From assembly GCA_035295165.1 (NCBI GenBank), contig DATGJN010000066.1:1-64000 (forward strand): DNA of 64,000 nt, read 5' to 3'. Both the position numbers and the translations under genes were made by a program. The notes beneath the pieces are model-generated. The model made no database searches and had not been told where the DNA came from. It was given only the letters and a program-made list of their open reading frames with translations. How positions within the stretch are numbered: position 1 is the first letter of the stretch; each line of letters begins with the position of its first letter. Positions 1 to 64,000 of this stretch are shown piece after piece. Origin of the DNA: a bacterium. Its GTDB lineage: Bacteria; Sysuimicrobiota; Sysuimicrobiia; Sysuimicrobiales; Segetimicrobiaceae.

Positions 1-157
1 AGCCCGTACTCCCGGCCCAACACTTCTCTCGTCGTCGCGAGCCCCGCAACACCCAACTATTTGTTGGAGACTGAGGCGGCGGCCTCGGTATGCGCCTGAT
101 CCCCGGGCTTTGCGATTGTAGGTTACATCGTATGGAAGCCCCTATGTAGTAAGCGTT

Positions 158-185
158 TGGTGGGCGGTGCAGATCTTGAACCTGC
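158..185 (+). repeat. attachment-site-like copy of the tRNA-Val 3' end
   Basis: This 28-base stretch matches 11883-11910 in 27 of 28 positions (a at 173 against g at 11898). It corresponds to the CCA, discriminator base, acceptor 3' strand and T arm of the tRNA-Val gene on the minus strand. No matching 5' half of a tRNA is present, so it is a duplicated fragment rather than a gene. Confidence 0.75.
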
Positions 186-309
186 CCCAGACCAGCGGGG
201 CGGCGACGAACCAAGAATTCAAAGCAGCCTGAAGACGCTTGAAAATCAAGGATCAGAGAAAGCCCAACAGGATGGACAGGCCCCCGGGCCTCCCGGCATG
301 TGCTCGGCT

Positions 310-326
310 TGCACCGATCTTGCACC
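310..326 (+). repeat. 17-base direct repeat, left copy
   Basis: The sequence tgcaccgatcttgcacc is repeated exactly at 11803-11819. Both copies lie close to the two attachment-like sites and inside the putative island. They could be arm-type recombinase sites, or the 3' end of a worn integrase gene, since one frame reads APILH in both places. Confidence 0.6.
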
Positions 327-610
327 GGTCGTTTCCCTCTGGAGAACTAGCCCTCGCCCGTTCCTATCGCAACTTGGATCGGGTTGGTGTCTGCTTCCCG
401 GCAGCAGGATGCGTGCACGGACTTAATGCCAGAGCGGTAGACCCGCTTCCCGCGACTCTTGTTGGCGGCAGCCCGTGTGGCAGGGCAACCAGACACGGCA
501 GTACGGGTCCCCACGGATTGGCAAAGGAATAGCAATGTGCTCGTCGACGGCACACCATAAGGACGCCCAACGGAGAGCCTGTCGGATCGACCACCATCTC
601 CTTCCAGCGT

Positions 611-665
611 CGAGCCATCCGAGAGCTTGAACCTCGGACCTCTTCCGTGTCAAGGAGCGGTTCGA
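611..665 (-). pseudogene. tRNA-Val(GAC)-like 3' fragment
   Basis: On the minus strand this stretch shows an anticodon loop reading TTGACAC (anticodon GAC, Val), a short linker, and a T arm with a TTCAAGC loop whose stem pairs fully apart from one G-U. An acceptor-like tail follows, but no CCA. The anticodon stem is broken in its outer two pairs, and no D arm or 5' acceptor strand is recognisable. It is best read as a degenerate tRNA or a second integration scar. Confidence 0.45.
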
Positions 666-769
666 CGCGCCAGGCCTTGTAAATCACGCCTCCAAGCGGG
701 CCTACTAACGGCCTGCTACCGCGTACCTCGGTCCAGCTCGAGACACATGACCCGAATCCGCTGATTCGG

Positions 770-2329
770 TCAGACTCTGCGGGGCTCGTTCTTCCAGTAT
801 TGGGCTCGAAGCTCCCGTTTCATCACCTTGCCGTAAGCATTTTTCGGCAGTTCCTCGACAAGCTCGACTGATTTTGGCTTCTTGTAGCTCGCAATCGACC
901 GCGCGCAGAGGGCGATAATCTCGGCCGCCGTAAGAGACATTCCCGGCTTAACAGCGACCACTGCCTTGACCGCTTCCCCCCATGTCGGGTCCGGCACACC
1001 TACTACGGCCACTTCCCGCACTGCCGGATGCTGAATGATAATCTCTTCGATCTCGCGCGGATAGACGTTCTCGCCACCGCTGATGATCATGTCTTTGGCG
1101 CGATCCATGATGAAGACATAACCGTGCACGTCCATGTACCCGACATCGCCTGTGAAGAGCCAACCCTCGCGAATGGCCGTCGCCGTGGCCTCAGGATCCC
1201 GCCAGTATCCCTTCATGACGAGATCCGACCGAGTGACTATCTCGCCCATTACGCCCGTCGGCACGGCTTCTCCATCGGATCCAACTATTCGAACCTCGAC
1301 GTCCGTGCGGGCAAAACCGGCTGAGGCGAGGCGACGGATTTGATCTGGTGTCTCACAGGCGTGGTCGCGGTGAGGTAGGTAGGTGATCGTCATGGGAGAC
1401 TCTGCCTGTCCGTAGAGTTGAACGAGGCATGGCCCGAGGCTGTTTATCGCTTCCTTGAGGTCTTCCAGTAGAATCGGGCCCCCGCCGTAGATGCATGCGC
1501 GCAGCGAACGGTGATCGAATCTTTCTAGAGCCGGATTTTCCACCATGCGCTTAAGCATCGTCGGCGCGACGAACATATTGGTGACGCCATGGTCTTGAAT
1601 GTTCCGGAGAACACCCTCCGCATCGAAGGATCGTGATTGAAGAATGACGTTCTTCGCGCCCTTCCCGATGCTTGGTATCGCGTAGAGGCCGCTGCCGTGC
1701 GAGAGCGGCGCGGCGTGAAGAGTCACATCGTTGGGACCGAAACCCGGGCACATGTCGGCGTAGAAGTTCATGCTCATGGCGATGAGGTTTCGATGGGTCA
1801 ACATCGCTCCCTTTGGGCGGCCAGTCGTCCCCGACGTGTAAAAGAGCCATGCGAGATCGTCGGGCCCCACTGTTGCATCGTTCCATACATCCGGCGCCCC
1901 GTCGACGAGCGTTTCATAGTCAAGAAGATCGCCACCGGCGCCCGATAGCGTGATGAGATGTCGCACTCGCGGCAACCGATCCCGGAGTCGAAGGAGATCT
2001 TCATTGAACTCAGATGAGCAGATAACGATCTTGGCTTCCGCATGATCGATGATGTAAGCGTACTCGTTCGAGTGAAGACGAAAGTTAATGGGAACAGCTC
2101 CGCACCCAGCCTTGAAGCTGGCGAACATGGCCTCTAGGGTCTCCGGGTGGTTGGACTGAAGAATGGCAACGGTGTCCCCAGCTTGGACCTCGAGCCGGCG
2201 CAGTGCGTTCGCGAGCCGATTCGCACGCGCGTTGAATTCCGCATACGTCACCGTCCGCGTTCCGAACACGGTGGCAACATTATCGGGAAACGCACGGGCG
2301 GCTTTGCTCAGGAAGGTTCCGATGTTCAC
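770..2329 (-). CDS. AMP-forming acyl-CoA synthetase (FadD-like)
   Basis: It belongs to the ANL superfamily: ATP-dependent activation of a carboxylic acid to an acyl-adenylate, then to the CoA thioester, in the cytoplasm. The nucleotide loop TSGTTGRPKG lies near residue 167, followed by the GYWRDPEAT and FTGDVGYMD core motifs. The C-terminal catalytic lysine is in NAYGKVMKREL. The length of about 519 residues is normal for the family. I prefer the GTG at 2329, because GGAGG sits 10 bases upstream; a TTG two codons earlier is possible. It is the last gene of the island catabolic block, so it may activate the acid made by the genes before it. The substrate cannot be read from sequence. Confidence 0.9.
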   Translation of the reverse strand: MNIGTFLSKAARAFPDNVATVFGTRTVTYAEFNARANRLANALRRLEVQAGDTVAILQSNHPETLEAMFASFKAGCGAVPINFRLHSNEYAYIIDHAEAKIVICSSEFNEDLLRLRDRLPRVRHLITLSGAGGDLLDYETLVDGAPDVWNDATVGPDDLAWLFYTSGTTGRPKGAMLTHRNLIAMSMNFYADMCPGFGPNDVTLHAAPLSHGSGLYAIPSIGKGAKNVILQSRSFDAEGVLRNIQDHGVTNMFVAPTMLKRMVENPALERFDHRSLRACIYGGGPILLEDLKEAINSLGPCLVQLYGQAESPMTITYLPHRDHACETPDQIRRLASAGFARTDVEVRIVGSDGEAVPTGVMGEIVTRSDLVMKGYWRDPEATATAIREGWLFTGDVGYMDVHGYVFIMDRAKDMIISGGENVYPREIEEIIIQHPAVREVAVVGVPDPTWGEAVKAVVAVKPGMSLTAAEIIALCARSIASYKKPKSVELVEELPKNAYGKVMKRELRAQYWKNEPRRV

Positions 2330-2452
2330 AGGCAACCATCCTCCGGGATCAAGTCATCGTCATCGAGCCTTCGCCAGCGTTAAAGCTCTCCACCCGTCTG
2401 GCCGACCCGAGGGGCCGGGGGCAACCGCTCCTTTCGATGACCGCCACGCGGC

Positions 2453-3202
2453 TCAGCGCGGCGGCATGCGAAAAGCGCCGTCCAGACGGATGGTTGCACC
2501 GTTGAGCATCGGATTCTCGACGATGTGCACCGCAAGAGACGCGAATTCGCGAGGATCACCGAGCCGCCGAGGATGCGGCACCGGATCCGCCCATTTCGCC
2601 CGTCCTTCCGGAGAGAGCGCCGCCGCCACCAACGGAGTGTCGAAGCGACCGGGCGCAATCGTCACCACGCGGATCAGCACGGACGCCAGGTCGCGCGCCG
2701 CACAAATCGTCATCCCGGCGACCCCGGCCTTCGAGGCCGCATAGGCAATATCGCCAATCTGCCCCTCGAAAGCAGCGACCGACGCTGTGTTGATGATCAC
2801 CCCGCGTTCGCCCTCGGTGGGCTCCAGTCTGGCGATGGCCGCAGCGCAAATTCGCATGACATTGAACGTGCCCGTAAGATTCACTTCTACGACACGACGG
2901 AAGTCTTCAAGCGGCATCGGCCGGTCTCGCGAAAGGATGCGACCGGACGGCGCGATACCGGCGCAATGAACAACGACGCGCAAGCCTGCGGTCTCCTCAA
3001 CGGCCCGGCGGACATCCGCATCTCTCGTGATGTCCCCATCGACGAAGCGCCCATTCACCTCGCGTGCCAGCTCCGGGCCACGAGTGGAAGGAAGATCCAA
3101 GATCGTCACGCGTGCCCCCGCGGCGGCAAGCGCAACCGCGGTCGCGCTCCCCAGCCCTGAAGCGCCTCCGGTAACCAACGCGCCCACACCTTTGGGACGC
3201 AT
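2453..3202 (-). CDS. SDR dehydrogenase, 3-hydroxyacyl-CoA dehydrogenase type 2-like
   Basis: This is a classical short-chain dehydrogenase of 249 residues. The nucleotide-binding TGGASGLG is at residues 11-18, with an acidic residue after the second strand (LDLP) suggesting NAD preference. The catalytic set is visible as S141, Y154 and K158 (YAASK). The overall pattern, including the ISxxG-free C-terminus and RLGDPREFA, resembles HSD10-type enzymes that oxidise 3-hydroxyacyl-CoA or hydroxysteroids. The start has a strong GGGAGGAG site. It lies between the PLP-enzyme gene and the acyl-CoA ligase, which fits an acyl-CoA or hydroxy-acid step in the same catabolic route. The substrate is inferred only from context. 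Confidence 0.88.
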
Positions 3203-3346
3203 CGCCTTTCTCCTCCCAAGTCAGCTAGCGCACTATTAAGAATCAACGCCTGGGCAAATCACGGCTCCTGGACCGACACATATCAGAAAACCGCAGGCGC
3301 CGGAGCGCCGATTTGGGTGACGCGCTGTTGACGGCTCGGCGCACCA

Positions 3347-4537
3347 TCAACGCGTTCCGCTGGAGACAGCGCGAGCAATCGCACGAGCGATGATGACCTC
3401 TTCGTTATCGCGAAGGGTCATCGGGCTGATGGCGACCGCTCCCTGCCACGCCAACTCCTCATTGAGACAAATCGGAGGGTCACATTCTTGGAGCCGGGCA
3501 AGAAGCTGGTAGGCGGTGACGCCGAGCACGACCTCATCGAGTTTCACAACTGCGTATGGAACGTCCATGCCGCTCGGGGGAGCCTCCACGATGGTGACGT
3601 GTAGCCCGTGTGTGTTGCGCAGCTCCTTCTGAATCCGTGAGAGTTTCTCGAGCCAACCTGACCGAAGCGCTACGTGATCCAGTCGCACATACCGCCGTAG
3701 CGCAGCGATGAGACCGACCACTTCCTCTTTGCCGACCTTCATGGACCGTCCAATGCCATGGTGTGGCGGGCCCTGCAGGTGGCCGGATTCCATCTTGGCA
3801 CGGTACGTCCAGGTTTGCGGTCTCACGTCCATGTCCTGGTGGTGAAGCGCAACCGCTTCGATGAGATCCGCTCGGCCACAAACAAATCCACTCGCTTGGG
3901 GACCGCCGATCGCCTTCCCTCCGCTGAACGCGACGAGATCCGCTCCCAGGCGAACATAGGCCTGGAGATTTTGAACCGGCGGCACCTCTAATGCGGCATC
4001 GACGATGACGGGAACGTCATGGCGGTGAGCGATGTGCAAGACGTCCACCAACGGGAGTCCGGGCCGCGAGCGCACCGGGTAATAGGCGATCGCCGCCGTC
4101 CGGTCGGTGATCGCAGTCTCGAGCTCATAGGGAAAGGTCAAGTCGGGAAAACCAACTTCGACCAACTGCGCGCCGACCGAACGGATCGCATGATCGTAGT
4201 CATATCGATGTGCGCGCAGGATGATGACCTCATTCCTCATTCCTTGGGTATCCGGCAACCGGTTGATCTTAACGGGGTCAACACCAGTGATGCACGCGGC
4301 GGTCGCTAAGGCCAAGGCTGCGGCGGCCCCCGACGTCACGTAGCCCGCCTCCGCTCCGGTGATTTCGCGGATTGCTCGGCCCGCAGCATCCTGCAATTCG
4401 TCCATCTTGACAAACGCGCGGGCCGCCTCGTTCATCGCGGCCAGGACCTCGGGCTCCATCAAGGTGCCCCCGAGCCGGGTCGCGGGCCCCACCCCGTTGA
4501 TGATCGTTCTTACGCCGAGTTGCTCATAAATCGACAT
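3347..4537 (-). CDS. SelA-like PLP-dependent enzyme (D-glucosaminate-6-P ammonia-lyase type)
   Basis: This fold-type I PLP enzyme of 396 residues belongs to the group of SelA relatives that act on small substrates, such as D-glucosaminate-6-phosphate ammonia-lyase, rather than selenocysteyl-tRNA. The N-terminus YEQLGVRTIINGVG and the PLP lysine in SGGKAIGGPQASG (about K208) are diagnostic. The aspartate in VPVIVDAALE precedes it. I place the start at 4537, because GGGAGGT sits 8 bases upstream; an upstream ATG adds 28 non-conserved residues. It is encoded immediately after the phosphotriesterase-like hydrolase. This suggests a hydrolase releases an amino compound that this enzyme then deaminates or cleaves. 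The reaction itself is unproven. Confidence 0.85.
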   Translation of the reverse strand: MSIYEQLGVRTIINGVGPATRLGGTLMEPEVLAAMNEAARAFVKMDELQDAAGRAIREITGAEAGYVTSGAAAALALATAACITGVDPVKINRLPDTQGMRNEVIILRAHRYDYDHAIRSVGAQLVEVGFPDLTFPYELETAITDRTAAIAYYPVRSRPGLPLVDVLHIAHRHDVPVIVDAALEVPPVQNLQAYVRLGADLVAFSGGKAIGGPQASGFVCGRADLIEAVALHHQDMDVRPQTWTYRAKMESGHLQGPPHHGIGRSMKVGKEEVVGLIAALRRYVRLDHVALRSGWLEKLSRIQKELRNTHGLHVTIVEAPPSGMDVPYAVVKLDEVVLGVTAYQLLARLQECDPPICLNEELAWQGAVAISPMTLRDNEEVIIARAIARAVSSGTR

Positions 4538-4689
4538 GCCGCTGCCGACCTCCCGGCAGCCGACGTGAGTGCCGGGCGACTGCACCCGTCGAACCGCCGG
4601 TTTCGACTGCTCCCTGCGCATCTTTGGCCGGGTCCGTTGCGCGGCGTGGCATCAACACCGTAACATGAATCACTGTGAGACAATGCAAC

Positions 4690-5649
4690 TTAGTTGGCCT
4701 CGTAGGCGAACGCCTCGCTCGGATTCGTGACCGTCATGGTCAGAATCTGTTGCTCGGTGAGGCCACGCTCTTTCAAGAGTGGGTAGAAATTCGTGATGAC
4801 GTTGTCGTACCCGCACCCGCCGTAGAATCCCCATTGGTCGATCCGACAGATGTCGTTGCTCAACATGATCTGAGAGCCAAAGCCAGCCTCGAAGAGCGCC
4901 GCCACATTGTCGGCGCGCACGGACAGCGGCGCGTAGTCGAGGAACGCAAGGTTGTCAACGTCGATCCAGGCGCCCCGCTGTGCAATCGGGAGCAGCCAGC
5001 GTACCCCCGGTCGGTCCCCAAGATGCGAGACAATCACCCGGCTGGGCGGTACTCCCTCTTCCGCGAGCAGATCCAGTTGCTCCAGCGCCAGTTCTCCCCA
5101 GTGCGTCGTATGCGTCATGATCGCACAGCCGGTGCGACGCTGCGCTCGAGCCGCCGCGCGAAAGACCCGCTCCTGTGCGGGCGTAATGTGCCCGCGCTCG
5201 GTGCCAATCTCTCCGATAAAGCCCGGACGAATACCGGTACCGTCCACGCCTTCGGTGAGTTCTTTGACAAGACGGTCGGCCAAACGGTCGGGTTGTTCCT
5301 CGAACACGTAGGCCGGATACACGCGTTCCCGGTACCACCCGGCGCCCATGACGATGTGCACGCCTGTCTCCTGGCTGATACGTTTGAGGGCTGCAGGGTT
5401 TCTCCCAATGCCATCTGTCGTCGGGTCACAGATGGCCTGCCCCCCTGCGCTTCGAAACCGCTTCAGTTCACCAATGGCCAGTTCGGGATCGTCGAGGATC
5501 GTGGCGTAGTCTTCGAATCCGCGGGTCATCCCCCACGCATCGACTAGCACATGGTCGTGGCTCAGCGTGACCCCGAGATCCCGCGGGCGGATGGGGCCGC
5601 ACACCGTGATGATCTTCCCTTCGTCGTTCTTGCCCGTCGACACCATCAT
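4690..5649 (-). CDS. Phosphotriesterase-family metal hydrolase
   Basis: This amidohydrolase-superfamily protein is related to phosphotriesterase and lactonases. The binuclear metal site is visible: HDH in LSHDHVLVD, then GEIG, where a glutamate stands in the place of the carboxylated lysine of true phosphotriesterase. Histidines follow in MTHTTH and VSHLGD, and the aspartate in MLSNDI. The length of about 319 residues is typical. Glutamate-bridged members are known among phosphotriesterase homology proteins and are usually not organophosphate hydrolases. Starts at 5649 and 5646 are both served by an AAGGAG site. It sits in the importer operon, so a lactone or ester/amide of the imported compound is a plausible substrate. 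Confidence 0.87.
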   Translation of the reverse strand: MMVSTGKNDEGKIITVCGPIRPRDLGVTLSHDHVLVDAWGMTRGFEDYATILDDPELAIGELKRFRSAGGQAICDPTTDGIGRNPAALKRISQETGVHIVMGAGWYRERVYPAYVFEEQPDRLADRLVKELTEGVDGTGIRPGFIGEIGTERGHITPAQERVFRAAARAQRRTGCAIMTHTTHWGELALEQLDLLAEEGVPPSRVIVSHLGDRPGVRWLLPIAQRGAWIDVDNLAFLDYAPLSVRADNVAALFEAGFGSQIMLSNDICRIDQWGFYGGCGYDNVITNFYPLLKERGLTEQQILTMTVTNPSEAFAYEAN

Positions 5650-5672
5650 CACTCCTTCCTCAAACTGGTGGC

Positions 5673-6467
5673 CTACCGGTCGCTTAGCATGCGTAAGAAC
5701 TGTTGGGTCCGGTCGTTCGCGGGATTCTTGAAAATAACCTGGGGTGGATTGTCCTCGACGATACGACCGTTGTCCATGAATACGACCCGATCCCCAATCT
5801 CCGCCGCAAACGCCATCTCATGCGTCACGATGAGCATAGTCATCCCGCTGTCGTGCGCAAGCTGGCGGATGACCTTCAGCACCTCGCCGACCAGTTCCGG
5901 ATCCAGCGCGGAGGTGACTTCATCGAACAGCATCACCTTGGGGCGCATCGCCAGTGCCCGCGCGATGGCGACACGCTGTTGCTGGCCGCCGGAAAGCTGA
6001 TGCGGGTAGGAGTCCGTCTTGTCCGCCAACCCGACCATACCGAGCAGCTCGCGGGCTTGCGCCTCCGCCTCCACTTTTGCCGTGCCCAACACACAACACG
6101 GCGCCAGGGTAACGTTCGCCAGCGTCGTCATGTGCGGAAACAAGTTGAAGTGCTGGAATACCATCCCGACCTTGCGGCGCATCGCGCGCAGCTGCCGCGC
6201 AAATGGGGCCGCGGCGGGGTCGACCCGGGGCCCGTACTCAACCCCGATGCCCTCGATCTCGATGGTACCGGCGTCCAGGTGCTCGAGCGTCATCAGACAA
6301 CGCAGTATGGTGGTCTTCCCGGATCCGCTCGGGCCGATGATTACCAACCGTTGACCGCGAGGCACCTCGAGGCTGAGAGCGTGGAGCACCACGTGCGATC
6401 CGTAGGATTTGCTGGCCGCGTGAAGGCGAACCAAGGTGTCCACGGCAGAGGGCGCGATCGCCGTCAT
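5673..6467 (-). CDS. Polar amino acid ABC transporter ATPase (GlnQ/HisP type)
   Basis: This 264-residue cytoplasmic ATPase energises the importer encoded by the three upstream genes. The Walker A loop GPSGSGKTT is near residue 40, the signature [15 protein letters not shown] follows, then Walker [13 protein letters not shown] and the switch histidine in VTHEMAFA. All residues needed for ATP hydrolysis are present. Its ATG overlaps the stop codon of the upstream permease by one base (TGATG), so the two are translationally coupled. The family moves polar amino acids and related compounds; the exact ligand depends on the binding protein. Confidence 0.95.
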
Positions 6468-7120
6468 CAGTTCTGGCCTTGACGCAGACGCCGCTCTGCG
6501 TAACGCACCGCGAGCGACGATGGATAAGCAAGGAGGAAGTATATAGCACCCATCGCCGTAAATAGTGTGGTGTATTGAAACGATTCGGCGGCTAACTGCC
6601 GTGTGACGCCCAGCAATTCATACACCGTGATCGTGGCAAGGAGACTCGAGTCCTTGAACATCGAAATCAGATAGTTCCCGAGCGCGGGCACGATGGGCCG
6701 CAGCGCCTGCGGGAAGATGACGAGTGCCAGGGTGTGTCCCGGACCGAGGTTGAGCGCCCGGGCCGCCTCCCACTGGCCCTTTGGAACCTGTTCGAAGCCC
6801 GCCCGATACACCTCGGCCGTGTACGCCGCGAAGTGCATGCCGAGTCCCCACATCCCAACCGCAAACGCGCTTAGCGTGATCCCGTACCACGGCAAGACGT
6901 AGAATAGGAAGAAGAGCTGGACCAGCAGCGGAGTGCTCCGGACAAACAGGATGTAGACGTCCATCATCCGCGCCAGGACCGGCACTCTCAGGAGCCTGAC
7001 CACGGCGATCACCAGCCCCAGAATGCTCGCGATCGCCATGCCGAGGCCAGTGGCTTCGAGGGTCACGACGAGCCCTCGCAGCAACAGCGGGACCGAATGC
7101 CACAGGTACCCGATGTCCAC
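6467..7120 (-). CDS. Amino acid ABC transporter permease (HisM/GlnP type), second
   Basis: This inner-membrane permease has several hydrophobic segments and the EAA-type loop [22 protein letters not shown], which contacts the ATPase. I favour the GTG at 7120, which begins [11 protein letters not shown] just past the TAA stop of the preceding permease gene and has a GAGG upstream. An ATG at 7168 would overlap that gene by 47 bases. Length is about 217 residues, normal for the family. It forms the membrane channel with the permease at 7122-7814. Confidence 0.92.
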
Positions 7121-7121
7121 G

Positions 7122-7814
7122 TTATGGCCTCGTGACTTCCGGCATGTGCTGTCGGCTGCGGCGCTCAACGAGTCGCGTAGCGAAGATGAGCGGCAAGGAC
7201 AGGCAGAAGTAGCCGACCAGGATCACGGAATACCCGAGGGAGAACGACCAGCTGCCGATCACGGCCAGCCGGCTGACCACACGAGTCAAGTCGGTGACCG
7301 TGATCAGTGACAGGAGCGATGTCGCCTTCATGACGTCGATGGCGAGGTTGCCGAACGACGGCATCATGGTCGGCAGCGCCTGTGGAAGGATGACCTTGAA
7401 CATCCGCAGCGGTGGAGAAAGACTGAGCGCCGACGCCGCTTCCCATTGACCGCGGGGAACGGCGAGGATCGCCCCGCGCACAATCTCCGAGCCGTAGGCC
7501 CCCGCGTTGCAGCCCAGCACGCCAATCCCCACTAGCATGGGGGAGAGCGGGATCCCGATGTAGGGCAGGATAAAGAAACCCCAGTATAATTGCACGAGCG
7601 CCGAGGTCCCACGGAAGAACTCCACATAGGCCGCCGCCACGACCCGCACGACGCGGATGGGTGATAGCCGCGCGAGCCCGACGCCAAAGGCGACAATCCC
7701 GGCCAACAGCGCACTCAAGACCGTAGTCAAGACCGTGATACCGATCCCTTGGAGCAGCAAGCGAACAACGATGGGACTGACCCCGGGTACGAGCGCCCCG
7801 AACGTCTCGGTCAT
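7122..7814 (-). CDS. Amino acid ABC transporter permease, first
   Basis: This inner-membrane permease has 230 residues and about five hydrophobic segments. A conserved coupling loop starts EAASALSLSPPLRMFKVILPQA. It lies directly between the binding-protein gene and the second permease gene, the usual order for polar amino acid importers. An AGGCAGG site precedes the ATG. Together with its partner and the ATPase it would import the ligand of the 7836-8777 protein. Confidence 0.92.
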   Translation of the reverse strand: MTETFGALVPGVSPIVVRLLLQGIGITVLTTVLSALLAGIVAFGVGLARLSPIRVVRVVAAAYVEFFRGTSALVQLYWGFFILPYIGIPLSPMLVGIGVLGCNAGAYGSEIVRGAILAVPRGQWEAASALSLSPPLRMFKVILPQALPTMMPSFGNLAIDVMKATSLLSLITVTDLTRVVSRLAVIGSWSFSLGYSVILVGYFCLSLPLIFATRLVERRSRQHMPEVTRP

Positions 7815-7835
7815 CGCCCTGCCTCGCTTCCCTGC

Positions 7836-8777
7836 TTACTTCACCACTTGATAGCCGCTACCCCACGCGGCGCCCGGGCAGAGATCCTTCGCCGTGAGAC
7901 CGATCGGAGGCTGGGAATCCGGCGGGTAACCAAACGGGCCCTGAAGGCTTTGCAGCTCACCGCTCTTCCGCATTACCGCCAATTGCGTGTTGAAGGCGTT
8001 GAGCAGGGTGACGTCTTGATGGCGCATGGCCCAACCGCCGTACGCGATGATTTCCTTCCCCTTGGCGATCGGGCCGGTAAAGGGCTTGGCCAGTTCGAGT
8101 TTGCCTGCGCCGCCGTAGTCTTTGATATCGATTGCGAGGCTGAGATCGCCGTTCAGAAACGCATCGATGCGGCCTTCTTTGAGTGCCTCGATGCCGAGCG
8201 CTTCCTCGGGGAACAGGACGATCTGGTCTTGCTTCACTCCCGACTGTTTGGCCCAGTCGATCTCGGCGTTACCTGTTCCTATCCCGACCTTCACTTGTGG
8301 ATCCTTGGCCAGATCGGTGTAGCTATGGAGATTGTGAGGGTTGCCCGCTTTTACCAGGGCACCTTCTCGATATTGCGCCATAGGGTTCGTAAACGCCACC
8401 TGCGCGCAGCGCACCGGGGTGATATAGAAGGGGAATGCCGACATATCCCATCGACGATCCAGCAAACCGGGGATGATCGCATCGAATTCGATCAGCACCG
8501 GGTCGAGATTGCGGATCCCCAGTTTCTTGAGGATTGCGCCGGCAACCGCGGGACCGCTCCCCGTGAAATTCCCGGTCTTGTCATCGACATACGACAGGGG
8601 TTTCAGATTGATGAACGCCGCGCGCAAGAACCCTTGACGTCTCGCTCGGGCCAGCGAGTCATCAGCCGCTTCGCCGTACGGCAAGAAAGTGGCCAGAGAT
8701 CCCACGGTCAGTACCCCAACGCCCATCTTTGCAGCCGCGCTCAAGAGACCGCGCCGATTGATCTTGTCACTGACCAC
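7836..8777 (-). CDS. Amino acid ABC transporter substrate-binding protein (family 3)
   Basis: This secreted periplasmic receptor of 313 residues captures the imported compound. The N-terminus has a twin-arginine-like start (INRRGLLSAA) followed by a hydrophobic stretch and an AxA-like processing area around residues 35-38. The start codon is GTG with a GGGGGGTGG site. The body follows the two-lobe SBP_bac_3 pattern, including QGFLRAAFINLKPLSY near the N-terminus and a VKVGIGTGN segment. The Tat-like leader is unusual for this family but common in some high-GC lineages. As first gene of the transport and catabolic operon it probably carries the regulated promoter. Confidence 0.9.
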   Translation of the reverse strand: MVSDKINRRGLLSAAAKMGVGVLTVGSLATFLPYGEAADDSLARARRQGFLRAAFINLKPLSYVDDKTGNFTGSGPAVAGAILKKLGIRNLDPVLIEFDAIIPGLLDRRWDMSAFPFYITPVRCAQVAFTNPMAQYREGALVKAGNPHNLHSYTDLAKDPQVKVGIGTGNAEIDWAKQSGVKQDQIVLFPEEALGIEALKEGRIDAFLNGDLSLAIDIKDYGGAGKLELAKPFTGPIAKGKEIIAYGGWAMRHQDVTLLNAFNTQLAVMRKSGELQSLQGPFGYPPDSQPPIGLTAKDLCPGAAWGSGYQVVK

Positions 8778-9096
8778 GAGCCACCCCCCGTTTTTGTGCG
8801 TAGATCTCGAGTATTGACTCTATCAATGCGAGAATGACGCGAAGCGAGTCTGCGAAATGTCGGTGCCACCACCTCCTATGCGCGTCGTCAGTAGGGGAAC
8901 CACGCAACGAAGAAAGTACGGCGACCACCTTCATCGCGCACGTGCAGAGCATGCTGAGCCATGATGGACGATGAAACTTCGCTCAGAGAACCTCCTTGCG
9001 AGTTGTCGCCGTTGCTGTAGAGGCCGCGGGTAGCGTCGTCTCGACCGCGGATTGAGGGGGAACATTCGATGCCGGTATCCGCCGCCTGTGCGACCG
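8778..9096. other. Intergenic region upstream of the importer operon
   Basis: There is no supported gene in these 319 bases. It should hold the promoter of the minus-strand importer operon. A small inverted repeat at 8813-8827 is the only regulatory-looking structure I can point to. Confidence 0.5.
8813..8827. promoter_or_regulatory. Possible operator, inverted repeat ATTGA-N5-TCAAT
   Basis: A perfect 5-base inverted repeat with a 5-base spacer lies about 36 bases upstream of the GTG of the binding-protein gene. The FadR-type regulator encoded just upstream could bind here. The site is short and may be chance. Confidence 0.25.
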
Positions 9097-9843
9097 TCAC
9101 GGAGTACGCTCTGCCGCTTGGGCGTTAAGCCGGGAGACAAGGTTCGGAAGGGTGCTCAGGATGTGCTCGCGGAGCCGGGAAACCGCTGCAGAAACGTCCC
9201 GTTGCCCGATCGTCTCTAGCAGCTCGGCATGAGCACGGGCGATTTCCGACAGTTCGGCCGTGCGCGCATCGTCCTGAATGGCCGCAATGCGAAACTGCGC
9301 GCTGATCATTTGGTAGATTCGGCTCAACAGAGGGTTCCCGGAGTGTTCGCACAGTGCTTCGTGAAACCGTACGTCCTGCTCGACCATCTGCGCCAAATTG
9401 CCGGCTTGACCGGCCTCTATCATCGCTTTGACAACGTCTTCGAGTTCTTTGAGCGCACCCTGCGCCCCGCGCTCGATAAACAACACCACCGCGAGTTCTT
9501 CCAGCGCACTACGCAGGCGATACAGATGCGCAGCATCCGCGGCAGTGATTTCGGCGACAACCGGCCCGTGTCGCGGTTTGGTAGTCACCAAACCGTCCTG
9601 TCGTAGGCGCTGCACGGCCTCGCGCACGGGAGCTCGGCTGATGCCCATATCCTGAGCAATCCGTGCTTCGTTGAGGCGTTGCCCGGGCCGCAACCGACCG
9701 TGGACGATGCGTTGCCGCAGTTCTTCATAGACTTGCTGACCGACTGTCTTTTGGTCAGATATATGAAAGTCGATCGATGTTTCCAGGGTGTGCGACGCCA
9801 TAGGAGATTCACCAGTAGGCAGTCGTCTGTCGACAGTATTCAT
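9097..9843 (-). CDS. GntR/FadR-family transcriptional regulator (FCD domain)
   Basis: It has an N-terminal winged helix-turn-helix (roughly residues 30-95, including RLNEARIAQDMGISRAPVREAVQRL) and a C-terminal all-helical FCD ligand domain. The FCD metal/ligand residues are visible as the aspartate and histidine in EQDVRFHEALCEHSGN and a later histidine in ARAHAELL. Such proteins usually repress an adjacent catabolic operon until an acid ligand binds. It is encoded in the same direction just upstream of the importer and catabolic genes, so it is the likely local regulator. The start may be 9843 or 9801; neither has a strong ribosome site. Confidence 0.9.
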   Translation of the reverse strand: MNTVDRRLPTGESPMASHTLETSIDFHISDQKTVGQQVYEELRQRIVHGRLRPGQRLNEARIAQDMGISRAPVREAVQRLRQDGLVTTKPRHGPVVAEITAADAAHLYRLRSALEELAVVLFIERGAQGALKELEDVVKAMIEAGQAGNLAQMVEQDVRFHEALCEHSGNPLLSRIYQMISAQFRIAAIQDDARTAELSEIARAHAELLETIGQRDVSAAVSRLREHILSTLPNLVSRLNAQAAERTP

Positions 9844-9996
9844 ACCGTGAATCTTCGCATGGCGTCAATTCGAATACACGTTCGATATCCACGGTCCTAC
9901 TGGTGAGAGAGACAGCCTGTGGACTGATGGAACCTCTCGAAACCGACGCTGACCGAGGATGAACTCTTTGGCCTGTTCGATCTTGAGAGACCCCGC

Positions 9997-10388
9997 GTGT
10001 GCGGTTCGTCGGGTCCCAGACCAGCGTCGGGGGAACCCACACCGGCGCGAGAGCCCGAGTCGCCGAAAGAAGACCCTCGACAGATTATCGAGAATCTGGA
10101 ACGCGCGATTCGCCAATTCATCATCGCGAAACTCTCGGCACTCACTGCGGATTGGTGGGTGGAGCGCGGATCCCGCCCGACGTCAGGAGGCGCGCCGAGC
10201 AGAGACGTCAGCGAGACGAGTCTGATTGGCCGTGGCTTTCTCCGCTCACTGGGTCGCCAACCGACTACTTAGACTTTGGGGACTATCGAAAGATCATCGA
10301 CGACGAAGGGAACTGGCTCCGCGCATTTCAGGCCTCATTGAAGAGTCGCGCGATCGTTGTCGCGAAATTCATGGAGCCAATTCAATGA
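9997..10388 (+). pseudogene. Frameshifted HEPN_Swt1-like protein remnant
   Basis: Two overlapping frames together spell one protein. The first reads IIENLERAIRQFI then ADWWVERG. The second continues with IPPDVRRRAEQRRQRD and ends with DYLDFGDYRKII followed by NWLRAF. This order matches the HEPN domain of Swt1-type proteins, which occur in RNA-processing and defence nucleases. The frames join near 10168-10175, and the C-terminal HEPN RN-x-x-x-H stretch is missing or scrambled after 10360, so the gene looks dead. It lies just before the AbiE-like pair inside the putative island. Confidence 0.6.
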
Positions 10389-10727
10389 GCTGATGGGACT
10401 TGGTCAGATTCAGCAGTGGGAGTCACGTTATGGAGTGAAACCGACGAATAAGGAATAACCGGCATGAGCTCTATGGCGTGAACGTCTGTGGAACTGGATG
10501 GACGTCTTGTACAATCGAGGAGCCAAGAGGCCCGGGACCCCTTGAGATTGGCCTCTACCTTGGTAGCCGAAGGCACGCGCCTGCATCCAAGACGCATGGG
10601 CTGCTCGTTCGCAAACGATAGCTTTTGTCATACGCCCTCGTGCTATCCTCAACACAGCTGCATCCTTGACGTTCATCATGGTTCGTACAGTCTTTTGGTA
10701 ATGGGGAACAATTACCATACTACTTAA
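10389..10727. other. Intergenic, no gene seen
   Basis: Short frames on both strands have no ribosome site or recognisable motif. The first bases may be the decayed 3' end of the HEPN remnant. Base composition becomes AT-rich toward 10700, leading into the promoter of the next gene. Confidence 0.5.
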
Positions 10728-10765
10728 TTGTATTAGTCTCGCTACAAATCTGCTATAATACGTGC
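10728..10765 (+). promoter_or_regulatory. Promoter of the AbiE-like pair, probably leaderless
   Basis: A perfect TATAAT lies at 10754-10759, only 6 bases before the ATG at 10766, in an AT-rich context. The -35 is less clear: TTGTAT at 10728 has 20-base spacing and TTAGTC at 10733 has 15. A start point about 7 bases after the -10 box would fall on the ATG itself, and no ribosome site is present, so a leaderless transcript is likely. Confidence 0.55.
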
Positions 10766-11089
10766 ATGAAGGATAGGCTCTTTGGTTCCGCCAACCGCAC
10801 GGATACCCTAGTCACGATAGGGCGACTTGGCCGCACGTATATCTCTGAGATCGCCCGAGTTCTAAGCCGGCGGGTCATCGAAACCCAACGCGCTGTGGCT
10901 TCGCTTGAGCAAGCAGGAGTCGTTGTCACCAATCGCATGGGCAACACGCGGATTGTAGAATTGAACCCAACTTTCCCCGCCAAGAATGAGCTGTATGCTT
11001 TGCTGCTCCGTATGAGCGAGATGCCCATCTACTCAGATCGTTGGTCAAAGTTCCGCCGACGTCCGCGTGCTATGGGTAAGCCACTATGA
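10766..11089 (+). CDS. Winged-helix DNA-binding protein, putative antitoxin/regulator
   Basis: This small protein of 107 residues has a winged helix-turn-helix pattern: RTYISEIARVLSRRVIETQRAVASL as the helix-turn-helix, then GVVVTNRMGNTRIVELN as the wing. The C-terminus is basic. Its stop overlaps the start of the nucleotidyltransferase gene (ATGA), so the two are made together. In AbiE-type toxin-antitoxin systems the first gene encodes a winged-helix antitoxin that represses the promoter; by analogy this could be that partner, though AbiEi is usually longer. It may equally be a stand-alone ArsR/MarR-like regulator. Confidence 0.75.
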   Translation: MKDRLFGSANRTDTLVTIGRLGRTYISEIARVLSRRVIETQRAVASLEQAGVVVTNRMGNTRIVELNPTFPAKNELYALLLRMSEMPIYSDRWSKFRRRPRAMGKPL

Positions 11090-11652
11090 AATTTGCCTCG
11101 ATGTCATTGGTCGAAGTGGCGGCGGTCGTGGCGGTACATTTGAGAACTCATGGCATGCAGGTTGTTGTTGTCGGCGGTAGCGCAATCACGGTGCACGTTC
11201 CCAACGTGTATACTTCGATGGATGTTGACTTTGCTGCCACGTCAGGCATCGATCGGCGTAGGATCACCCTTGCGTTGACCGAACTTGGTTTTCGCCCGCA
11301 CGGGCGGGTCTTTGTTCATCCTGATACGGGCTATTCGTTGGACTTCGTCGCGGACAGGCCTTACATCGATCAACAGCCAGTGTACGACTTTGCCGAGATT
11401 TCGACGCCCAATGGCACCGTGCACGTCCTCCATCTCGAAGACGCCATAGCCGATCGGATCGCTGCGTTCTTACACTGGAGTGATTCTGAATCACTGGATG
11501 TGGCGGAGCGCGCTGTGACCGCAGCACGAGATCGTCTGACATGGGAACGCATTGATGCGGCGTTGCAAAAGCTAGAAACGAACCTGCCGGAGACCGCCCA
11601 GCGAATGGCCTTGGCACGCGAACGGCTGCATCGTGCTCTCGCGGGAGATTAG
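11086..11652 (+). CDS. Nucleotidyltransferase, AbiEii/MNT-like (DUF6036-like)
   Basis: This 188-residue protein has the polymerase-beta-type nucleotidyltransferase core. VVVVGGSAITVH near residue 26 is the GG-S loop. SMDVDF near residue 46 gives the two metal-binding aspartates, and LDFVAD near residue 86 gives the third carboxylate. A helical tail follows. AbiEii and MenT toxins of this fold modify tRNA or other targets; others in the group are housekeeping. The four-base overlap with the preceding winged-helix gene supports a two-gene toxin-antitoxin or defence module. Function is inferred, not shown. Confidence 0.75.
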   Translation: MKFASMSLVEVAAVVAVHLRTHGMQVVVVGGSAITVHVPNVYTSMDVDFAATSGIDRRRITLALTELGFRPHGRVFVHPDTGYSLDFVADRPYIDQQPVYDFAEISTPNGTVHVLHLEDAIADRIAAFLHWSDSESLDVAERAVTAARDRLTWERIDAALQKLETNLPETAQRMALARERLHRALAGD

Positions 11653-11802
11653 GGAGCCCATACAGCATGGTGTTGGGGTATGCCAAGCTGCTCGCCGTCA
11701 GGAACCACTTGAAAACACATGTCGAGCTAACTGGCGATCAAAGCATACGTTCACGCTCCACGCCTACCACCACCCAACGGATAGTTTCCGGCCGGAAGAC
11801 TC

Positions 11803-11819
11803 TGCACCGATCTTGCACC
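11803..11819 (+). repeat. 17-base direct repeat, right copy
   Basis: An exact copy of 310-326, lying 64 bases before the tRNA-Val 3' end. A plus-strand frame across it reads APILHQ, shared with APILHR at the left copy. Confidence 0.6.
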
Positions 11820-11882
11820 AGTTCGGGGCTCCGTTGGGCGCATTCGAAGGTCACAGGGTGCAGTCGGGCGCAGTGGATTCGA

Positions 11883-11957
11883 TGGTGGGCGGTGCAGGTC
11901 TTGAACCTGCGGCCTCATCCGTGTGAAGGATGCGCTCTACCCCTGAGCTAACCGCCC
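11883..11957 (-). tRNA. tRNA-Val (anticodon CAC)
   Basis: The minus strand begins GGGCGGTTAGCTCAGG and has an anticodon arm CATCC-TTCACAC-GGATG with anticodon CAC. The T arm is GCAGG-TTCAAGA-CCTGC, and the acceptor 3' strand CCGCCC is followed by A and an encoded CCA. All arms pair. The 3' end faces left and is duplicated at 158-185, marking an integration site. Confidence 0.95.
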
Positions 11958-12039
11958 GCCGGCACCCCGCTTCCGCGGGTAGATCATATTATGGCAAAGC
12001 ACCGCGTCGACTGTCAAAGGCGCACATGCGAGCCCGCGA

Positions 12040-12837
12040 TCAGGACCTTGCTACGGCGCAGCTGTGGTCTTGGAGGTCCTCACCGCTCCCCTTGTCTGCT
12101 CGTGCGGGATCGGCGCGGTCATCTAGCACGATGAATCCGGCGTGGCCGTTGGAAAGAGTGGCTCCCACGACCACAAGTGTTTGATCCCCCATATCTGCTC
12201 TTGCCACCGGCCGACCGTCAGCCAGCAGTTTGAAGGGATTTGCCTGACCGAGTTGTTCGCCTTCCACGCTCATAGCCAGGTAGCGGTGCCCCGCGAGCGG
12301 CACGGGGAAGAGCGCCCAGTGATCCCGGATAGTCGCTTCATATCTATGCAGCGCGTCGCGGACATCCACTCTGACGCAATCGATATGGATGTGCAGTTGA
12401 TTCTGGGAACGCCCGGAAATCGAATTCACCGCCAAGGAAATATCGTCTCGCGGCATCGTCCGATTCAACACTTTGTCAACGTACGTACGTGATTCCCAGG
12501 CGACAGCGAAGTAGTTGGGCGCGTTCGGGGCAATGACGGCCGGACTCTCGATGCCGGTAACGCGCGCCGTCGGAATCAGGAGAAACTGCGTCGCCCCAAC
12601 AAGGTCTTTCAACACAGCGTAGCCCGCCTGTTCTCCACCGCTCAAGTCCACGGCGACGCAGGGATCGGGCTTCCCGCTTTGCTGTTCGTTCGGAACGCAC
12701 TTGTTGTGCACGATGTTCCAAAGCGCATTCGGGTCGGCTTGTCCGGCACCGACGCCACTCAGGACAAGCACCGCGCTTAGCAACAAGGCCGCGCACATCC
12801 GAGCCATGGGTCTTCGCAGTGTCGCCGATACCGCCAT
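12040..12837 (-). CDS. CDP-diacylglycerol pyrophosphatase (Cdh-like), secreted
   Basis: It hydrolyses CDP-diacylglycerol to phosphatidate and CMP and may act on related pyrophosphates. A signal peptide covers roughly residues 1-35 (MCAALLLSAVLVLSG). Family blocks follow in order: LWNIVHNKCVPNEQQSG, AGYAVLKDLVGATQFLLIPT, GIESP, PNYFAVAWESR and the HIT-like histidine cluster QLHIHIDC. The length of 265 residues is normal. The start at 12837 has AGGAAGGA 8 bases upstream; the reading frame extends further upstream through the neighbouring SDR gene but that part is not coding. The location is probably the outer face of the inner membrane or the periplasm. Confidence 0.9.
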   Translation of the reverse strand: MAVSATLRRPMARMCAALLLSAVLVLSGVGAGQADPNALWNIVHNKCVPNEQQSGKPDPCVAVDLSGGEQAGYAVLKDLVGATQFLLIPTARVTGIESPAVIAPNAPNYFAVAWESRTYVDKVLNRTMPRDDISLAVNSISGRSQNQLHIHIDCVRVDVRDALHRYEATIRDHWALFPVPLAGHRYLAMSVEGEQLGQANPFKLLADGRPVARADMGDQTLVVVGATLSNGHAGFIVLDDRADPARADKGSGEDLQDHSCAVARS

Positions 12838-12953
12838 GGAGTGCGTCCTTCCTAAGGGAGATGGACCGTCTCGCGAAAAGTTGGCCGCCACTTGCCATCG
12901 GTCCTGTTCGCGGCACAGGGTCATCTGGAATGTGCTTTTGAGTGGCCCGCGCC

Positions 12954-13664
12954 CTACGCTCTCGGAACTTGCAACGGCGTGACGAACGCTTCGCGGATCC
13001 AAACGTTCGGCCCGGTGGCGAGGACGGCCCGGACCACTCCCGCGACGTCCTCGGGCCGCAGCGCCCAGTCCCGCCGCGCGGTACTCTCCGAGAATCTCGT
13101 CTGCACAGATCCGGGCTCGACCACGCTCACCTTCACGCCTCTCCCCCGGACCTCGAGCCCGACCGACTCGGTAAACCCGATGAGACCAAACTTTGAAGTG
13201 GAGTACGCCGCGTTCTCGGCCATCCCGAGGCGCCCCGCCCCGGAGGCGATGTTGACGATGTGCCCGCGCCGCTGGGCCAGCATCACGGGCAGCGCCGCCC
13301 GGGTAAAGAGAAAGACGCCCGTCAGATTGACCTCCATGAGCCGCCGCCAAGCGTCGACCGACATCTCGTGAGTCGGTCCGTGCCAGCCGATGCCGGCGTT
13401 GTTCACGAGAGCGTCGAGCCGGCCTCCCCACTCTTGCGCACGGGCCACCGCAGCTGCTGCGGTGGCCTCGTCAGTGACGTCGCCGGCAACCACGGTCGCC
13501 CTATCCCCGCCGATCTCCTGCGCGGCCAGTGCGAGATCGGCTCTCGTCCGTGCCACCAGCACGAGCCGCGCGCCCGCCGCGGCCAGTTCAGCCGCCACCG
13601 CGCGCCCGATCCCGCGCCCTGCGCCGGTGACGATAACGACCTGTCCCGAGAGTTCCCCATCCAT
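12954..13664 (-). CDS. SDR family NAD(P)-dependent oxidoreductase
   Basis: This is a classical short-chain dehydrogenase of 236 residues. The cofactor loop TGAGRGIG is at residues 13-20, NNAGIG near 86, and the catalytic YSTSK near 149. The C-terminus carries a RPEDVAGVVRAVLA segment usual for the family. A GAGGTG site precedes the ATG. It is encoded upstream of the CDP-diacylglycerol pyrophosphatase in the same direction, but the 116-base gap makes a shared function uncertain. The substrate cannot be predicted. Confidence 0.9.
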   Translation of the reverse strand: MDGELSGQVVIVTGAGRGIGRAVAAELAAAGARLVLVARTRADLALAAQEIGGDRATVVAGDVTDEATAAAAVARAQEWGGRLDALVNNAGIGWHGPTHEMSVDAWRRLMEVNLTGVFLFTRAALPVMLAQRRGHIVNIASGAGRLGMAENAAYSTSKFGLIGFTESVGLEVRGRGVKVSVVEPGSVQTRFSESTARRDWALRPEDVAGVVRAVLATGPNVWIREAFVTPLQVPRA

Positions 13665-14074
13665 CGATGCACCTCACTGCCGCGTCGCTTCAACCCCGAT
13701 GGCAGCCAAGTCGAGATCGGTTCCGGTTGCCGACTGGCCACAGTATACACCCGGCCGCCGCTTCACTGAAGGTTCCCCAAGCCGGGCGTCGATCGAGGTG
13801 ACCGACCGGGCCGAGCGTCCGAGATCCGCCGTTGCCCAGTGTGTGTGCGCGCCGCACCGACCGCCACATCGAGCCGCATCCACGCCGTCACGTTGTCACG
13901 TCACGCGCGTGCTCCGGCCGAACGAGCAGAAGATCTGCTCGCGATGCTGGCCGCGCGGGTGTCAAGGGGATCGGGTGCCGAGATCGAACCCTCTTCGTGA
14001 CCGAAGAACGCCCGGACCGGAAGTGAAGGTATTGCGGTCGCACCGCGAGGCCGGGCACAAGGGGAGTGTCGTCG
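13665..14074. other. Divergent intergenic region, nothing specific seen
   Basis: About 400 bases separate the divergent SDR and DapA-like genes and should carry both promoters. No reading frame here has a ribosome site or family resemblance, and I see no clear hairpin or repeat. Confidence 0.5.
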
Positions 14075-15013
14075 ATGGCAGGCCGGCTTGAGCCAATCCG
14101 AGGCGTGATTGCACCCACACTGACACCGTTTGACCAGGATCTCAGCATCGCCCAGAAGCTGTTCGCCGATCATGCGCTGCACCTGCTCAAGACGGGGTGC
14201 GCCGGGCTCGCCCCATTCGGCACGACGGGTGAGGCGCTGTCGCTCGGCATCGAAGAACGGATGGCGGCGCTCGACTACCTGATCGATCGCGGCGTCGATC
14301 CCAAGAAGCTGATCCCGGGCACGGGTCTGACGAACCTCCCCGATACGATCAGGCTGACCCGTCATGCCGTGGAGCGCGGCTGCGCGGGTGCCATGGTACT
14401 GCCTCCCTTCTACTTTAAGGGCGTCCCCGACGACGGCCTGTTCGCCTACTACGCCCGCCTCATCGAAGGCGTCGCGTCGCCTGATCTCCGCATCTACCTC
14501 TATCACATCCCGCCGGTCGCGATCGTGGGGCTGTCCATCGAGCTGGTCCAGCGGCTTCGTGCGGCGTTCCCGTCTCAGATCGTTGGGATCAAGGACAGTT
14601 CCGGCGACTGGGCCAATACGCGAAGACTGTTGACCGAGGTGCCCGGGCTCATCGTCTATCCGGGCTCGGAGCTCCCGTTGTTCGAGGCGCTTTCACTCGG
14701 AGCTCCGGGGTGCATCACGGCCACGGCGAACATCAACGCGACCGAGATCGCGAAGAGCATTTCCCTGTACCACAGCGGCAACGAGACGGAGGCCAAGCGG
14801 CAGCATGAGGGCGTCAAGAAACTCAGGCTGAAAGTTCAGGAGTACGGGCCGATCCCGGCCCAAAAGTACCTGCTGTCTCAGTGGTCGGGCGACTCGAGAT
14901 GGCGCACGGTGCGTCCGCCGCTCGTGGCGCTGGCGGACGCGGCTGGGCGTGAGCTCCGTAACGCGCTGGAACATGAATTCGGAGGCGCGCTCTCATCGCG
15001 TACCCCGGCCTGA
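14075..15013 (+). CDS. DapA/N-acetylneuraminate lyase-family aldolase
   Basis: This (beta/alpha)8 Schiff-base aldolase or dehydratase has about 312 residues. GTTGEALSL near residue 49 binds the keto-acid carboxylate. The tyrosine in YLYHIPP (about Y143) and the Schiff-base lysine in VGIKDSSGDW (about K173) are present. ATG 14075 is preferred because GGGGAG is 8 bases upstream; a GTG three codons earlier is too close to that site. It stands alone, with no other lysine-pathway gene nearby, so it may be a sugar-acid or hydroxyproline-type aldolase rather than true dihydrodipicolinate synthase. Confidence 0.88.
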   Translation: MAGRLEPIRGVIAPTLTPFDQDLSIAQKLFADHALHLLKTGCAGLAPFGTTGEALSLGIEERMAALDYLIDRGVDPKKLIPGTGLTNLPDTIRLTRHAVERGCAGAMVLPPFYFKGVPDDGLFAYYARLIEGVASPDLRIYLYHIPPVAIVGLSIELVQRLRAAFPSQIVGIKDSSGDWANTRRLLTEVPGLIVYPGSELPLFEALSLGAPGCITATANINATEIAKSISLYHSGNETEAKRQHEGVKKLRLKVQEYGPIPAQKYLLSQWSGDSRWRTVRPPLVALADAAGRELRNALEHEFGGALSSRTPA

Positions 15014-15101
15014 GGTGCTCTACGGAGCATGCCGCGCCCCTTGCAACGACTCCGGTGAACTCTTGACGAACGACCGGGGACGCGGGCGGGGAGCGGCGCC
15101 C

Positions 15102-15893
15102 CTACTCCCCGCCCGGGAGATTGAAGGCGAGGCTTCCGGGAATAGGGTGAAAGTCGGCGTAGGTGAATGGCCCTCGGGGCAAGAGCCAGGTGGCCTGCGC
15201 CCGACTCGGCAATGAACGTCCGTCGACGACCGCCCACCCCGCGACGGGTGTCGTCCAACGGGCGCGCAACAACTGCTTCGGATGGTCGGGATCCGCGCAG
15301 AACCGGTCGGTCGTGCTGAACTCCGTCGGCGCCCCCCGCTCGTCCACGGCGACCCGGGCCGTGACCGTGTGCCCGCGGTCCGTGAGCGTGACATCGAAGG
15401 ACCCCGCGTCGATGGAAGCCCACGTGACCTGGGGCACCAGCAGCATCGACGGAGCGATCAGCACCGCATCGTTCAGATAAGTAACCAACTCGCCGATATC
15501 ATACTCCGCGCCCATCCCCTCTGCGATAGTGAAGACGTCGAGCATCCGGATCAACATGCGGCCTCGACCGTCCAGGTAGGTGTCACGACCCACCACCGGC
15601 ACCCGGCCGCCGAACCGGATCTTGATATGGAAGATGCGTGCCACCGCCAAGCGGTTGTTGTACTGCCATGCCTCGGTTGCCATCCACGCCTGGCTCGGCT
15701 TGGTCCGGAACCGGCCCGTGAACCCCAGACGAAAGGACCAATCGCGCGGGCGTCCCACGACCCCCATGAACCGCAGGTAGCGCGCCGCGGGTTCGGGCAG
15801 CGCGGTCAACTCGGCGTCGCTCACCGGGTCGACAGGGCCTGGATCCACAGGCAGACCCGCGAGCGCAACTTCCCTCAGAAACCGCGTCCGCAT
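15102..15893 (-). CDS. DUF6544-like protein of unknown function
   Basis: This protein of about 263 residues matches a family often labelled DUF6544. Recognisable parts are LPEPAARYLRFMGVVGRP near the N-terminus, the GRFRTKP segment, GRGRMLIRMLDVFTIAEG in the middle, and a DRGHTVTARVAVDERG strand pair near the C-terminus. No enzymatic motif is visible and no signal peptide follows the chosen start. The frame stays open to 16151, but the extra part is cysteine- and arginine-rich and unlike the family, so I start at 15893. It is convergent with the DapA-like gene. Confidence 0.7.
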   Translation of the reverse strand: MRTRFLREVALAGLPVDPGPVDPVSDAELTALPEPAARYLRFMGVVGRPRDWSFRLGFTGRFRTKPSQAWMATEAWQYNNRLAVARIFHIKIRFGGRVPVVGRDTYLDGRGRMLIRMLDVFTIAEGMGAEYDIGELVTYLNDAVLIAPSMLLVPQVTWASIDAGSFDVTLTDRGHTVTARVAVDERGAPTEFSTTDRFCADPDHPKQLLRARWTTPVAGWAVVDGRSLPSRAQATWLLPRGPFTYADFHPIPGSLAFNLPGGE

Positions 15894-16292
15894 CCCCGCC
15901 ACGATTATGAAGCTACCTCGCGAACAGACGGAAGAGAATCGGGTGATCCCAGTATTTGCCCGTTCTGCCCGGAGTGGCTCAGAGGCGCATCCCCGTCCCG
16001 ATCCCAGTCGCCGGCGGCGCGCGCGGCAGGTGGCCCTTCTGTCCAACATACACACATCCGCCCAACGTCCCTGTCCGGATCGTTCGGGGGTACATATGGA
16101 ACACAGCCGCACGCTTCCGACGATGCGAACAAATAGGAAGAAGGACTCCACACGGACGTCGTCTCAGTTCATAATCGTGCCGACCCCGCGGAGACCGATG
16201 CGACACGAATGGAACTCCAAGCGTTCAGGCGCCCGGCGCCGCAGGTTTGCCGCCGCCTCCGTTGCCGCGCCGGTCCGCGCCAGGCAGCCGCG

Positions 16293-17261
16293 ATGCACTC
16301 GGTAGTCGTTCCCGTCTTCAACCGCGCCGCGGCTTCGGTCGCAACCGTACAGAGCGTCCTGGCGCAGGAGACCGCGTTCCCGTTCGAGGTCATCGTCGTC
16401 GACAGCGGCTCGACAGATGACACGGGCGCGCGCATGCAGTCGCTCGCGGCCTCGGTACTCGGCCGCATGCGGTACATCCGCAAATGCGAAGAAGGCGTCT
16501 CGGCGGCCCGCAACGCGGGGGCCGCCGCGGCGAGGGGCGAGATCATCGCCATTATCGATGACGACGTAAAGGTCCACGCGGGCTGGCTCGATGCACTGGT
16601 CGAAACCTATCGCCTCCACCCCGACGCGTGGTGCGTCGGCGGGAGAATCACCGTGCAACTGCCGGAGACGTACCCTTCTTGGTTCAGCCCCCACTCGCCG
16701 GTGGTGATGCCGTATCTGAGCGCGCTGGACCGAGGCGAAGCGACCGTCCGACTGGAGTTTCCCGGGGACGTGTGGGGCGCGAACTTCTCGGTGCGACGGG
16801 ACGCGCTCTCCCGCGTGGGTCTCTTCGACACGGCGCTCGGACCGGCCGGGACTCGGCGCTTCGTCAGCGAAGAGACCGAGCTCTGCTGGCGCATCCACCG
16901 GGCGGGGGGCGGCGTGTACTACTGCGGCCACGCGGTCGTGACCCACGTGATCCCCGACACCCGCATCACAAAACGGTCCTTCCGAGACCGCGCGTACTGG
17001 CAGGGGCGCACGACCGCGCTGCTGCACGCCAAGTACTCGCTCGCGGCACCGCCGCACAACCTGGCGCGCACGGTGCCCGTGTTTGCGAAGAGCTGGGTGA
17101 AATCCCGGGCGCGTCCGGACGCGGTCGATCGCGCCAAGCTCTTCGACGACGAATTGGCCATCCGATTCTCGGCGGGCTACTGCCATCAAGCCATGCTGAT
17201 GCGCGCCGGCGCTCGGCTCCGGGACGCTTCCATCCCCCGACTCCCTCCGCTGAACACATAG
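16293..17261 (+). CDS. Family 2 glycosyltransferase
   Basis: This GT-A fold glycosyltransferase begins SVVVPVFNRA, with the nucleotide-sugar region VIVVDSGSTDDTG near residue 36 and the metal-binding IIDDDVKVHAGW near residue 88. The acceptor-side region has VWGANFSVRRDAL and the catalytic-base region SEETELCWRIHRAGG. Such enzymes add a sugar to lipid or polysaccharide acceptors at the cytoplasmic face of the membrane. The start is uncertain: the ATG at 16293 begins the conserved domain but has only a weak CAGGCAG upstream, and the frame opens earlier at 16209. No polysaccharide cluster surrounds it. Confidence 0.87.
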   Translation: MHSVVVPVFNRAAASVATVQSVLAQETAFPFEVIVVDSGSTDDTGARMQSLAASVLGRMRYIRKCEEGVSAARNAGAAAARGEIIAIIDDDVKVHAGWLDALVETYRLHPDAWCVGGRITVQLPETYPSWFSPHSPVVMPYLSALDRGEATVRLEFPGDVWGANFSVRRDALSRVGLFDTALGPAGTRRFVSEETELCWRIHRAGGGVYYCGHAVVTHVIPDTRITKRSFRDRAYWQGRTTALLHAKYSLAAPPHNLARTVPVFAKSWVKSRARPDAVDRAKLFDDELAIRFSAGYCHQAMLMRAGARLRDASIPRLPPLNT

Positions 17262-17323
17262 GCCACGCAGCTCTTGCTTGCACGACCCGGCACCGGCGCC
17301 GACGCGAGATGATCTGGGCGGCA

Positions 17324-18328
17324 TCAGCGCAGCTCGTCCGGTCCGGCGATCATGTTCGCCGGGGCCTCGCCCCTCGCGACCCGCAGGATGTTCTCGGCGA
17401 TGAGCCGCGCGCGCGCCTCGAGCGTGCCTTCGGTCCACCCGGCGACATGCGGCGTCATGAGGACGTTTGGGAGTTCGTGGAACGCGCAGTGGGCCGGCAG
17501 CGTCGGCGCCGGACCGCGTGGGTAGCGGTACCACACGTCGAGCACAGCCCCGGCGATCGTGCGGCGCGCGAGCGCCCGATAGAGCGCCTCTTCCTGCGCG
17601 ATCTCGGCGCGGGCCACGTTGATCAGCACGGCCGTGCGCTTCATCAACTCCAGCTCGCGCGCGCCGAGCAGGCCGCGGGTCGACGCCACGAGCGGCAGCG
17701 CGATTACTAAATAGTCGGCCCGCGCCAGGATCGCGTCCAGCCAGTCGGGCCCGCCGAGAAACGCGAGCCCAGCGGGATCATGGTACCCTGGTGTCTGCCG
17801 GACGGCGTGCACCGCCATGCCAAGTGCCTGGGCGCGCTGCGCCACGCACCGCCCGATCCGCCCATACCCGAGGATGCCGAGGACCTTCCCCGACAGATCC
17901 GCCCGAGGAAGCGCGGACACCATTCCGCTGCCGCCCCAGTTGCCCCGCCGCAGGTTCTCGTCCAACCGGCAGAAGCCACAGGTCCACGACAGCATGGCGC
18001 CGAGCACGTACTCGGCGATGCCGGTCTCGTGACCGTAGGCATTGGCCAGCCACGCGCCGCGGGGCAGCGCCGATCGATCGATCCGGTCCAATCCGGCCCC
18101 AGGGACCTGCACGAGCCTCAGCCGTCCGGCCGCATCGCCCATCTCGCGCGTGAACGCAAGGGTGACGAGGACCTCCACCTCGCGCATCCGTGAAACGACC
18201 GCAGTTTCGTCTGTGACGACGACCTCACACGGGATCGCCAGGTGCGCCCGCACTCGATCCACAAACGCGCCGGCGAATGCGCCCGCGAACGCCACCCGCA
18301 CTCCGGGCCGCGGCGCCGTGGATCCCAT
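17324..18328 (-). CDS. D-2-hydroxyacid dehydrogenase family protein
   Basis: It has 334 residues with a C-terminal-type Rossmann domain: GKVLGILGYGRIGRCVAQRA is the NAD-binding loop. The catalytic arginine is in INVARAEIAQEEAL (a variant of the usual NVARG) and the histidine in MTPHVAGW. The substrate domain flanks it. A GAGGAGGG site precedes the ATG. It is one of two paralogous members in the window (the other at 31872-32870). Neighbours do not form a pathway, so the 2-oxoacid substrate is unknown. Confidence 0.9.
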   Translation of the reverse strand: MGSTAPRPGVRVAFAGAFAGAFVDRVRAHLAIPCEVVVTDETAVVSRMREVEVLVTLAFTREMGDAAGRLRLVQVPGAGLDRIDRSALPRGAWLANAYGHETGIAEYVLGAMLSWTCGFCRLDENLRRGNWGGSGMVSALPRADLSGKVLGILGYGRIGRCVAQRAQALGMAVHAVRQTPGYHDPAGLAFLGGPDWLDAILARADYLVIALPLVASTRGLLGARELELMKRTAVLINVARAEIAQEEALYRALARRTIAGAVLDVWYRYPRGPAPTLPAHCAFHELPNVLMTPHVAGWTEGTLEARARLIAENILRVARGEAPANMIAGPDELR

Positions 18329-18355
18329 GGCCGGTTCCCTCCTCGCGCGGGGTGT

Positions 18356-19680
18356 TTACGGCGGCAGCTTCGCCATCTCGCCAAAGCACCGCGCCCAGCC
18401 TCGCTCAAACGCGTCGCGGGCGGCCTCGCTCGGCAGGTGCTCCTGCGTCAGGACGACCTCGGTCGCGGCGCCGCGCTCCGTGAACTCGATCGTGACGAGT
18501 GTGTCACCCTCCCCCTCGAAAATCGGCAGCGTGTTCCACGCCCACACGAGGACCAGCCGCTCCGGCGCCCTCACCTCGCGGTAGGTACCGTAGAAGTGGA
18601 AGTGTCTCTCCTCGTGGGTGAGATCCAGGCTGAACCGTCCCCCCGGCCGAGCGTCGGCCTCCGGAGAGCGGATCCAGCGCGCGCCGGTCGGGGGCAAGAA
18701 CCACTTCGCGATCTCGTTCGGGTCGGTCCACGCGCGAAACACGCGCTCGCGCGAGGCGGCACAGACGCGGTGGACGCGAAGGATCAGCCCCGCCGAGCGC
18801 CCGGCCGGCGCGTGGTCTGGCGCCGCGGGCGCAGGCGGCGTGTCGAGGGGTCGGACCCGAAGCCGGTAGAGCTTATCCCGTTCCACCTCCGCCGCGCGCG
18901 CCAGCGCGACCTCCACGTCATCGTCGATCGTGAGGAAGCACCCGGAGAGCGCGTCCAGCCGGCCGGAAGCCAACGAAAGGACGAGCTTGGCCGGCCGCTC
19001 CGGCGGAGCATCGCGTCCTTCGTCGAAGATCGTGCGAAACCACGGCAGCCACCGCCGCCCCTCTGGCGAGTTCAGCGAATGCTCCGACATGACGGTCCCG
19101 GGCCCCAGGGCAAAGACCGCGAGGCCGTACTCGCTCGTCTCAACGGCGAGGCACTCAGCGAAGCGGATCAGCGCCGTCTTGCCCGCGACGTACGCCGACA
19201 TGTACGGAATGGCCCTGGTACCGCCTCCGCTCGCCACGTTGACGATGCGCCCGCGGCGACGGGCCACCATCTCCGGAGGACGGCATGCGCGCACAGGATC
19301 TGCCCGCGCAGGTTGACGTCCACGGCGCGCCACCACGTATCGGGATCCGTTTCCCAGAACGGACCGAACGGTCCGGCCACGCCGGCGTTGTTCACGAGCA
19401 GATCAACGGGCCCGAGCGCCTGTTCCACGGCCGCGATGGCGGTCCGAACCACCGCCGCGTCAGTCACGTCCGCCCGAAACTCGCGCGCGCGTCCGCCCGC
19501 CCGCTCGACCGCGGCCACCGTCTCCGCGAGTTCGTCCGCGCTGCGCGCCAGCACCGCAACCGCCGCCCCGGCCGCCGCGAGCGCCTGCGCGAAGGCACGC
19601 CCCAGCCCGCGACCTCCGCCCGTCACGACGGCCACCTGGCCCCGCAGATCGACCCCAGCTCCGGTGGCGTCCGAACGCAC
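18356..19680 (-). pseudogene. SDR-SRPBCC fusion gene broken by one frameshift
   Basis: From the GTG at 19680 (GGGGGG site) the first frame gives an SDR N-terminus with TGGGRGLG, LLVNNAGVAG and VDVNLRGQILCAHAVL. Near 19270-19276 the reading shifts, and the other frame continues without loss: PEMVARRRGRIVNVASGG, then YMSAYVAGK with the catalytic Tyr and Lys. After residue about 260 a second domain follows, an AHSA1-type SRPBCC fold (VCAASRERVFRAWTDPNEI, then FYGTYREVRAPERL). Restoring one C at CTCC-GGAG would give a single protein of about 440 residues. This is either a real mutation or a sequencing or assembly error. SDR-SRPBCC fusion is unusual. Confidence 0.75.
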
Positions 19681-19748
19681 GACGCGACCCCCCTATTTCG
19701 GTCCCGCGCGCCCTCGAGAGATGAGCGCGCGCCGTCCCGGCCTCACCC

Positions 19749-19782
19749 CGCACACAATTCTAGGGGGCCCGCGCGCGCCTCG
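19749..19782 (+). repeat. Short intergenic repeat, copy 1
   Basis: Matches 41095-41127 in 29 of 34 aligned positions, including an exact tctagggggc and gcgcgcctcg. Both copies lie in front of plus-strand genes (AraC regulator here, SRPBCC gene there). Function unknown. Confidence 0.5.
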
Positions 19783-19850
19783 TCTTGTACGCGGCTGCTG
19801 TTCCTGTTACAGTGGCGAACGGACCGCAGCCGATCGCCCCGGGAGGGGTC

Positions 19851-20687
19851 ATGCGCGAACACGCCCGCCTGTGGCGGGCTGAGGATCTCGGCGGTCTCGA
19901 ACTGCTCCGCGCGCGCTACGTGACGCACGCCTTCGCGCCCCACGCGCACGAAGAATTCATGATCGCCGTCATCGAAGCCGGAGCCGTTGCGGCGACGTGC
20001 CGGGGCACGTCGCACGTCGCGGGTGCGGGCGACATCCTCCTCGTGAACCCCGGTGAGGTCCATGCCGGACAGCCCGCTCGCGGGACGGTGTGGCAGTACC
20101 GCGCGCTCTACCCCGACGCCGACCTGCTGAGGGCGGTCGCGGTCGATCTGGCGGGCGCCGGGGGGCACATCCCGCGGTTTCCCTGTTATGTAGTGCACGA
20201 CCTGGAGATCGCCGCCGCGCTCCGGCGCCTACACGTCACGCTGGAACGGGCGGACGCCGCGCTGCTTGAGCGGCAGTCGCTGCTGATCCGGGCCCTGGCG
20301 CGCCTCGTCGCGAGGCACGCCGTCGATCGCCCGAGCCCGCGGCGCATCGGCCGCGAGCACCTGGCCGTCCGAGCGGCGCGCGCGTATCTCGACGCACATG
20401 CGAGCGAGGATGTCTCGCTCGTCACGCTGGCGCGCGAGTCGGCCCTCAGTCCGTTCCATCTCTGCCGGACGTTTCACCGGGAGGTGGGACTTCCGCCGCA
20501 CGCGTACCAGACGCAGGTCAGGGTGCAGCGCGCGCGGTCGCTCCTGCGCCAGGGCGTGCCGATCGCGGACGCAGCGACGGCCGCGGGGTTCTACGACCAA
20601 GCGCACCTCACGCGCCGGTTCAAGCGCGCCGTCGGGGTGACCCCCGGGCAGTACGTGGCCGCATCCGCCGCGAGCAGTCCCCGCTGA
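19851..20687 (+). CDS. AraC-family transcriptional regulator with cupin sensor
   Basis: This protein of 278 residues has an N-terminal AraC-type cupin (HAFAPHAHEEFMIAVIEAG, then GDILLVNPGEVHAG) and a C-terminal pair of helix-turn-helix motifs. The last reads AATAAGFYDQAHLTRRFKR, typical of the family. GGGAGG right before the ATG fixes the start. It is divergent from the SDR-SRPBCC gene with a 170-base gap, which makes that gene a likely target. The ligand is unknown. Confidence 0.92.
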   Translation: MREHARLWRAEDLGGLELLRARYVTHAFAPHAHEEFMIAVIEAGAVAATCRGTSHVAGAGDILLVNPGEVHAGQPARGTVWQYRALYPDADLLRAVAVDLAGAGGHIPRFPCYVVHDLEIAAALRRLHVTLERADAALLERQSLLIRALARLVARHAVDRPSPRRIGREHLAVRAARAYLDAHASEDVSLVTLARESALSPFHLCRTFHREVGLPPHAYQTQVRVQRARSLLRQGVPIADAATAAGFYDQAHLTRRFKRAVGVTPGQYVAASAASSPR

Positions 20688-20974
20688 CGCCCGACGACCT
20701 CCCGGGCCGGTCAGACGGCGACCGGCGCGCTCACGGCGCGGACCGCATCAACGGATTCTGACGCGGTCCTTCGTTGGGTCAGAGGATTCCCCACCCCACT
20801 CGCTGGTATTACCATTTGGTGGGTATAAGAACCGCTAGGGTGGAACAGCCGCCCCGGGTCGGCCGCGGGCATCGCGGTGTCCCGGGATTCTCCGGTCGCC
20901 CGCTCAGTACGCTCAACAGAAGACGTCACGAACGCGCTACCTGCGCGTAGACGCGCCGACAAGGACGGGTGAGA

Positions 20975-21754
20975 ATGCGGGCGGGCGGCATCGCTGTGAT
21001 CTTCGGACTCATGCTTCTGGCCGGAACTGCGGGAGGCACGTCGCTCCGCGCACAGCCGTCTCCCTCGGCCAGCGTATTTCAGCTGTTCGTCATCACGGGG
21101 AGCTATCACGGCAGCCAAACCGTCTACTACGCCGTTACCCAAGGGACGGCGTTCTTTATCTCCGCGGACGGCACGGCGCTGACGAATAGCCACGTCGTTT
21201 ATCCGGCGCGCACGCAGCCCGTCACGTATCAACTCATCGCGTTGGTCGACGGGGAGTTCTACGGAGCGAGCCTCATCTGCGCCACCGCACTTCCCGAGGA
21301 TCCAATGAAGGCGAATCCGCACGGAGTCGAGACCAGCCGGGACGTCGCGGAGATTCGATTGACCCGTCCCCAGTTTCCCTTCTCGCAGTTCGGCACCAAC
21401 AACACGCCCTACGCCATCGCGCACGTGGGCGCGCTTCCCCGGTTCCCGGCGCTCGAGCTCGGAGCGAACCCCAGTGTGGGAGACGCGGTTCGCGTCCTCG
21501 GGTATGGGCGCATCAGTTCTTCCGTCCCGTACGCGTGGTCGGCGCAGGGAACGGTGAGCCGGATGCTCTTGGCCGCGGACGGCACGCCCCTGTTGGCCAT
21601 CAGGTTTGGGCGGGGGGTCGAACCGGGGGACAGCGGTGCGCCGGTGCTGAACTCGCTGGATCAGGCCGTGGGCATCCTCTCGTGGATGGATCCATCCGAT
21701 CACACGCTTGGGTACGGCATCAGCCGCGTCGCGTTGAACCCGGCGTGCCAGTAG
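20975..21754 (+). CDS. Secreted trypsin-like serine protease, paralog A
   Basis: An N-terminal signal peptide (IAVIFGLMLLAGTAGG) ends near residue 25, then comes a chymotrypsin-fold domain. The catalytic triad is visible: H73 in TNSHVVYP, D123 in SRDVAEIRL and S220 in PGDSGAPVLN. There is no PDZ domain, unlike DegP. A cysteine near the C-terminus (NPAC) is shared with paralog B. ATG 20975 has AAGGA 9 bases upstream. Likely periplasmic or extracellular. The same layout recurs at 55016-55942, so this is a lineage-specific protease family. Substrates are unknown. Confidence 0.87.
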   Translation: MRAGGIAVIFGLMLLAGTAGGTSLRAQPSPSASVFQLFVITGSYHGSQTVYYAVTQGTAFFISADGTALTNSHVVYPARTQPVTYQLIALVDGEFYGASLICATALPEDPMKANPHGVETSRDVAEIRLTRPQFPFSQFGTNNTPYAIAHVGALPRFPALELGANPSVGDAVRVLGYGRISSSVPYAWSAQGTVSRMLLAADGTPLLAIRFGRGVEPGDSGAPVLNSLDQAVGILSWMDPSDHTLGYGISRVALNPACQ

Positions 21755-21770
21755 CGGCGGCGCCCCAGGG

Positions 21771-22343
21771 CTAGTACGACCTCACATAGGTATCGAATCC
21801 CGCGGCCTGGAGCGTCGAGGCGAGCTGATCCGCCGCCGCTCGGTCCAAGCTCTCGCCGACCCGCACACGATAAAGACTGTCTTTGCTCATGATGGGCGCG
21901 AATCCGTGAGCACGCAGCTGCTCGGCCAGCAGGTCCGCGTTCGCCTGATCCCGGAGCGCCCCCACCTGAACAGTATAGCGCGTCGGTGGCGGGTTGACCG
22001 GCTGACCCACTGGGGTCGGCGGCGACACCAGCACGATCGGCGTCCGCGTTGAGCGCCCCGCCTCGGGCACCGGCGGCTGGGCGGTCACCTTGGCCGACGC
22101 GGTTCCGCCCGCCGGTACTTGTGAGGGCGCAGGCGCGCCGGCGCTCGGCGGCGGTGACGCGACGGGGGCCGCCGTCTGCTGCGGCGTAGCGCGCGGGTGA
22201 GCCGAGGGCGCGCGGCTCGGGAACAGCCACGAGCGGACGATCCACGGTTTCGACAGGTCTGAGGGCGGCGGCGCAAACGCCATCACCCCGGTGATGGCGG
22301 CGACCAGGACGACGGTCAGCACGATCATGGCTCGGTCCAGCAT
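21771..22343 (-). CDS. SPOR-domain protein with one membrane anchor
   Basis: This 190-residue protein has one N-terminal transmembrane segment (AMIVLTVVLVAAITGVMAF), a long proline- and alanine-rich linker, and a C-terminal SPOR domain from about residue 122. The domain starts YTVQVGALRDQANADLLAEQL and contains YRVRVGE and DTYVRSY. SPOR domains bind peptidoglycan strands stripped of stem peptides at division sites. It would sit in the inner membrane with the SPOR domain in the periplasm. It is convergent with the serine protease gene, 16 bases apart. Confidence 0.85.
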   Translation of the reverse strand: MLDRAMIVLTVVLVAAITGVMAFAPPPSDLSKPWIVRSWLFPSRAPSAHPRATPQQTAAPVASPPPSAGAPAPSQVPAGGTASAKVTAQPPVPEAGRSTRTPIVLVSPPTPVGQPVNPPPTRYTVQVGALRDQANADLLAEQLRAHGFAPIMSKDSLYRVRVGESLDRAAADQLASTLQAAGFDTYVRSY

Positions 22344-22588
22344 GTCGATGCGCTTCGCGTCCTCCGGAGGCGGCGGCCCGGCCCGCGAGCTTCACGGTAC
22401 GGGACGCCGACACTCAATCAAGCAGGGGCATTTCACCACCACGTGTTCGGATCCTTCCTGCGGGCGTGCGGGTCCGACCTCCATGAGTTCTTCGCAAGTT
22501 CCGCACCGGCTCTCCATGAGTTTGTCGCGGTGTCTTCATGGTCGCATGTTAGGGTAACACTCAGAAAGAGCGGGAAGGAGGGTGCGAG

Positions 22589-22777
22589 ATGGAACGCTTC
22601 CGCTGCCCCGAATGTGGCGCCGAGACGAAGGTGACTCCCAAGTACGGGGACGAGGTCGTATCGGTCTACTGCCTCAAGCATACCGGTGGGGCGGATGTCC
22701 ACACCCGCCCCGTCTACATGATGCGCATCTCGAGGCCCGCCGCCGCGAGGACTCGACGCGAGCCCGTGCTCGCCTGA
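22589..22777 (+). CDS. Small zinc-ribbon-like protein
   Basis: This 62-residue protein carries a CPEC knuckle at its N-terminus (ERFRCPECGAETKV) and a single C-x-x-x-H (YCLKHTGG) as the possible second half of a metal site. An AAGGAGGG site strongly supports translation. The C-terminus is basic. A strong hairpin follows the stop. Small ribbons of this type bind zinc and often nucleic acids or protein partners; no more can be said. Confidence 0.7.
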   Translation: MERFRCPECGAETKVTPKYGDEVVSVYCLKHTGGADVHTRPVYMMRISRPAAARTRREPVLA

Positions 22778-22785
22778 AGGCGCGG

Positions 22786-22816
22786 GGGCCCGGCGTCTGC
22801 GGCGGGCGCCGGGCCC
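22786..22816 (+). terminator. GC-rich hairpin after the zinc-ribbon gene
   Basis: GGGCCCGGCG (22786-22795) pairs exactly with CGCCGGGCCC (22807-22816) over an 11-base loop, starting 8 bases after the stop codon. No T-run follows, so it is an atypical terminator or an mRNA-stabilising hairpin. Confidence 0.5.
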
Positions 22817-22980
22817 GGCCTGCGAGACTCACGCCGCCGGTCAATTCGAGATGTTCGCGAAGAAACGGCGTAGTTTCGGCTCGTCTTCAGCGAAGGATTG
22901 CCACTCCTTTGATCGAAAGATACATGGACGCTCGATGGTCGCCGCATCTCAGTTGACCCAGGAGGGCATTCCTTCTGGCC

Positions 22981-23256
22981 GTGACGTCACAGTTCTTCAA
23001 AGTAAGGGCGCAAGGTGGCAGCCTCCACCTCTGGGACCTCGGTGTGGGTGGGTCATGGGACCCGTCCCTGATCAACTTCCGCAGCGAAGAAGAGGTCAAC
23101 TGGCTGATCCGAGTCGGAACCGGCCCCCATTGGCGAGTCAACACGGTCAACGAGCTGAATCACGTGCTCGTCGCCTCTCAACGAGGTACACTCTCGATCA
23201 CCCTGTATGTCCATGACAGCCTGCTCGGCGAAGTGAGGCGGCGCGTCAAGGGTTGA
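22981..23256 (+). CDS. Hypothetical protein, 91 residues
   Basis: The frame opens with GTG and reads as a plausible globular protein rich in W and V (LHLWDLGVGGSWDPSL, then EVNWLIRVGTGPHW). GGAGGG lies about 15-20 bases upstream, further than ideal. I recognise no family, signal peptide or catalytic motif. Its neighbours are a zinc-ribbon gene and secreted-protein genes in the same direction. Confidence 0.4.
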   Translation: MTSQFFKVRAQGGSLHLWDLGVGGSWDPSLINFRSEEEVNWLIRVGTGPHWRVNTVNELNHVLVASQRGTLSITLYVHDSLLGEVRRRVKG

Positions 23257-23537
23257 CCGCACCGGGCCCCGGCGATCCTGCTCAGCACACCATTCCGAAC
23301 TCGAATGCCCCTCATACCGTGGCGAGGTTCGTCTTCCGCGGGGACGCGCCGATCCCGGCGGGTGTCCCGATCAAACACCTCGCGAACGGCTTCTCCCCCA
23401 ACGCCCGCCGACGGTTGCCGGCGGTCCCGCCGACGCAAAACTGAACAGCCGCTACCGTCGGGCGCCGAGGATGTGTCCCAAATTCGGCGAACTGGGGAAC
23501 AACTTACATTCGGAATGGCCGACTCTGGGGGTGGGGT

Positions 23538-24161
23538 GTGAAAGGAAGGCGCACGTGGCTACATCGGACGGCCGCGGCCGTCGCCGCAGCGTGCTTGCTC
23601 GCAGCGCCCGCGCTGGCGGAAGTCACGATCAAAGGCGATCGGGCTGCCTATGACGAGGTGGTCGCCTCCTTCAAGAAGCTGTTCGCGCTGCCGGGGTATC
23701 GCATGAAGTTTACGTTCGAAGCGAACCAGACGGCCGTCGTAGAGATCACCCCGCCGAACGGCTTTCACACGACCGCTCATACGTCGAACGGCAACATGGA
23801 GATGATCAGCACAGGCGGCAAGACCGCCACGAAGATCGACATGCCGGGAGCGCCGACCGGATGGCGGTGCACCGTCGCAGCGCCCCGGCAGCCGTTTACG
23901 ATCCCGGATCCAGACAAGGCCGTGCGCGAGGGATCGGGCACCATCGACGTCTCGCGCGGCGCCGACACGAACATCGAGGGCACGCCCGTTCACACCTACA
24001 TCAGCACCTCGAACGGCGGCAAGGACACGATCTACGTCGGTTCGCAAACCGGGCTGCCCAGGCGAATCGTCTCGGACAAAAGCAGCGGACAGCCGACGAC
24101 CATCGACTACTACGACTACGGCGCCAACATCGTGCTCACGATGCCGCCGTGCACTCAGTAG
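23538..24161 (+). CDS. Secreted LolA-like protein of unknown function
   Basis: This 207-residue protein has a clear signal peptide (RTAAAVAAACLLAAPALA, cleavage after ALA). The mature part looks like an all-beta half-barrel of the LolA/LppX kind: YRMKFTFEANQTAVVEITPP, a GNMEMIS strand, and GLPRRIVSD near the C-terminus. It has two cysteines (WRC and PPC) that could form a disulfide. The start is GTG after a G-rich stretch. It precedes the CsgG-like gene by 85 bases in the same direction, so both may serve the envelope. LolA-like is a fold impression, not a motif match. Confidence 0.6.
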   Translation: MKGRRTWLHRTAAAVAAACLLAAPALAEVTIKGDRAAYDEVVASFKKLFALPGYRMKFTFEANQTAVVEITPPNGFHTTAHTSNGNMEMISTGGKTATKIDMPGAPTGWRCTVAAPRQPFTIPDPDKAVREGSGTIDVSRGADTNIEGTPVHTYISTSNGGKDTIYVGSQTGLPRRIVSDKSSGQPTTIDYYDYGANIVLTMPPCTQ

Positions 24162-24246
24162 TCCAAGCGCCCGGGTGGGCCGGCCGAAGCACGCTCGGGC
24201 GGCCGGCCGACGGACCGCCCGCCGAAGGAGAACTGGGGGGATTGTG

Positions 24247-24852
24247 ATGAGGCGCGGACTGATCGCGTGCGTACTCGCCGTCGTGCTGTGCGCGGCCACG
24301 CAAGGCTTTGCGCAGGACGCCCGCAAGGTCGTGGCGGTGGTGGACTTCGAGGACCTGGTGCACGGATGGAGCGGCACGAGCCAAGTCGTGACCGACCGGC
24401 TCATCACACGCCTGCGGGACGAATCCTCGATTCGGGTGCTCCCGCGGCAGCAGGTGGAAGCCGCCCTCCAAGACGCGAAGGTTGAATCGCAGGGCGTGCT
24501 CGACATCGCGGACGCCCAGAAGGTCGGGCAATCCCTCGGGGCCGCGTACGTCATCATGGGGCAGATTGACCAGTTCAATTGGGAGTACCACAGCGCCTAC
24601 GTCCTGCTGGCAACCGTGGTGCAACAGTCCGCCACAGTCGACCTCAAGGGGAAAGTCTTGGACGTGGCCGGCGGTCAGTACCTCGGCCAGCCCGAGGGCA
24701 AGGGGCAGATCACCCAGACCGGGGGCACGACCTGGGTCGGTCCCTGGTGGTCGTCGATCTCAGTCGACAACTTCGACAACCAGCTGATCGGCAAGGCGAC
24801 GAAGCAGTCGGTCGAGGACTTCGCGAAACAGGCCGTCCCGCTGATGAAGTAG
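24247..24852 (+). CDS. CsgG/HfaB-like envelope protein
   Basis: After a signal peptide (ACVLAVVLCAATQGFAQ) the 201-residue protein follows the CsgG fold: KVVAVVDFEDL as first strand, VVTDRLITRLRDESSIRVLPRQ, and VGQSLGAAYVIMGQI. CsgG forms the outer-membrane pore for curli; many relatives (TolB-N-like, LpoB-like) are periplasmic and of unknown role. There is no lipobox cysteine at the signal cleavage site, so it is probably not a lipoprotein like true CsgG. No curli genes are nearby. A GGGGGGA site precedes the start. Confidence 0.75.
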   Translation: MRRGLIACVLAVVLCAATQGFAQDARKVVAVVDFEDLVHGWSGTSQVVTDRLITRLRDESSIRVLPRQQVEAALQDAKVESQGVLDIADAQKVGQSLGAAYVIMGQIDQFNWEYHSAYVLLATVVQQSATVDLKGKVLDVAGGQYLGQPEGKGQITQTGGTTWVGPWWSSISVDNFDNQLIGKATKQSVEDFAKQAVPLMK

Positions 24853-24864
24853 CCGCGACCGCCG

Positions 24865-26154
24865 TCACAGGTCGCCCGCCGACCGGCGCGGTCGAGGCTG
24901 CTCCAGCGCCTTCAGGTGCCGCTTCGCCGCCTCGATGTCGCGCGTCTCAATCGCCAGCAGCACGAGCTCCTGTCGAACCAGCCTGGCATCGCGGTACCGG
25001 CCCGCCGTCTCAAACACCTGGAGGCTCTCCTCAAGGGCTGCACGCGCATCGTCTGGGCGGTTCAGCAACCGGTTGATCACCCCACGGACGCGCAGGCTGT
25101 GTCCTTGGTCCTGCGGGACCTCGTCGGGCGCGAGGAGCGCCAGCGCCGTCTCCCCCACGCTCCGCGCGCCTTCGGGGAGCGATCGGGTGAGCATCGACTC
25201 GGCCATCTCGCCGAGGACCCCTGCGGCGCCGGGCCAGTTGGCCACCGCGGACTGCAGCGCCAGGCTCCATCGGTAGTGCGCTTCCGCGGCCTCCCACCTT
25301 CCGCCGGCCGCGTCGGCTTCGCCCAGCGCCTGGTGGATGTCCGCGAGACGGCGTTTGTACCCGACGACGTGGTGCACGGCCAGCGCCTTCCCGGCGTGCT
25401 CGACCGCCTCCTCGAACCGTCCCCCTGCCGCGGCCGCGACCGCGAGGTGGCGGGCCGCCACGCGAGATGGATCCCGAAACGGTTCGACGGCGGCGAGGGC
25501 CGCCCGATACGCCCGCTCGGCGTCGTCGGTCCGCCCAAGCTGCAGATGGGCCTCGGCGAGGCCGACGTGGAGATCGGCGAGCAGCGCGGGATCTTGTGGC
25601 AGCTCGGCCGCCATCCGCAACGCCGCCTCGAACGCCCAGATCGCCGACGACGGGTCGCGGCCGTCCAGCCGCAGGAGGCCGAGCGTCGTCTGCGCCCTCG
25701 CCAACAACGTCCGGTCATCCGTGTGGCTGAGCACGTGAATGGCGCGGTTGATCCTCCTCCACGCCTGCCCGGTCTGTCCAAGATCGTGCTCGAGCGCGGC
25801 CAGGGCAAGTTCGATGCGGGCCTCGAGCGTCTCGTCCTCCTGCTGCGCGGCGAGCTCAAGCGCGCGCTCAAACGCGGCCTGCGCCTCCATTCGCGCGCCG
25901 GCATGAAGATACACGAGCCCGATCCCAAGGAACGCTTCGGACTCCTGCTCCTCGGGAACGCCGTCGAGGAAGTAGGACAGCGGCCGGTTGAGCCGGCGGG
26001 CAAGCACCCTGAGCGTCGTCACGCGCGGGGTGCGGGTTCCGCGCTCCAACTCGGAGACGTAGGACTTCGTGAACTCGTGACCGGCAAGCTGTTCCTGAGT
26101 GAGTTTCCGGGCAAGCCGAGCCGCTCGAATCTTCTCGCCGAGTGTCAAGATCAT
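24865..26154 (-). CDS. XRE-family regulator with TPR domain
   Basis: An N-terminal XRE helix-turn-helix (residues about 5-60: LGEKIRAARLARKLTQEQL, then SYVSELERG) is followed by about ten tetratricopeptide-like repeats to residue 429. This architecture is shared with peptide-responsive RRNPP regulators (PlcR, Rgg) and with uncharacterised environmental regulators. The TPR part would bind a peptide or protein. No small peptide gene is evident next door. AGGAGG precedes the ATG. It is convergent with the CsgG-like gene, and its upstream region (26155-26469) is AT-rich. Confidence 0.85.
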   Translation of the reverse strand: MILTLGEKIRAARLARKLTQEQLAGHEFTKSYVSELERGTRTPRVTTLRVLARRLNRPLSYFLDGVPEEQESEAFLGIGLVYLHAGARMEAQAAFERALELAAQQEDETLEARIELALAALEHDLGQTGQAWRRINRAIHVLSHTDDRTLLARAQTTLGLLRLDGRDPSSAIWAFEAALRMAAELPQDPALLADLHVGLAEAHLQLGRTDDAERAYRAALAAVEPFRDPSRVAARHLAVAAAAGGRFEEAVEHAGKALAVHHVVGYKRRLADIHQALGEADAAGGRWEAAEAHYRWSLALQSAVANWPGAAGVLGEMAESMLTRSLPEGARSVGETALALLAPDEVPQDQGHSLRVRGVINRLLNRPDDARAALEESLQVFETAGRYRDARLVRQELVLLAIETRDIEAAKRHLKALEQPRPRRSAGDL

Positions 26155-26469
26155 GGCCTCCTGGCGGGCTCACTGATGATGGATGATGAGGTTGTAACAG
26201 CCTTGTCAAATTACCTCATATTTACGAGACCTTCCTTCGAATTACACTAAACATTTCGGTCATAATTGTGCGGTACTTGATGCCTAGTGCCAGGAAGGCA
26301 TCCTGAGGGCCTCGCACTTTTCAGAAGTATTGGGCGTCGTGCCCGGGCGTGGGGATGCCCGACCTGGTCCATGAAGTTGACTTCCGGTATTGACCCTGTG
26401 TACCAGACTGGCCTGAATGGCCGCAATCAGAATCCGGGGGGTGGCGGTCCACGACCGCGGGTAGCACAG
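26155..26469. other. AT-rich upstream region of the XRE-TPR gene
   Basis: About 315 bases without a supported gene. The part at 26175-26260 is conspicuously AT-rich against the GC-rich background and probably contains the minus-strand promoter of the regulator. I do not see a convincing operator pair. Confidence 0.5.
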
Positions 26470-27309
26470 CTATTCCTTCTTGGCCACCGGGTTCTCGGGA
26501 TACGAGCACCAGTCGCTCCAACTGCCTGCATACAGCACGGCGTTTCCGATCCCGACCTCATCCATCGCCAGCAGATTCGGACACGCCGAGACACCCGATC
26601 CGCAGTACACGATCGGCTGCTCCGATCCGATCGCCGCAAACCGCTCCCGCAGGACATCGATCGGCTTCAGCATCCCGCGGTCGTCTTGGTTCTCCGTCCA
26701 CGGCAGATTGACGGCCCCCGGGATGTGACCCGCGACGGGGTCGAGAGGCTCCACCTCGCCCCGATACCGCTCCGGCGCGCGCGAGTCGACCAGGCAAACG
26801 TCACGACGGCCGAGACGGCGGCGTACTCCCTCCATGTCCACGAGCATCTCTGCGCGCACGCGCGGCGCGAAGACGCGTTGGGCGACCGGGCACACCTCGG
26901 CGGTGGTGGGATGGCCCGCGAGCCGCCACGCGGACCAGCCGCCGTCGAGCACCCTGACGGCGTCGTGCCCAAGGTAGCGAAGCATCCACCAGAGCCTGGC
27001 GGCCATGCAGTTGTTCTGGGCATCGTACGCGATCACGGTCGTGCTCCCGTCGATGCCGTTGCGTCCGAACAGCCGCGCGAGCGACTCGATCGCCGGGAGA
27101 GGATGGCGTCCTCCGTGGGCGGCCTTCGGGGCCGACAGGTCGGTGTCGAGGTCGAGATACACGGCCCCGGGGATATGCTCTCGCATGTACCCGGTCCGGC
27201 CGGCGTCGGGGTTTGCGAGGTCGAACCGGCAGTCCGCGATCACGATCGCCGGATCACCGAGCCGACCGGCCAACCAGTCCGCAGTCACGAGGTTAGTGCT
27301 CCCGCGCAT
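26470..27309 (-). CDS. Thiosulfate/3-mercaptopyruvate sulfurtransferase (tandem rhodanese)
   Basis: This 279-residue protein has two rhodanese domains. The N-terminal, inactive one starts LVTADWLAGRLGDPAIVIAD, and the C-terminal one has the active cysteine in VYCGSGVSAC (about C236). The CGSGVSA loop resembles 3-mercaptopyruvate sulfurtransferases and related thiosulfate enzymes. It moves sulfane sulfur to a thiol or cyanide acceptor, in cytoplasm or periplasm; no signal peptide is seen. The start at 27309 is fixed by AGGAGG 7 bases upstream. Confidence 0.92.
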   Translation of the reverse strand: MRGSTNLVTADWLAGRLGDPAIVIADCRFDLANPDAGRTGYMREHIPGAVYLDLDTDLSAPKAAHGGRHPLPAIESLARLFGRNGIDGSTTVIAYDAQNNCMAARLWWMLRYLGHDAVRVLDGGWSAWRLAGHPTTAEVCPVAQRVFAPRVRAEMLVDMEGVRRRLGRRDVCLVDSRAPERYRGEVEPLDPVAGHIPGAVNLPWTENQDDRGMLKPIDVLRERFAAIGSEQPIVYCGSGVSACPNLLAMDEVGIGNAVLYAGSWSDWCSYPENPVAKKE

Positions 27310-27586
27310 GTCAGCGCCTCCTTGCGATCCACTCCGCCCGCTGCGCACGTCTGATCCGAGACACTATGATACTTCAACGCACACAGGCGCGTCCCATGCG
27401 CTGCTTGGCTGATCGTCCCGTTGGCAGAGTGAATTGCGCGAGTTTGCGACGTGGCTTGCTCCGACGGTCGGACGTCGGTAGGATGTCGGCATAGGCACGA
27501 TGTACTCGACTGAACGCCGACAGGCTGATGGCACCGTTCATCCGCGCTCGCAGGTGGCCCGATCAGGACTTACCGGGGAGACGCGC

Positions 27587-27841
27587 ATGTTGTTTGACAA
27601 GCTGTGGGCTCAGGTCAAGGGGGCCGAACGCTCCGGCAAACTGACCGTCGAAGAAGCTCTCGACTGCGCGACGCGCCTGCCCCAGGCCCTCTTCTGTTCC
27701 ATGATGGAATGCCTCGCCGAAAACGGCGAGGACCCTCAGGTCATCGTCACGCAGGTCGCCCGCCTGCACGAGCACATGTTGAAGCGGCTCCGCGAGGTCG
27801 CGACCAAGCTGCGGGTCAGGCCCACGGTCGGATTTCATTGA
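27587..27841 (+). CDS. Small helical protein, unknown function
   Basis: This 84-residue protein begins MLFDKLWAQVKGAERSGK and is predicted mostly helical by its residue pattern, with a basic C-terminus. GGGGAG lies 6 bases before the ATG. I recognise no family. It precedes the DNA-binding-like gene at 27958 by 116 bases in the same direction, so it may belong to the same transcription unit. Confidence 0.65.
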   Translation: MLFDKLWAQVKGAERSGKLTVEEALDCATRLPQALFCSMMECLAENGEDPQVIVTQVARLHEHMLKRLREVATKLRVRPTVGFH

Positions 27842-27957
27842 TCGCCGCCGCGCGATCGTATCCGCCTCGCGCGTCCCCCCGGTGTCGCTTGGATGTGGGG
27901 GCGTTCGGAATGACATATGTTATGATGGGTGTACTCTCACACCAAGGAGCGCCGCCG

Positions 27958-28338
27958 ATGCGAGGGAAGGCGCGGGACGGCCGAGGCGATCGGCCGGGCG
28001 GGGACACGCGGGCCCGTGGCGAGGCGAAGATGGGCATCCACGTTCCCAAAGAACTGCACCGCCGGTTTCGGGCGCGTCTGATTCTCGAAGGACGGCAGAT
28101 GCAGGATGTCATCCGCACCTGGGTGGACGATGAGGTAGCATCGCACCGGACGCGCCCGCCCGCGACAGGCGGGCTTCGCTTCTTCAAGGGCGTCGATCGA
28201 AACATGCTGGCCGCAATCGCGGTCCCGCTCGAACTGGACAAGATCCGCCGGCTCAAGAGCAAGCTGCTCATGGAGGGACGCAACATCTCGCAGTGGGGCA
28301 CCGAACGCATGGAGCAGTTCCTGAAGGAACGGGGATGA
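27958..28338 (+). CDS. Basic helical protein with ribbon-helix-helix-like segment
   Basis: This 126-residue protein has a disordered basic N-terminus, then MGIHVPKELHRRFRARLILE, a pattern seen in ribbon-helix-helix proteins (short strand followed by helix), and EGRQMQDVIRTWVDDEV. A second similar half follows: IAVPLELDKIRRLKSKLLME then EGRNISQWGTERM. So it may hold two tandem RHH-like units and bind DNA by itself. AAGGAG 8 bases upstream fixes the start. It overlaps the next gene by ATGA and heads the four-gene set with the SpoIIIAA-like ATPase, so it is either its regulator or a DNA-binding subunit. Confidence 0.7.
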   Translation: MRGKARDGRGDRPGGDTRARGEAKMGIHVPKELHRRFRARLILEGRQMQDVIRTWVDDEVASHRTRPPATGGLRFFKGVDRNMLAAIAVPLELDKIRRLKSKLLMEGRNISQWGTERMEQFLKERG

Positions 28339-29411
28339 AGCCGCACGGCGCCGCCAGGGGTGCGGCGTTGGCGCTGGGGCTAGCGCTCGCCGCGACCGCA
28401 GCAACCGCAGGCCCTCAACCTCCCCCACTGACCGTATATGCGGGCTCCGGCACGCGGACGTCGCTTCGGCTGCAACCCGGCTATGCCACCGTTCTTCGGG
28501 CCGATCGTCGGATCGACACGGTCGCCATCGGGGATCCGCGACTGGTCACCGCCACCGCAGTCAAACACGGGCAGGACGTCTACGATCTTATCTTGCAGCC
28601 GCAGGGCTCCTCCGGCGCGACCAATATGGTCGTCTGGCTCGGCAACCTGACGACCGTGTGGGACCTCGAGGTCGGCCCCGGGCTCCGGACCGCCGACCTC
28701 GTGTACGTGGTCACCGGTGCGCGGGGCGCGGCGGTGCCGCCTCCTACCGCGAGCACGACCTCGCCACCCACATCGTCCGGACGGGCGGCGCTGCCGCCAC
28801 CGGTTGCCGGGGCTCCAACCGCGGCCCCCCGCCCGTCGCCGCCGCCGGCCGCGGCCTCGGCGCCGCAATCGCGTGCGCCGGCGGGTTCGACGATCCCGAC
28901 ACCGGAGACACCGTCCGGACGCCGCCCGGGCCCGGAGGGCGCGGCCTCACCGGCCCCGGGTCCGAGTGAGCCGGCTCACCCGGACCCGATCGCAGAACGG
29001 CCCGCGGGCGCCCCGGTGCTTCAAGCGCGCCAGACCATCGGAGACGTCACCGCCGTGTTCCAGGTCGCACGGCTCCCCGACGGTGTGCTGATACGCTACC
29101 AGATCACGAATCACGGCGATGGCGATTTTGCGATCCGGCCCACGAGTGTGCTGGTGCGCGTGAACGGCAGGCTGGTCCCATACGCGCTCGCGCGCGCAAG
29201 CGCGGACCAGAGCCGGCCGGACGCGCTGCCGCACGGTGCCACGGAGACCGGCGTGATCGAGGCGCCGAACCCCGCCGCGCGGTCGGTGCAGGTGGTCCTC
29301 TCGCTCTTCCCGCTCGCGCCCGCCGACGACGCGGGCGACGCGCGCCTGCCGCTGACGTTCGAACCGTCGTTCGCCGGCGTCGACCGTCTGGCACCGACCA
29401 CGAATCTGTGA
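28335..29411 (+). CDS. Secreted protein with pilus/secretin N-terminal domain and Pro-rich linker
   Basis: A short signal peptide (ALALGLALAATAATAG) is followed by a domain like the N-terminal part of CpaC/RcpA secretins (T2SS-T3SS pil_N): TSLRLQPGYATVLRADR, then VAIGDPRLVTA and MVVWLGNLTTVWDLEV. A long Pro/Ala-rich linker (about residues 130-230) leads to a C-terminal beta domain starting IGDVTAVFQVARLPDG. No secretin pore domain is present. Its ATG overlaps the previous stop (ATGA), and its stop overlaps the ATPase GTG, so the three are coupled. It would sit in the periplasm of a diderm cell and could link an envelope machine to the ATPase. Confidence 0.75.
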   Translation: MKPHGAARGAALALGLALAATAATAGPQPPPLTVYAGSGTRTSLRLQPGYATVLRADRRIDTVAIGDPRLVTATAVKHGQDVYDLILQPQGSSGATNMVVWLGNLTTVWDLEVGPGLRTADLVYVVTGARGAAVPPPTASTTSPPTSSGRAALPPPVAGAPTAAPRPSPPPAAASAPQSRAPAGSTIPTPETPSGRRPGPEGAASPAPGPSEPAHPDPIAERPAGAPVLQARQTIGDVTAVFQVARLPDGVLIRYQITNHGDGDFAIRPTSVLVRVNGRLVPYALARASADQSRPDALPHGATETGVIEAPNPAARSVQVVLSLFPLAPADDAGDARLPLTFEPSFAGVDRLAPTTNL

Positions 29412-30454
29412 CTCCCGAACCTCCCGGCGGAGAGATCGAATCGCTGCTCGCGATCGTCCCTCCATGGATCGTCGCGCAGATCGCCCCACGTGACACCGAG
29501 GCGCTCGAAGAGCTCGTCGTGGATCTCGGACGGCCTCCGCGGGCGCGCCTCCGAACAGGCTGCCGCGAGGTGACGCTCTCCGGCGAAGTTGGCTACGACG
29601 ATCTGCAGTACATCCTCGGACGCGTCACGCGGTTCCGCGACGACAACCGGACGGGCGTCGAGCGGACGCTGCACCGGATCGCATGCATTCGGGACCGGTA
29701 TCACGAGATCGTGGGCTTTACGTTTCGGGCCGGACGCACGGTCGCCGGCGCGGCGCGCCCGATCGCCGACCTGCTGGCGGCCCGCCGGAGCCTCCTCGTG
29801 GTCGGCGGGCCCGGCGCCGGCAAGACCACGCTGCTGAGAAGTGCCGCGGCGATGCTGGCCGGCGACCTCGGCCGGAGAACGATGATCGCCGACACCAGCA
29901 ACGAGATCGGCGGAGACGGCCAGATCCCGCACCCCGCGATCGGCGGCGCACGCCGCCTGCAGATTCCGCTGCCCGACTCCGCGCAGGCGGGCGTCGCGGA
30001 CGCGCTGCAGGCGCGCGTGTTGCTGCAGGCGGTCGTCAACCACGGGGCTGAAGCGATCGTCGTGGACGAGATCGGGTTCGAAGCGGAGGCCCGGGTGATC
30101 CGCACGATCGCGCGGCGTGGCGTGCAGCTCGTCGCCACCGCGCACGGACGCCACCTTCGCGACGTCGTGTTCAACCCCGACCTCGCCGGTCTCGTGGGCA
30201 GCCCCCGGCCGGTGACCCTGTCGCCGGAGGAAGCCGCCGCGCGGGGATCCGAACGGCACACCGCGCTGGAACGCTCGGAGCCGCCCGCGTTCGAGTGCGT
30301 CGTGGAGGTCTCGCGCCGAGACCTCCTCGTGATTCACACGGATGTGGCCCGGTCGGTGGATCTCATCCTGGCCGGACTGGCGCCGAAGGTCGCGGTGCGG
30401 CGGTGCGGTTCCGCGGACGGGGTCCCCAGGGGACGGGACGAACCCGTCCAATAG
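29408..30454 (+). CDS. SpoIIIAA-like/Ycf45-type AAA ATPase
   Basis: This 348-residue cytoplasmic P-loop ATPase resembles stage III sporulation protein AA and the Ycf45 group. The N-terminal domain has EVTLSGEVGYDDLQYILGRV. Walker A is GGPGAGKTT at about 133-141, and Walker B is AIVVDEIG near 217, followed by the sensor region LVATAHGR. The C-terminal part FECVVEVSRRDLLVIH matches the tail seen in non-sporulating members; no clear R3H motif remains. The GTG start overlaps the upstream stop (GTGA). In a diderm without visible spore genes this is probably an envelope or nucleic-acid-associated motor rather than a sporulation protein. Confidence 0.85.
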   Translation: MTPEPPGGEIESLLAIVPPWIVAQIAPRDTEALEELVVDLGRPPRARLRTGCREVTLSGEVGYDDLQYILGRVTRFRDDNRTGVERTLHRIACIRDRYHEIVGFTFRAGRTVAGAARPIADLLAARRSLLVVGGPGAGKTTLLRSAAAMLAGDLGRRTMIADTSNEIGGDGQIPHPAIGGARRLQIPLPDSAQAGVADALQARVLLQAVVNHGAEAIVVDEIGFEAEARVIRTIARRGVQLVATAHGRHLRDVVFNPDLAGLVGSPRPVTLSPEEAAARGSERHTALERSEPPAFECVVEVSRRDLLVIHTDVARSVDLILAGLAPKVAVRRCGSADGVPRGRDEPVQ

Positions 30455-30462
30455 TGCTGGCT

Positions 30463-30690
30463 GTGGAACGCGGCACCGTGAAGTGGTTCGACAGCCGGAT
30501 GGGCTACGGCTTCGTGCTCGACGCCGAGGGACGCGACGTCTTCGTCCACCGCCGCGTCGTCAGGCGCGCCGGACGCCGCCGGCTCGAGCCGGGCGAGCCT
30601 GTCGAATACGAGGCGGAGCAGACCCCGCGCGGCGTGAAGATCACCCGACTGGTGGTACTCGCATCCGCGGTCCCTGACCAGGAGCGTTGA
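30463..30690 (+). CDS. Cold-shock-domain protein
   Basis: This OB-fold protein of about 75 residues carries both RNA-binding motifs: RNP1-like MGYGFV and RNP2-like VFVHRR, starting ERGTVKWFDSR. A basic stretch (RRAGRRRLEPGE) replaces the usual acidic loop. A GTG at 30463 gives the standard N-terminus; a GTG at 30454 that overlaps the ATPase stop is also possible. Such proteins melt RNA or single-stranded DNA structures. Linkage to the ATPase gene is notable. Confidence 0.85.
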   Translation: MERGTVKWFDSRMGYGFVLDAEGRDVFVHRRVVRRAGRRRLEPGEPVEYEAEQTPRGVKITRLVVLASAVPDQER

Positions 30691-30759
30691 CGGCGCACAA
30701 GCGGCGACGCCGATCCTGCCTCGAAGCGCAGACGATCGTCGCGTCGGAGCCTCAGGAGC

Positions 30760-31122
30760 TCAGGACGAAGCAGCCGGGGGTCGCTTGGGCGCGCTCGGGA
30801 ATGCGATGACCCCCGTCTGGCGGACCGACGCCGCGCGCTTCCGCTCGGGCACCCGAGGGTGATTCGCGAGATTCAGATCGAGGTTCTTCCCGCAGGTGCA
30901 GGTGATCTTGGGCTGCTGGCTCACGTCCAGCCAGATGTTCCCCAACGTTTCGGCGCGCTTCCGCGCGGCGTCTACGGCCCCGGACGCGATCTCTTCGGCG
31001 TCCTCGCGCTCCCCCTGCGCGCGGGTCCCGGTTCCATACACCGAGTAGACGAACGCCTTGGGATAATAGACGCTGTACCGCTTGCCGCACCGTCCACAGG
31101 GAAACGTAAACACGAGCGCCAC
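30760..31122 (-). CDS. Zinc-ribbon protein, unknown function
   Basis: This 120-residue protein has two paired-cysteine knuckles: CGRCG near residue 9 and CTCG near residue 75, as in a split zinc ribbon. Between them is a helix rich in A, E and R (AEEIASGAVDAARKRAETLG). The C-terminus is basic and Pro-rich. The start is GTG with GGGGTGATG upstream. It is convergent with the cold-shock gene. I recognise no named family. Confidence 0.65.
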   Translation of the reverse strand: MALVFTFPCGRCGKRYSVYYPKAFVYSVYGTGTRAQGEREDAEEIASGAVDAARKRAETLGNIWLDVSQQPKITCTCGKNLDLNLANHPRVPERKRAASVRQTGVIAFPSAPKRPPAASS

Positions 31123-31239
31123 GCGCCATCACCCCGGCAGTATTGTAGCATGTCGTGCCGCGTCGCCGGGGCACCCAGAACGACTCCCCTTCGCGGAGGC
31201 CCGATCTGAGCTGCCGGCGGCGGCCGCGCCGACAGACAG

Positions 31240-31264
31240 GGAGCCGGGCGTGCGGCCCGGCTCC
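31240..31264 (-). terminator. Hairpin downstream of the 31296-31787 gene
   Basis: GGAGCCGGGC (31240-31249) pairs exactly with GCCCGGCTCC (31255-31264) over a 5-base loop. It follows the stop of the minus-strand gene by about 30 bases. The T-run is weak, so it is only a probable terminator. Confidence 0.5.
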
Positions 31265-31295
31265 TCAGTTCTCGCGACGCGCCTGCCGAGCTATT

Positions 31296-31787
31296 TCAGT
31301 GTCGATTGTCGCCCGGCGCGTTGTCGGGACCGTCTTGGTGCCAGTCCCGCCGGGGCGCCCACGAAGGATCGCCGCCGCCACCGGAAGCAGGCGAGGACAC
31401 CGACGCGCCCCCGTGCGACTGCGACAGCACTTGGGGAAGGTTCAGCAGGATGTTCGCGATGTTGGCGATCTGACCCAACCCCTGGCCGATACCGGCCTGC
31501 CCGAGCCCCGGCGAAGCCGGCGCGGCGGCCGCAGGACGCGGGGCGGTGCGGACCACTCGATCCCCGACCGAGCGGGGAGCGGCGGCATGGTGCGCGATCG
31601 GCGCCGCCACGCGCGCCACCGGCGCCTTGACGGGCGCAGGCGGCGGGGGCGGATCGGCGATCACCGACACCGCCGGGGTCGCCTGCGAGGGACGCACGCC
31701 GAGCATCGCAAGCCCCGTCGGCGTCATCGCCGCCGTGACCGCGAGCACGGTCAGGATCCCAAGGCCCACCGTCAGTGATTTCATCAT
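31296..31787 (-). CDS. Secreted or anchored Ala/Pro-rich hypothetical protein
   Basis: This protein of about 163 residues starts MMKSLTVGLGILTVLAVTAA, a signal peptide or membrane anchor. A Pro/Ala-rich low-complexity region follows, then a short conserved-looking helix (GLGQIANIANILLNLPQVLS) and a Gly/Ser-rich, acidic-basic tail. No known domain is recognised. A hairpin follows its stop. Confidence 0.6.
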   Translation of the reverse strand: MMKSLTVGLGILTVLAVTAAMTPTGLAMLGVRPSQATPAVSVIADPPPPPAPVKAPVARVAAPIAHHAAAPRSVGDRVVRTAPRPAAAAPASPGLGQAGIGQGLGQIANIANILLNLPQVLSQSHGGASVSSPASGGGGDPSWAPRRDWHQDGPDNAPGDNRH

Positions 31788-31871
31788 GGCACGGTCACCC
31801 AGAAACGATCTACCCCTCTCCCCTTCCATTGTAACGCCGCGAGAATGGGGAGAGTTCCCCCGGGGCGAGCG

Positions 31872-32870
31872 CTACGCCTTGGGCCGGAGGCGCGCCGTCT
31901 CGCGCACTTCCGGGTTGACCACGGACCGCGGCCACTCGCCGCGCGCGACGCGCGCGACCTCCTCGGCCGCGCTCCGCTTCAGCGTCAGCTGGGCCTCCTC
32001 GCTGTACCACGCGACGTGCGGCGTGAGGATCGTGTTCGGGGCGGTCCGGAGCGGGTGGTCCGCTCCGAGCGGCTCAGTCTCGAACACGTCGAGGGCCGCC
32101 CCGGCGAGGCGCCCTTCGCGGAGCGCCCTCGCCAGCGCCCCCGTGTCCACCACGGGACCGCGGGACGTGTTCACGACGACCGCATCCGGCTTCATGAGGC
32201 GCAGCTCGGCCGGGCCGAGCAGATGCCGGGTTTCCGCGTTCAGCGGCGTATGGAACGAGACGAAATCCGACTGTCGCAGCAGCGTCGGATAGTCCACGAG
32301 CACGGCGCCGGCGTCGATCGCCGCGTTGCGCGTGATGTACGGATCGTACGCGAGCACGTGCAGGCCGAACGGCGCCGCGTACGCCGCGACCGTCTTGCCG
32401 ATGCGGCCGAGCCCCACGATGCCGAGCGTGCGTCCGGCCAGCCGGTGGATCGCCGGGACGACGTCCGGGCCGCGGGTCCACCGGCCCGCTCGCACATCGC
32501 CGTCGTACCGCGCGATCCGCCGGTGCACGACCAACAGGAGCGTGATGGCGTGCAGCGCGACTTCCTGCGTGCCGTAGTCGGGCACGTTCACCACGCAGAT
32601 GCCGGCCTCCGTCGCCGCCGCCATATCCACCGTGTCGAACCCGACGCCGTACCGGACGATCGCAAGACACCGGTGCATCCCCCGGATCGCGTCGGCATCG
32701 ATCGGCAGCAGCTGATTCAGCACGGCGTCCGCCTGGGCGAGCGCGGCGTGCTGGTGCGCCCGATGGTGCGACTCCGCGACGACGATCTTCACGCCGAGCG
32801 GCAGCAGCACCCGTTCCTCGGGCTCGAGCGTCGCATAGGTATGATCCGTGATCACGCAGACAAAGGACAT
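31872..32870 (-). CDS. D-2-hydroxyacid dehydrogenase (phosphoglycerate dehydrogenase-like)
   Basis: This 332-residue protein shows the family motifs: NAD loop TLGIVGLGRIGKTVAAYA, catalytic arginine in VNTSRGPVVDTGALARAL, glutamate in FETEPL, and histidine in LTPHVAWYSEEA. It is closer to C-terminal-binding-protein/PGDH-like enzymes than the paralog at 17324-18328. The ATG at 32870 begins the conserved domain (SFVCVITDHTYATLEPEE); the frame extends further upstream without conservation. It stands back to back with the DUF6580 gene. Substrate unknown. Confidence 0.9.
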   Translation of the reverse strand: MSFVCVITDHTYATLEPEERVLLPLGVKIVVAESHHRAHQHAALAQADAVLNQLLPIDADAIRGMHRCLAIVRYGVGFDTVDMAAATEAGICVVNVPDYGTQEVALHAITLLLVVHRRIARYDGDVRAGRWTRGPDVVPAIHRLAGRTLGIVGLGRIGKTVAAYAAPFGLHVLAYDPYITRNAAIDAGAVLVDYPTLLRQSDFVSFHTPLNAETRHLLGPAELRLMKPDAVVVNTSRGPVVDTGALARALREGRLAGAALDVFETEPLGADHPLRTAPNTILTPHVAWYSEEAQLTLKRSAAEEVARVARGEWPRSVVNPEVRETARLRPKA

Positions 32871-32968
32871 GATTGAACTGAGTGTGCGCGCCGGGGCGCC
32901 CATCCGTGTGCCGGACCCCGTCCTCCCCGCGAAGGATTCGCCCCGCGCCTGGGAGAACCCCTGTGCGC

Positions 32969-33529
32969 ATGAAGCCTGCAGGACCACAACGCCGCGACGC
33001 AGCCTGGCTCGGTACGCTCCCGTACGCGCTCATCGCGGCGGGCGCCGTGCTCAGGATCGTGCCGCACCCGTGGAACTTCGCGCCGATCGATGCCCTGGCG
33101 CTGTTCGGCGGTGCCGTGCTTCCCGGGGCGCTCGGCCTGGCGGTCCCCTTGGCCGCCCTCGTGTTGTCCGACGCGGTGCTGGGCTTCTACCCGGGGATCG
33201 GCTGGGTGTACGGGAGCTATGTGCTGATCGCGCTGCTCGGACGCGCGCTGCGGGGGCGCCGTCCCGCGGGGCGGGTCGTCGCGTTCTCGGTCGCGGCCTC
33301 GGTCATCTTCTATGTTGTGACCAACTTCGGCGAGTGGCTGGGACCGCTGTATCCGCATACGCCCGCCGGGCTCGTGGCGTCGTACGTCGCCGCGATCCCG
33401 TTCTTCCGCAACACCGTGCTCAGTGACGTGGGCTACTCGCTCGCGCTCTTCGCCATCTACGGGCACGCGGCCAGATTCGCCGAACGCCGCGCCGGCCGGC
33501 TCGAGCCCGCCGCTCAGCGCACCACGTAG
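32969..33529 (+). CDS. DUF6580-family membrane protein, candidate B12 transport component
   Basis: This inner-membrane protein of 186 residues has about five hydrophobic segments and the blocks that mark DUF6580: VLRIVPHPWNFAPIDALALF at the N-terminus, the SDAVLGFYP loop, VTNFGEWLGPLYPHT, and AAIPFFRNTVLSDVGYS. The layout resembles substrate-binding (S) components of ECF vitamin transporters. Its gene is convergent with tonB (16-base overlap) at a riboswitch-controlled B12 receptor locus, so a role in carrying corrinoid across the inner membrane is a reasonable inference. No energising ATPase is next to it. GGGAG precedes the ATG. Confidence 0.75.
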   Translation: MKPAGPQRRDAAWLGTLPYALIAAGAVLRIVPHPWNFAPIDALALFGGAVLPGALGLAVPLAALVLSDAVLGFYPGIGWVYGSYVLIALLGRALRGRRPAGRVVAFSVAASVIFYVVTNFGEWLGPLYPHTPAGLVASYVAAIPFFRNTVLSDVGYSLALFAIYGHAARFAERRAGRLEPAAQRTT

Positions 33530-34422
33530 CGTATCCGCAGCGTCACGTACGCGTCGATCGGCGCGCCGTCGCGCGTCGCCGGCGCAAACTGCCATCCGCG
33601 AACCGCCTCGATCGCGGACCGGTCGAGGACCCCAGCGCCCGAGGACTCCACGGCGTCGACCTCCCGCACCGTGCCGTCGGCAAGCACGAGCACGCGAAGC
33701 GCCACCGTCCCCTCCGTCCCTACGACCGAAAGCGCCGCTCCGAGATCCTGCCGCCGCACCGTGAACCGGAAGGCGTCCCCGGGATACGCCATCGTCCCGG
33801 TCGAGATCACCCGCGGAGGGGTGAGGATCGGCGCGCGTGCGGCGGGACGGCTCGCATCCTCCCGCGCGCCGGCCGAAGCGGATCCGGTCGCGCTCACGCC
33901 GGTTCCGCTCCCGGTCCCTTCCGCTCCGCCCGCAGCCCCGGAGCCGGACGATCCCGGGGCTCCCGACTGGGCCGTTGAGTTCGCCACCGGGCCGGCGGCT
34001 GGTTGGGACGGGGCGCGCGCGCCCCCGGAACCTCCGGAGTCCGGCGGAGTCGCCTGACGTGCGGTCTGCGGCGCGGACGGCTGCCCCCGCGCCCCGACCG
34101 GTGGGGTCGGCTGCGTGGAACGCACGGTCCCGTGTTGCTCCGCGGGCCGACGCGAGCCCGCCGGGCGCGTCGGTGCGGACACGGACGGGCGGCGGATTAC
34201 CTCCTTGACCTGACGCGGCGAGGACGCCGTCGCCTTGCCCGCCGCCGGACGGTCGCCCTCCTGTTGCGCGGTCGGCCCGGGCGCATCGCTCGAGGTCCGG
34301 GGGACCGGTGTTGCGCCCGTGAAAGGCAGGATCGGGACGCCAGCGTGCCGCCACACCGCAGCACCCGCTCCAGCCGCGAGCGCCGCGGCGAGGGCGGCCG
34401 CGATCACGGGGCCGCTGCGCAC
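33514..34422 (-). CDS. tonB: TonB-like energy transducer
   Basis: One N-terminal transmembrane helix (PVIAAALAAALAAGAGAAVW) is followed by a very long Pro/Ala/Ser-rich periplasmic spacer. The C-terminal TonB domain starts near residue 215 and has VALRVLVLADGTVREVDAVE and the conserved ending RGWQFAPATRDGAPIDAYV. It transmits proton-motive energy to outer-membrane receptors. The GTG at 34422 (GGGATGG site) puts the helix at the N-terminus and starts 26 bases after the receptor stop, so both come from the riboswitch-controlled transcript. ExbB and ExbD are not in the window. Confidence 0.85.
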   Translation of the reverse strand: MRSGPVIAAALAAALAAGAGAAVWRHAGVPILPFTGATPVPRTSSDAPGPTAQQEGDRPAAGKATASSPRQVKEVIRRPSVSAPTRPAGSRRPAEQHGTVRSTQPTPPVGARGQPSAPQTARQATPPDSGGSGGARAPSQPAAGPVANSTAQSGAPGSSGSGAAGGAEGTGSGTGVSATGSASAGAREDASRPAARAPILTPPRVISTGTMAYPGDAFRFTVRRQDLGAALSVVGTEGTVALRVLVLADGTVREVDAVESSGAGVLDRSAIEAVRGWQFAPATRDGAPIDAYVTLRIRYVVR

Positions 34423-34447
34423 AGATCCATCCCGACGGGGCTCATCG

Positions 34448-36310
34448 TCAGAAGCTCTTCGTGGCGCCGATGAAGTAGGTCGTGCCGGGTTCCGGGAAGC
34501 CGAGCGTCGTCTGGTACGGAACATTGAACAGGTTGGCGACACCGCCCTGCAGCGCGAACCCGTTGCCGAGCTGCTGCGTGACGGTGAGCGAGGTCAGCCA
34601 GTATCCGGGAACCAGCTGCGTGTTCGCCGGGTCGTTGAACCGATCGCCGACGTAACTAAGGATGACGTTCACGCGCGTCGCCGGAGAAGCGGCGTAGGTC
34701 ACCTCGAGGTTGGCCAGCTGACGCGGCGCGTACACAACGTCGAGGTTCGTGTTCGCGTCCCGGGCGTCCTGGTCGGTGTAGTTCGCCCGGATGAACCACT
34801 GGTCGCTGATCCGGCCGACGAGTTCGATCGAGCCGCCGGAGACGATCGCGTGGCCGACGTTCATCGGCGCGAAATTGGGCGGCGCGGACGTGATCAGGTT
34901 CGTGGCGTCCGTGTAGTATCCGGTCACGGCGAGCGTGAGCCCCGGCGCAAGCGTGTACGCCACTCCCGCGTCGTACGACGACGCCGTCTCGGGCTGCAGG
35001 TTGGGGTTGCCGCCGAAGGAGGGCGCGAGTTCGTCGAAGCTCGGCGCCCGAAACGACCGGCCGGCCCCCACCCGCAGCGCCAGCCGGTCGCTCAACAGCA
35101 CGACGACGCCGGCCCGCGGATCCACCTGCGTGCCGTAGAGTTGAAAGACGTCCCCGCGGACGCCCGCCGACAGCAGGACGCGCGGGCCGATCTGCCAATC
35201 GTCCTGCACGTACAGCCCGAGGTCTGTGTCGGTGTTCCCGAACGCGGTCGGGAAGTTGTCGGTATGCGCCGTGGCCTGCCCCTGGTAGTCGGCGCCGAGC
35301 GTGAGGAGATGGCCCGGCAGCGGCGCGAGCACGACCTGCGCCTGCGCGCCCCACACATGGGCCACGTCGTCCGACCGAAACGCGAAGGGGGTGAAGACGC
35401 CGCCGAGGCTCGGCGAGATGAACGAGATGTCGTCGTCGAGCGTGTAGACCCGAAGGAGGGTGCCCGGACCGTCCGCCTTGCCGCTGTGCCACGCGAGGTC
35501 GACGAGCGTCCGCCCTTCGAGCGTACGCGCGTTCGGGTCCTGGGTACTCGCCGGCAGGGCGCCGGGGGTGCCGACCGCGTGCCAGAACCGGTTGACCGTG
35601 AGCGTCAGTCCGGCGTCGTCGCCCATGGTCCAGTGGAGCTTCGCCGTCACAGTCGAGTTGCTGTAGTCGTTGTCGGTGGCGAACCCCGTGCTGCCGGTGA
35701 GAATCCCCTGCACGAGATACGTGAGATTCGCGATCGCGCCGCCGGCGGAGACGACGTTCGCGCTCTCGCCGAACGATCCCACTCGTGACGACACCGACGT
35801 CTGCGGCGCCGTCCGGGTCACGATGTTGACCACGCCGCCGAGCGCGGAGCTCCCATACAGGGCCGAGAACGGGCCCCGCAAGACTTCGACGCGTTCCACG
35901 TTCTGGATCGGCAGCGTGCTGAGATCGACCGACTGCTGATCGGGCCGGTTGAGCGGGACGCCGTCCACGAGCACCAGCACCCGCGTCGACGCCTCGCCGC
36001 GGATGCTGACCGTCGTGAGCGCACCGGGCCCACCGGAGCTCTTGACAAACACTTCGGGGAGCACGCGAAGCACGTCCGCGACGGTAAGGGCGCCCATCGC
36101 GGCGATCTCGTCCGAGGTGATCACGCTGACGGACGCGGGCGTCGTGGACGGCAGCTGCGGGCGCTTCCCTGCGACCTCAATGTCGGGCAGTTGGAACGTT
36201 GGCGGTCCGGGCGGGGCCTCCTGCGCAGGCCCGCGTACGGCCGTGAGCAGCGGAATGGCAACGACCAGAAGGAGCGAACAGCCGAGCGCGCGCACATGAC
36301 GGACGAACAT
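34448..36310 (-). CDS. btuB: TonB-dependent outer-membrane receptor, BtuB-like (vitamin B12)
   Basis: This 620-residue receptor has a signal peptide (CSLLLVVAIPLLTAVRG), then a TonB box and plug domain: PASVSVITSDEIAAMGALTV, TVSIRGEASTRVLVLVDGVP and the plug end SALYGSSALGGVVNIVTR. A 22-strand barrel ends in aromatic F, as outer-membrane proteins do (FIGATKSF). The size matches BtuB. The cobalamin riboswitch and terminator directly upstream identify corrinoid as the likely ligand. ATG 36310 has a purine-rich site. The tonB gene follows in the same transcript. Confidence 0.9.
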   Translation of the reverse strand: MFVRHVRALGCSLLLVVAIPLLTAVRGPAQEAPPGPPTFQLPDIEVAGKRPQLPSTTPASVSVITSDEIAAMGALTVADVLRVLPEVFVKSSGGPGALTTVSIRGEASTRVLVLVDGVPLNRPDQQSVDLSTLPIQNVERVEVLRGPFSALYGSSALGGVVNIVTRTAPQTSVSSRVGSFGESANVVSAGGAIANLTYLVQGILTGSTGFATDNDYSNSTVTAKLHWTMGDDAGLTLTVNRFWHAVGTPGALPASTQDPNARTLEGRTLVDLAWHSGKADGPGTLLRVYTLDDDISFISPSLGGVFTPFAFRSDDVAHVWGAQAQVVLAPLPGHLLTLGADYQGQATAHTDNFPTAFGNTDTDLGLYVQDDWQIGPRVLLSAGVRGDVFQLYGTQVDPRAGVVVLLSDRLALRVGAGRSFRAPSFDELAPSFGGNPNLQPETASSYDAGVAYTLAPGLTLAVTGYYTDATNLITSAPPNFAPMNVGHAIVSGGSIELVGRISDQWFIRANYTDQDARDANTNLDVVYAPRQLANLEVTYAASPATRVNVILSYVGDRFNDPANTQLVPGYWLTSLTVTQQLGNGFALQGGVANLFNVPYQTTLGFPEPGTTYFIGATKSF

Positions 36311-36345
36311 CCCTCTTCCCCCCCGTTCGCGGCACACCCTGCAAC

Positions 36346-36376
36346 AAAAAAAGTCCCCACACTAAGACACGGGGAC
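36346..36376 (-). terminator. Rho-independent terminator under riboswitch control
   Basis: On the minus strand GTCCCC (36371-36376) and GGGGAC (36353-36358) form a stem over a 12-base loop, followed by seven T (36352-36346). It lies between the cobalamin riboswitch and the btuB start, so corrinoid binding probably ends transcription here. Confidence 0.8.
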
Positions 36377-36434
36377 CAGCACGGCAGGAGTGCCGCGGGC
36401 GTACTTACCTTTCGGCCGAAGGTCGCCGTACGCA

Positions 36435-36640
36435 GCTGGGTGGGCAGGTTTCCTGGCTCCGGATCGTCACCGCTTCGCGCCTTCCCAGACAAGCCAGTGG
36501 CTCGGCGAAGCGACTCCCCGTTACAGTGGCGGGACCGCGCCGGCGTTGCGCTCCGCGGACACGTTTCGCACGCGCCCGTTGGATCGCGCACCGGACTTCC
36601 CTTTTACTCCCGGCGAACCGGGAGCACCCATCCAGCACGG
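36435..36640 (-). promoter_or_regulatory. Cobalamin (B12) riboswitch
   Basis: On the minus strand the consensus parts appear in order: a hairpin CTCCCGG-TTCG-CCGGGAG, GGGAAGTCCGGTGCG (about 36590-36602), the core CGGTCCCGCCACTGTAACGG, and the B12 box AGCCAGGAAACCTGCC (36443-36458). The outer helix closes by GGGTG with CACCC. It controls the btuB-tonB transcript. Spacing to the terminator supports transcriptional control. Confidence 0.95.
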
Positions 36641-36741
36641 TATGAAGTTTGAATGCAGTATACGGGTGGGTGTTCGACTCGTCAAGACGCGCACGGCGAC
36701 GCGGCGCGCGCAACGCGATCTTGGCGTCGCGCAGGCACGCG

Positions 36742-37317
36742 TTATCGCCCGCGGCCGAACTCCGACACCGCGCGTGTCCACCGGACGAGCGCGGTGATGA
36801 GCGACGCGAGCTGCTCGCGCACCTGCGGATCGGTCAACCGGCCCTCGGCATCGAAGCTCTCGTGCGCATGCGGCACGTAGAGCTCGGGTTTGGGCAGCAC
36901 GTAGGTCTCCGTGAACACGAGCACCTGTCGCAGCGCGAGCTGCGCCCGCGCCGTGCCGAACCGGCCGCCCGCGCCCATGAGGGCGGCCGCCTTCGCGCGG
37001 AGCACGTTCTCCTGGGGCGGACGGGAGACCCAGTCAATCGCGTTCTTGAGCACGCCGGGGAACGAGTAGTTGTATTCAGGCGTCGCGATCAGCACTGCGT
37101 CGGCGCCGCGGATCTGCACCTTCAGGTCCCGCACCGCCGGGGGAAGGCCCTCGACCTCCACGTCGCCGTGGTACAGCGGGATCGCGCCGAGATCGGCGAT
37201 CGCGATTTCCACGCCGGGAGGCGCCGCCTCCCGCGCCGCGACCAACAGACCGCGGTTGAACGAGTGACGTCTCAGGCTCCCGGGGATCCCGAGAATGCGA
37301 AACGACGCGTCCGCCAT
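36742..37317 (-). CDS. NADPH-dependent FMN reductase family protein
   Basis: This flavodoxin-like protein of 191 residues reduces quinones, chromate, azo dyes or free flavin, depending on the member. The FMN phosphate loop GIPGSLRRHSFNRGLL is near the N-terminus and the conserved flavin-stacking motif TPEYNYSFPGVLKNAIDWVS near residue 75. A GGGAGGGAG site fixes the start. It follows the cyclic-di-GMP gene in the same direction, 24 bases apart, but a shared role is not evident. Confidence 0.92.
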   Translation of the reverse strand: MADASFRILGIPGSLRRHSFNRGLLVAAREAAPPGVEIAIADLGAIPLYHGDVEVEGLPPAVRDLKVQIRGADAVLIATPEYNYSFPGVLKNAIDWVSRPPQENVLRAKAAALMGAGGRFGTARAQLALRQVLVFTETYVLPKPELYVPHAHESFDAEGRLTDPQVREQLASLITALVRWTRAVSEFGRGR

Positions 37318-37341
37318 GCCCGCTCCCTCCCGGCCGGGCGG

Positions 37342-39885
37342 TCACGCGCAGTGCACGCGGTCTCCCCCGGCGTGTTTGGCCTCGTACGCGGCACGGTCCG
37401 CGCCTTCCACGACGGCCTCCGCCGTCTCCCCGTCCTCGGGCATCGTCGCCACCCCGATGCTCACGGTGAGCCGCGCGTCGCCCCGGAGCACGATCTCGGA
37501 TACGTGGGATCGGATACGCTCGGCCACCTGCACCGCGGTGCGCTTCGTCACGTCGGGCAGGAGCAGCACGAACTCGTCGCCCCCGAACCGTGCAGACAGA
37601 TCCGTCGCTCGCGTTCGCGTCCGCAGCACGTCGGCCATCTTGCGCAGCGCCACGTCCCCCTGCAGGTGTCCGAAGCGGTCGTTGATGTGCTTGAACGCGT
37701 CGATCTCCACGAGGGCGACGGACACCGGGTGGCGGTTTCGCCGCGCCCGTGCGATCTCCCGCTCCAGCGCGTCCCACAGCGCGCGGCGGTTGCCCAACCC
37801 GGTCAGCGCGTCGGTCAGGGCGAGTCGGTGCAGGTCGGCGTCCCGCTGCGCGCGGAGGATCGCGAGCGCGGCGAGCGCGGCAAACGCGTCGAGGAACGCG
37901 CGAATGTCTTTGGGGAACGCGTCGACGTTGGGGCTCGCGACGGTCAAGACCCCGATCGCTCGACTCTCGACCACGAGCGGATAGACGACGAGGGAGCGCG
38001 CACCGACCGGACCCGGCACGTACATCGGATCCGTGGCCACGTCCGGCGCGTAGTAGGCGCGTTCGTGCTTGGCGACCCAGCCCGCGATCCCGTCTCCGAT
38101 TCGCAGCCGGAAATCCTTCACCGCCTCCGGATCGTAGCCCCGCTGCGCCGTCACGTACAGCTCCTGGGTCTCGGCATCGGCAAACCACACGGCGCACGCC
38201 GGATAGCCGAAGATCTCTTCGATCTGCCCCAGGATCTCGTCGAGGACGACCGCCAGATCGAGCGGGCGCAGCAGCCGTTTCGCCACGTCGGCCATCGCGG
38301 GAATGATGCGCCCGACGCGCTCCGCGTGGGAGAGCGACCGCGCGATCGCGGTCTCCCGCGGCGGCGTCACCGAGCTCCCGGGTCTTGACTCCTCGCCGTC
38401 GGCCGCGGGACCGTCGATGCGCCCCTCTCCGGCCAACCGGCAAAACGCGTCGACCACGTTCGGATCGAACTGCGTCCCGGCGCACCGGCGGATCTCCGTG
38501 ATCGCGTCATCCAAGCTGCGGCCCGCCCGGGGGCCTCGGCCGTCCGTGATGGCGCCGCACGCGTCGGCCACCGCCAGGATCCGCGCGCCCAACGGGATGT
38601 CCTCGCCCCGGAGCCCGTCGGGATAGCCCGTCCCGTCCCAGCGCTCCTGGTGGTGCCGGACCAGGGTCGCCACGTGCCGCATCCGGTCGACGGGCCGCAA
38701 GATGTCCTCACCGATGGACGGGTGTTGCCGGATGATGCTCCACTCGGCCTCCGTGAGCGGCCCCGGCTTCTGGAGGATGCTGTCGGGGACGCCGAGTTTC
38801 CCGATGTCGTGCAGGAGGCCGGCCCAGCGAATGTCCCGCACCTGCTGATCTTCGCACCCGAGCGCCTGGGCGATCGCGGCGGCCCGGGACGCGATCCGCT
38901 CGCTGTGATCCGCCGCGTAGCGGTCCCTGGCGTCGGCCGCGCGGGCCAGCGCGCGCACCATGTCGAGGTACGATTGCTCGAGGTGGTAGTTGAGATCGGC
39001 CCGGCGGATCGCCGTTCCGGCGATCTCCGCGACGCTCTCCATCAGCCGCACCTCGCCGTCGGTGTACGGGTGGCTGCCGCGGGTGGTCGAGCGGCCCAGC
39101 TCGATCGTCCCGATGATTTCATCCTCGGAGCGCACGGGCACGACGGCGACCGGCCCGACCTCGTGATCGCGAACGCCGTCCGCCGACGCGGAGACCGTCT
39201 CTCTCATCGGCACGCCGCTCACAAACGGGGTGCCGACCTTGATCACGTGCCCTGACCACTCGTCCTCCATCGAGGCGGCGAACCGTTGGTCGAACGGAAT
39301 GCCGGCGGTGTAAACGCGGATGAGCGCGTCGCGGTCCTCGTTGAGGAGCTGGAGCGCCCCGTATTGGCTCGCGAGGAGGCGCATCGTCTGCTGCACAATG
39401 ATCGGGTACATCTCGTCCGCGCTGCGGGCCGCGCGCAGCAGCCGACCGAGATCGTGGAACGCCTCGACCTCGGTCGTGCGGCGTTCCAGCACGCTCTCGA
39501 TCTCTTTCCGCTGCGTGACATCAACGGCGGCTCCCTCGACGTACAGACTCCGACCGGCGGCGTCGCGCACGACGCGGGCGCTGGCCCGAACCCAGATCGC
39601 CTCCCCGTCGCGCCGCCGGAGCTGGCTTTCAAAATCGGTGACCGCGCCGGTCGATTCGAGGAGCGCCACCCAACGGGCCCACGCGCCCGGATCGACGTAC
39701 AGGTCAGCCGCGCACCCCCGGGTCAGCGCCTCGAGGTCCGGATAGTTCAACATGTGCAAGAACGCGGGATTCGCATCGAGAATGGTGCCCGCGAGGGTGG
39801 TGCGAAACAGCCCCATCGGGACGTCCTCAAAGAACTTTCGGTACGATGCGTCGTTGCTGTGCAACGTGTCGATGTCGTTCACCAT
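37342..39885 (-). CDS. PAS-GAF-HD-GYP-GAF-GGDEF cyclic-di-GMP protein
   Basis: This 847-residue cytoplasmic signalling protein has a PAS domain at about 14-130, a GAF at 150-300, an HD-GYP phosphodiesterase at 305-470, a second GAF at 530-670 and a C-terminal GGDEF cyclase. HD-GYP motifs: LLHDIGKLGVPD and HHQERWDGTGYPDGL; the later ADACGAI lacks the usual DA pair. The cyclase site is FGGDEFVLLLP, with an inhibitory RATD (RxxD) five residues before. So one chain seems able both to make and to degrade cyclic-di-GMP, with sensors before each part. Start 39885 has GGAGG 9 bases upstream. Confidence 0.92.
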   Translation of the reverse strand: MVNDIDTLHSNDASYRKFFEDVPMGLFRTTLAGTILDANPAFLHMLNYPDLEALTRGCAADLYVDPGAWARWVALLESTGAVTDFESQLRRRDGEAIWVRASARVVRDAAGRSLYVEGAAVDVTQRKEIESVLERRTTEVEAFHDLGRLLRAARSADEMYPIIVQQTMRLLASQYGALQLLNEDRDALIRVYTAGIPFDQRFAASMEDEWSGHVIKVGTPFVSGVPMRETVSASADGVRDHEVGPVAVVPVRSEDEIIGTIELGRSTTRGSHPYTDGEVRLMESVAEIAGTAIRRADLNYHLEQSYLDMVRALARAADARDRYAADHSERIASRAAAIAQALGCEDQQVRDIRWAGLLHDIGKLGVPDSILQKPGPLTEAEWSIIRQHPSIGEDILRPVDRMRHVATLVRHHQERWDGTGYPDGLRGEDIPLGARILAVADACGAITDGRGPRAGRSLDDAITEIRRCAGTQFDPNVVDAFCRLAGEGRIDGPAADGEESRPGSSVTPPRETAIARSLSHAERVGRIIPAMADVAKRLLRPLDLAVVLDEILGQIEEIFGYPACAVWFADAETQELYVTAQRGYDPEAVKDFRLRIGDGIAGWVAKHERAYYAPDVATDPMYVPGPVGARSLVVYPLVVESRAIGVLTVASPNVDAFPKDIRAFLDAFAALAALAILRAQRDADLHRLALTDALTGLGNRRALWDALEREIARARRNRHPVSVALVEIDAFKHINDRFGHLQGDVALRKMADVLRTRTRATDLSARFGGDEFVLLLPDVTKRTAVQVAERIRSHVSEIVLRGDARLTVSIGVATMPEDGETAEAVVEGADRAAYEAKHAGGDRVHCA

Positions 39886-40309
39886 CAACAGCAGCCTCCG
39901 CGCGTCGACGAGACAACCGAATCATTCGTGCCCGAGTTGACGGCGCCTCAGCCGTCGGACTCCGCTCCTCATGGGCTATTCTTTACCGACGTCTCAGGAA
40001 TGTGATGGGCGGCAACCGGCGGAGTTTGGGTGACGGGGCGGGGCTGTACGTGGATGCTCGCGGTAGCGGGAAGTGCGACCTCCCAAACGCGTGGCGAATG
40101 CGTCCGTCTTCGGGTGGCGGCGAATCATTCGCGCCCGCAGGAGGATCCGTTCGCGGAATGTCGCGTTTCCTCGCCGCGCCCGTGCGGCGCTGTCGCGCCC
40201 ATGCGCGAGCCTCCGGGCCCTTCGCGGCCTTCCGCGCCAGACGACGGTTAGACGTCGCTCGTGCTGTTCGACCGAGAGAAGGCCCGTCACGTCCCCCTTG
40301 GCGGTGTTA
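39886..40309. other. Intergenic region, nothing specific seen
   Basis: About 420 bases between the cyclic-di-GMP gene and the NIPSNAP gene. Short frames have no ribosome sites and no family resemblance. It must hold the promoter of the minus-strand signalling gene. Confidence 0.5.
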
Positions 40310-40624
40310 CTACCAATGAATCAGACCGTCTGCGTCTTCCACCACGACGACGTCGTACTGCTCGATCATCGGCATCAGGATGTTTTCCAGTTCGCCCTTC
40401 CAAAGTTCCCCTTCGTAGAACCGCGCTTTCATCGGCTCACGCGAAGCGATGTCGGGAAAACCGCGCATGAAGAAGAAGGTGTCGGGGTCTTCGACGGAAA
40501 GAAATGGACCTAAGATCTTCATCCCGATGTCTGCGTGCGCCGGAATGGACTTGGAGCGGAATATCTCAAGGAAACGCGAGCGGAGCCCGGGCTTGATCTT
40601 GTAGGTCCGCATTTCTATGATCAC
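40310..40624 (-). CDS. NIPSNAP-family protein
   Basis: This 104-residue dimeric alpha-beta barrel protein starts IIEMRTYKIKPGLRSRFLEI, the NIPSNAP signature, and continues with FFFMRGFPDIASREPMKARF. The family includes enzymes and stress proteins of mostly unknown substrate. The GTG at 40624 has GGAGG 8 bases upstream. It is divergent from the HxlR regulator with an 80-base gap, which suggests it is the regulated gene. Confidence 0.88.
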   Translation of the reverse strand: MIIEMRTYKIKPGLRSRFLEIFRSKSIPAHADIGMKILGPFLSVEDPDTFFFMRGFPDIASREPMKARFYEGELWKGELENILMPMIEQYDVVVVEDADGLIHW

Positions 40625-40703
40625 GGCTAATACCTCCTCCAGCACGATTGCGCAACGGCCGTAACCGATCAAGAATGCACCTTTGGATAAGCCAGTTTAC
40701 CGT

Positions 40704-41091
40704 ATGGACACTCGTCGGGCGGTCAACAGTGCTGATTTGTCGCCGCTGTCTCTGCCGACGAAGTGCCCGCTCACGGCGGCGATGCACGCCATCGGCGGCA
40801 AATGGAGCTTGATTTGCCTGTATTGGCTGGATTCCGGCATGCGCCGCTTCAATGAACTACGCTGGCTGATGCCCGACATCTCCCTAAAGGTCCTCGCCGC
40901 GACGCTCCGCGGTCTGGAGCACGAGGGCCTGATCTGTCGCGCCGTGTATGCGGAGGTCCCGCCACGAGTGGAGTATCGCATCTCCAATCACCGAGAACCG
41001 GTTGCGTCCCATCATTGAAGCCGTTCGAGCATGGGGCCGGCAGCACCTTGAGTGGAGGCAGTCAGACGGCGAGCCCACCCCCTCCTCCTAA
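40704..41091 (+). pseudogene. HxlR-family regulator with a 3' frameshift
   Basis: The first frame gives a good HxlR winged helix: CPLTAAMHAIGGKWSLICLY, RRFNELRWLMPDISLKVL and the wing PPRVEYRIS. After about 40985 the proper C-terminus continues in a different frame (RLRPIIEAVRAWGRQHLEW) and ends with TAA at 41089-41091. The uninterrupted frame stops at 41018 and loses the last helix, which takes part in dimerisation. The cause may be a mutation or a sequence error. The regulator is divergent from the NIPSNAP gene. Confidence 0.75.
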
Positions 41092-41094
41092 CCT

Positions 41095-41127
41095 CGCACA
41101 CGATCTAGGGGGCAGGGGCGCGCCTCG
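41095..41127 (+). repeat. Short intergenic repeat, copy 2
   Basis: Counterpart of 19749-19782. It lies between the HxlR remnant and the SRPBCC gene, 46 bases before that ATG, so it may contain promoter elements. Confidence 0.5.
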
Positions 41128-41173
41128 CGACGACGTTCTTGCCTGTGCGCACGACCCGTGCTACTGTTCGAGC

Positions 41174-41668
41174 ATGAACTCGACCCGCATCAGCCGCCGC
41201 GTAAACGCGCCCCGCGCGAACGTCTATCGCGCGCTTCTCGATGCGCGCGCGGTCGCGACGTGGATGGTGCCGAGCGGTATGACCAGCCACGTGCATGCGT
41301 TCGACCCCCGCGACGGCGGCTCGTTCCGGATCTCGCTCACGCACGACGCGCCGACCGGGGCCGGCAAGACGACCGCGCACACCGACACGTTTCACGGCCG
41401 TTTCGTGAGGCTCGCGACGAATGAGCAGGTTGTCGAAGTGGTCGAGTTCGAGACGACAGATCCGGCGCTGCGCGGCGAGATGACGATCACGATCACGCTT
41501 GCCGATGCAGACGGCGGCACCGATGTTCTCGGCGTGCACGAAGGGCTGCCGCGCGGCGTGTCGACCGCCGACAACGAGGCCGGTTGGCGGTCGTCACTGG
41601 CGAAACTCGCGGCGCTCGTCGAGGCGGACTACATCAAGAACGTGTCCCATTCGCCGACGCATTCATGA
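41174..41668 (+). CDS. SRPBCC/AHSA1-like protein
   Basis: This helix-grip protein of 164 residues starts RISRRVNAPRANVYRALLDA and has the FDPRDGGSFRISLTH strand block and a C-terminal helix GWRSSLAKLAALVE, all typical of AHSA1-type START proteins. These bind hydrophobic ligands or act as polyketide or lipid handlers; many are of unknown role. No strong ribosome site. Its stop overlaps the next start (ATGA). Confidence 0.88.
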   Translation: MNSTRISRRVNAPRANVYRALLDARAVATWMVPSGMTSHVHAFDPRDGGSFRISLTHDAPTGAGKTTAHTDTFHGRFVRLATNEQVVEVVEFETTDPALRGEMTITITLADADGGTDVLGVHEGLPRGVSTADNEAGWRSSLAKLAALVEADYIKNVSHSPTHS

Positions 41669-42183
41669 CGACAGCATCGATTTCGATTAGGTTCGCGCGG
41701 AAAGGCGATGCCGAAGGATTCGTTGTTTCTTGGAACGAGAGTTTTCGAAAAGGTCACTTGGGATATACTGGAACGCGACTCAGAAGTAGGAAGGATATCG
41801 AGCGTTTCCGCAAACGCTACTCGGAGCGCAAGAGGAACGAGATCGTGTTCGTAGCGGTTGCCGAGAAGAATAGGATCATTGGGAACTGTGGCTTCTTTGC
41901 GAGGGAACGCGGAAGGACGAGACACAGGGGAGAGCTCGGGTGGATGGTCCATCACGACTATGTTGGACGAGGAATCGCGACGAAGTTGTTGGGTGCGGTT
42001 CTGAAAGAGGCAAAAAACAGAGGCTACAAGCGGGTCGAGGCTGAAATCGCGGTTGAGAACGTCGCGAGCATCAGACTGGCCACGCGATATGGATTTCAGC
42101 TGGAGGGCAGGCGAAAAGCTGGCATTGTCCTCGATACCGGGAGATACCTGGATACCTATATCTTCGGACGAATCCTCAAGTAG
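41665..42183 (+). CDS. GNAT-family N-acetyltransferase
   Basis: This 172-residue acetyltransferase has the acetyl-CoA loop HHDYVGRGIATKLLGAVL near residue 95 and the end of the fold NVASIRLATRYGFQLEGR. It resembles RimJ/RimL-type enzymes that modify proteins or small amines. It overlaps the SRPBCC gene by four bases. Codon use turns clearly less GC-rich here than in the upstream gene, which suggests recent acquisition. Confidence 0.9.
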   Translation: MTTASISIRFARKGDAEGFVVSWNESFRKGHLGYTGTRLRSRKDIERFRKRYSERKRNEIVFVAVAEKNRIIGNCGFFARERGRTRHRGELGWMVHHDYVGRGIATKLLGAVLKEAKNRGYKRVEAEIAVENVASIRLATRYGFQLEGRRKAGIVLDTGRYLDTYIFGRILK

Positions 42184-42819
42184 GTACGCCGTCGTTCCCG
42201 TCGCCTCTCAAGAGGCAACAGATCGATTCTCTGGAGGCAGATCGTTCGCTTCCCTTGACTGGAACTGGTGGACCGGCAGGCTAGGATTGCCGCCTGAATG
42301 CCCCAATTTCAGTCGCGTGAGGTCATCATCATCGTTCATGCGGCCCTGCGCGTTGATTGTCGAGCGGTGGAGCAGCGTACCGGCCGATTGGATCACCTCG
42401 AAGCGATGTGCTCGCCGCTTCTTCGCTCCGGTTCGCGCTAACCGCCAAGTCGAATCCCATTTTTGTCATGATCTGGGAATATGGTGGCCATCGGCCGGCA
42501 ATCATCGCTCAAAGTAAATGGCGGCTTCCACCCCACTAAGAAACGTACGTCAAGACACCCAACATACGATGGAGACGCTGCTTTGGCCGAGCAAAGCACA
42601 CAATATGCCTTAGGTGATTGGTGAAAGACAACGCTCCTGTACAGTACAGCCGCGATGAAGTTGGAGGGGATCACGGGGTAGTCGACCGGGCCGATTTCTT
42701 GACCGCAAATTGGACCAGGGAATGGCAGATTTGGGCATAGGCAGAGAAACGGCACAAACGCGTCGGAGACGCGACTTCGGGAGGAGGCTAAGGGGCTCTA
42801 ACCAGGAGGGAGTACAGTC
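42184..42819. other. Intergenic region without a convincing gene
   Basis: About 640 bases of comparatively AT-rich DNA. Several frames of 60-110 codons occur, but none has a ribosome site or recognisable motif. A minus-strand frame at 42208-42396 looks mildly protein-like and could be a remnant. Confidence 0.5.
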
Positions 42820-43245
42820 ATGAAAGGCTTGTTGACCACTCTGTTGATCATACTCGGCGCATTCGCGCTCACGATGCGCGGGACATGGACCGGCGATCAT
42901 TTTCACGAATGGATGACAAGCGTGTTGCAGACAATGCCCGCGATACATCTACAAGACCCGGGGCGAACAAATTCGGCACGAGTATCGCTCGTCGAAACGC
43001 ATCCACATCCCGGTTGCACCGACTCGTCCTATGGGTGCATCGCCGGAACGGTGAAGAACAACACCGCGACGACCCTGACGTACGTCGAGGTGGTAATCAG
43101 CCTCTATAATGCATCGGGCGCGCAAGTTGGGGACGCGACGACCAACACGCTGAACCTCGAACCGGGCGGAACATGGAATTTTGAGGCGCCAATAACCCAA
43201 GGAAACGTTGCAAGCTATCGCGTGGCGCGTATCACGACTCGCTAA
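42820..43245 (+). CDS. Secreted FxLYD-like protein
   Basis: This 141-residue protein has a signal peptide or anchor (GLLTTLLIILGAFALTM). A C-terminal beta domain resembles FxLYD proteins: YGCIAGTVKNNTATTLTYVE, then VISLYNASGAQVGDATT. Such domains are extracellular and of unknown binding partner. Two cysteines (GCTDSSYGC) could pair. GGAGGG fixes the start. Convergent with the secreted protein at 43260-43724. Confidence 0.75.
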   Translation: MKGLLTTLLIILGAFALTMRGTWTGDHFHEWMTSVLQTMPAIHLQDPGRTNSARVSLVETHPHPGCTDSSYGCIAGTVKNNTATTLTYVEVVISLYNASGAQVGDATTNTLNLEPGGTWNFEAPITQGNVASYRVARITTR

Positions 43246-43259
43246 ATCCCCTATTTGTC

Positions 43260-43724
43260 TCAGGGTGATGGGCTCTTGCTATTGTACCAGCGCTGGCATT
43301 CAGCATCTTGCGGTTGGTTAGGTGAAACGCACCACCTTACCCAGCCGCCTGCACTCACCGCGCCGTGCGCTTCCAGGAGCAGTTTGCTGTTTACATCGTA
43401 GGCTCGAACCGTATGTGATCCCGCGGGGACGACCATCGAGCACCACTCTTGAGGATGCAAAGTACAGTTGGCTAGGGAATACGGGCTACTGTCATCGAAG
43501 ACTCCGATTTGGACGAGGGCATCGCCGCCCCACCGATTCCAGACGTAGATTGTTCCCGTGTCGCTGGTCTGCGCCCTAGCAGACCCTAACGCGACCATTC
43601 CCAACATCACGACAATGAGGGAGGCCAAGAGATACTTTCGCAGGCGCCGCACTCCAATGATCGGGAGGGGTACTCGGCGCTCGATGACCGTGAAGCCATT
43701 CTCCGCGATGCGCTGTCTGAACAC
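43260..43724 (-). CDS. Secreted hypothetical protein
   Basis: This protein of 154 residues or fewer has a hydrophobic segment at about residues 30-51 (YLLASLIVVMLGMVALGSA-like) and a small beta-rich mature domain containing IYVWNRWGGDALVQIGVFDD and several cysteines (NCT, WCS, RWC, ECQ). The true start may be internal, because the first 28 residues are basic and not signal-like. No family recognised. Confidence 0.6.
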   Translation of the reverse strand: MFRQRIAENGFTVIERRVPLPIIGVRRLRKYLLASLIVVMLGMVALGSARAQTSDTGTIYVWNRWGGDALVQIGVFDDSSPYSLANCTLHPQEWCSMVVPAGSHTVRAYDVNSKLLLEAHGAVSAGGWVRWCVSPNQPQDAECQRWYNSKSPSP

Positions 43725-43945
43725 GCCGAAGCTGCCTCCTTCCTCACGGTATGGCTATACCCGATTCATCGATCCCTGAGACCCGGGTGATCAAACGCGA
43801 TGCGATCACCCACCATCCTCGACCACCCTAGCGCCTACAACAACGGCGGCATCGGGTCGGAGGTTCCCAAGCGACTGCCCAAATAGTGAAGTACATGCGA
43901 TCGCTATTGGGCACGTTCGATCGCCGGAGGGGTTGCTCCTCAGTT

Positions 43946-44037
43946 TGGCGGAGGGGGGGAGATTTGAACTCCCGATACCCTTGCGGGTATAGCGGTTTTC
44001 GAGACCGCCCGATTCAGCCAGGCTCTCGCACCCCTCC
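43946..44037 (-). tRNA. tRNA-Ser (anticodon CGA)
   Basis: The minus strand starts GGAGGGGTGCGAGAGCC. The anticodon arm GCGGT-CTCGAAA-ACCGC gives CGA. A long variable arm (TACCC-GCAA-GGGTA) marks a class II Ser tRNA. The T arm reads GGGAG-TTCAAAT-CTCCC, and the acceptor CCCCTCC is followed by G and an encoded CCA. Its 3' end faces the lower-GC segment at 41.7-43.9 kb. Confidence 0.95.
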
Positions 44038-44116
44038 GCGCCGGACCGCCCCTATTCTACTTCGGCAGTCCCGCGCTGCCTAGTCCGGACTCGATGTCGC
44101 GTCGCCGCGAGCGCGC

Positions 44117-44325
44117 TCACGGTGGCGCAACCGCCTCGCGCTCCTCATCCGGCCCGATCCGCGCTTGGAGCAACGCCCGTTCCGCGGGGTTGGCCGTCAG
44201 GGCGCTTGCACGCAAATCGGCCTCCCTGGCCTCCGCGGTCCGCCCGAGCGCGCGCAACAGTTCCGCCCGTGTGGCATGGAACAAATGGTATCGATCGAGT
44301 GCGCGGGGGCCTGTTGCGCTGGCTT
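44117..44325 (-). pseudogene. C-terminal remnant of an ECF sigma factor (DUF6596 type)
   Basis: One minus-strand frame ending with TGA at 44117-44119 reads LDRYHLFHATRAELLRALGR followed by ALTANPAERALLQARI. This is the typical C-terminus of sigma factors with a DUF6596 tail. The sequence upstream (44326 onward) does not continue the protein, and there is no start codon, so only the tail survives. It sits between tRNA-Ser and the peptide-binding-protein gene. Confidence 0.65.
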
Positions 44326-44535
44326 CCCGCGGGCCGCCGGCAGGGAACCGCCGACGGCGGGAGCGCGTAAGATGTCACAGACATCCGGGCGCGCGGGCCT
44401 GGGATCAGATGGTGCCAGGGCCGGAGGATTTCCTCTCGCGCAGAGCGTACCTAAGAATCCTCGCGCAGCGGGGTGCGAGGAAATCACCAAAAACGACCCG
44501 CCGCGGAACACGAGTCGTAAGGAGGGGGAAGCCGC

Positions 44536-46146
44536 ATGAACCGATGGGCCTTACGCCCTACCGTTGCGTTGCTGATCGCCTGCGTCGTCGCCCTGACGCT
44601 CTTCACCGTTCCTCGCGGCGGCCATGCCGCGGCGCCGACCACACTGACGGTTGCCATCGGCATCGATGCCGACACGCTCGACCCTGCCGGTCAGACCACG
44701 ACCACGATCTCGAACATCGTAGACTACATGTTCGACTCGCTGCTCTGGCCGAACGACGAGCGCTCGGGCGTGCAGACGGGACAACCGCAGTACACGAAGC
44801 TCACGCCCCAGCTCGCCACATCGTGGACGGTCAGCCCCGACGGCCTGACGTACACGTTCAAGCTGCGCCAGGGCGTGAAGTTCCAGGACGGGACCGACTT
44901 CAACGCCGACGCGGTGAAGTTCAACATCCAGCGGTTGCTCGATCCGGCGGTGCGCAATCCCAACCGGTACTACTTCACCGACATCGACGCAACCCGCATC
45001 GACACGCCCGACCCGTCCACGGTGGTGCTGCACCTCAAGAAGACGAGCCCCACGCTGCTCGGACGGCTCGCCGCCGGGCCCGGCGAGATGCTGTCGCCGA
45101 CCGCCGTGAAGAAGCTCGGCAACGACAAGCTCCCGCTCGGCCCGTCCGACGCCGGTTCGGGACCGTACGTCTTCAAGGAGTGGGTCCACGGCGATCACAT
45201 CACGCTCATCAAGAACCCCAACTACTGGGGGAGGAAGCCGTACTTCGACACGGTGATCTTCCGGGTCGTGCCGAACGCCGGGACGCGCGAGACGATGCTG
45301 CGCGCAGGAGACGTGCAGATGGCGTTTGAGCCGCCGGCGCCCGACATCCCCGCGCTCCGGAAAGACACGTCGCTCGTGGTCGTGTCCGGTCCGAGCGACC
45401 GCGACGTGTTCATCGGGCTCAACAACCAGTGGGGCGCGTTCAAGGATCCCCGGGTCCGGCAGGCGATGAACTTCGCGATCAACAAGGACGCGATCATCCA
45501 CAGCGTCCTGTTCGGGCTCGGCCACGTGCTGGAGTCCCCCACGACGCCGGCGCTCTTTGGCTACACGCGTCTGCAGCCGGGCGGCTGGCCGTTCAACCCC
45601 GTTGAGGCGAAGAAGCTGCTCTCGGAGGCGGGCTTCCCGCAGGGGTTCACGGTCGACTTCCGCACGCCGACCGGACGGTACATTCAGGACTATCAGTTCG
45701 CCCAGGCCGTCGCCGCACAGCTATCGAATGTGGGCATCCACGCCAACGTCAGCACGTCCGACTGGCCGACCTACGTGCACCTGATGCTGACGCCGCTCGC
45801 CCAGACCCCGCTGCAGATGTTCATCCTGGGCTGGGCGACACAGTACCTCGACGCCGACGGCGAGCTGTACGGGCAGTTCTACTCCGGACAGTGGCCGCCC
45901 GGAGGGCTGGCGCCGACGTTCTATAAGGACCCGCAGGTGGACAAGCTGCTCTTGGATGGGCAGACCGTGACGGACGCGGCGAAGCGCCAGGCGATCTACA
46001 AGGACGCGCAGCAGATGATCTGGAAGGACGCTCCGTGGATCTTCCTGTGGAGCCAGGACTTCTACATGGTGACGAGCAGCCACCTCCAGGGCGTCACGGT
46101 GACCCCGAACGAAAAGTGGGCGGCCATCTACGCCACGTGGAAGTAG
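44536..46146 (+). CDS. Oligopeptide ABC transporter substrate-binding protein (family 5)
   Basis: This 536-residue periplasmic binding protein has a signal peptide (VALLIACVVALTLFTVPRGG). The family-5 pattern is visible: LTVAIGIDADTLDPAGQT at the mature N-terminus, GLTYTFKLRQGVKFQDGT, SGPYVFKEWVHGDHITLIKN, and RVRQAMNFAINKDAI. The ligand may be a peptide, nickel chelate or other small molecule. GGAGGGGG precedes the ATG. No permease or ATPase gene is adjacent, so it is an orphan receptor that may feed the importer at 60.5-64 kb. Confidence 0.93.
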   Translation: MNRWALRPTVALLIACVVALTLFTVPRGGHAAAPTTLTVAIGIDADTLDPAGQTTTTISNIVDYMFDSLLWPNDERSGVQTGQPQYTKLTPQLATSWTVSPDGLTYTFKLRQGVKFQDGTDFNADAVKFNIQRLLDPAVRNPNRYYFTDIDATRIDTPDPSTVVLHLKKTSPTLLGRLAAGPGEMLSPTAVKKLGNDKLPLGPSDAGSGPYVFKEWVHGDHITLIKNPNYWGRKPYFDTVIFRVVPNAGTRETMLRAGDVQMAFEPPAPDIPALRKDTSLVVVSGPSDRDVFIGLNNQWGAFKDPRVRQAMNFAINKDAIIHSVLFGLGHVLESPTTPALFGYTRLQPGGWPFNPVEAKKLLSEAGFPQGFTVDFRTPTGRYIQDYQFAQAVAAQLSNVGIHANVSTSDWPTYVHLMLTPLAQTPLQMFILGWATQYLDADGELYGQFYSGQWPPGGLAPTFYKDPQVDKLLLDGQTVTDAAKRQAIYKDAQQMIWKDAPWIFLWSQDFYMVTSSHLQGVTVTPNEKWAAIYATWK

Positions 46147-46171
46147 CGCCACACCGTAACGTCGACTGGTG

Positions 46172-46207
46172 AGAGGACCGGCGGCCCCGCGGGGCCGCCG
46201 GTCCTCT
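46172..46207. terminator. Strong shared hairpin between convergent genes
   Basis: A perfect 17-base stem (AGAGGACCGGCGGCCCC with its complement) over a 2-base loop lies between the peptide-binding-protein stop and the Ku stop. It has no T-run but is strong enough to act as a bidirectional transcription end. Confidence 0.7.
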
Positions 46208-46213
46208 GGTTCG

Positions 46214-47074
46214 TCAGCGCGGTCGCTCGTGCATGCCGCCGGCGGCGCGCCGCTGCGGCGCGGCGGGGCGCCCCGCCTTGGACGCTCCGGATGGCCGCCT
46301 GCGATCCTGCGCCATCTCGACGCTCCGCTTGAGCGCCTCCATCAGGTCCACGACCTTGCCCGGGGCCGCCGCCTCCTTGGGTGAGGCGACCTCTTCGCCC
46401 TTGCCCTTCGCCTCGATCATCGCGAGGAGAGCGTCTCGGTACTCGTCGCGGAACTCTTCGACCTGAAACTCCATCGCGAGGTTCTCGACGAGCTGCACCG
46501 CCATCTTCCGCTCGTTGGGGTGCACCTTCGCCTCAACCGGCAGTTCGTCCAGACCCGACAGGGCGCGGACCTCGTCCGCATAGTACAGCGTGCTCATCAC
46601 GAGCGCGCCGTCGTAGGGGCGCAGCGAGACTAACTGTTCCTTCTCCCGGATCACGACCTTGCCCACGGCCACACGGTTGACCTCGCGCAGCGCCTCTCCG
46701 AGGAGCAGAAACGCCTTGGCTCCTCCTTCGTCCGGCACCACGTAGTACGAGCGTTCATAGTAGATCGGATCGATCTCCTGCAGCTCGACGAAGCCGGCGA
46801 TGTTGACGTTCCCCGTCGTGTCCATCGGGATCTTCTCGATCTCTTCATCCGTCACGACCACGAAGCGATTCTTGCTGACCTCGTAGCCCCGGACGACATC
46901 GGCCCACTCAATGGTGCGGTCGCAGTGGGGGCAAAACCGCTGATTCTTGATCGGCGTGTGACACTCGGTGTGCAGCAAACGGAAGCGGACGTCTTTTTGC
47001 TCCGTGGCAGTGTAGAGCTTGACCGGAATCGTCACCAGGCCGAAGCTGATGTAGCCTCTCCAAGTCGGTCGCAC
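46214..47074 (-). CDS. ku: Ku DNA end-binding protein
   Basis: This bacterial Ku of 286 residues starts RPTWRGYISFGLVTIPVKLY and has KNQRFCPHCDRTIEW (zinc-like pair), GGAKAFLLLGEALREVNRVA and the conserved LRPYDGALVMSTLYYADEV. It forms a ring dimer on DNA ends in non-homologous end joining and recruits LigD. The basic C-terminal tail (KAGRPAAPQRRAAG) is the usual DNA- and ligase-contact extension. GTG 47074 has GGGGGGA 6 bases upstream. No ligD is in the window. Confidence 0.95.
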   Translation of the reverse strand: MRPTWRGYISFGLVTIPVKLYTATEQKDVRFRLLHTECHTPIKNQRFCPHCDRTIEWADVVRGYEVSKNRFVVVTDEEIEKIPMDTTGNVNIAGFVELQEIDPIYYERSYYVVPDEGGAKAFLLLGEALREVNRVAVGKVVIREKEQLVSLRPYDGALVMSTLYYADEVRALSGLDELPVEAKVHPNERKMAVQLVENLAMEFQVEEFRDEYRDALLAMIEAKGKGEEVASPKEAAAPGKVVDLMEALKRSVEMAQDRRRPSGASKAGRPAAPQRRAAGGMHERPR

Positions 47075-48051
47075 GCTCGGTCCCCCCAAGTGGTGGGCTC
47101 GATGATACCGCGGAGCGGTACCGACGATTCTATACCCGAGGGGCACACGCCTGCAACCTGCATCCCGCGCCGATGCGAACCCGTGTTCGGGTCGACCTGC
47201 CAGCGCCACCCTGTGCGTCGAGCGCACCGGCGTCACGAGTCTCGAGATTCGCAAGACAACCACTTCCACGTCGTACCGTCCGACCGCGCGGCGCGCCCTG
47301 GAACGCCTCCTCCCGCGACTGCCACAACGCCTTGACGAGTTTCGGCATCATCGCCGAACCCGACCGCGCACAGTCGTCGACGTACTACAGATGCCGGCAT
47401 ACACCGTCCGAATCGCCGGCTTCGAGGGCGGTCGCACCGAGAATGACTCGGCCCGCACCTGCTCGTCCGCCGCGCCGGCAACTGCGGCTCTTGACGAGTG
47501 GCTGCTCGGCGTACACCTTCGCGCCGTTCGGCCGATCGCAGATGACGTGGCAGCGCGCCACTTCGGTCTGCGTGTGCGACTGTCCGTGTCGACGAGCCGC
47601 CTGCGCGATCGCCACGTTGACAGCAGAATGGTCGAGCGTGTCACTCGGCCGGCCAATCGCAAGACCAGCATCCTTCCGAAGTTGTCCCGTATGTACGAGA
47701 GCGTCCGCCTGTGGGCGGAGGCTGTCGTCGGTGTGGACCGGCTGCCAGCCTGAACGTGATGACGGTCGGGATACCCGGAATCGACCACACGCTTGCTTGT
47801 TCCGCCTCCCAACTGGGTTTTGTCGGGCGGCCGGCCGTGTTTCTTGATTAGCAACAGAAACTCTAGAGAAGTCCCACGACGAGCGTGATCAAGCTGGCCG
47901 GGAAGAACGCGGACAATGAGCGGAAGGTTCGATGCAATAGTTGACCTTCCCATTCCGGGACGCCCGCAGCGATAACTACCGTTTACGTAATAGATGGTGT
48001 TGGAGCCCATTGGAAGGCGGTCCCCTCACCTCGGCAACAAGCGCGCCGAAA
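47075..48051. other. 1-kb stretch with no convincing gene, possible gene remnant
   Basis: Several overlapping frames are open, but none has start signals. A minus-strand frame at about 47385-47750 reads coherently (AVNVAIAQAARRHGQ, then EVARCHVICDRPNGAKVYAE) and may be the 3' part of a decayed gene whose family I cannot name. A plus-strand frame at 47173-47847 looks like a shadow, rich in R, S and C. Confidence 0.45.
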
Positions 48052-48081
48052 TGTGACGCTCACGGAAAAGTGTGTTATGAT
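48052..48081 (+). promoter_or_regulatory. Candidate promoter of the MerR-efflux operon
   Basis: TGTGAC (48052-48057) and TATGAT (48076-48081) are separated by 18 bases, a little long as in many MerR-regulated promoters. The MerR ATG is 66 bases downstream. I see no clean dyad between the boxes. Confidence 0.4.
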
Positions 48082-48147
48082 CCGATTGTTTGTCCCACGT
48101 TAAGGGAAGCTCGTACAGATCTCGTAGCGAGAGAAAGGAACGTCCAC

Positions 48148-48711
48148 ATGAGCGGCATAGAGGAAGCATCTAGCCCGCCGGGCACCAACGGAGTCGAACG
48201 GCCGGAGGCGGTGGCAGACGCTCCTGCAAGTTACCGCATGGAGGAAATCGTCCGGCGCACCGGCCTGACGCCCCGCGCAATCCGGTACTACGAGGAGATG
48301 GGTCTCCTCTCTCCATCCGGGCGCACGGCCGGCGGGTTCCGATTGTTCACCGACACCGAGATCGCGCAACTGCTCCGGATCAAGGAGTTGCAGACGCTGC
48401 TCGGCTTTTCGTTGGCGGAGATCAAAGAGACGCTGCAGGCGGACGCGGCGCGCGCCGAGCTGCGCCAGGCCTACGAGCAGGCAACGGATCCGGCGACGCG
48501 CCTGGGGCTCGTCCAACAGGCGACCAGCCTGGCCCAGACCCGGGTGCGCATCATCAACGAACGCATGGCTCGGCTCGCCAAGCTCCATGAGGAAGTGGAG
48601 CAGAGCCTCGCCAGGTTGAGCACGCGGCATGAGCAGTTGCTTCGCGAGCTGGCGGAGCACCAGTCGGACGACGACCCAGACGCACGCGGTCACGCGAGGG
48701 AGAAATCATGA
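48148..48711 (+). CDS. MerR-family transcriptional regulator
   Basis: This 187-residue protein has a MerR helix-turn-helix at about residues 28-95 (YRMEEIVRRTGLTPRAIRYYEEMG, shortened here: RAIRYYEEMGLLSPSGR), then a long dimerising coiled coil and a C-terminal helical tail (HEEVEQSLARLSTRHEQLL). No cysteine metal site is present, so it is probably a drug- or stress-sensing member. AAAGGA precedes the ATG. Its stop overlaps the start of the membrane-fusion protein gene (ATGA), making it the first gene of the efflux operon and likely autoregulated. Confidence 0.9.
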   Translation: MSGIEEASSPPGTNGVERPEAVADAPASYRMEEIVRRTGLTPRAIRYYEEMGLLSPSGRTAGGFRLFTDTEIAQLLRIKELQTLLGFSLAEIKETLQADAARAELRQAYEQATDPATRLGLVQQATSLAQTRVRIINERMARLAKLHEEVEQSLARLSTRHEQLLRELAEHQSDDDPDARGHAREKS

Positions 48712-50177
48712 GCGACGCACCTACCCGAACCGGCACGGAGGCGGGGGAGGCCACCGGTCCCGGCATGCAATCGACGTCGTCCGGCGACGCCGTGCGGGTT
48801 CAGGCCGGATCCCAACCCCGAGACGGCAACGGGCGCCAGGCGCCCCCGCGGGCGGAGCCGTCCCCCCGCAGCAGCGCGCGCGGTCTGGCACTGCCGATCG
48901 CCGCCGGGGTGGTGCTGTTGATCGTGGTGGCGGCGGTCGTCTACTGGCGGAACAACATCGGCCTCGTCAGGACGGACAACGCGCAGACCTCGGGGGACGT
49001 CGCTCCCGTGAGCTCGCAGGTCGCGGGCACGGTAGTCAAGATTGACGTGTCGGACAACGAGTATGTGAAGACCGGCACGGTGCTGGTGGAGCTCGATCCC
49101 ACCGACTATCGGCTGGCGCTCAATCAGGCGCGCGCGAACCTCGCGGCCGACGAGGCCCAGGTCAACGCCGCCCAGGCCGCGCTGACGGCTCAGGAACAGC
49201 AGTACACCACCGGCGTGTCGTCGGCGCGCGGTGCGCTCGCCGCCACCGTGCCGAGCCTGCCGCAGTCGATCGCGCAACTGCAGATGGTCGAGCAGACGAC
49301 CGCCGCACAGGTCGAGCAGGCGCAGGCGGGCGTCACGACCGCCCAGGCCAACGTGCAGTCGTCCAGAGCCAACTATGACACGGCCAGCAAGACGCTCAAC
49401 CGCGATCGCCAGCTCCTGACGCAGGGGGCGATCGCGCAGCAACAGGTGGACAGTGACACGGCCGCGTACGAGACCGCGCTGGCGCAGATGCGGGCCGCGG
49501 AGGACAGCCTCCGCCAGGCGCGGGCAAGCCTCGCATCGGCTCAGGCGAACCGCCAGCAGGTCACGGTCACGCAGAACACGATCGCGATCAACCGGGGGCA
49601 GATCACCCAGGCCCAGGCGAACGTCCAACAGGCCCAGGCGGGCGACGCGCTCGTCCGACAGCGCGCGGAGCAGCTCGCCGTCGCGCAGGCGCAGGCGGCG
49701 CAGGCGGCCGAACAGGTCAGGACGGCGCAGGTCAACCTCGACCGGACGCGCATCCGGGCGCCCGCCGACGGCTGGGTGACGAACCGCACGGTGCAGATCG
49801 GCTCGGTCGTGCAGACGAACCAGCCACTGCTGGCCGTGACCATCGACCACCGTCTGTGGGTGGTGGCGAACGTCAAGGAGACCCAGCTCGGCAACGTACG
49901 CCCCGGCAACCCTGTCAGGGTTACGGTGGACACCTACCGCGGCAAGGTGTTCCACGGGCACGTGGTCAGCATCACCGCGACCACCGGATCGACCACGGCA
50001 CTCCTCCCGCCCGACAACGCGACCGGCAACTTCGTCAAGGTCGTCCAGCTCGTGCCCGTGTGGATCGCGCTGGACCCCTCGGAGTTTCCGGCCGGGCGGC
50101 AGCTGCCTATCGGCCTGTCGGCAGAGGTGACGATCGACACGCGCCACGTCGATCAGACGACAACGCCGGACCCGTGA
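48708..50177 (+). CDS. HlyD/EmrA-type membrane fusion protein
   Basis: This 489-residue protein has a disordered cytoplasmic N-terminus, one transmembrane helix (LPIAAGVVLLIVVAAVVYW), then the lipoyl/barrel start VRTDNAQTSGDVAPVSSQVA, two long Gln/Ala-rich coiled-coil hairpins (about residues 130-340), and the barrel end TRIRAPADGWVTNRTVQIGS. It links the DHA2 pump to the outer membrane. The coil is unusually long for EmrA. Overlaps on both sides (ATGA, then GTGA) couple it to MerR and the pump. Confidence 0.93.
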   Translation: MSDAPTRTGTEAGEATGPGMQSTSSGDAVRVQAGSQPRDGNGRQAPPRAEPSPRSSARGLALPIAAGVVLLIVVAAVVYWRNNIGLVRTDNAQTSGDVAPVSSQVAGTVVKIDVSDNEYVKTGTVLVELDPTDYRLALNQARANLAADEAQVNAAQAALTAQEQQYTTGVSSARGALAATVPSLPQSIAQLQMVEQTTAAQVEQAQAGVTTAQANVQSSRANYDTASKTLNRDRQLLTQGAIAQQQVDSDTAAYETALAQMRAAEDSLRQARASLASAQANRQQVTVTQNTIAINRGQITQAQANVQQAQAGDALVRQRAEQLAVAQAQAAQAAEQVRTAQVNLDRTRIRAPADGWVTNRTVQIGSVVQTNQPLLAVTIDHRLWVVANVKETQLGNVRPGNPVRVTVDTYRGKVFHGHVVSITATTGSTTALLPPDNATGNFVKVVQLVPVWIALDPSEFPAGRQLPIGLSAEVTIDTRHVDQTTTPDP

Positions 50178-51769
50178 GCGCAACACTCGTCTCGACTATC
50201 GGCGGCCGTGACCAGCCGGCCGGCGCGAACCGCTGGCTGGTCACGGCCTCGGTGCTGTTCGGGTCGATGATGGGCGCAATCGACACGAGCGTCGTCAACG
50301 TCGCGCTCGCGCACATTCAGTCCACGTACGGGGTCACGACGCAGGAGGTCACGTGGGTCATCACGTCCTACCTGATCTCGCTCGTGATCATCATGCCGCT
50401 CACCGCCTGGGTCGCCTCAGTCCTCGGCCGCCGGAACATGTACCTGCTCGCGGTAGCCATCTTCACGATCGCGTCGGTGCTCTGCGGGCTGTCACGGAAC
50501 CTCGGCCAGCTGATCGCGTTTCGGGTGCTGCAGGGGCTCGGCGGGGGCGCGCTGCAGCCGACGGCGCAGGCGATCATGCGGGAGACGTTCCCGGGGTCCC
50601 AACAGGCACAGGCGATGGGGCTGTACGGCATGATCGTGCTGCTCGGACCGGCGGTCGGGCCCACGCTCGGCGGCTGGCTGACGGACAACCTCTCGTGGCC
50701 GTGGATCTTCTTCGTGAACCTCCCGATCGGCATCCTCGGGCTGATCATGGGCTACCTGTTCGTCGTAGATCCCCCGTACATGCGGGCGCGAGGGCTCCGG
50801 AAGATCGACGGGATCGGGATCGCGCTCATGTCGGTCGGGCTCGCGGCGCTGCAGATCATGCTCGAGGAGGGCGAGACGGACGGGTGGTTCCAGAGCTCGT
50901 TCATCGTCGTCCTCGCCGTGGTCGCCGCGCTCGCCCTTGCGGCGTTTATCGCGTGGGAGCTCCGGGTGCCCGATCCCGCGGTCAACCTGCGCATTCTGCG
51001 GAACGTGTCGTTCGCCTCCGGGTCGATGATCATCGGCATCCTGGGGCTCGCGCTGTTCGGCAGCCTGTTGCTGCTCCCGTTGTTCTTACAGAACCTGCTG
51101 GGCTACAGCGCGACCCGCGCGGGGCTCACGCTGATGCCGCGCTCTCTCACCATGGTCTTCATGATGCCGATCGCCGGCCTCCTCTATAATCGCCTCGGCG
51201 CGGCCTTGATGTTGCCGTTCGCGCTGGTGCTGAGCGGCGCGTCCGGCCTGCTCATGGCCCGGTTCAACCTGTCGACGCCGGAGCTGCAGATCCTCGTCCC
51301 GCAGGTCCTGCAGGGCATCGGGTTTGCGTTCATGTTCGTGCCCCTGTCCACGGCGACGCTCTCGGCAATCCCACGGGCGCAGATGCAGAGCGCCGCCGGC
51401 CTCTACAACCTGGTCCGGCAACTCGGTGGCAGCTTCGGGACCGCGATCGTGGTCACGCTACTGGACCACAAGATTCAGACCGCCAGCGCCGCGCTCGTCC
51501 GGTACGCCTCGCCGTACAACCCGACCTTCATGCGCTGGTGGCAGACATTCCAGGCCGGGTTCGTGGCGCGGGGAAGCGATCCCACCACCGCGCACTGGCG
51601 GGCGCTCGCGGCGCTCCAGGCCCTGATCAGCCAGCAGTCCCAGGTCGTCGCATACGACTATGTGTTCGCCATCATCGCGATCGTGCTCTTCGCGTGCCTC
51701 CCGCTCTCGCTGGTGCTGCGCGGCGTGCGGCGCCCGCAGCCGGGTGGCGACGCAATGGCGGCGGACTGA
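50174..51769 (+). CDS. DHA2-family multidrug exporter (EmrB/QacA type)
   Basis: This 14-helix MFS proton antiporter of 531 residues starts with LFGSMMGAIDTSVVNVAL in helix 1 (motif D1). Motif A-like LGRRNMYLLAV lies between helices 2 and 3, RVLQGLGGGALQPTAQAI in helix 4 (motif B), and GPAVGPTLGGWL in helix 5 (motif C). It exports hydrophobic drugs or lipids with the upstream membrane-fusion protein. The GTG overlaps the preceding stop. No outer-membrane channel gene follows. Confidence 0.94.
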   Translation: MSATLVSTIGGRDQPAGANRWLVTASVLFGSMMGAIDTSVVNVALAHIQSTYGVTTQEVTWVITSYLISLVIIMPLTAWVASVLGRRNMYLLAVAIFTIASVLCGLSRNLGQLIAFRVLQGLGGGALQPTAQAIMRETFPGSQQAQAMGLYGMIVLLGPAVGPTLGGWLTDNLSWPWIFFVNLPIGILGLIMGYLFVVDPPYMRARGLRKIDGIGIALMSVGLAALQIMLEEGETDGWFQSSFIVVLAVVAALALAAFIAWELRVPDPAVNLRILRNVSFASGSMIIGILGLALFGSLLLLPLFLQNLLGYSATRAGLTLMPRSLTMVFMMPIAGLLYNRLGAALMLPFALVLSGASGLLMARFNLSTPELQILVPQVLQGIGFAFMFVPLSTATLSAIPRAQMQSAAGLYNLVRQLGGSFGTAIVVTLLDHKIQTASAALVRYASPYNPTFMRWWQTFQAGFVARGSDPTTAHWRALAALQALISQQSQVVAYDYVFAIIAIVLFACLPLSLVLRGVRRPQPGGDAMAAD

Positions 51770-51890
51770 TCGGCGCACCTGGCGGCGGCGGGGGCCCGGC
51801 GCTATACTACAGATGTGACGCGGCGCGGTTGGCAGGCCGCTCGCGCGGGGAGTGCGGCCGGATACACCGGCCGGCGACGAGGAGGGTGTC

Positions 51891-53219
<1,329 letters not shown>

Positions 53220-53269
53220 CAACATCGCACCGTACACGGAACGCGACCGCCCGCCCACGGGAGGACCCT

Positions 53270-53887
53270 GTGTCGACAGACCACGGCGCCAGCGAGGCCG
53301 TCCTGCGCGTCATCCGGAACCGGCGCAGCATCACGCGCATGAAGCCGGAGCCGGTCCCGCGCGCCCTGATCGAGAAGTGGCTCGACGCCGCGGTGTGGGT
53401 GGCCAACCACCGCGTCACGGAGCCGTGGACGTTCTACGTGCTGGAGGACGACGCGAAGCGCCGGTTCGCGGAGTTTCGGCGCGAGTTCCAGCGCTCGCGC
53501 CTGCCGAACCCCGAGGCCCCGGAGGCGCAGCCGGCACTCGACAAGAGTTACGCGTCCGCGGCCGACACGCCGGCGATCATCCTCTTCGCCTGCCGGCCGT
53601 CCGACGACCCGGAGCTCGGCGAGGAAGACGTGTGGGCCACGTACAGCGCCGCCTACGCGGTCATGCTGGCGGCGTGGAGCGACGGCGTGGGCACCTACTT
53701 CCGCTCGGGCGGCCTTCGCGAGTATGCCCCGCTGAGGGAGTTTCTCGGGCTCGCACCGGACCAACGCATCATCGGCATGCTCTACGCCGGCTATCCGGCG
53801 GAGGTCCCGCAGCGGCGGCGCACCCCCGCGCCGACCAAAACCGTGTGGCTGGCCGCCCGCCACGGCCGGAACGGAGAGGCACGCTGA
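53270..53887 (+). CDS. Nitroreductase-family protein
   Basis: This FMN-dependent oxidoreductase of 205 residues begins VIRNRRSITRMKPEPVPRAL with the phosphate-contact arginines, then NHRVTEPWTFYVLED, and has GMLYAGYPAEVPQRR at the end of the fold. It may reduce nitro groups, quinones or an intermediate of the operon. The GTG has GGGAGG upstream and its stop overlaps the next ATG (TGATG). Confidence 0.88.
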   Translation: MSTDHGASEAVLRVIRNRRSITRMKPEPVPRALIEKWLDAAVWVANHRVTEPWTFYVLEDDAKRRFAEFRREFQRSRLPNPEAPEAQPALDKSYASAADTPAIILFACRPSDDPELGEEDVWATYSAAYAVMLAAWSDGVGTYFRSGGLREYAPLREFLGLAPDQRIIGMLYAGYPAEVPQRRRTPAPTKTVWLAARHGRNGEAR

Positions 53888-54996
53888 TGTCGGCTGTGAT
53901 CGCACCCGCGCAGGCGATCGAGACGCTGGATACCCCGGCGCTGATCGTGGATCTGGATCGGATGGAGGGCAACATCGCACGGTGGGCGGCGTACGCCAGG
54001 GACGCGGGGGTACGGCTTCGTCCCCACGGCAAAACGCACAAGTGCGTGGAGATCGCGAAGCGCCAACTGGCGGCCGGGGCGACCGGGTTGTCGCTGGCGA
54101 AGATCGGCGAGGCCGAGGTCATGGCCCGCGCCGGCATCGCGGACATCTTCCTCGCCTACGAGGTCATCGGCGGACCGAAGCTGCCCCGGCTGCTCGCCCT
54201 CGCCCGCGAGATCAGGGTTCGCGTGGGCGTCGACTCGGTCGACGGCGCCGAACCGCTCGCGCGCGCCGCCGCAAACGCCGGGGTTACGCTGGACGTGATG
54301 TTGGAAGTGGACTCGGGCCTGGGGCGATGCGGCACCGCGCCCGGGGAACCGCTGCTCGCGCTGGCCAACCAGGTCGCGCACCTCCGCGGCCTCCGCATCG
54401 CGGGCGTCTTCACGTACCGCGGGTACCGCCCCGACCTGGACGCGGCGGGCCGGGAAGAGGGCGAGATCATGGTCCGGGAAGCCGAGCGGCTCCGCGCCAC
54501 CGGCATCCCGGTGGACGAGGTCAGCGTGGGCTCCACCCCGACAGGACGCGCGGCGGCGCGTGTTGCGGGCATCACGGAGATCCGGCCCGGGACCTATGTG
54601 TTCAACGATGCCACACAGGTGCTGTGGGGCTCGGCGAAACCGGAGGAGTGCGCGCTCACGGTACTTGCGCGCGTGATCAGCCGACCGTCCCGCGACGTGG
54701 CCATTCTCGACGCGGGGTCAAAGGTGCTCACCGCGGAGACGGGTCCGTTCAGCAGCCGGGGCCGGAGCTACGGCGTCCTCCGGGACTATCCGGACTGCCA
54801 GGTCGACCAGCTCTGGGAGGAGCACGGGCGCGTGCAGCTCACGGAGGAGGCGCGCCGGCTGCGGGTCGGCGACCTGGTCCATCTCGTTCCCACCCATGTC
54901 TGTCCGACGGTCAACCTCGCGGAACGGCTCGTCGCGACACGCCGCGGGCGTGTCGAGGACACCTGGGCGGTGGCGGCCAGAGCACAGGTCCAGTAG
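53887..54996 (+). CDS. D-threonine aldolase/alanine racemase N-terminal-type PLP enzyme
   Basis: This 369-residue fold-type III PLP enzyme has the PLP lysine in RLRPHGKTHKC near residue 46, then EVDSGLGRCGTAPGEPL, GVFTYRGYRP, and a C-terminal metal-site region (LVPTHVCPTVNLAE) with the histidine and cysteine typical of D-threonine aldolase and D-serine dehydratase. It cleaves or dehydrates a D-3-hydroxy amino acid to a keto acid or aldehyde. Translationally coupled to the nitroreductase gene. Confidence 0.9.
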   Translation: MSAVIAPAQAIETLDTPALIVDLDRMEGNIARWAAYARDAGVRLRPHGKTHKCVEIAKRQLAAGATGLSLAKIGEAEVMARAGIADIFLAYEVIGGPKLPRLLALAREIRVRVGVDSVDGAEPLARAAANAGVTLDVMLEVDSGLGRCGTAPGEPLLALANQVAHLRGLRIAGVFTYRGYRPDLDAAGREEGEIMVREAERLRATGIPVDEVSVGSTPTGRAAARVAGITEIRPGTYVFNDATQVLWGSAKPEECALTVLARVISRPSRDVAILDAGSKVLTAETGPFSSRGRSYGVLRDYPDCQVDQLWEEHGRVQLTEEARRLRVGDLVHLVPTHVCPTVNLAERLVATRRGRVEDTWAVAARAQVQ

Positions 54997-55015
54997 CGCG
55001 GGCCGGCCGGATCGT

Positions 55016-55942
55016 CTACGGACAGGCGGGGGCGAGCGCCGCGCTCGCGATCGCCGCCCCGACCGTGGCGCTCTCGGCGACGTTCCACGTGTAGATGCCG
55101 ACCACGTGACCTTGATCGTCCAGCACCGGCGAGCCGCTGTTGCCAGGCCGAGGGCGATTCTCCGACACGATTTCGAAGATGGGCGTACCGTCTTCCGCTG
55201 TGGCCAGGCTGCTCACCGCGCCGGTGGCCGTCCACTGCTCGTCGGCGACCGTGGGGCTCTCGGTTTCCCCGTAGCCGACGACCCGCACCGCCTCCCCCAC
55301 CGAGGGCGCGCTGCCCAGCGTGAGCGACGCGAATCGCGGTAACGTCGAGCGGTGTGCCAGGTAGATGACGCCCGCGCGGGGATCCCGAATCCGGTCGAAC
55401 TCGAACACGGACGGGATGACTCGAATCTGCGCCACGTCCCGGCCGAGCGGCACGGGGACGGGCCGGTTGACCGGCGCGTCGGCCAGCACGCTCGCGCACA
55501 CCGTCGCCGCGCTGTAGAACTCGTCTCCGATGATCGCGAGCAGTTGGTAGTGGGCCGGATCCTTATACGCCGCGTACACGACGTGACTGTTCGTAAGCGC
55601 GTTCCCGTCGGAGTCTACGAAAAACGCCGTGCCGGCCGTGACGGAGTGGTACGTGCCGTTGGCGCGGGTCATCGTGACCAGCTGAAATACCGCGGGGTCC
55701 GGCCCGTGCGGCGGACGCGGCGCGACCACGGGGACGGGCGTCTCGGGCACCACCGGAACGACGACGACCGCGGTTATGGCCGCGGGAAGCGGGCCGCCGG
55801 TCCGCACGACCCCCTGGGAAACGGCGCTCGCGTGCGCGCGGGGCACCGGTGCGGCGGGCCCGACTCCTGCGCCCGCCAGCAGCCCCAGCGCGACCAACCC
55901 CGCGATCCCCCGCAACCCCATCCCTCCGGGATACTGCCCCAC
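55016..55942 (-). CDS. Secreted trypsin-like serine protease, paralog B
   Basis: A signal peptide (IAGLVALGLLAGAGVGPA), then a Pro/Val-rich linker absent from paralog A, then the protease domain with H120 in LTNSHVVYAA, D169 in GRDVAQIRV and S269 in PGNSGSPVLDD (GNSG in place of GDSG). It ends AALAPACP, as paralog A ends with ALNPACQ. Overall it aligns along the whole domain with the 20975-21754 protein. GTG 55942 and ATG 55921 are possible starts. Convergent with the aldolase-like gene. Confidence 0.85.
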   Translation of the reverse strand: MGQYPGGMGLRGIAGLVALGLLAGAGVGPAAPVPRAHASAVSQGVVRTGGPLPAAITAVVVVPVVPETPVPVVAPRPPHGPDPAVFQLVTMTRANGTYHSVTAGTAFFVDSDGNALTNSHVVYAAYKDPAHYQLLAIIGDEFYSAATVCASVLADAPVNRPVPVPLGRDVAQIRVIPSVFEFDRIRDPRAGVIYLAHRSTLPRFASLTLGSAPSVGEAVRVVGYGETESPTVADEQWTATGAVSSLATAEDGTPIFEIVSENRPRPGNSGSPVLDDQGHVVGIYTWNVAESATVGAAIASAALAPACP

Positions 55943-56096
55943 TCCGTGAAAAGAGTGACACGGTGGAACACCGCGAACGGTGCGACGCCGAGCCCGGGCC
56001 CGGCAGGGTCCGGAGCCAATCCCCAGCGAACCACAGGCGCGGAACCTACGCAGGCGCGCCCGTGTGTCGCGGGGCGCCGGGAAGGACGGTCAGCGC

Positions 56097-56558
56097 ATGG
56101 ATGCCGCATCAATAGTACGGAGAGGGCTCGAATCCACATATGATCGCCTGCAACGGTGCGTCGGCGACCTGACGGACGAGGAGGCCGGGCAGGTCCTCGC
56201 CGGACAATTGACGGGCGCCACGTGGCAACTCGGGCACACGGTGCTCGTGGACGCCGCCGTCATCAAGCGGGCCGGCGGCACGTCCGTGGTCCCGGACGCG
56301 TACGGGGATCTGTTCAAGATGGGCAGCGGCGGCCGGGCCTCCTATCCGCCGCTTGCGGACGTCCGGAAAGCACTCGACGGCACGCAGGCGGCCCTGCTCC
56401 ACCTCGCGGCGACGGCCGACTACAGCAAGCCGGTGGAGGGGCAGAACTACTCGAATGTGGGCGAGATGCTCGTCTTCAACTGCGTCCACCGCGGCTATCA
56501 CATCGGGAAACTGACGACCCTGCGGGCGCTTCTCCGCAAGCAGCGACTGTTCGGCTAG
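56097..56558 (+). CDS. DinB-like protein
   Basis: This 153-residue four-helix-bundle protein has metal-site histidines in WQLGHTVLVDA and HRGYHIGKLTTLRALL, the DinB/YfiT pattern. These proteins are thiol- or metal-dependent transferases, or of unknown role. GGAAGGA precedes the ATG. It precedes the carboxymuconolactone-decarboxylase-like gene by 42 bases. Confidence 0.85.
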   Translation: MDAASIVRRGLESTYDRLQRCVGDLTDEEAGQVLAGQLTGATWQLGHTVLVDAAVIKRAGGTSVVPDAYGDLFKMGSGGRASYPPLADVRKALDGTQAALLHLAATADYSKPVEGQNYSNVGEMLVFNCVHRGYHIGKLTTLRALLRKQRLFG

Positions 56559-56600
56559 ACGCGCGCCGCGCCGGCGACGGCGAAGCGGTCAAGGGGGGCT

Positions 56601-56987
56601 GTGACGAACCGCGAGCTGCGTGAGCGCGGCATCGCGATCCGAAAGACGCTGTGGCCCGACCGGGAGAGCAGGATCGCGGTCTTCCGAGCGCTCGACCCTG
56701 AGTACGCGGAGTTCATCCTCGAGAGTGCGTACGGCGGCGTCTACGGCGACCCGACGATCGACCTGCGCACCCGGAGCCTGATCACCTGCGCGGTCCTCAC
56801 CGCGCTGGGGCGGGAGCGCGGGCTCGAGAGTCACCTCCGCGGCGCCCTGAACATCGGCGTCACCTCCGCGGCGCTCATCGCGATGTGCAAGCAGGTCGCG
56901 CTCTATGCCGGGTTCCCGGTCGCCACCGACGCGTTCCGGATCCTCAAGGCGGTGCTCGACGAGCGTCGGGCGAAGGAGGAGACGTAG
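56601..56987 (+). CDS. Carboxymuconolactone-decarboxylase-family protein
   Basis: This 128-residue helical protein has the CMD core RSLITCAVLTALGRERGLES followed by HLRGALNIGVTSAALIAMCK. The AhpD CxxC pair is absent, so it is nearer to CMD/hydroperoxidase-like enzymes without disulfide reductase activity. GTG with AAGGGG upstream. Its 3' end overlaps the convergent arginase-fold gene by 44 bases. Confidence 0.87.
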   Translation: MTNRELRERGIAIRKTLWPDRESRIAVFRALDPEYAEFILESAYGGVYGDPTIDLRTRSLITCAVLTALGRERGLESHLRGALNIGVTSAALIAMCKQVALYAGFPVATDAFRILKAVLDERRAKEET

Positions 56988-57738
56988 CCAGGAACGGTTC
57001 GACGAGGCGCGCCACCGCCGCGGCCGACTGACTCGCGCCAGGCAGACGCGGTTCCCACAACGTCACGCTGAGCGCCGCGACGCGTCCCGTCTCCGCGACG
57101 TGCGCCAACGCGTCGCGCACCTGCTCTGCGGAGGGCCCGCCCGGCGCGGGATAGTTAACCGCGGGGATCTCCACCGGGTTCACGACGTCGATGTCCAGGT
57201 GCACGTAGAGCGGTCCGTCCGGAACCGGCGCTCGCCGAAGCTGATCCACGGTGACGCGGCGCATGCGCGACGCGGCGACCGCGTCGTCCTCGCCGGGGTC
57301 GAGATCGCGCGCGTCCACCAGCAGGACGCGTTCCTCGGCGACCGGCGTCAATCCGGCCGCACGTACGATCGTCTGCTCGCCCCGCCCCACGGCCATCGCG
57401 AGCGGCATGCCGACGAGATGCCCGGACCGGGTCGTCTCCCACGTGTGGAAGTCTCCGTGGGCGTCCAGCCAGATCACGCGCGGCGCAACGCCGCGCCGCT
57501 CGAGCCCGGCGAGCACGCCGAGCGTGAGCACGCAGTCACCGACGTACGCGACGCCAACCCCGCCCGCGGCGATGCGCTCCGCGACGGCACCGCACAGCGC
57601 GCCGAGACGCTCCTGCGGCGTTCCTTCGGGGAGGACCGGGCGGAGCACCTCGGGGTCCCCGGCGACGCACAGGTCCGGCATCAGTGCGCCAACGCGAAAG
57701 GGAACCAGGAGCGTCGTGCCCAGACGGACCGGGGTCAT
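56944..57738 (-). CDS. Arginase/agmatinase-fold protein with altered metal motif
   Basis: This 264-residue ureohydrolase fold has WLDAHGDFHT (metal aspartates and histidine), HLDIDVVNPVEIP, and the late LWEPRLPG. The first metal motif, usually GGDH, reads VGDC here, so the histidine ligand is replaced by cysteine, and the second aspartate motif ends N instead of D. Similar variants occur in arginase-family proteins of unknown substrate. It probably hydrolyses a guanidine- or formimino-like compound or has lost activity. Convergent overlap with the CMD gene. Confidence 0.85.
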   Translation of the reverse strand: MTPVRLGTTLLVPFRVGALMPDLCVAGDPEVLRPVLPEGTPQERLGALCGAVAERIAAGGVGVAYVGDCVLTLGVLAGLERRGVAPRVIWLDAHGDFHTWETTRSGHLVGMPLAMAVGRGEQTIVRAAGLTPVAEERVLLVDARDLDPGEDDAVAASRMRRVTVDQLRRAPVPDGPLYVHLDIDVVNPVEIPAVNYPAPGGPSAEQVRDALAHVAETGRVAALSVTLWEPRLPGASQSAAAVARLVEPFLATSPPSPDARRAPP

Positions 57739-57742
57739 TCGC

Positions 57743-58462
57743 TTACCCCGCAGCCGCCCTCATGCCCAGGGTCCGGTGCAGCGCCCGCCGGCCGGTCTCC
57801 GTGAGGATCACGGCGCGCGTGCCGGGTCGGCGCACCACCCACCCGCGCTCCAGCAACTTCGCCCACAGGGCTGCGCCGAGTGCGCCGCCCAGGTGGGGGC
57901 GCCGTTCGGTCCAATCGAGACATGCCGTCGCGAACTGACGCCGCTCCCGCCGCAGCGCCAGCGGATCCACGCCGAGCGCACCGAACGTCTCCGCGCCCGC
58001 CGGCCCCAGCTCGACCGGCCCACCGGACGGATCTGGCGGGACGATCGCCCGCCGCGTGACGAGCGCGTCGAAGACCGCCACGCCGAGCCGGCCCGCCAGA
58101 TGGTCATAGCACGTCCGCGCGTTGACGATCGGCGCAGATCTTCGGGTGGCCGGCCGCGACGCCCCGGCAACGGCAGAGAGCGATTCGACGAGCTGGCCGA
58201 CCGAAGCGTCGCGCAGCTCGTAGACGATCTGCCGGCCCGCGCGGGTCGCCCGCACCAGCCCGCGCTGCCGCAGCAACGCTAGGTGGTTGGACACTTTCGG
58301 CTGCGCCTCGCCCGTCGCCGACACGATCTCCGACACCGCCGCCGGCCCCCCCATCAACGCGTGGAGGATCATCAACCGAAGCGGATCTGCGAGCGCCTGA
58401 GCGAGCGCGAGAGCCCGCGGGTCCACGATCGCTTCCGTATCACCGTTGTTCGGCATTGACAC
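57743..58462 (-). CDS. ArsR-family regulator with long C-terminal domain
   Basis: A winged helix at about residues 15-95 (DPLRLMILHALMGGPAAVSE, then QPKVSNHLALLRQRGLVRAT) is followed by a helical C-terminal domain with ARTCYDHLAGRLGVAVFDAL and ACLDWTERRPHLGGALGAAL. This two-part layout is a known ArsR subgroup with a ligand-responsive tail. The GTG at 58462 has AGGGAG 9 bases upstream; the ATG two codons later is an alternative. An inverted repeat upstream may be its operator. It is encoded 4 bases from the arginase-fold gene. Confidence 0.87.
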   Translation of the reverse strand: MSMPNNGDTEAIVDPRALALAQALADPLRLMILHALMGGPAAVSEIVSATGEAQPKVSNHLALLRQRGLVRATRAGRQIVYELRDASVGQLVESLSAVAGASRPATRRSAPIVNARTCYDHLAGRLGVAVFDALVTRRAIVPPDPSGGPVELGPAGAETFGALGVDPLALRRERRQFATACLDWTERRPHLGGALGAALWAKLLERGWVVRRPGTRAVILTETGRRALHRTLGMRAAAG

Positions 58463-58491
58463 GCGCCGCGTCTCCCTGATACCGTAGCCAT

Positions 58492-58521
58492 ATGATACAT
58501 CAGAGTTCGATGATATGTTAT
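58492..58521. promoter_or_regulatory. Possible ArsR operator, imperfect inverted repeat
   Basis: ATGATACATCA (58492-58502) and TGATATGTTAT (58511-58521) are imperfect complements (8 of 11) with an 8-base spacer. They lie 30-60 bases upstream of the ArsR start in an AT-rich island, a good place for autoregulation. Confidence 0.45.
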
Positions 58522-58816
58522 CGCACCCATCGCGCCTTGTCAATCTGGCCGGTTTGGAGATCCGCATAACCCCGTCCGACAGCATGGAACGGTCAGATGC
58601 TGATCACCAGCGTCTCCCTTCAGACGATCCTCGGGATGTCTCCGCTGCTCGCGGGACTCGGCATGCGGTCGGCGGGATCGGTGATCTGGGCGCGGCGCTG
58701 CTGGCGCTTCTCTTCGTCGGACGCGCGGTTGGGGGAGCGCCGATGCGTGAGCCCGGGCGGCGTGCGGCCGGATCGGCCCGGGCGGCAGGGGCCTGTCGGT
58801 GGGGCTACTAATGGGG

Positions 58817-60445
58817 CTACTTCGTCACGTACGCGTCGCTGAACGCGGGAAACGTCGAGTAGTTGTACTTCACGCCCTGGACGGTCGAACGGCGAACCCA
58901 CACCGACAGTTCGTCCATCATCGGCATCGCCACGGCCTGGTCGAGCAGCATGTGGTCCAAGCGGACGTAGACCGCCTGCCGCTTTGCCGGATCCAACGTG
59001 CTGCGCCCTTCCGCGAGCAACCGGTCCACGTCCGCGTTCGAGTAGCACGACCAGTTGAAGTTGGTGCCGATGTTCGCCGTGGAGAATAGAGCGTATAGCG
59101 TGTCGGGATCGTTCGCCCGCAGGAAGATCGTCCCCAAGTTGTCCGCGCACTTGAAGTTATCGTCCGTACGCGGTCCGAACGCCTGGCTCTTGATCTTCGC
59201 GTCGAACCCGAGCTCCAGCAGCTGGGCCTGCACCGGCTCGATGTCGGGCAGGTCGCCGCCGCCGAGATTCAGGGAGTTGATCACGATCTGGAGCGGCTTG
59301 CCGTCCTTCAGGCGGACGTGGTTGGGACCCATCTTCCACCCCGCCTCGTCGAGGAGCGCGCCCGCCTTGCGCGGGTCGTACGGATAGTACGCGCAGGCAC
59401 CAGGGTCCTGCAGCATCACGTGGCTCACCATGCCGCACGCCGGCGACCCGAGACCCCGGTACACCGAGGCGATGATCGCCCGCCGGTTGATGCCATACAG
59501 AAGCGCCTGACGCACCCGCACGTCGTCGGTCGGCGGGCGGCGGACGTTGATCAACCACAGGTAGGCCGACCCGGGGAACGGGCGCGTGTCCTCGACGAGC
59601 CGCGTGTCCTTCCGCAGCTGCGTGAGAATCGAGCCGGACGTGCCGTACCCGAGGACGTAGATCATCTGGGTCTCGCCGGACGACAGCGTGATCGCGCGGG
59701 TCTCGGCCTCCGGCACGATCTTCCAGACGATCCGGTCGAGGTACGGCGCTCCCTGATGGTCGCTCCACGGCAGACGACGGGTGAACGCGGCGTTCTTGAC
59801 GAACGTCAGGTGATCGTTCGTCACGTACTCGGTCACCGTGAAGGGACCGCTGCCCACAGGACCCCGCTGCGTCTGCTGCGGCGTCTGCGCGGCCGTGGCC
59901 TTGGGCGACAGGATGGCGAGCGTGCCGCCGGCGACGTACGACAAGAACGGCGCGTAGGGGTCCTTGAAGTGCACCTGCACCGTGTGATCGTCCACGACGG
60001 TCGAGCCCGTGTACCCGACCAAACTCGACAGCGCTCCGCCGGCCCTGAAGTTGGGGTTCACGATCCGGTCGAAGTTCCACTTCACCGCGTCCGCGTTGAA
60101 CGGCGTGCCGTCCGAAAAGCGCACGTCCTGCCGCAGGACGAACGTGAACGTCTTGCCGTCCGGTGAGATGCGGTAGCTCGTCGCGAGCCACGGATTGAGC
60201 TTGCCGTCGGGACTCTGGTACAGGAGGCTCTCGAAGACATTCAGGCTACCGAGCAGATACGTCGCCGCGGCCGCAGACGCGTGCGGGTCGAGCATCGTCG
60301 GATCCGCCTCGAGCCCGATCGTCAGGGTCCCGCCCGTCACCGGCGCGGCCACAGCGCCTGCCCCGGCGATGACCAAGATGACCGCGGCGGCCGCCGCGGC
60401 ACCGATCCACCCTGCCCGACCGCTCGGTTTCGTGCGCTCCCGCAT
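58817..60445 (-). CDS. Peptide ABC transporter substrate-binding protein, downstream copy
   Basis: This 542-residue family-5 binding protein has a signal peptide (GAAAAAAVILVIAGAGAVAA), then GGTLTIGLEADPTMLDPHAS, DGKTFTFVLRQDVRFSDGT, and GSGPFTVTEYVTNDHLTFVK. The C-terminal VQGVKYNYSTFPAFSDAY closes the fold. GGGGAGG precedes the ATG. It ends the peptide-import operon; a second receptor gene starts it, so two receptors share one permease pair. Confidence 0.93.
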   Translation of the reverse strand: MRERTKPSGRAGWIGAAAAAAVILVIAGAGAVAAPVTGGTLTIGLEADPTMLDPHASAAAATYLLGSLNVFESLLYQSPDGKLNPWLATSYRISPDGKTFTFVLRQDVRFSDGTPFNADAVKWNFDRIVNPNFRAGGALSSLVGYTGSTVVDDHTVQVHFKDPYAPFLSYVAGGTLAILSPKATAAQTPQQTQRGPVGSGPFTVTEYVTNDHLTFVKNAAFTRRLPWSDHQGAPYLDRIVWKIVPEAETRAITLSSGETQMIYVLGYGTSGSILTQLRKDTRLVEDTRPFPGSAYLWLINVRRPPTDDVRVRQALLYGINRRAIIASVYRGLGSPACGMVSHVMLQDPGACAYYPYDPRKAGALLDEAGWKMGPNHVRLKDGKPLQIVINSLNLGGGDLPDIEPVQAQLLELGFDAKIKSQAFGPRTDDNFKCADNLGTIFLRANDPDTLYALFSTANIGTNFNWSCYSNADVDRLLAEGRSTLDPAKRQAVYVRLDHMLLDQAVAMPMMDELSVWVRRSTVQGVKYNYSTFPAFSDAYVTK

Positions 60446-60552
60446 CCTCGAACCTCCCCGGGCGTCCCGCCACGACCGTGGGACGTCACAGTACTTCCAC
60501 TACAAGTTCGTCCGAGACGCGGCGGGTCCTGGTCCCGGCGGCGCGACGCACG

Positions 60553-61476
60553 CTAGGTCGAGCGCTCGCTGCCTGCGGTCCGGCGTGGGTCGAGGGCGTC
60601 GTCGAGCGCGTCGCCGAGAAGGTTGAAGCTGACGACCGTGAGGAAGATCGCGGCGCCGGGCACCAGCGAGAGCCAGGGCGCCGTCGTCAGGTAGTTCTTG
60701 CCGGTGAGCAGCATCGAGCCCCAACTCGGGATGGGCGGCTGGACCCCGAGGCCGAGGAAACTCAACCCGGCCTCGGTCAGGATCGCGAACGCGACGCTGA
60801 GACTCGCCTGCACGACCAGCGGGGAGAGCGCGTTGGGGAGCACGTGGCCGACGAGAAGCCGGAGAGCGCCGGCGCCCACCGCGCGGGCGCTCTCGACGAA
60901 GTCGAGGTGGCGGATGGCGAGGACCTGCCCGCGCGTCAGACGGGCGAACGCGGGGATCGTCACGAATCCGATCGCCAGCATCGAGCTGACGAGCCCCGGC
61001 CCCAGCGCGGCGCTGATCGCGAGCGCAAGCACGAGCGCGGGAAACGCCAAGATCGCGTCCACCGCCCGCATGATCGCCTCGTCGGGAAGCCCGCCGGCGA
61101 ACCCCGCCGCGAGCCCGAGCGGTACCCCCACCGCCGCGGCGATACCGACGGAGATCATCCCGGCCACGAGCGAGACACGCGCGCCGTAGATGAGGCGCGC
61201 CACCTCGTCTCGGCCGAGATCGTCGGTGCCGAACCAGTGGGCCGGCGAGGGTGGCAGCAGCGCGTCGGACAGGTCGCCGCGCACGGGGTTGCCGGGGGCG
61301 ATGTACGGGGCGCCGAGGGCGGCCGCGATCGCGAGCGCGACCACGACCGCGCACGGCACGGCCAGGCGCGAGCGCCAAAAGCGGCGCCACGCGCGGCCGC
61401 GCCCGACGTCGCGCGGTGCGGCCCCCACCGCCGCGGCCGCCGGATCGCCAGGTGCACGTCCGCGCGCGCGAGTCAT
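60553..61476 (-). CDS. Peptide ABC transporter permease (DppC/OppC type)
   Basis: This 307-residue inner-membrane protein has an N-terminal transmembrane segment (AVPCAVVVALAIAAALGAPY) and five further ones. The coupling loop runs VESARAVGAGALRLLVGHVL, then PNALSPLVVQA. Its ATG overlaps the stop of the DppB-like gene (ATGA). It pairs with that protein to form the channel. Confidence 0.92.
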   Translation of the reverse strand: MTRARGRAPGDPAAAAVGAAPRDVGRGRAWRRFWRSRLAVPCAVVVALAIAAALGAPYIAPGNPVRGDLSDALLPPSPAHWFGTDDLGRDEVARLIYGARVSLVAGMISVGIAAAVGVPLGLAAGFAGGLPDEAIMRAVDAILAFPALVLALAISAALGPGLVSSMLAIGFVTIPAFARLTRGQVLAIRHLDFVESARAVGAGALRLLVGHVLPNALSPLVVQASLSVAFAILTEAGLSFLGLGVQPPIPSWGSMLLTGKNYLTTAPWLSLVPGAAIFLTVVSFNLLGDALDDALDPRRTAGSERST

Positions 61477-62417
61477 TGGTAGCGGATCCGCGGGTCCAGC
61501 CGCGCGTAGACGAGATCGACCCCGAGGTTCACGAGGATGAACGAAAGCGCCAGCACGAGCACCGCCCCCTGCACGACGGGAAAGTCACGCGCAAAGATCG
61601 CGTCCACGATCAGGCGCCCGACCCCGGGCAGCGCGAAGATCGTCTCGACGATCACGGCACCGCCGAGCAAGCTCCCCGTCTGCAGCCCGAGCACGGTCAC
61701 CACGGGAATCAGCGCCGTGCGCAGGGCGTGGCGCAGCACGACCCCGCGCTCGCGCACCCCCTTCGCGCGGGCGGTGCGCACGTAGTCGAGCTGCAGGACG
61801 TGCAGCAGGCTCGCGCGCGTGATCCGCATCACGATCGCGGCGAGGGCGGCGCCGAGCGTCACGACCGGCAGCACCATCGTGTGGAGGTTGCCGGCGAGGC
61901 TGACGCCGAGCGGCACGAACCCCACCGTCGGAAACCACGGCAGCAGCACCGAGAAGAACCAGATCAGCAGGATGCCGAGCCAGAAGCTCGGCATCGAGAT
62001 CCCGGAGATCGCCAGCGGCGTCACGAGCACGTCGAGCCAGGAGTTGCGGCGCACCGCGCTGAGCACGCCCGCCGGGATGGCGATGCACAGCGACAGGATC
62101 ATGGCCAGGGCCGACAACTCGAGCGTGGTCGGATAGCGCGCGAGCACGAGCGCGCCGACGGGATCGTGCGTCCGCAGCGACGCCCCGAGATCCCCGTGCG
62201 CCGCGTGCCACAGCCACGTCCCGTACTGGGCCGGCAACGGCTGGTCGAGGCCGAGGGCGTGGCGGAGCGCGGCCACGGTGTCGGGGGACGCTTCCTCGCC
62301 GAGCATGATCACGACCGGGTCGCCTGGCGTGATGTGCAGCAGCAGAAACACCATGACCGTCACGAGCACGACCACCGGGACCGTCGCCAAAAGACGGCGG
62401 ACGACATACACGATCAT
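61473..62417 (-). CDS. Peptide ABC transporter permease (DppB/OppB type)
   Basis: This 314-residue inner-membrane protein starts YVVRRLLATVPVVVLVTVMV and has six hydrophobic segments with the coupling region YVRTARAKGVRERGVVLRHA. No strong ribosome site precedes the ATG; it starts 30 bases after the upstream receptor gene and is probably coupled. Together with the DppC-like protein it imports peptides or other ligands. The ATPases are not in the window and may be upstream beyond the right edge. Confidence 0.92.
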   Translation of the reverse strand: MIVYVVRRLLATVPVVVLVTVMVFLLLHITPGDPVVIMLGEEASPDTVAALRHALGLDQPLPAQYGTWLWHAAHGDLGASLRTHDPVGALVLARYPTTLELSALAMILSLCIAIPAGVLSAVRRNSWLDVLVTPLAISGISMPSFWLGILLIWFFSVLLPWFPTVGFVPLGVSLAGNLHTMVLPVVTLGAALAAIVMRITRASLLHVLQLDYVRTARAKGVRERGVVLRHALRTALIPVVTVLGLQTGSLLGGAVIVETIFALPGVGRLIVDAIFARDFPVVQGAVLVLALSFILVNLGVDLVYARLDPRIRYQ

Positions 62418-62447
62418 CGCGTTCGGGGCCGGCGGCGGGTCACCGTG

Positions 62448-64000
62448 CTACGACGTCAACCACGCGTCGGTGAAGCGCATCCCGCCGTCCGGGATATACG
62501 TGTACCCCTGCACGCGGGTGCGCAGCGCCTCCGTGTAGTCGGGGTACCGCAGGAACACCCACGGCAGGTCCGTCCCCACGAGCCGGTCCATGCGGGAGTA
62601 CAGCGCCGCGCGCGCCTTGGCGTCCGCCGTCGCGGCGGCCTTGGCCAGCAGCCCGTCGAACTCCGGGCTCTTGTACCCGTACACGTTGAGCTTGCTCGTG
62701 CTGAGAAAGAACCGGCTGAACCCCTGGAACGGATCGAGGGTCCCGAAGTACGTGATGATCGACGCGGCGAAATCCGCGGCCACCAGCCGGCCGAGCAGCG
62801 TCCCGTTGTCGAGCGTCACGAGTTGCGCATCGATCCCGACATCGGCCAGTTGCTGCTTGATCGCCTGCGCGAGCTGGATGATCTCCGGGTTGTTCAGGAT
62901 CTGGACCTGCACGGCGAACCCGTGCGGCTGCCCGCCCTCGGCGAGTTTCGCCTTGGCCTTCACCAGGTCGCGCTGCGGAAACGGGTTGAACGCCGGATCG
63001 TAGCCGAGCGCGGTCGGCGGCAGGAACGATCTGGCCGGCGCGCCGATCCCGTAGTAGACGATCCGGTTGATCGCCCCGCGATCCACCGCCCACCCGATGG
63101 CCTCGCGCAGCGCGCGGTTGTTGAACGGCGGCTTTGCGAGCTGGAGACGCAGCGAGGCGACGGACAACCCCGGCCGCGCATACATCTGCAGCCCCGAGTC
63201 ATGTTGGAGCGCTCCGGTGTCCTTCGCGAGCAGGTTCTCCGTGGCGTCGATCGTGCCGCTCCGAACCGCGTTCGCCTTGACCTCGGGATCGGGGATCCCC
63301 TCGTAGCGGATGGCGTCCACGTAGGGACGGCCCTTCTGCCAGTAGTCCGCAAACGCCTTGCCGTCGATGTGGTCGCCTTTGAGCCAGCGCACGAACGAGA
63401 ACGGACCGGTGCCGATCGGGTTGCTCGCGAGGTCCTTCCCGTACTTGTCGATCGCCGCCCGCGAGATCATCAACCCGGAAAACCCCGACAGCGAGTACGG
63501 CAGCGGCGCAAACGCACCCGTGAGGTGCAGCCGCAGCGTCGCGGCGTCCACGGCTTCCGCAGCCTCCACGTAGGGGATCTCCCCGCGGCGCGGGGACCCC
63601 GCCTTGGGGTCGAGGATGCGATCGAAGTTCGCCTTCGCGCCCTGGGCGTCGAACACGGTTCCGTCGTGGAATCGGACGCCCGGCCGGAGCTTGACCTCCC
63701 AGGTCGTGTCGTTCAGGGGTTTCCAGCTTACGGCGAGCTTCGGGACGATGCGCAATTGCGCATCAACGTCCACCAGCCCGTCGAAAAAACCGTAGTAGAT
63801 CTGACGATCGACTTCGGCGGTGCTGTATCCGGGGTCGAGCGTCGTCGCGTCCGAGTCCAGCCCCACGGTCAGGGTCCCGCCGCGGCGGGGCGCTGCGCCG
63901 GCCGCGAGCGACGCCGACGGCGGTGCGGCCGCGAACGCCGCGCCGGCCCCGGGGACGGCGGCCGCCAGGATCGCCGCACGGCGCAAGAGTTCCCGCCGGG
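62448..64000 (-). CDS. Peptide ABC transporter substrate-binding protein, 5' end off the window
   Basis: This family-5 binding protein has a leader that includes RRELLRRAAILAAAV, a twin-arginine-like signal, and continues past the right edge. The TTG at 63986 is internal to that leader, so the true start lies beyond 64000. Family blocks: GGTLTVGLDSDATTLDPGYS, WEVKLRPGVRFHDGTVFDAQ and IGTGPFSFVRWLKGDHIDGK. At least 512 residues. It is the first gene seen of the peptide-import operon. Confidence 0.92.
   Translation of the reverse strand, partial: RRELLRRAAILAAAVPGAGAAFAAAPPSASLAAGAAPRRGGTLTVGLDSDATTLDPGYSTAEVDRQIYYGFFDGLVDVDAQLRIVPKLAVSWKPLNDTTWEVKLRPGVRFHDGTVFDAQGAKANFDRILDPKAGSPRRGEIPYVEAAEAVDAATLRLHLTGAFAPLPYSLSGFSGLMISRAAIDKYGKDLASNPIGTGPFSFVRWLKGDHIDGKAFADYWQKGRPYVDAIRYEGIPDPEVKANAVRSGTIDATENLLAKDTGALQHDSGLQMYARPGLSVASLRLQLAKPPFNNRALREAIGWAVDRGAINRIVYYGIGAPARSFLPPTALGYDPAFNPFPQRDLVKAKAKLAEGGQPHGFAVQVQILNNPEIIQLAQAIKQQLADVGIDAQLVTLDNGTLLGRLVAADFAASIITYFGTLDPFQGFSRFFLSTSKLNVYGYKSPEFDGLLAKAAATADAKARAALYSRMDRLVGTDLPWVFLRYPDYTEALRTRVQGYTYIPDGGMRFTDAWLTS

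Follow-up and report, generated by a model that had tools for sequence, protein, structure and literature searches.

The operon at positions 27587-30690 of the window (the whole 64,000-nucleotide stretch of DNA analysed here) very probably encodes one part of a type IV secretion system (T4SS), a kind of machine that transports DNA or proteins from one bacterium to another. This would be a diderm system with a fixed place in the chromosome, split in two in the window's family, with a SpoIIIAA/Ycf45-clade ATPase apparently standing in for VirB11. The operon's membership of a T4SS is well supported; the VirB11 role of the ATPase, as well as the substrate, we infer. The phylum concerned, Sysuimicrobiota, comprises one class, one order and five families (PMC11604079), and the comparison set consisted of 43 genomes of 43 species from one order of this phylum.

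The operon consists of five genes on the forward strand. The first (27587..27841) encodes a small protein of 84 aa, which shows 73-92% identity in all ten other loci of the family and has no family match in Pfam and other profile searches; the preliminary description had placed the start of a ribbon-helix-helix (RHH) gene here, and this coordinate turned out to begin a separate conserved reading frame. The RHH gene itself (27958..28338) encodes a tandem (single-chain double) RHH DNA-binding protein. Its tandem build is supported by an alignment of the RHH proteins and by the C-terminal half of the orthologue in genome G015, which matches the N-terminal half of the window protein. The RHH_10 match (20.3 bits, 6.7e-4) is below the cut-off of 27. 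TraY of the F plasmid also carries two RHH units per chain, a likeness of architecture (PMC12117103). Further downstream are the genes of a secreted, putative VirB9/TraK-like outer-membrane-core protein (28335..29411), of a SpoIIIAA/Ycf45-clade secretion ATPase without an R3H domain, the proposed VirB11 stand-in (29408..30454), and of a cold-shock-domain protein (CSP; 30454..30690; PF00313, 57 bits). The RHH and secreted-protein genes share an ATGA overlap at 28335, the secreted-protein and ATPase genes a GTGA overlap at 29408, and the GTG start of the CSP gene lies either at 30454, where it shares one nucleotide with the TAG stop, or, judged by orthologues, at 30463. The four proteins and coupled starts reported from the sequence before are thus present in it, and the earlier pilus-N, SpoIIIAA-like and cold-shock assignments are borne out by Pfam matches above cut-off (PF13629, PF19568 and PF00313). 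Between the window and G002 of the same genus (L033/L053), dN/dS was 0.04 for the 84-aa frame, 0.08 for the RHH gene, 0.27 for the secreted protein, 0.17 for the ATPase and 0.14 for CSP; therefore, all five are real genes under selection.

The block of five genes is kept in 11 of the 12 genomes of the family (the window genome and ten others), at high sequence identity and in surroundings that are mostly unchanged, so the order is not unique to the window's genome, the case that was earlier named as refuting. The twelfth genome (G010), which is 64% complete, lacks the block. In the conserved loci, neighbouring genes mostly either overlap by 4 nt or are separated by up to about 30 nt. The order RHH, secreted protein and ATPase recurs without CSP in two further families (G015 and G017). 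All ten other family loci read contain the CSP gene, and in G015 and G017 none follows the ATPase gene; the four-gene order including CSP was seen in one family only, and CSP is probably an accessory peculiar to the window's family. The 84-aa gene was likewise seen only in this family. On the reverse strand, upstream of the operon, lies a gene for a putative XRE-HTH and TPR regulator (24865..26154; Pfam HTH_3 8.8e-10, TPR_12 1.9e-20). It occupies the same place in seven other loci (L033, L034, L036, L038, L041, L042 and L043) and is a conserved divergent neighbour in the window's family and in G015.

The secreted protein carries a signal peptide, a pilus-N beta domain (PF13629, T2SS-T3SS_pil_N, 30.7 bits against a cut-off of 23), a proline-rich linker and a C-terminal beta domain. 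In the AlphaFold model the two beta domains are mostly of pLDDT 70-93 and are joined by the disordered proline-rich linker; the model is modest overall (pLDDT 62, built on three sequences), and its TM-scores are low because of the linker. In the fold search against PDB the first six matches were all T4SS outer-membrane core complexes: the F-plasmid core (7spb, 1.5e-6), Dot/Icm (three), R388 TrwF/VirB9 and Xanthomonas citri VirB9. VirB9, TraK and DotH are equivalent subunits (PMC12624023), and the secreted protein is predicted to fold like core proteins of this type. The corresponding sequence profile gave chance matches only against PDB, and PF13629 was the sole Pfam match, with no secretin pore domain found. 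Full-length VirB9-like matches are limited to three families (f1, f5 and f7).

The ATPase matches Spore_III_AA (PF19568) with 28.8 bits at a cut-off of 27, and remains far under the curated cut-off of the SpoIIIAA equivalog TIGR02858 (49.9 against 281.3 bits) and under that of PF00437 for VirB11/T2SSE (12.8 against 24.9 bits). SpoIIIAA has been described as nearest to the type II/IV secretion NTPases, and residues of four of its motifs, the Walker A, Walker B, Aspartate and Histidine boxes, have been mutated (PMC2703783). Residues K139, E166, D220/E221 and H246 are invariant in 21 ATPase sequences; by our own assignment, K139 would correspond to the Walker A, D220/E221 to the Walker B, E166 to the Aspartate and H246 to the Histidine box. 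Thus, the window ATPase shares with SpoIIIAA the Pfam family and the four secretion-NTPase motifs, and differs from it in the equivalog score, in belonging to a phylum without SpoIIIAE and in its T4SS context. A link to sporulation is ruled out as far as SpoIIIAE (PF09546) goes, which is encoded in 0 of 43 genomes.

Nearly all genomes of the order also encode a long paralogue of about 510 aa, which adjoins tmk- and holB-like genes (named by eye) in the two loci whose neighbours were read; the window ATPase is the second, short form. In the tree, the long form and a cyanobacterial R3H protein make up one clade (100/99), and the short forms together with ATPases of Deinococcota plasmids lie opposite (unrooted). 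The window ATPase has about 50% identity to Ycf45/R3H-domain ATPases over the ATPase core; it differs from them in its separate branch and in ending at 348 aa, with no match to R3H and no C-terminal extension. Its AlphaFold model (pLDDT 37) was set aside, and its sequence profile retrieved only P-loop matches from PDB. The papers listed for Ycf45 are mostly plastid-genome reports, and the literature search found no paper treating both SpoIIIAA and VirB11.

The T4SS context is seen directly in relatives. In G015 and G017 the genes of the RHH protein, the VirB9-like protein and the ATPase continue on the same strand into genes of VirB10-like, VirB2 (TrbC PF04956, 1e-13), VirB3 (TraL), VirB4 (PF19044, 2e-33) and VirB5-like proteins, and VirB6-like genes are also present. 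In G024 an ATPase of the window kind is located upstream of VirB10, VirB2 and VirB3 on the same strand. The preliminary description had suggested an undescribed envelope-linked or nucleic-acid-handling machine; the kind of machine agrees with part of a T4SS, but 'undescribed' does not hold in view of the VirB9-like fold and of these VirB2, VirB3, VirB4 and VirB10-like neighbours. In the window genome (G000), genes of VirB10-like, VirB2 pilin, VirB3-like, VirB4, VirB5-like and VirB6-like proteins form an operon on another contig (C49), with VirB4 at 23876-26323 (PF19044, 2.5e-18), a VirB2-type pilin (PF04956, 7e-11) and a weak VirB3-type match (TraL, 0.005). No spore, pilin or secretin-pore gene occurs at the window locus, as had been noted, while the VirB2 pilin sits at this T4SS locus elsewhere in the genome. 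Those other genomes of the family that were read show this operon in unchanged gene order, with VirD4 (PF02534) and usually then a MrfA-like helicase; G000 has no VirD4 gene beside VirB6, where an MFS-like gene is found instead, and carries a second coupling-protein paralogue on C88. The VirB10-like proteins fit in architecture, their assignment by sequence only being weak (TrbI 0.003 in 2 of 12, no match of the profile in PDB). No VirB7 or VirB8 was identified in the system.

Within the family itself, the VirB9-like gene and the rest of the operon at 27587-30690 are not linked to these VirB genes, the two halves lying on separate contigs, so the shared function rests on the relatives; the window genome and nearly all its relatives are fragmented drafts, and the two loci could be nearer than the contigs suggest. 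Among 41 genomes the short ATPase and VirB4 are both present in 14, both absent in 25 and found one without the other in one genome each (Fisher p 6e-9, a value inflated by kinship). Because of this inflation, physical linkage in separate lineages (G015 and G017, G024, and the Deinococcota plasmids) is the stronger evidence. One genome (G029) has the T4SS without the short ATPase, and its VirB9-like protein is truncated; in another (G005), C11 holds an additional, divergent set, with the ATPase about 8-11 kb from VirB10, VirB3 and VirB4. ATPase and VirB4 distances are congruent (r 0.90-0.96), mostly reflecting vertical inheritance, and an unrelated neighbour gene used as a control gave r 0.91 with VirB4, so the mirror-tree signal is unspecific.

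A tblastn search of plasmids with the window ATPase returned 23 records, nearly all from Thermus, Deinococcus and their relatives. In the T4SS records that were opened, the ATPase gene lies inside an operon running from VirB2, VirB3 and VirB4 to the ATPase, mostly with VirD4; the exception is D. ficus, in which about 25 kb separate it from VirB4. Each of the 19 Deinococcota plasmids that rank among the best matches to the Thermus-type VirB4 also carries a SpoIIIAA-like ATPase. Four ATPase records have no such VirB4: a Scytonema R3H protein, a partial Meiothermus match, D. taeanensis and one D. gobiensis plasmid. Among eight T4SS plasmids tested for an ATPase of the T2SSE/VirB11 family, five had none, apart from a sub-threshold match to the SpoIIIAA-like ATPase itself in two, and in the other three the strong matches sit away from the T4SS. 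The Thermus plasmid pTA69 has been credited with a conjugation system, in which gene pTA69-34 was given the name virB11 (PMC4605624). The pTA69 record yielded no other ATPase of the T2SSE family. The VirB10-like proteins of the two phyla match each other by profile (E 7e-31), and two candidate Thermus proteins compared with the VirB9-like protein gave no match. Of the recurrence across phyla proposed earlier for the four-gene order, what was found is the ATPase together with a T4SS in a second phylum, the order with CSP being confined to one family. Judging from gene content, the SpoIIIAA-like ATPase seems to substitute for VirB11 in at least two phyla.

Other readings of the operon have to be weighed. 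It might have left the T4SS in the window's family and taken up another envelope function, with CSP and the 84-aa protein as new partners. The lack of linkage to the VirB genes in this family, the restriction of both small genes to it and the missing local VirD4 in G000 would agree with this, but G000 encodes a single full-length VirB9-like protein and a single short ATPase, leaving no second copy of either to serve the T4SS, and both loci are retained together across the family, which makes such a departure improbable. The pilus-N domain, typical of pilus and secretin-type proteins, might instead point to an assembly of the secretin kind (Tad/T2SS, CpaC-like) that works with an ATPase of the sporulation type. 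This appears most implausible, as the best fold matches are T4SS core proteins and not secretins, no pore domain is present, SpoIIIAE is missing from the whole set, and separate T2SSE-type ATPases are encoded in the genome, including one on C28 with a pil-N match of its own. The link to secretin/Tad systems was ruled out on the absence of the secretin domain and the T4SS fold matches.

The T4SS could also be mobile, a conjugative element and not a resident of the chromosome: homologous systems are plasmid-borne in Deinococcota, and a coupling protein and a double-RHH protein are typical of conjugation. The flanks are conserved across the family, however, the trees are consistent with vertical descent, and of the two relaxase families searched, PF03432 is present in 0 of 43 genomes and TrwC (PF08751) in only one, so we regard this as unlikely. 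With these families nearly absent, ordinary conjugation is unsupported, and DNA release, DNA uptake or protein export remain candidates. DNA is the likelier substrate because of the conjugative-type coupling protein, the RHH protein, a single-chain double unit as in F TraY, and the SSB-like genes (recognised by eye), which lie downstream of VirD4 in G029 and, in G000 and G002, close to the second coupling protein. As read from its genes, the T4SS is apparently relaxase-poor and probably moves DNA.

In the T4SS proposed here, the SpoIIIAA-like ATPase would dock or stack on VirB4 as VirB11 does, and might power the extraction of the VirB2 pilin and the opening of the channel. The VirB9-like and VirB10-like proteins would build the envelope channel, and the VirD4 coupling ATPase would recruit and feed what is transferred, single-stranded DNA being the most likely substrate. 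The double RHH protein may bind the operon promoter, for autoregulation, or a site resembling a transfer origin, as TraY of F does. With the F-like and minimised T4SSs (VirB / TraB-K-V) this system has in common the VirB2 pilin, TraL/VirB3, TraC/VirB4, a VirB10-like protein, the predicted VirB9/TraK-like fold and VirD4; it differs from F-like and VirB systems in the SpoIIIAA-like ATPase in the place of VirB11, in being divided between two chromosomal loci in this family and in having no PF03432 relaxase. The F system does without any VirB11 (PMC12624023). The T4SSs of Thermus and Deinococcus plasmids such as pTA69 share the same kind of ATPase within a VirB2-B3-B4-VirD4 operon and a homologous VirB10-like protein, whereas they are plasmid-borne, and neither of the two candidates compared is a homologue of the VirB9-like protein of the window. 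It is conceivable, if rather doubtful, that these systems form a T4SS class of their own, which spans at least two phyla and is defined by having a SpoIIIAA/Ycf45-clade ATPase instead of VirB11; in this soil lineage the system might be a resident housekeeping machine without relaxase that serves the exchange or uptake of DNA.

The finding connects SpoIIIAA and Ycf45, two families of ATPases whose mechanism is poorly understood, with a well-studied machine. If the ATPase is a working substitute for VirB11, what SpoIIIAA does in the sporulation channel, and Ycf45 in cyanobacteria and plastids, may be approached through T4SS assays, such as VirB4 docking and pilus assembly. The SpoIIIAA-like ATPase may also be used in two phyla as a marker for T4SSs that are missed by VirB11-based searches, and it points to a resident system of DNA or protein transfer in an uncultured soil lineage.

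In the genome that carries the window (G000), the XRE-TPR regulator (24865..26154, minus strand), the divergent neighbour of the operon, is separated from it by a rhodanese-domain gene (26470-27348); the distance between regulator and operon is much shorter in the related genomes G002 and G001. A protein rich in Pro and Ala, apparently exported, is encoded at 31296-31829 and gave no family matches; its position is kept in most genomes of the family, yet its sequence evolves fast.

On contig G000:C49, which carries the other half of the type IV secretion system (T4SS), the VirD4 gene that relatives have between VirB6 and the MrfA-like helicase is absent; this slot (L070 14617-16892) is occupied in G000 by an MFS-like gene. 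A second VirD4/TraG coupling-protein paralogue, located near an SSB-like gene and apart from both T4SS loci, was found in at least two genomes of the family (G000:C88, L128 7779-9605 and 10821-11447; G002:C80, L127 5244-7163 and 8282-8881). Genome G005 encodes an additional divergent T4SS set, including its own SpoIIIAA-like ATPase (contig C11, L058). Next to the separate long SpoIIIAA/R3H-type ATPase (L048 and L049) lie genes resembling those for thymidylate kinase and for the delta-prime subunit of DNA polymerase III, together with one for a small protein of 93-109 aa.

Further along the window, a TonB-dependent-receptor-like gene (34448-36337) and then a possible TonB-like gene (33514-34542) were read from the sequence. 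These two genes suggest that the window's lineage has an outer membrane.
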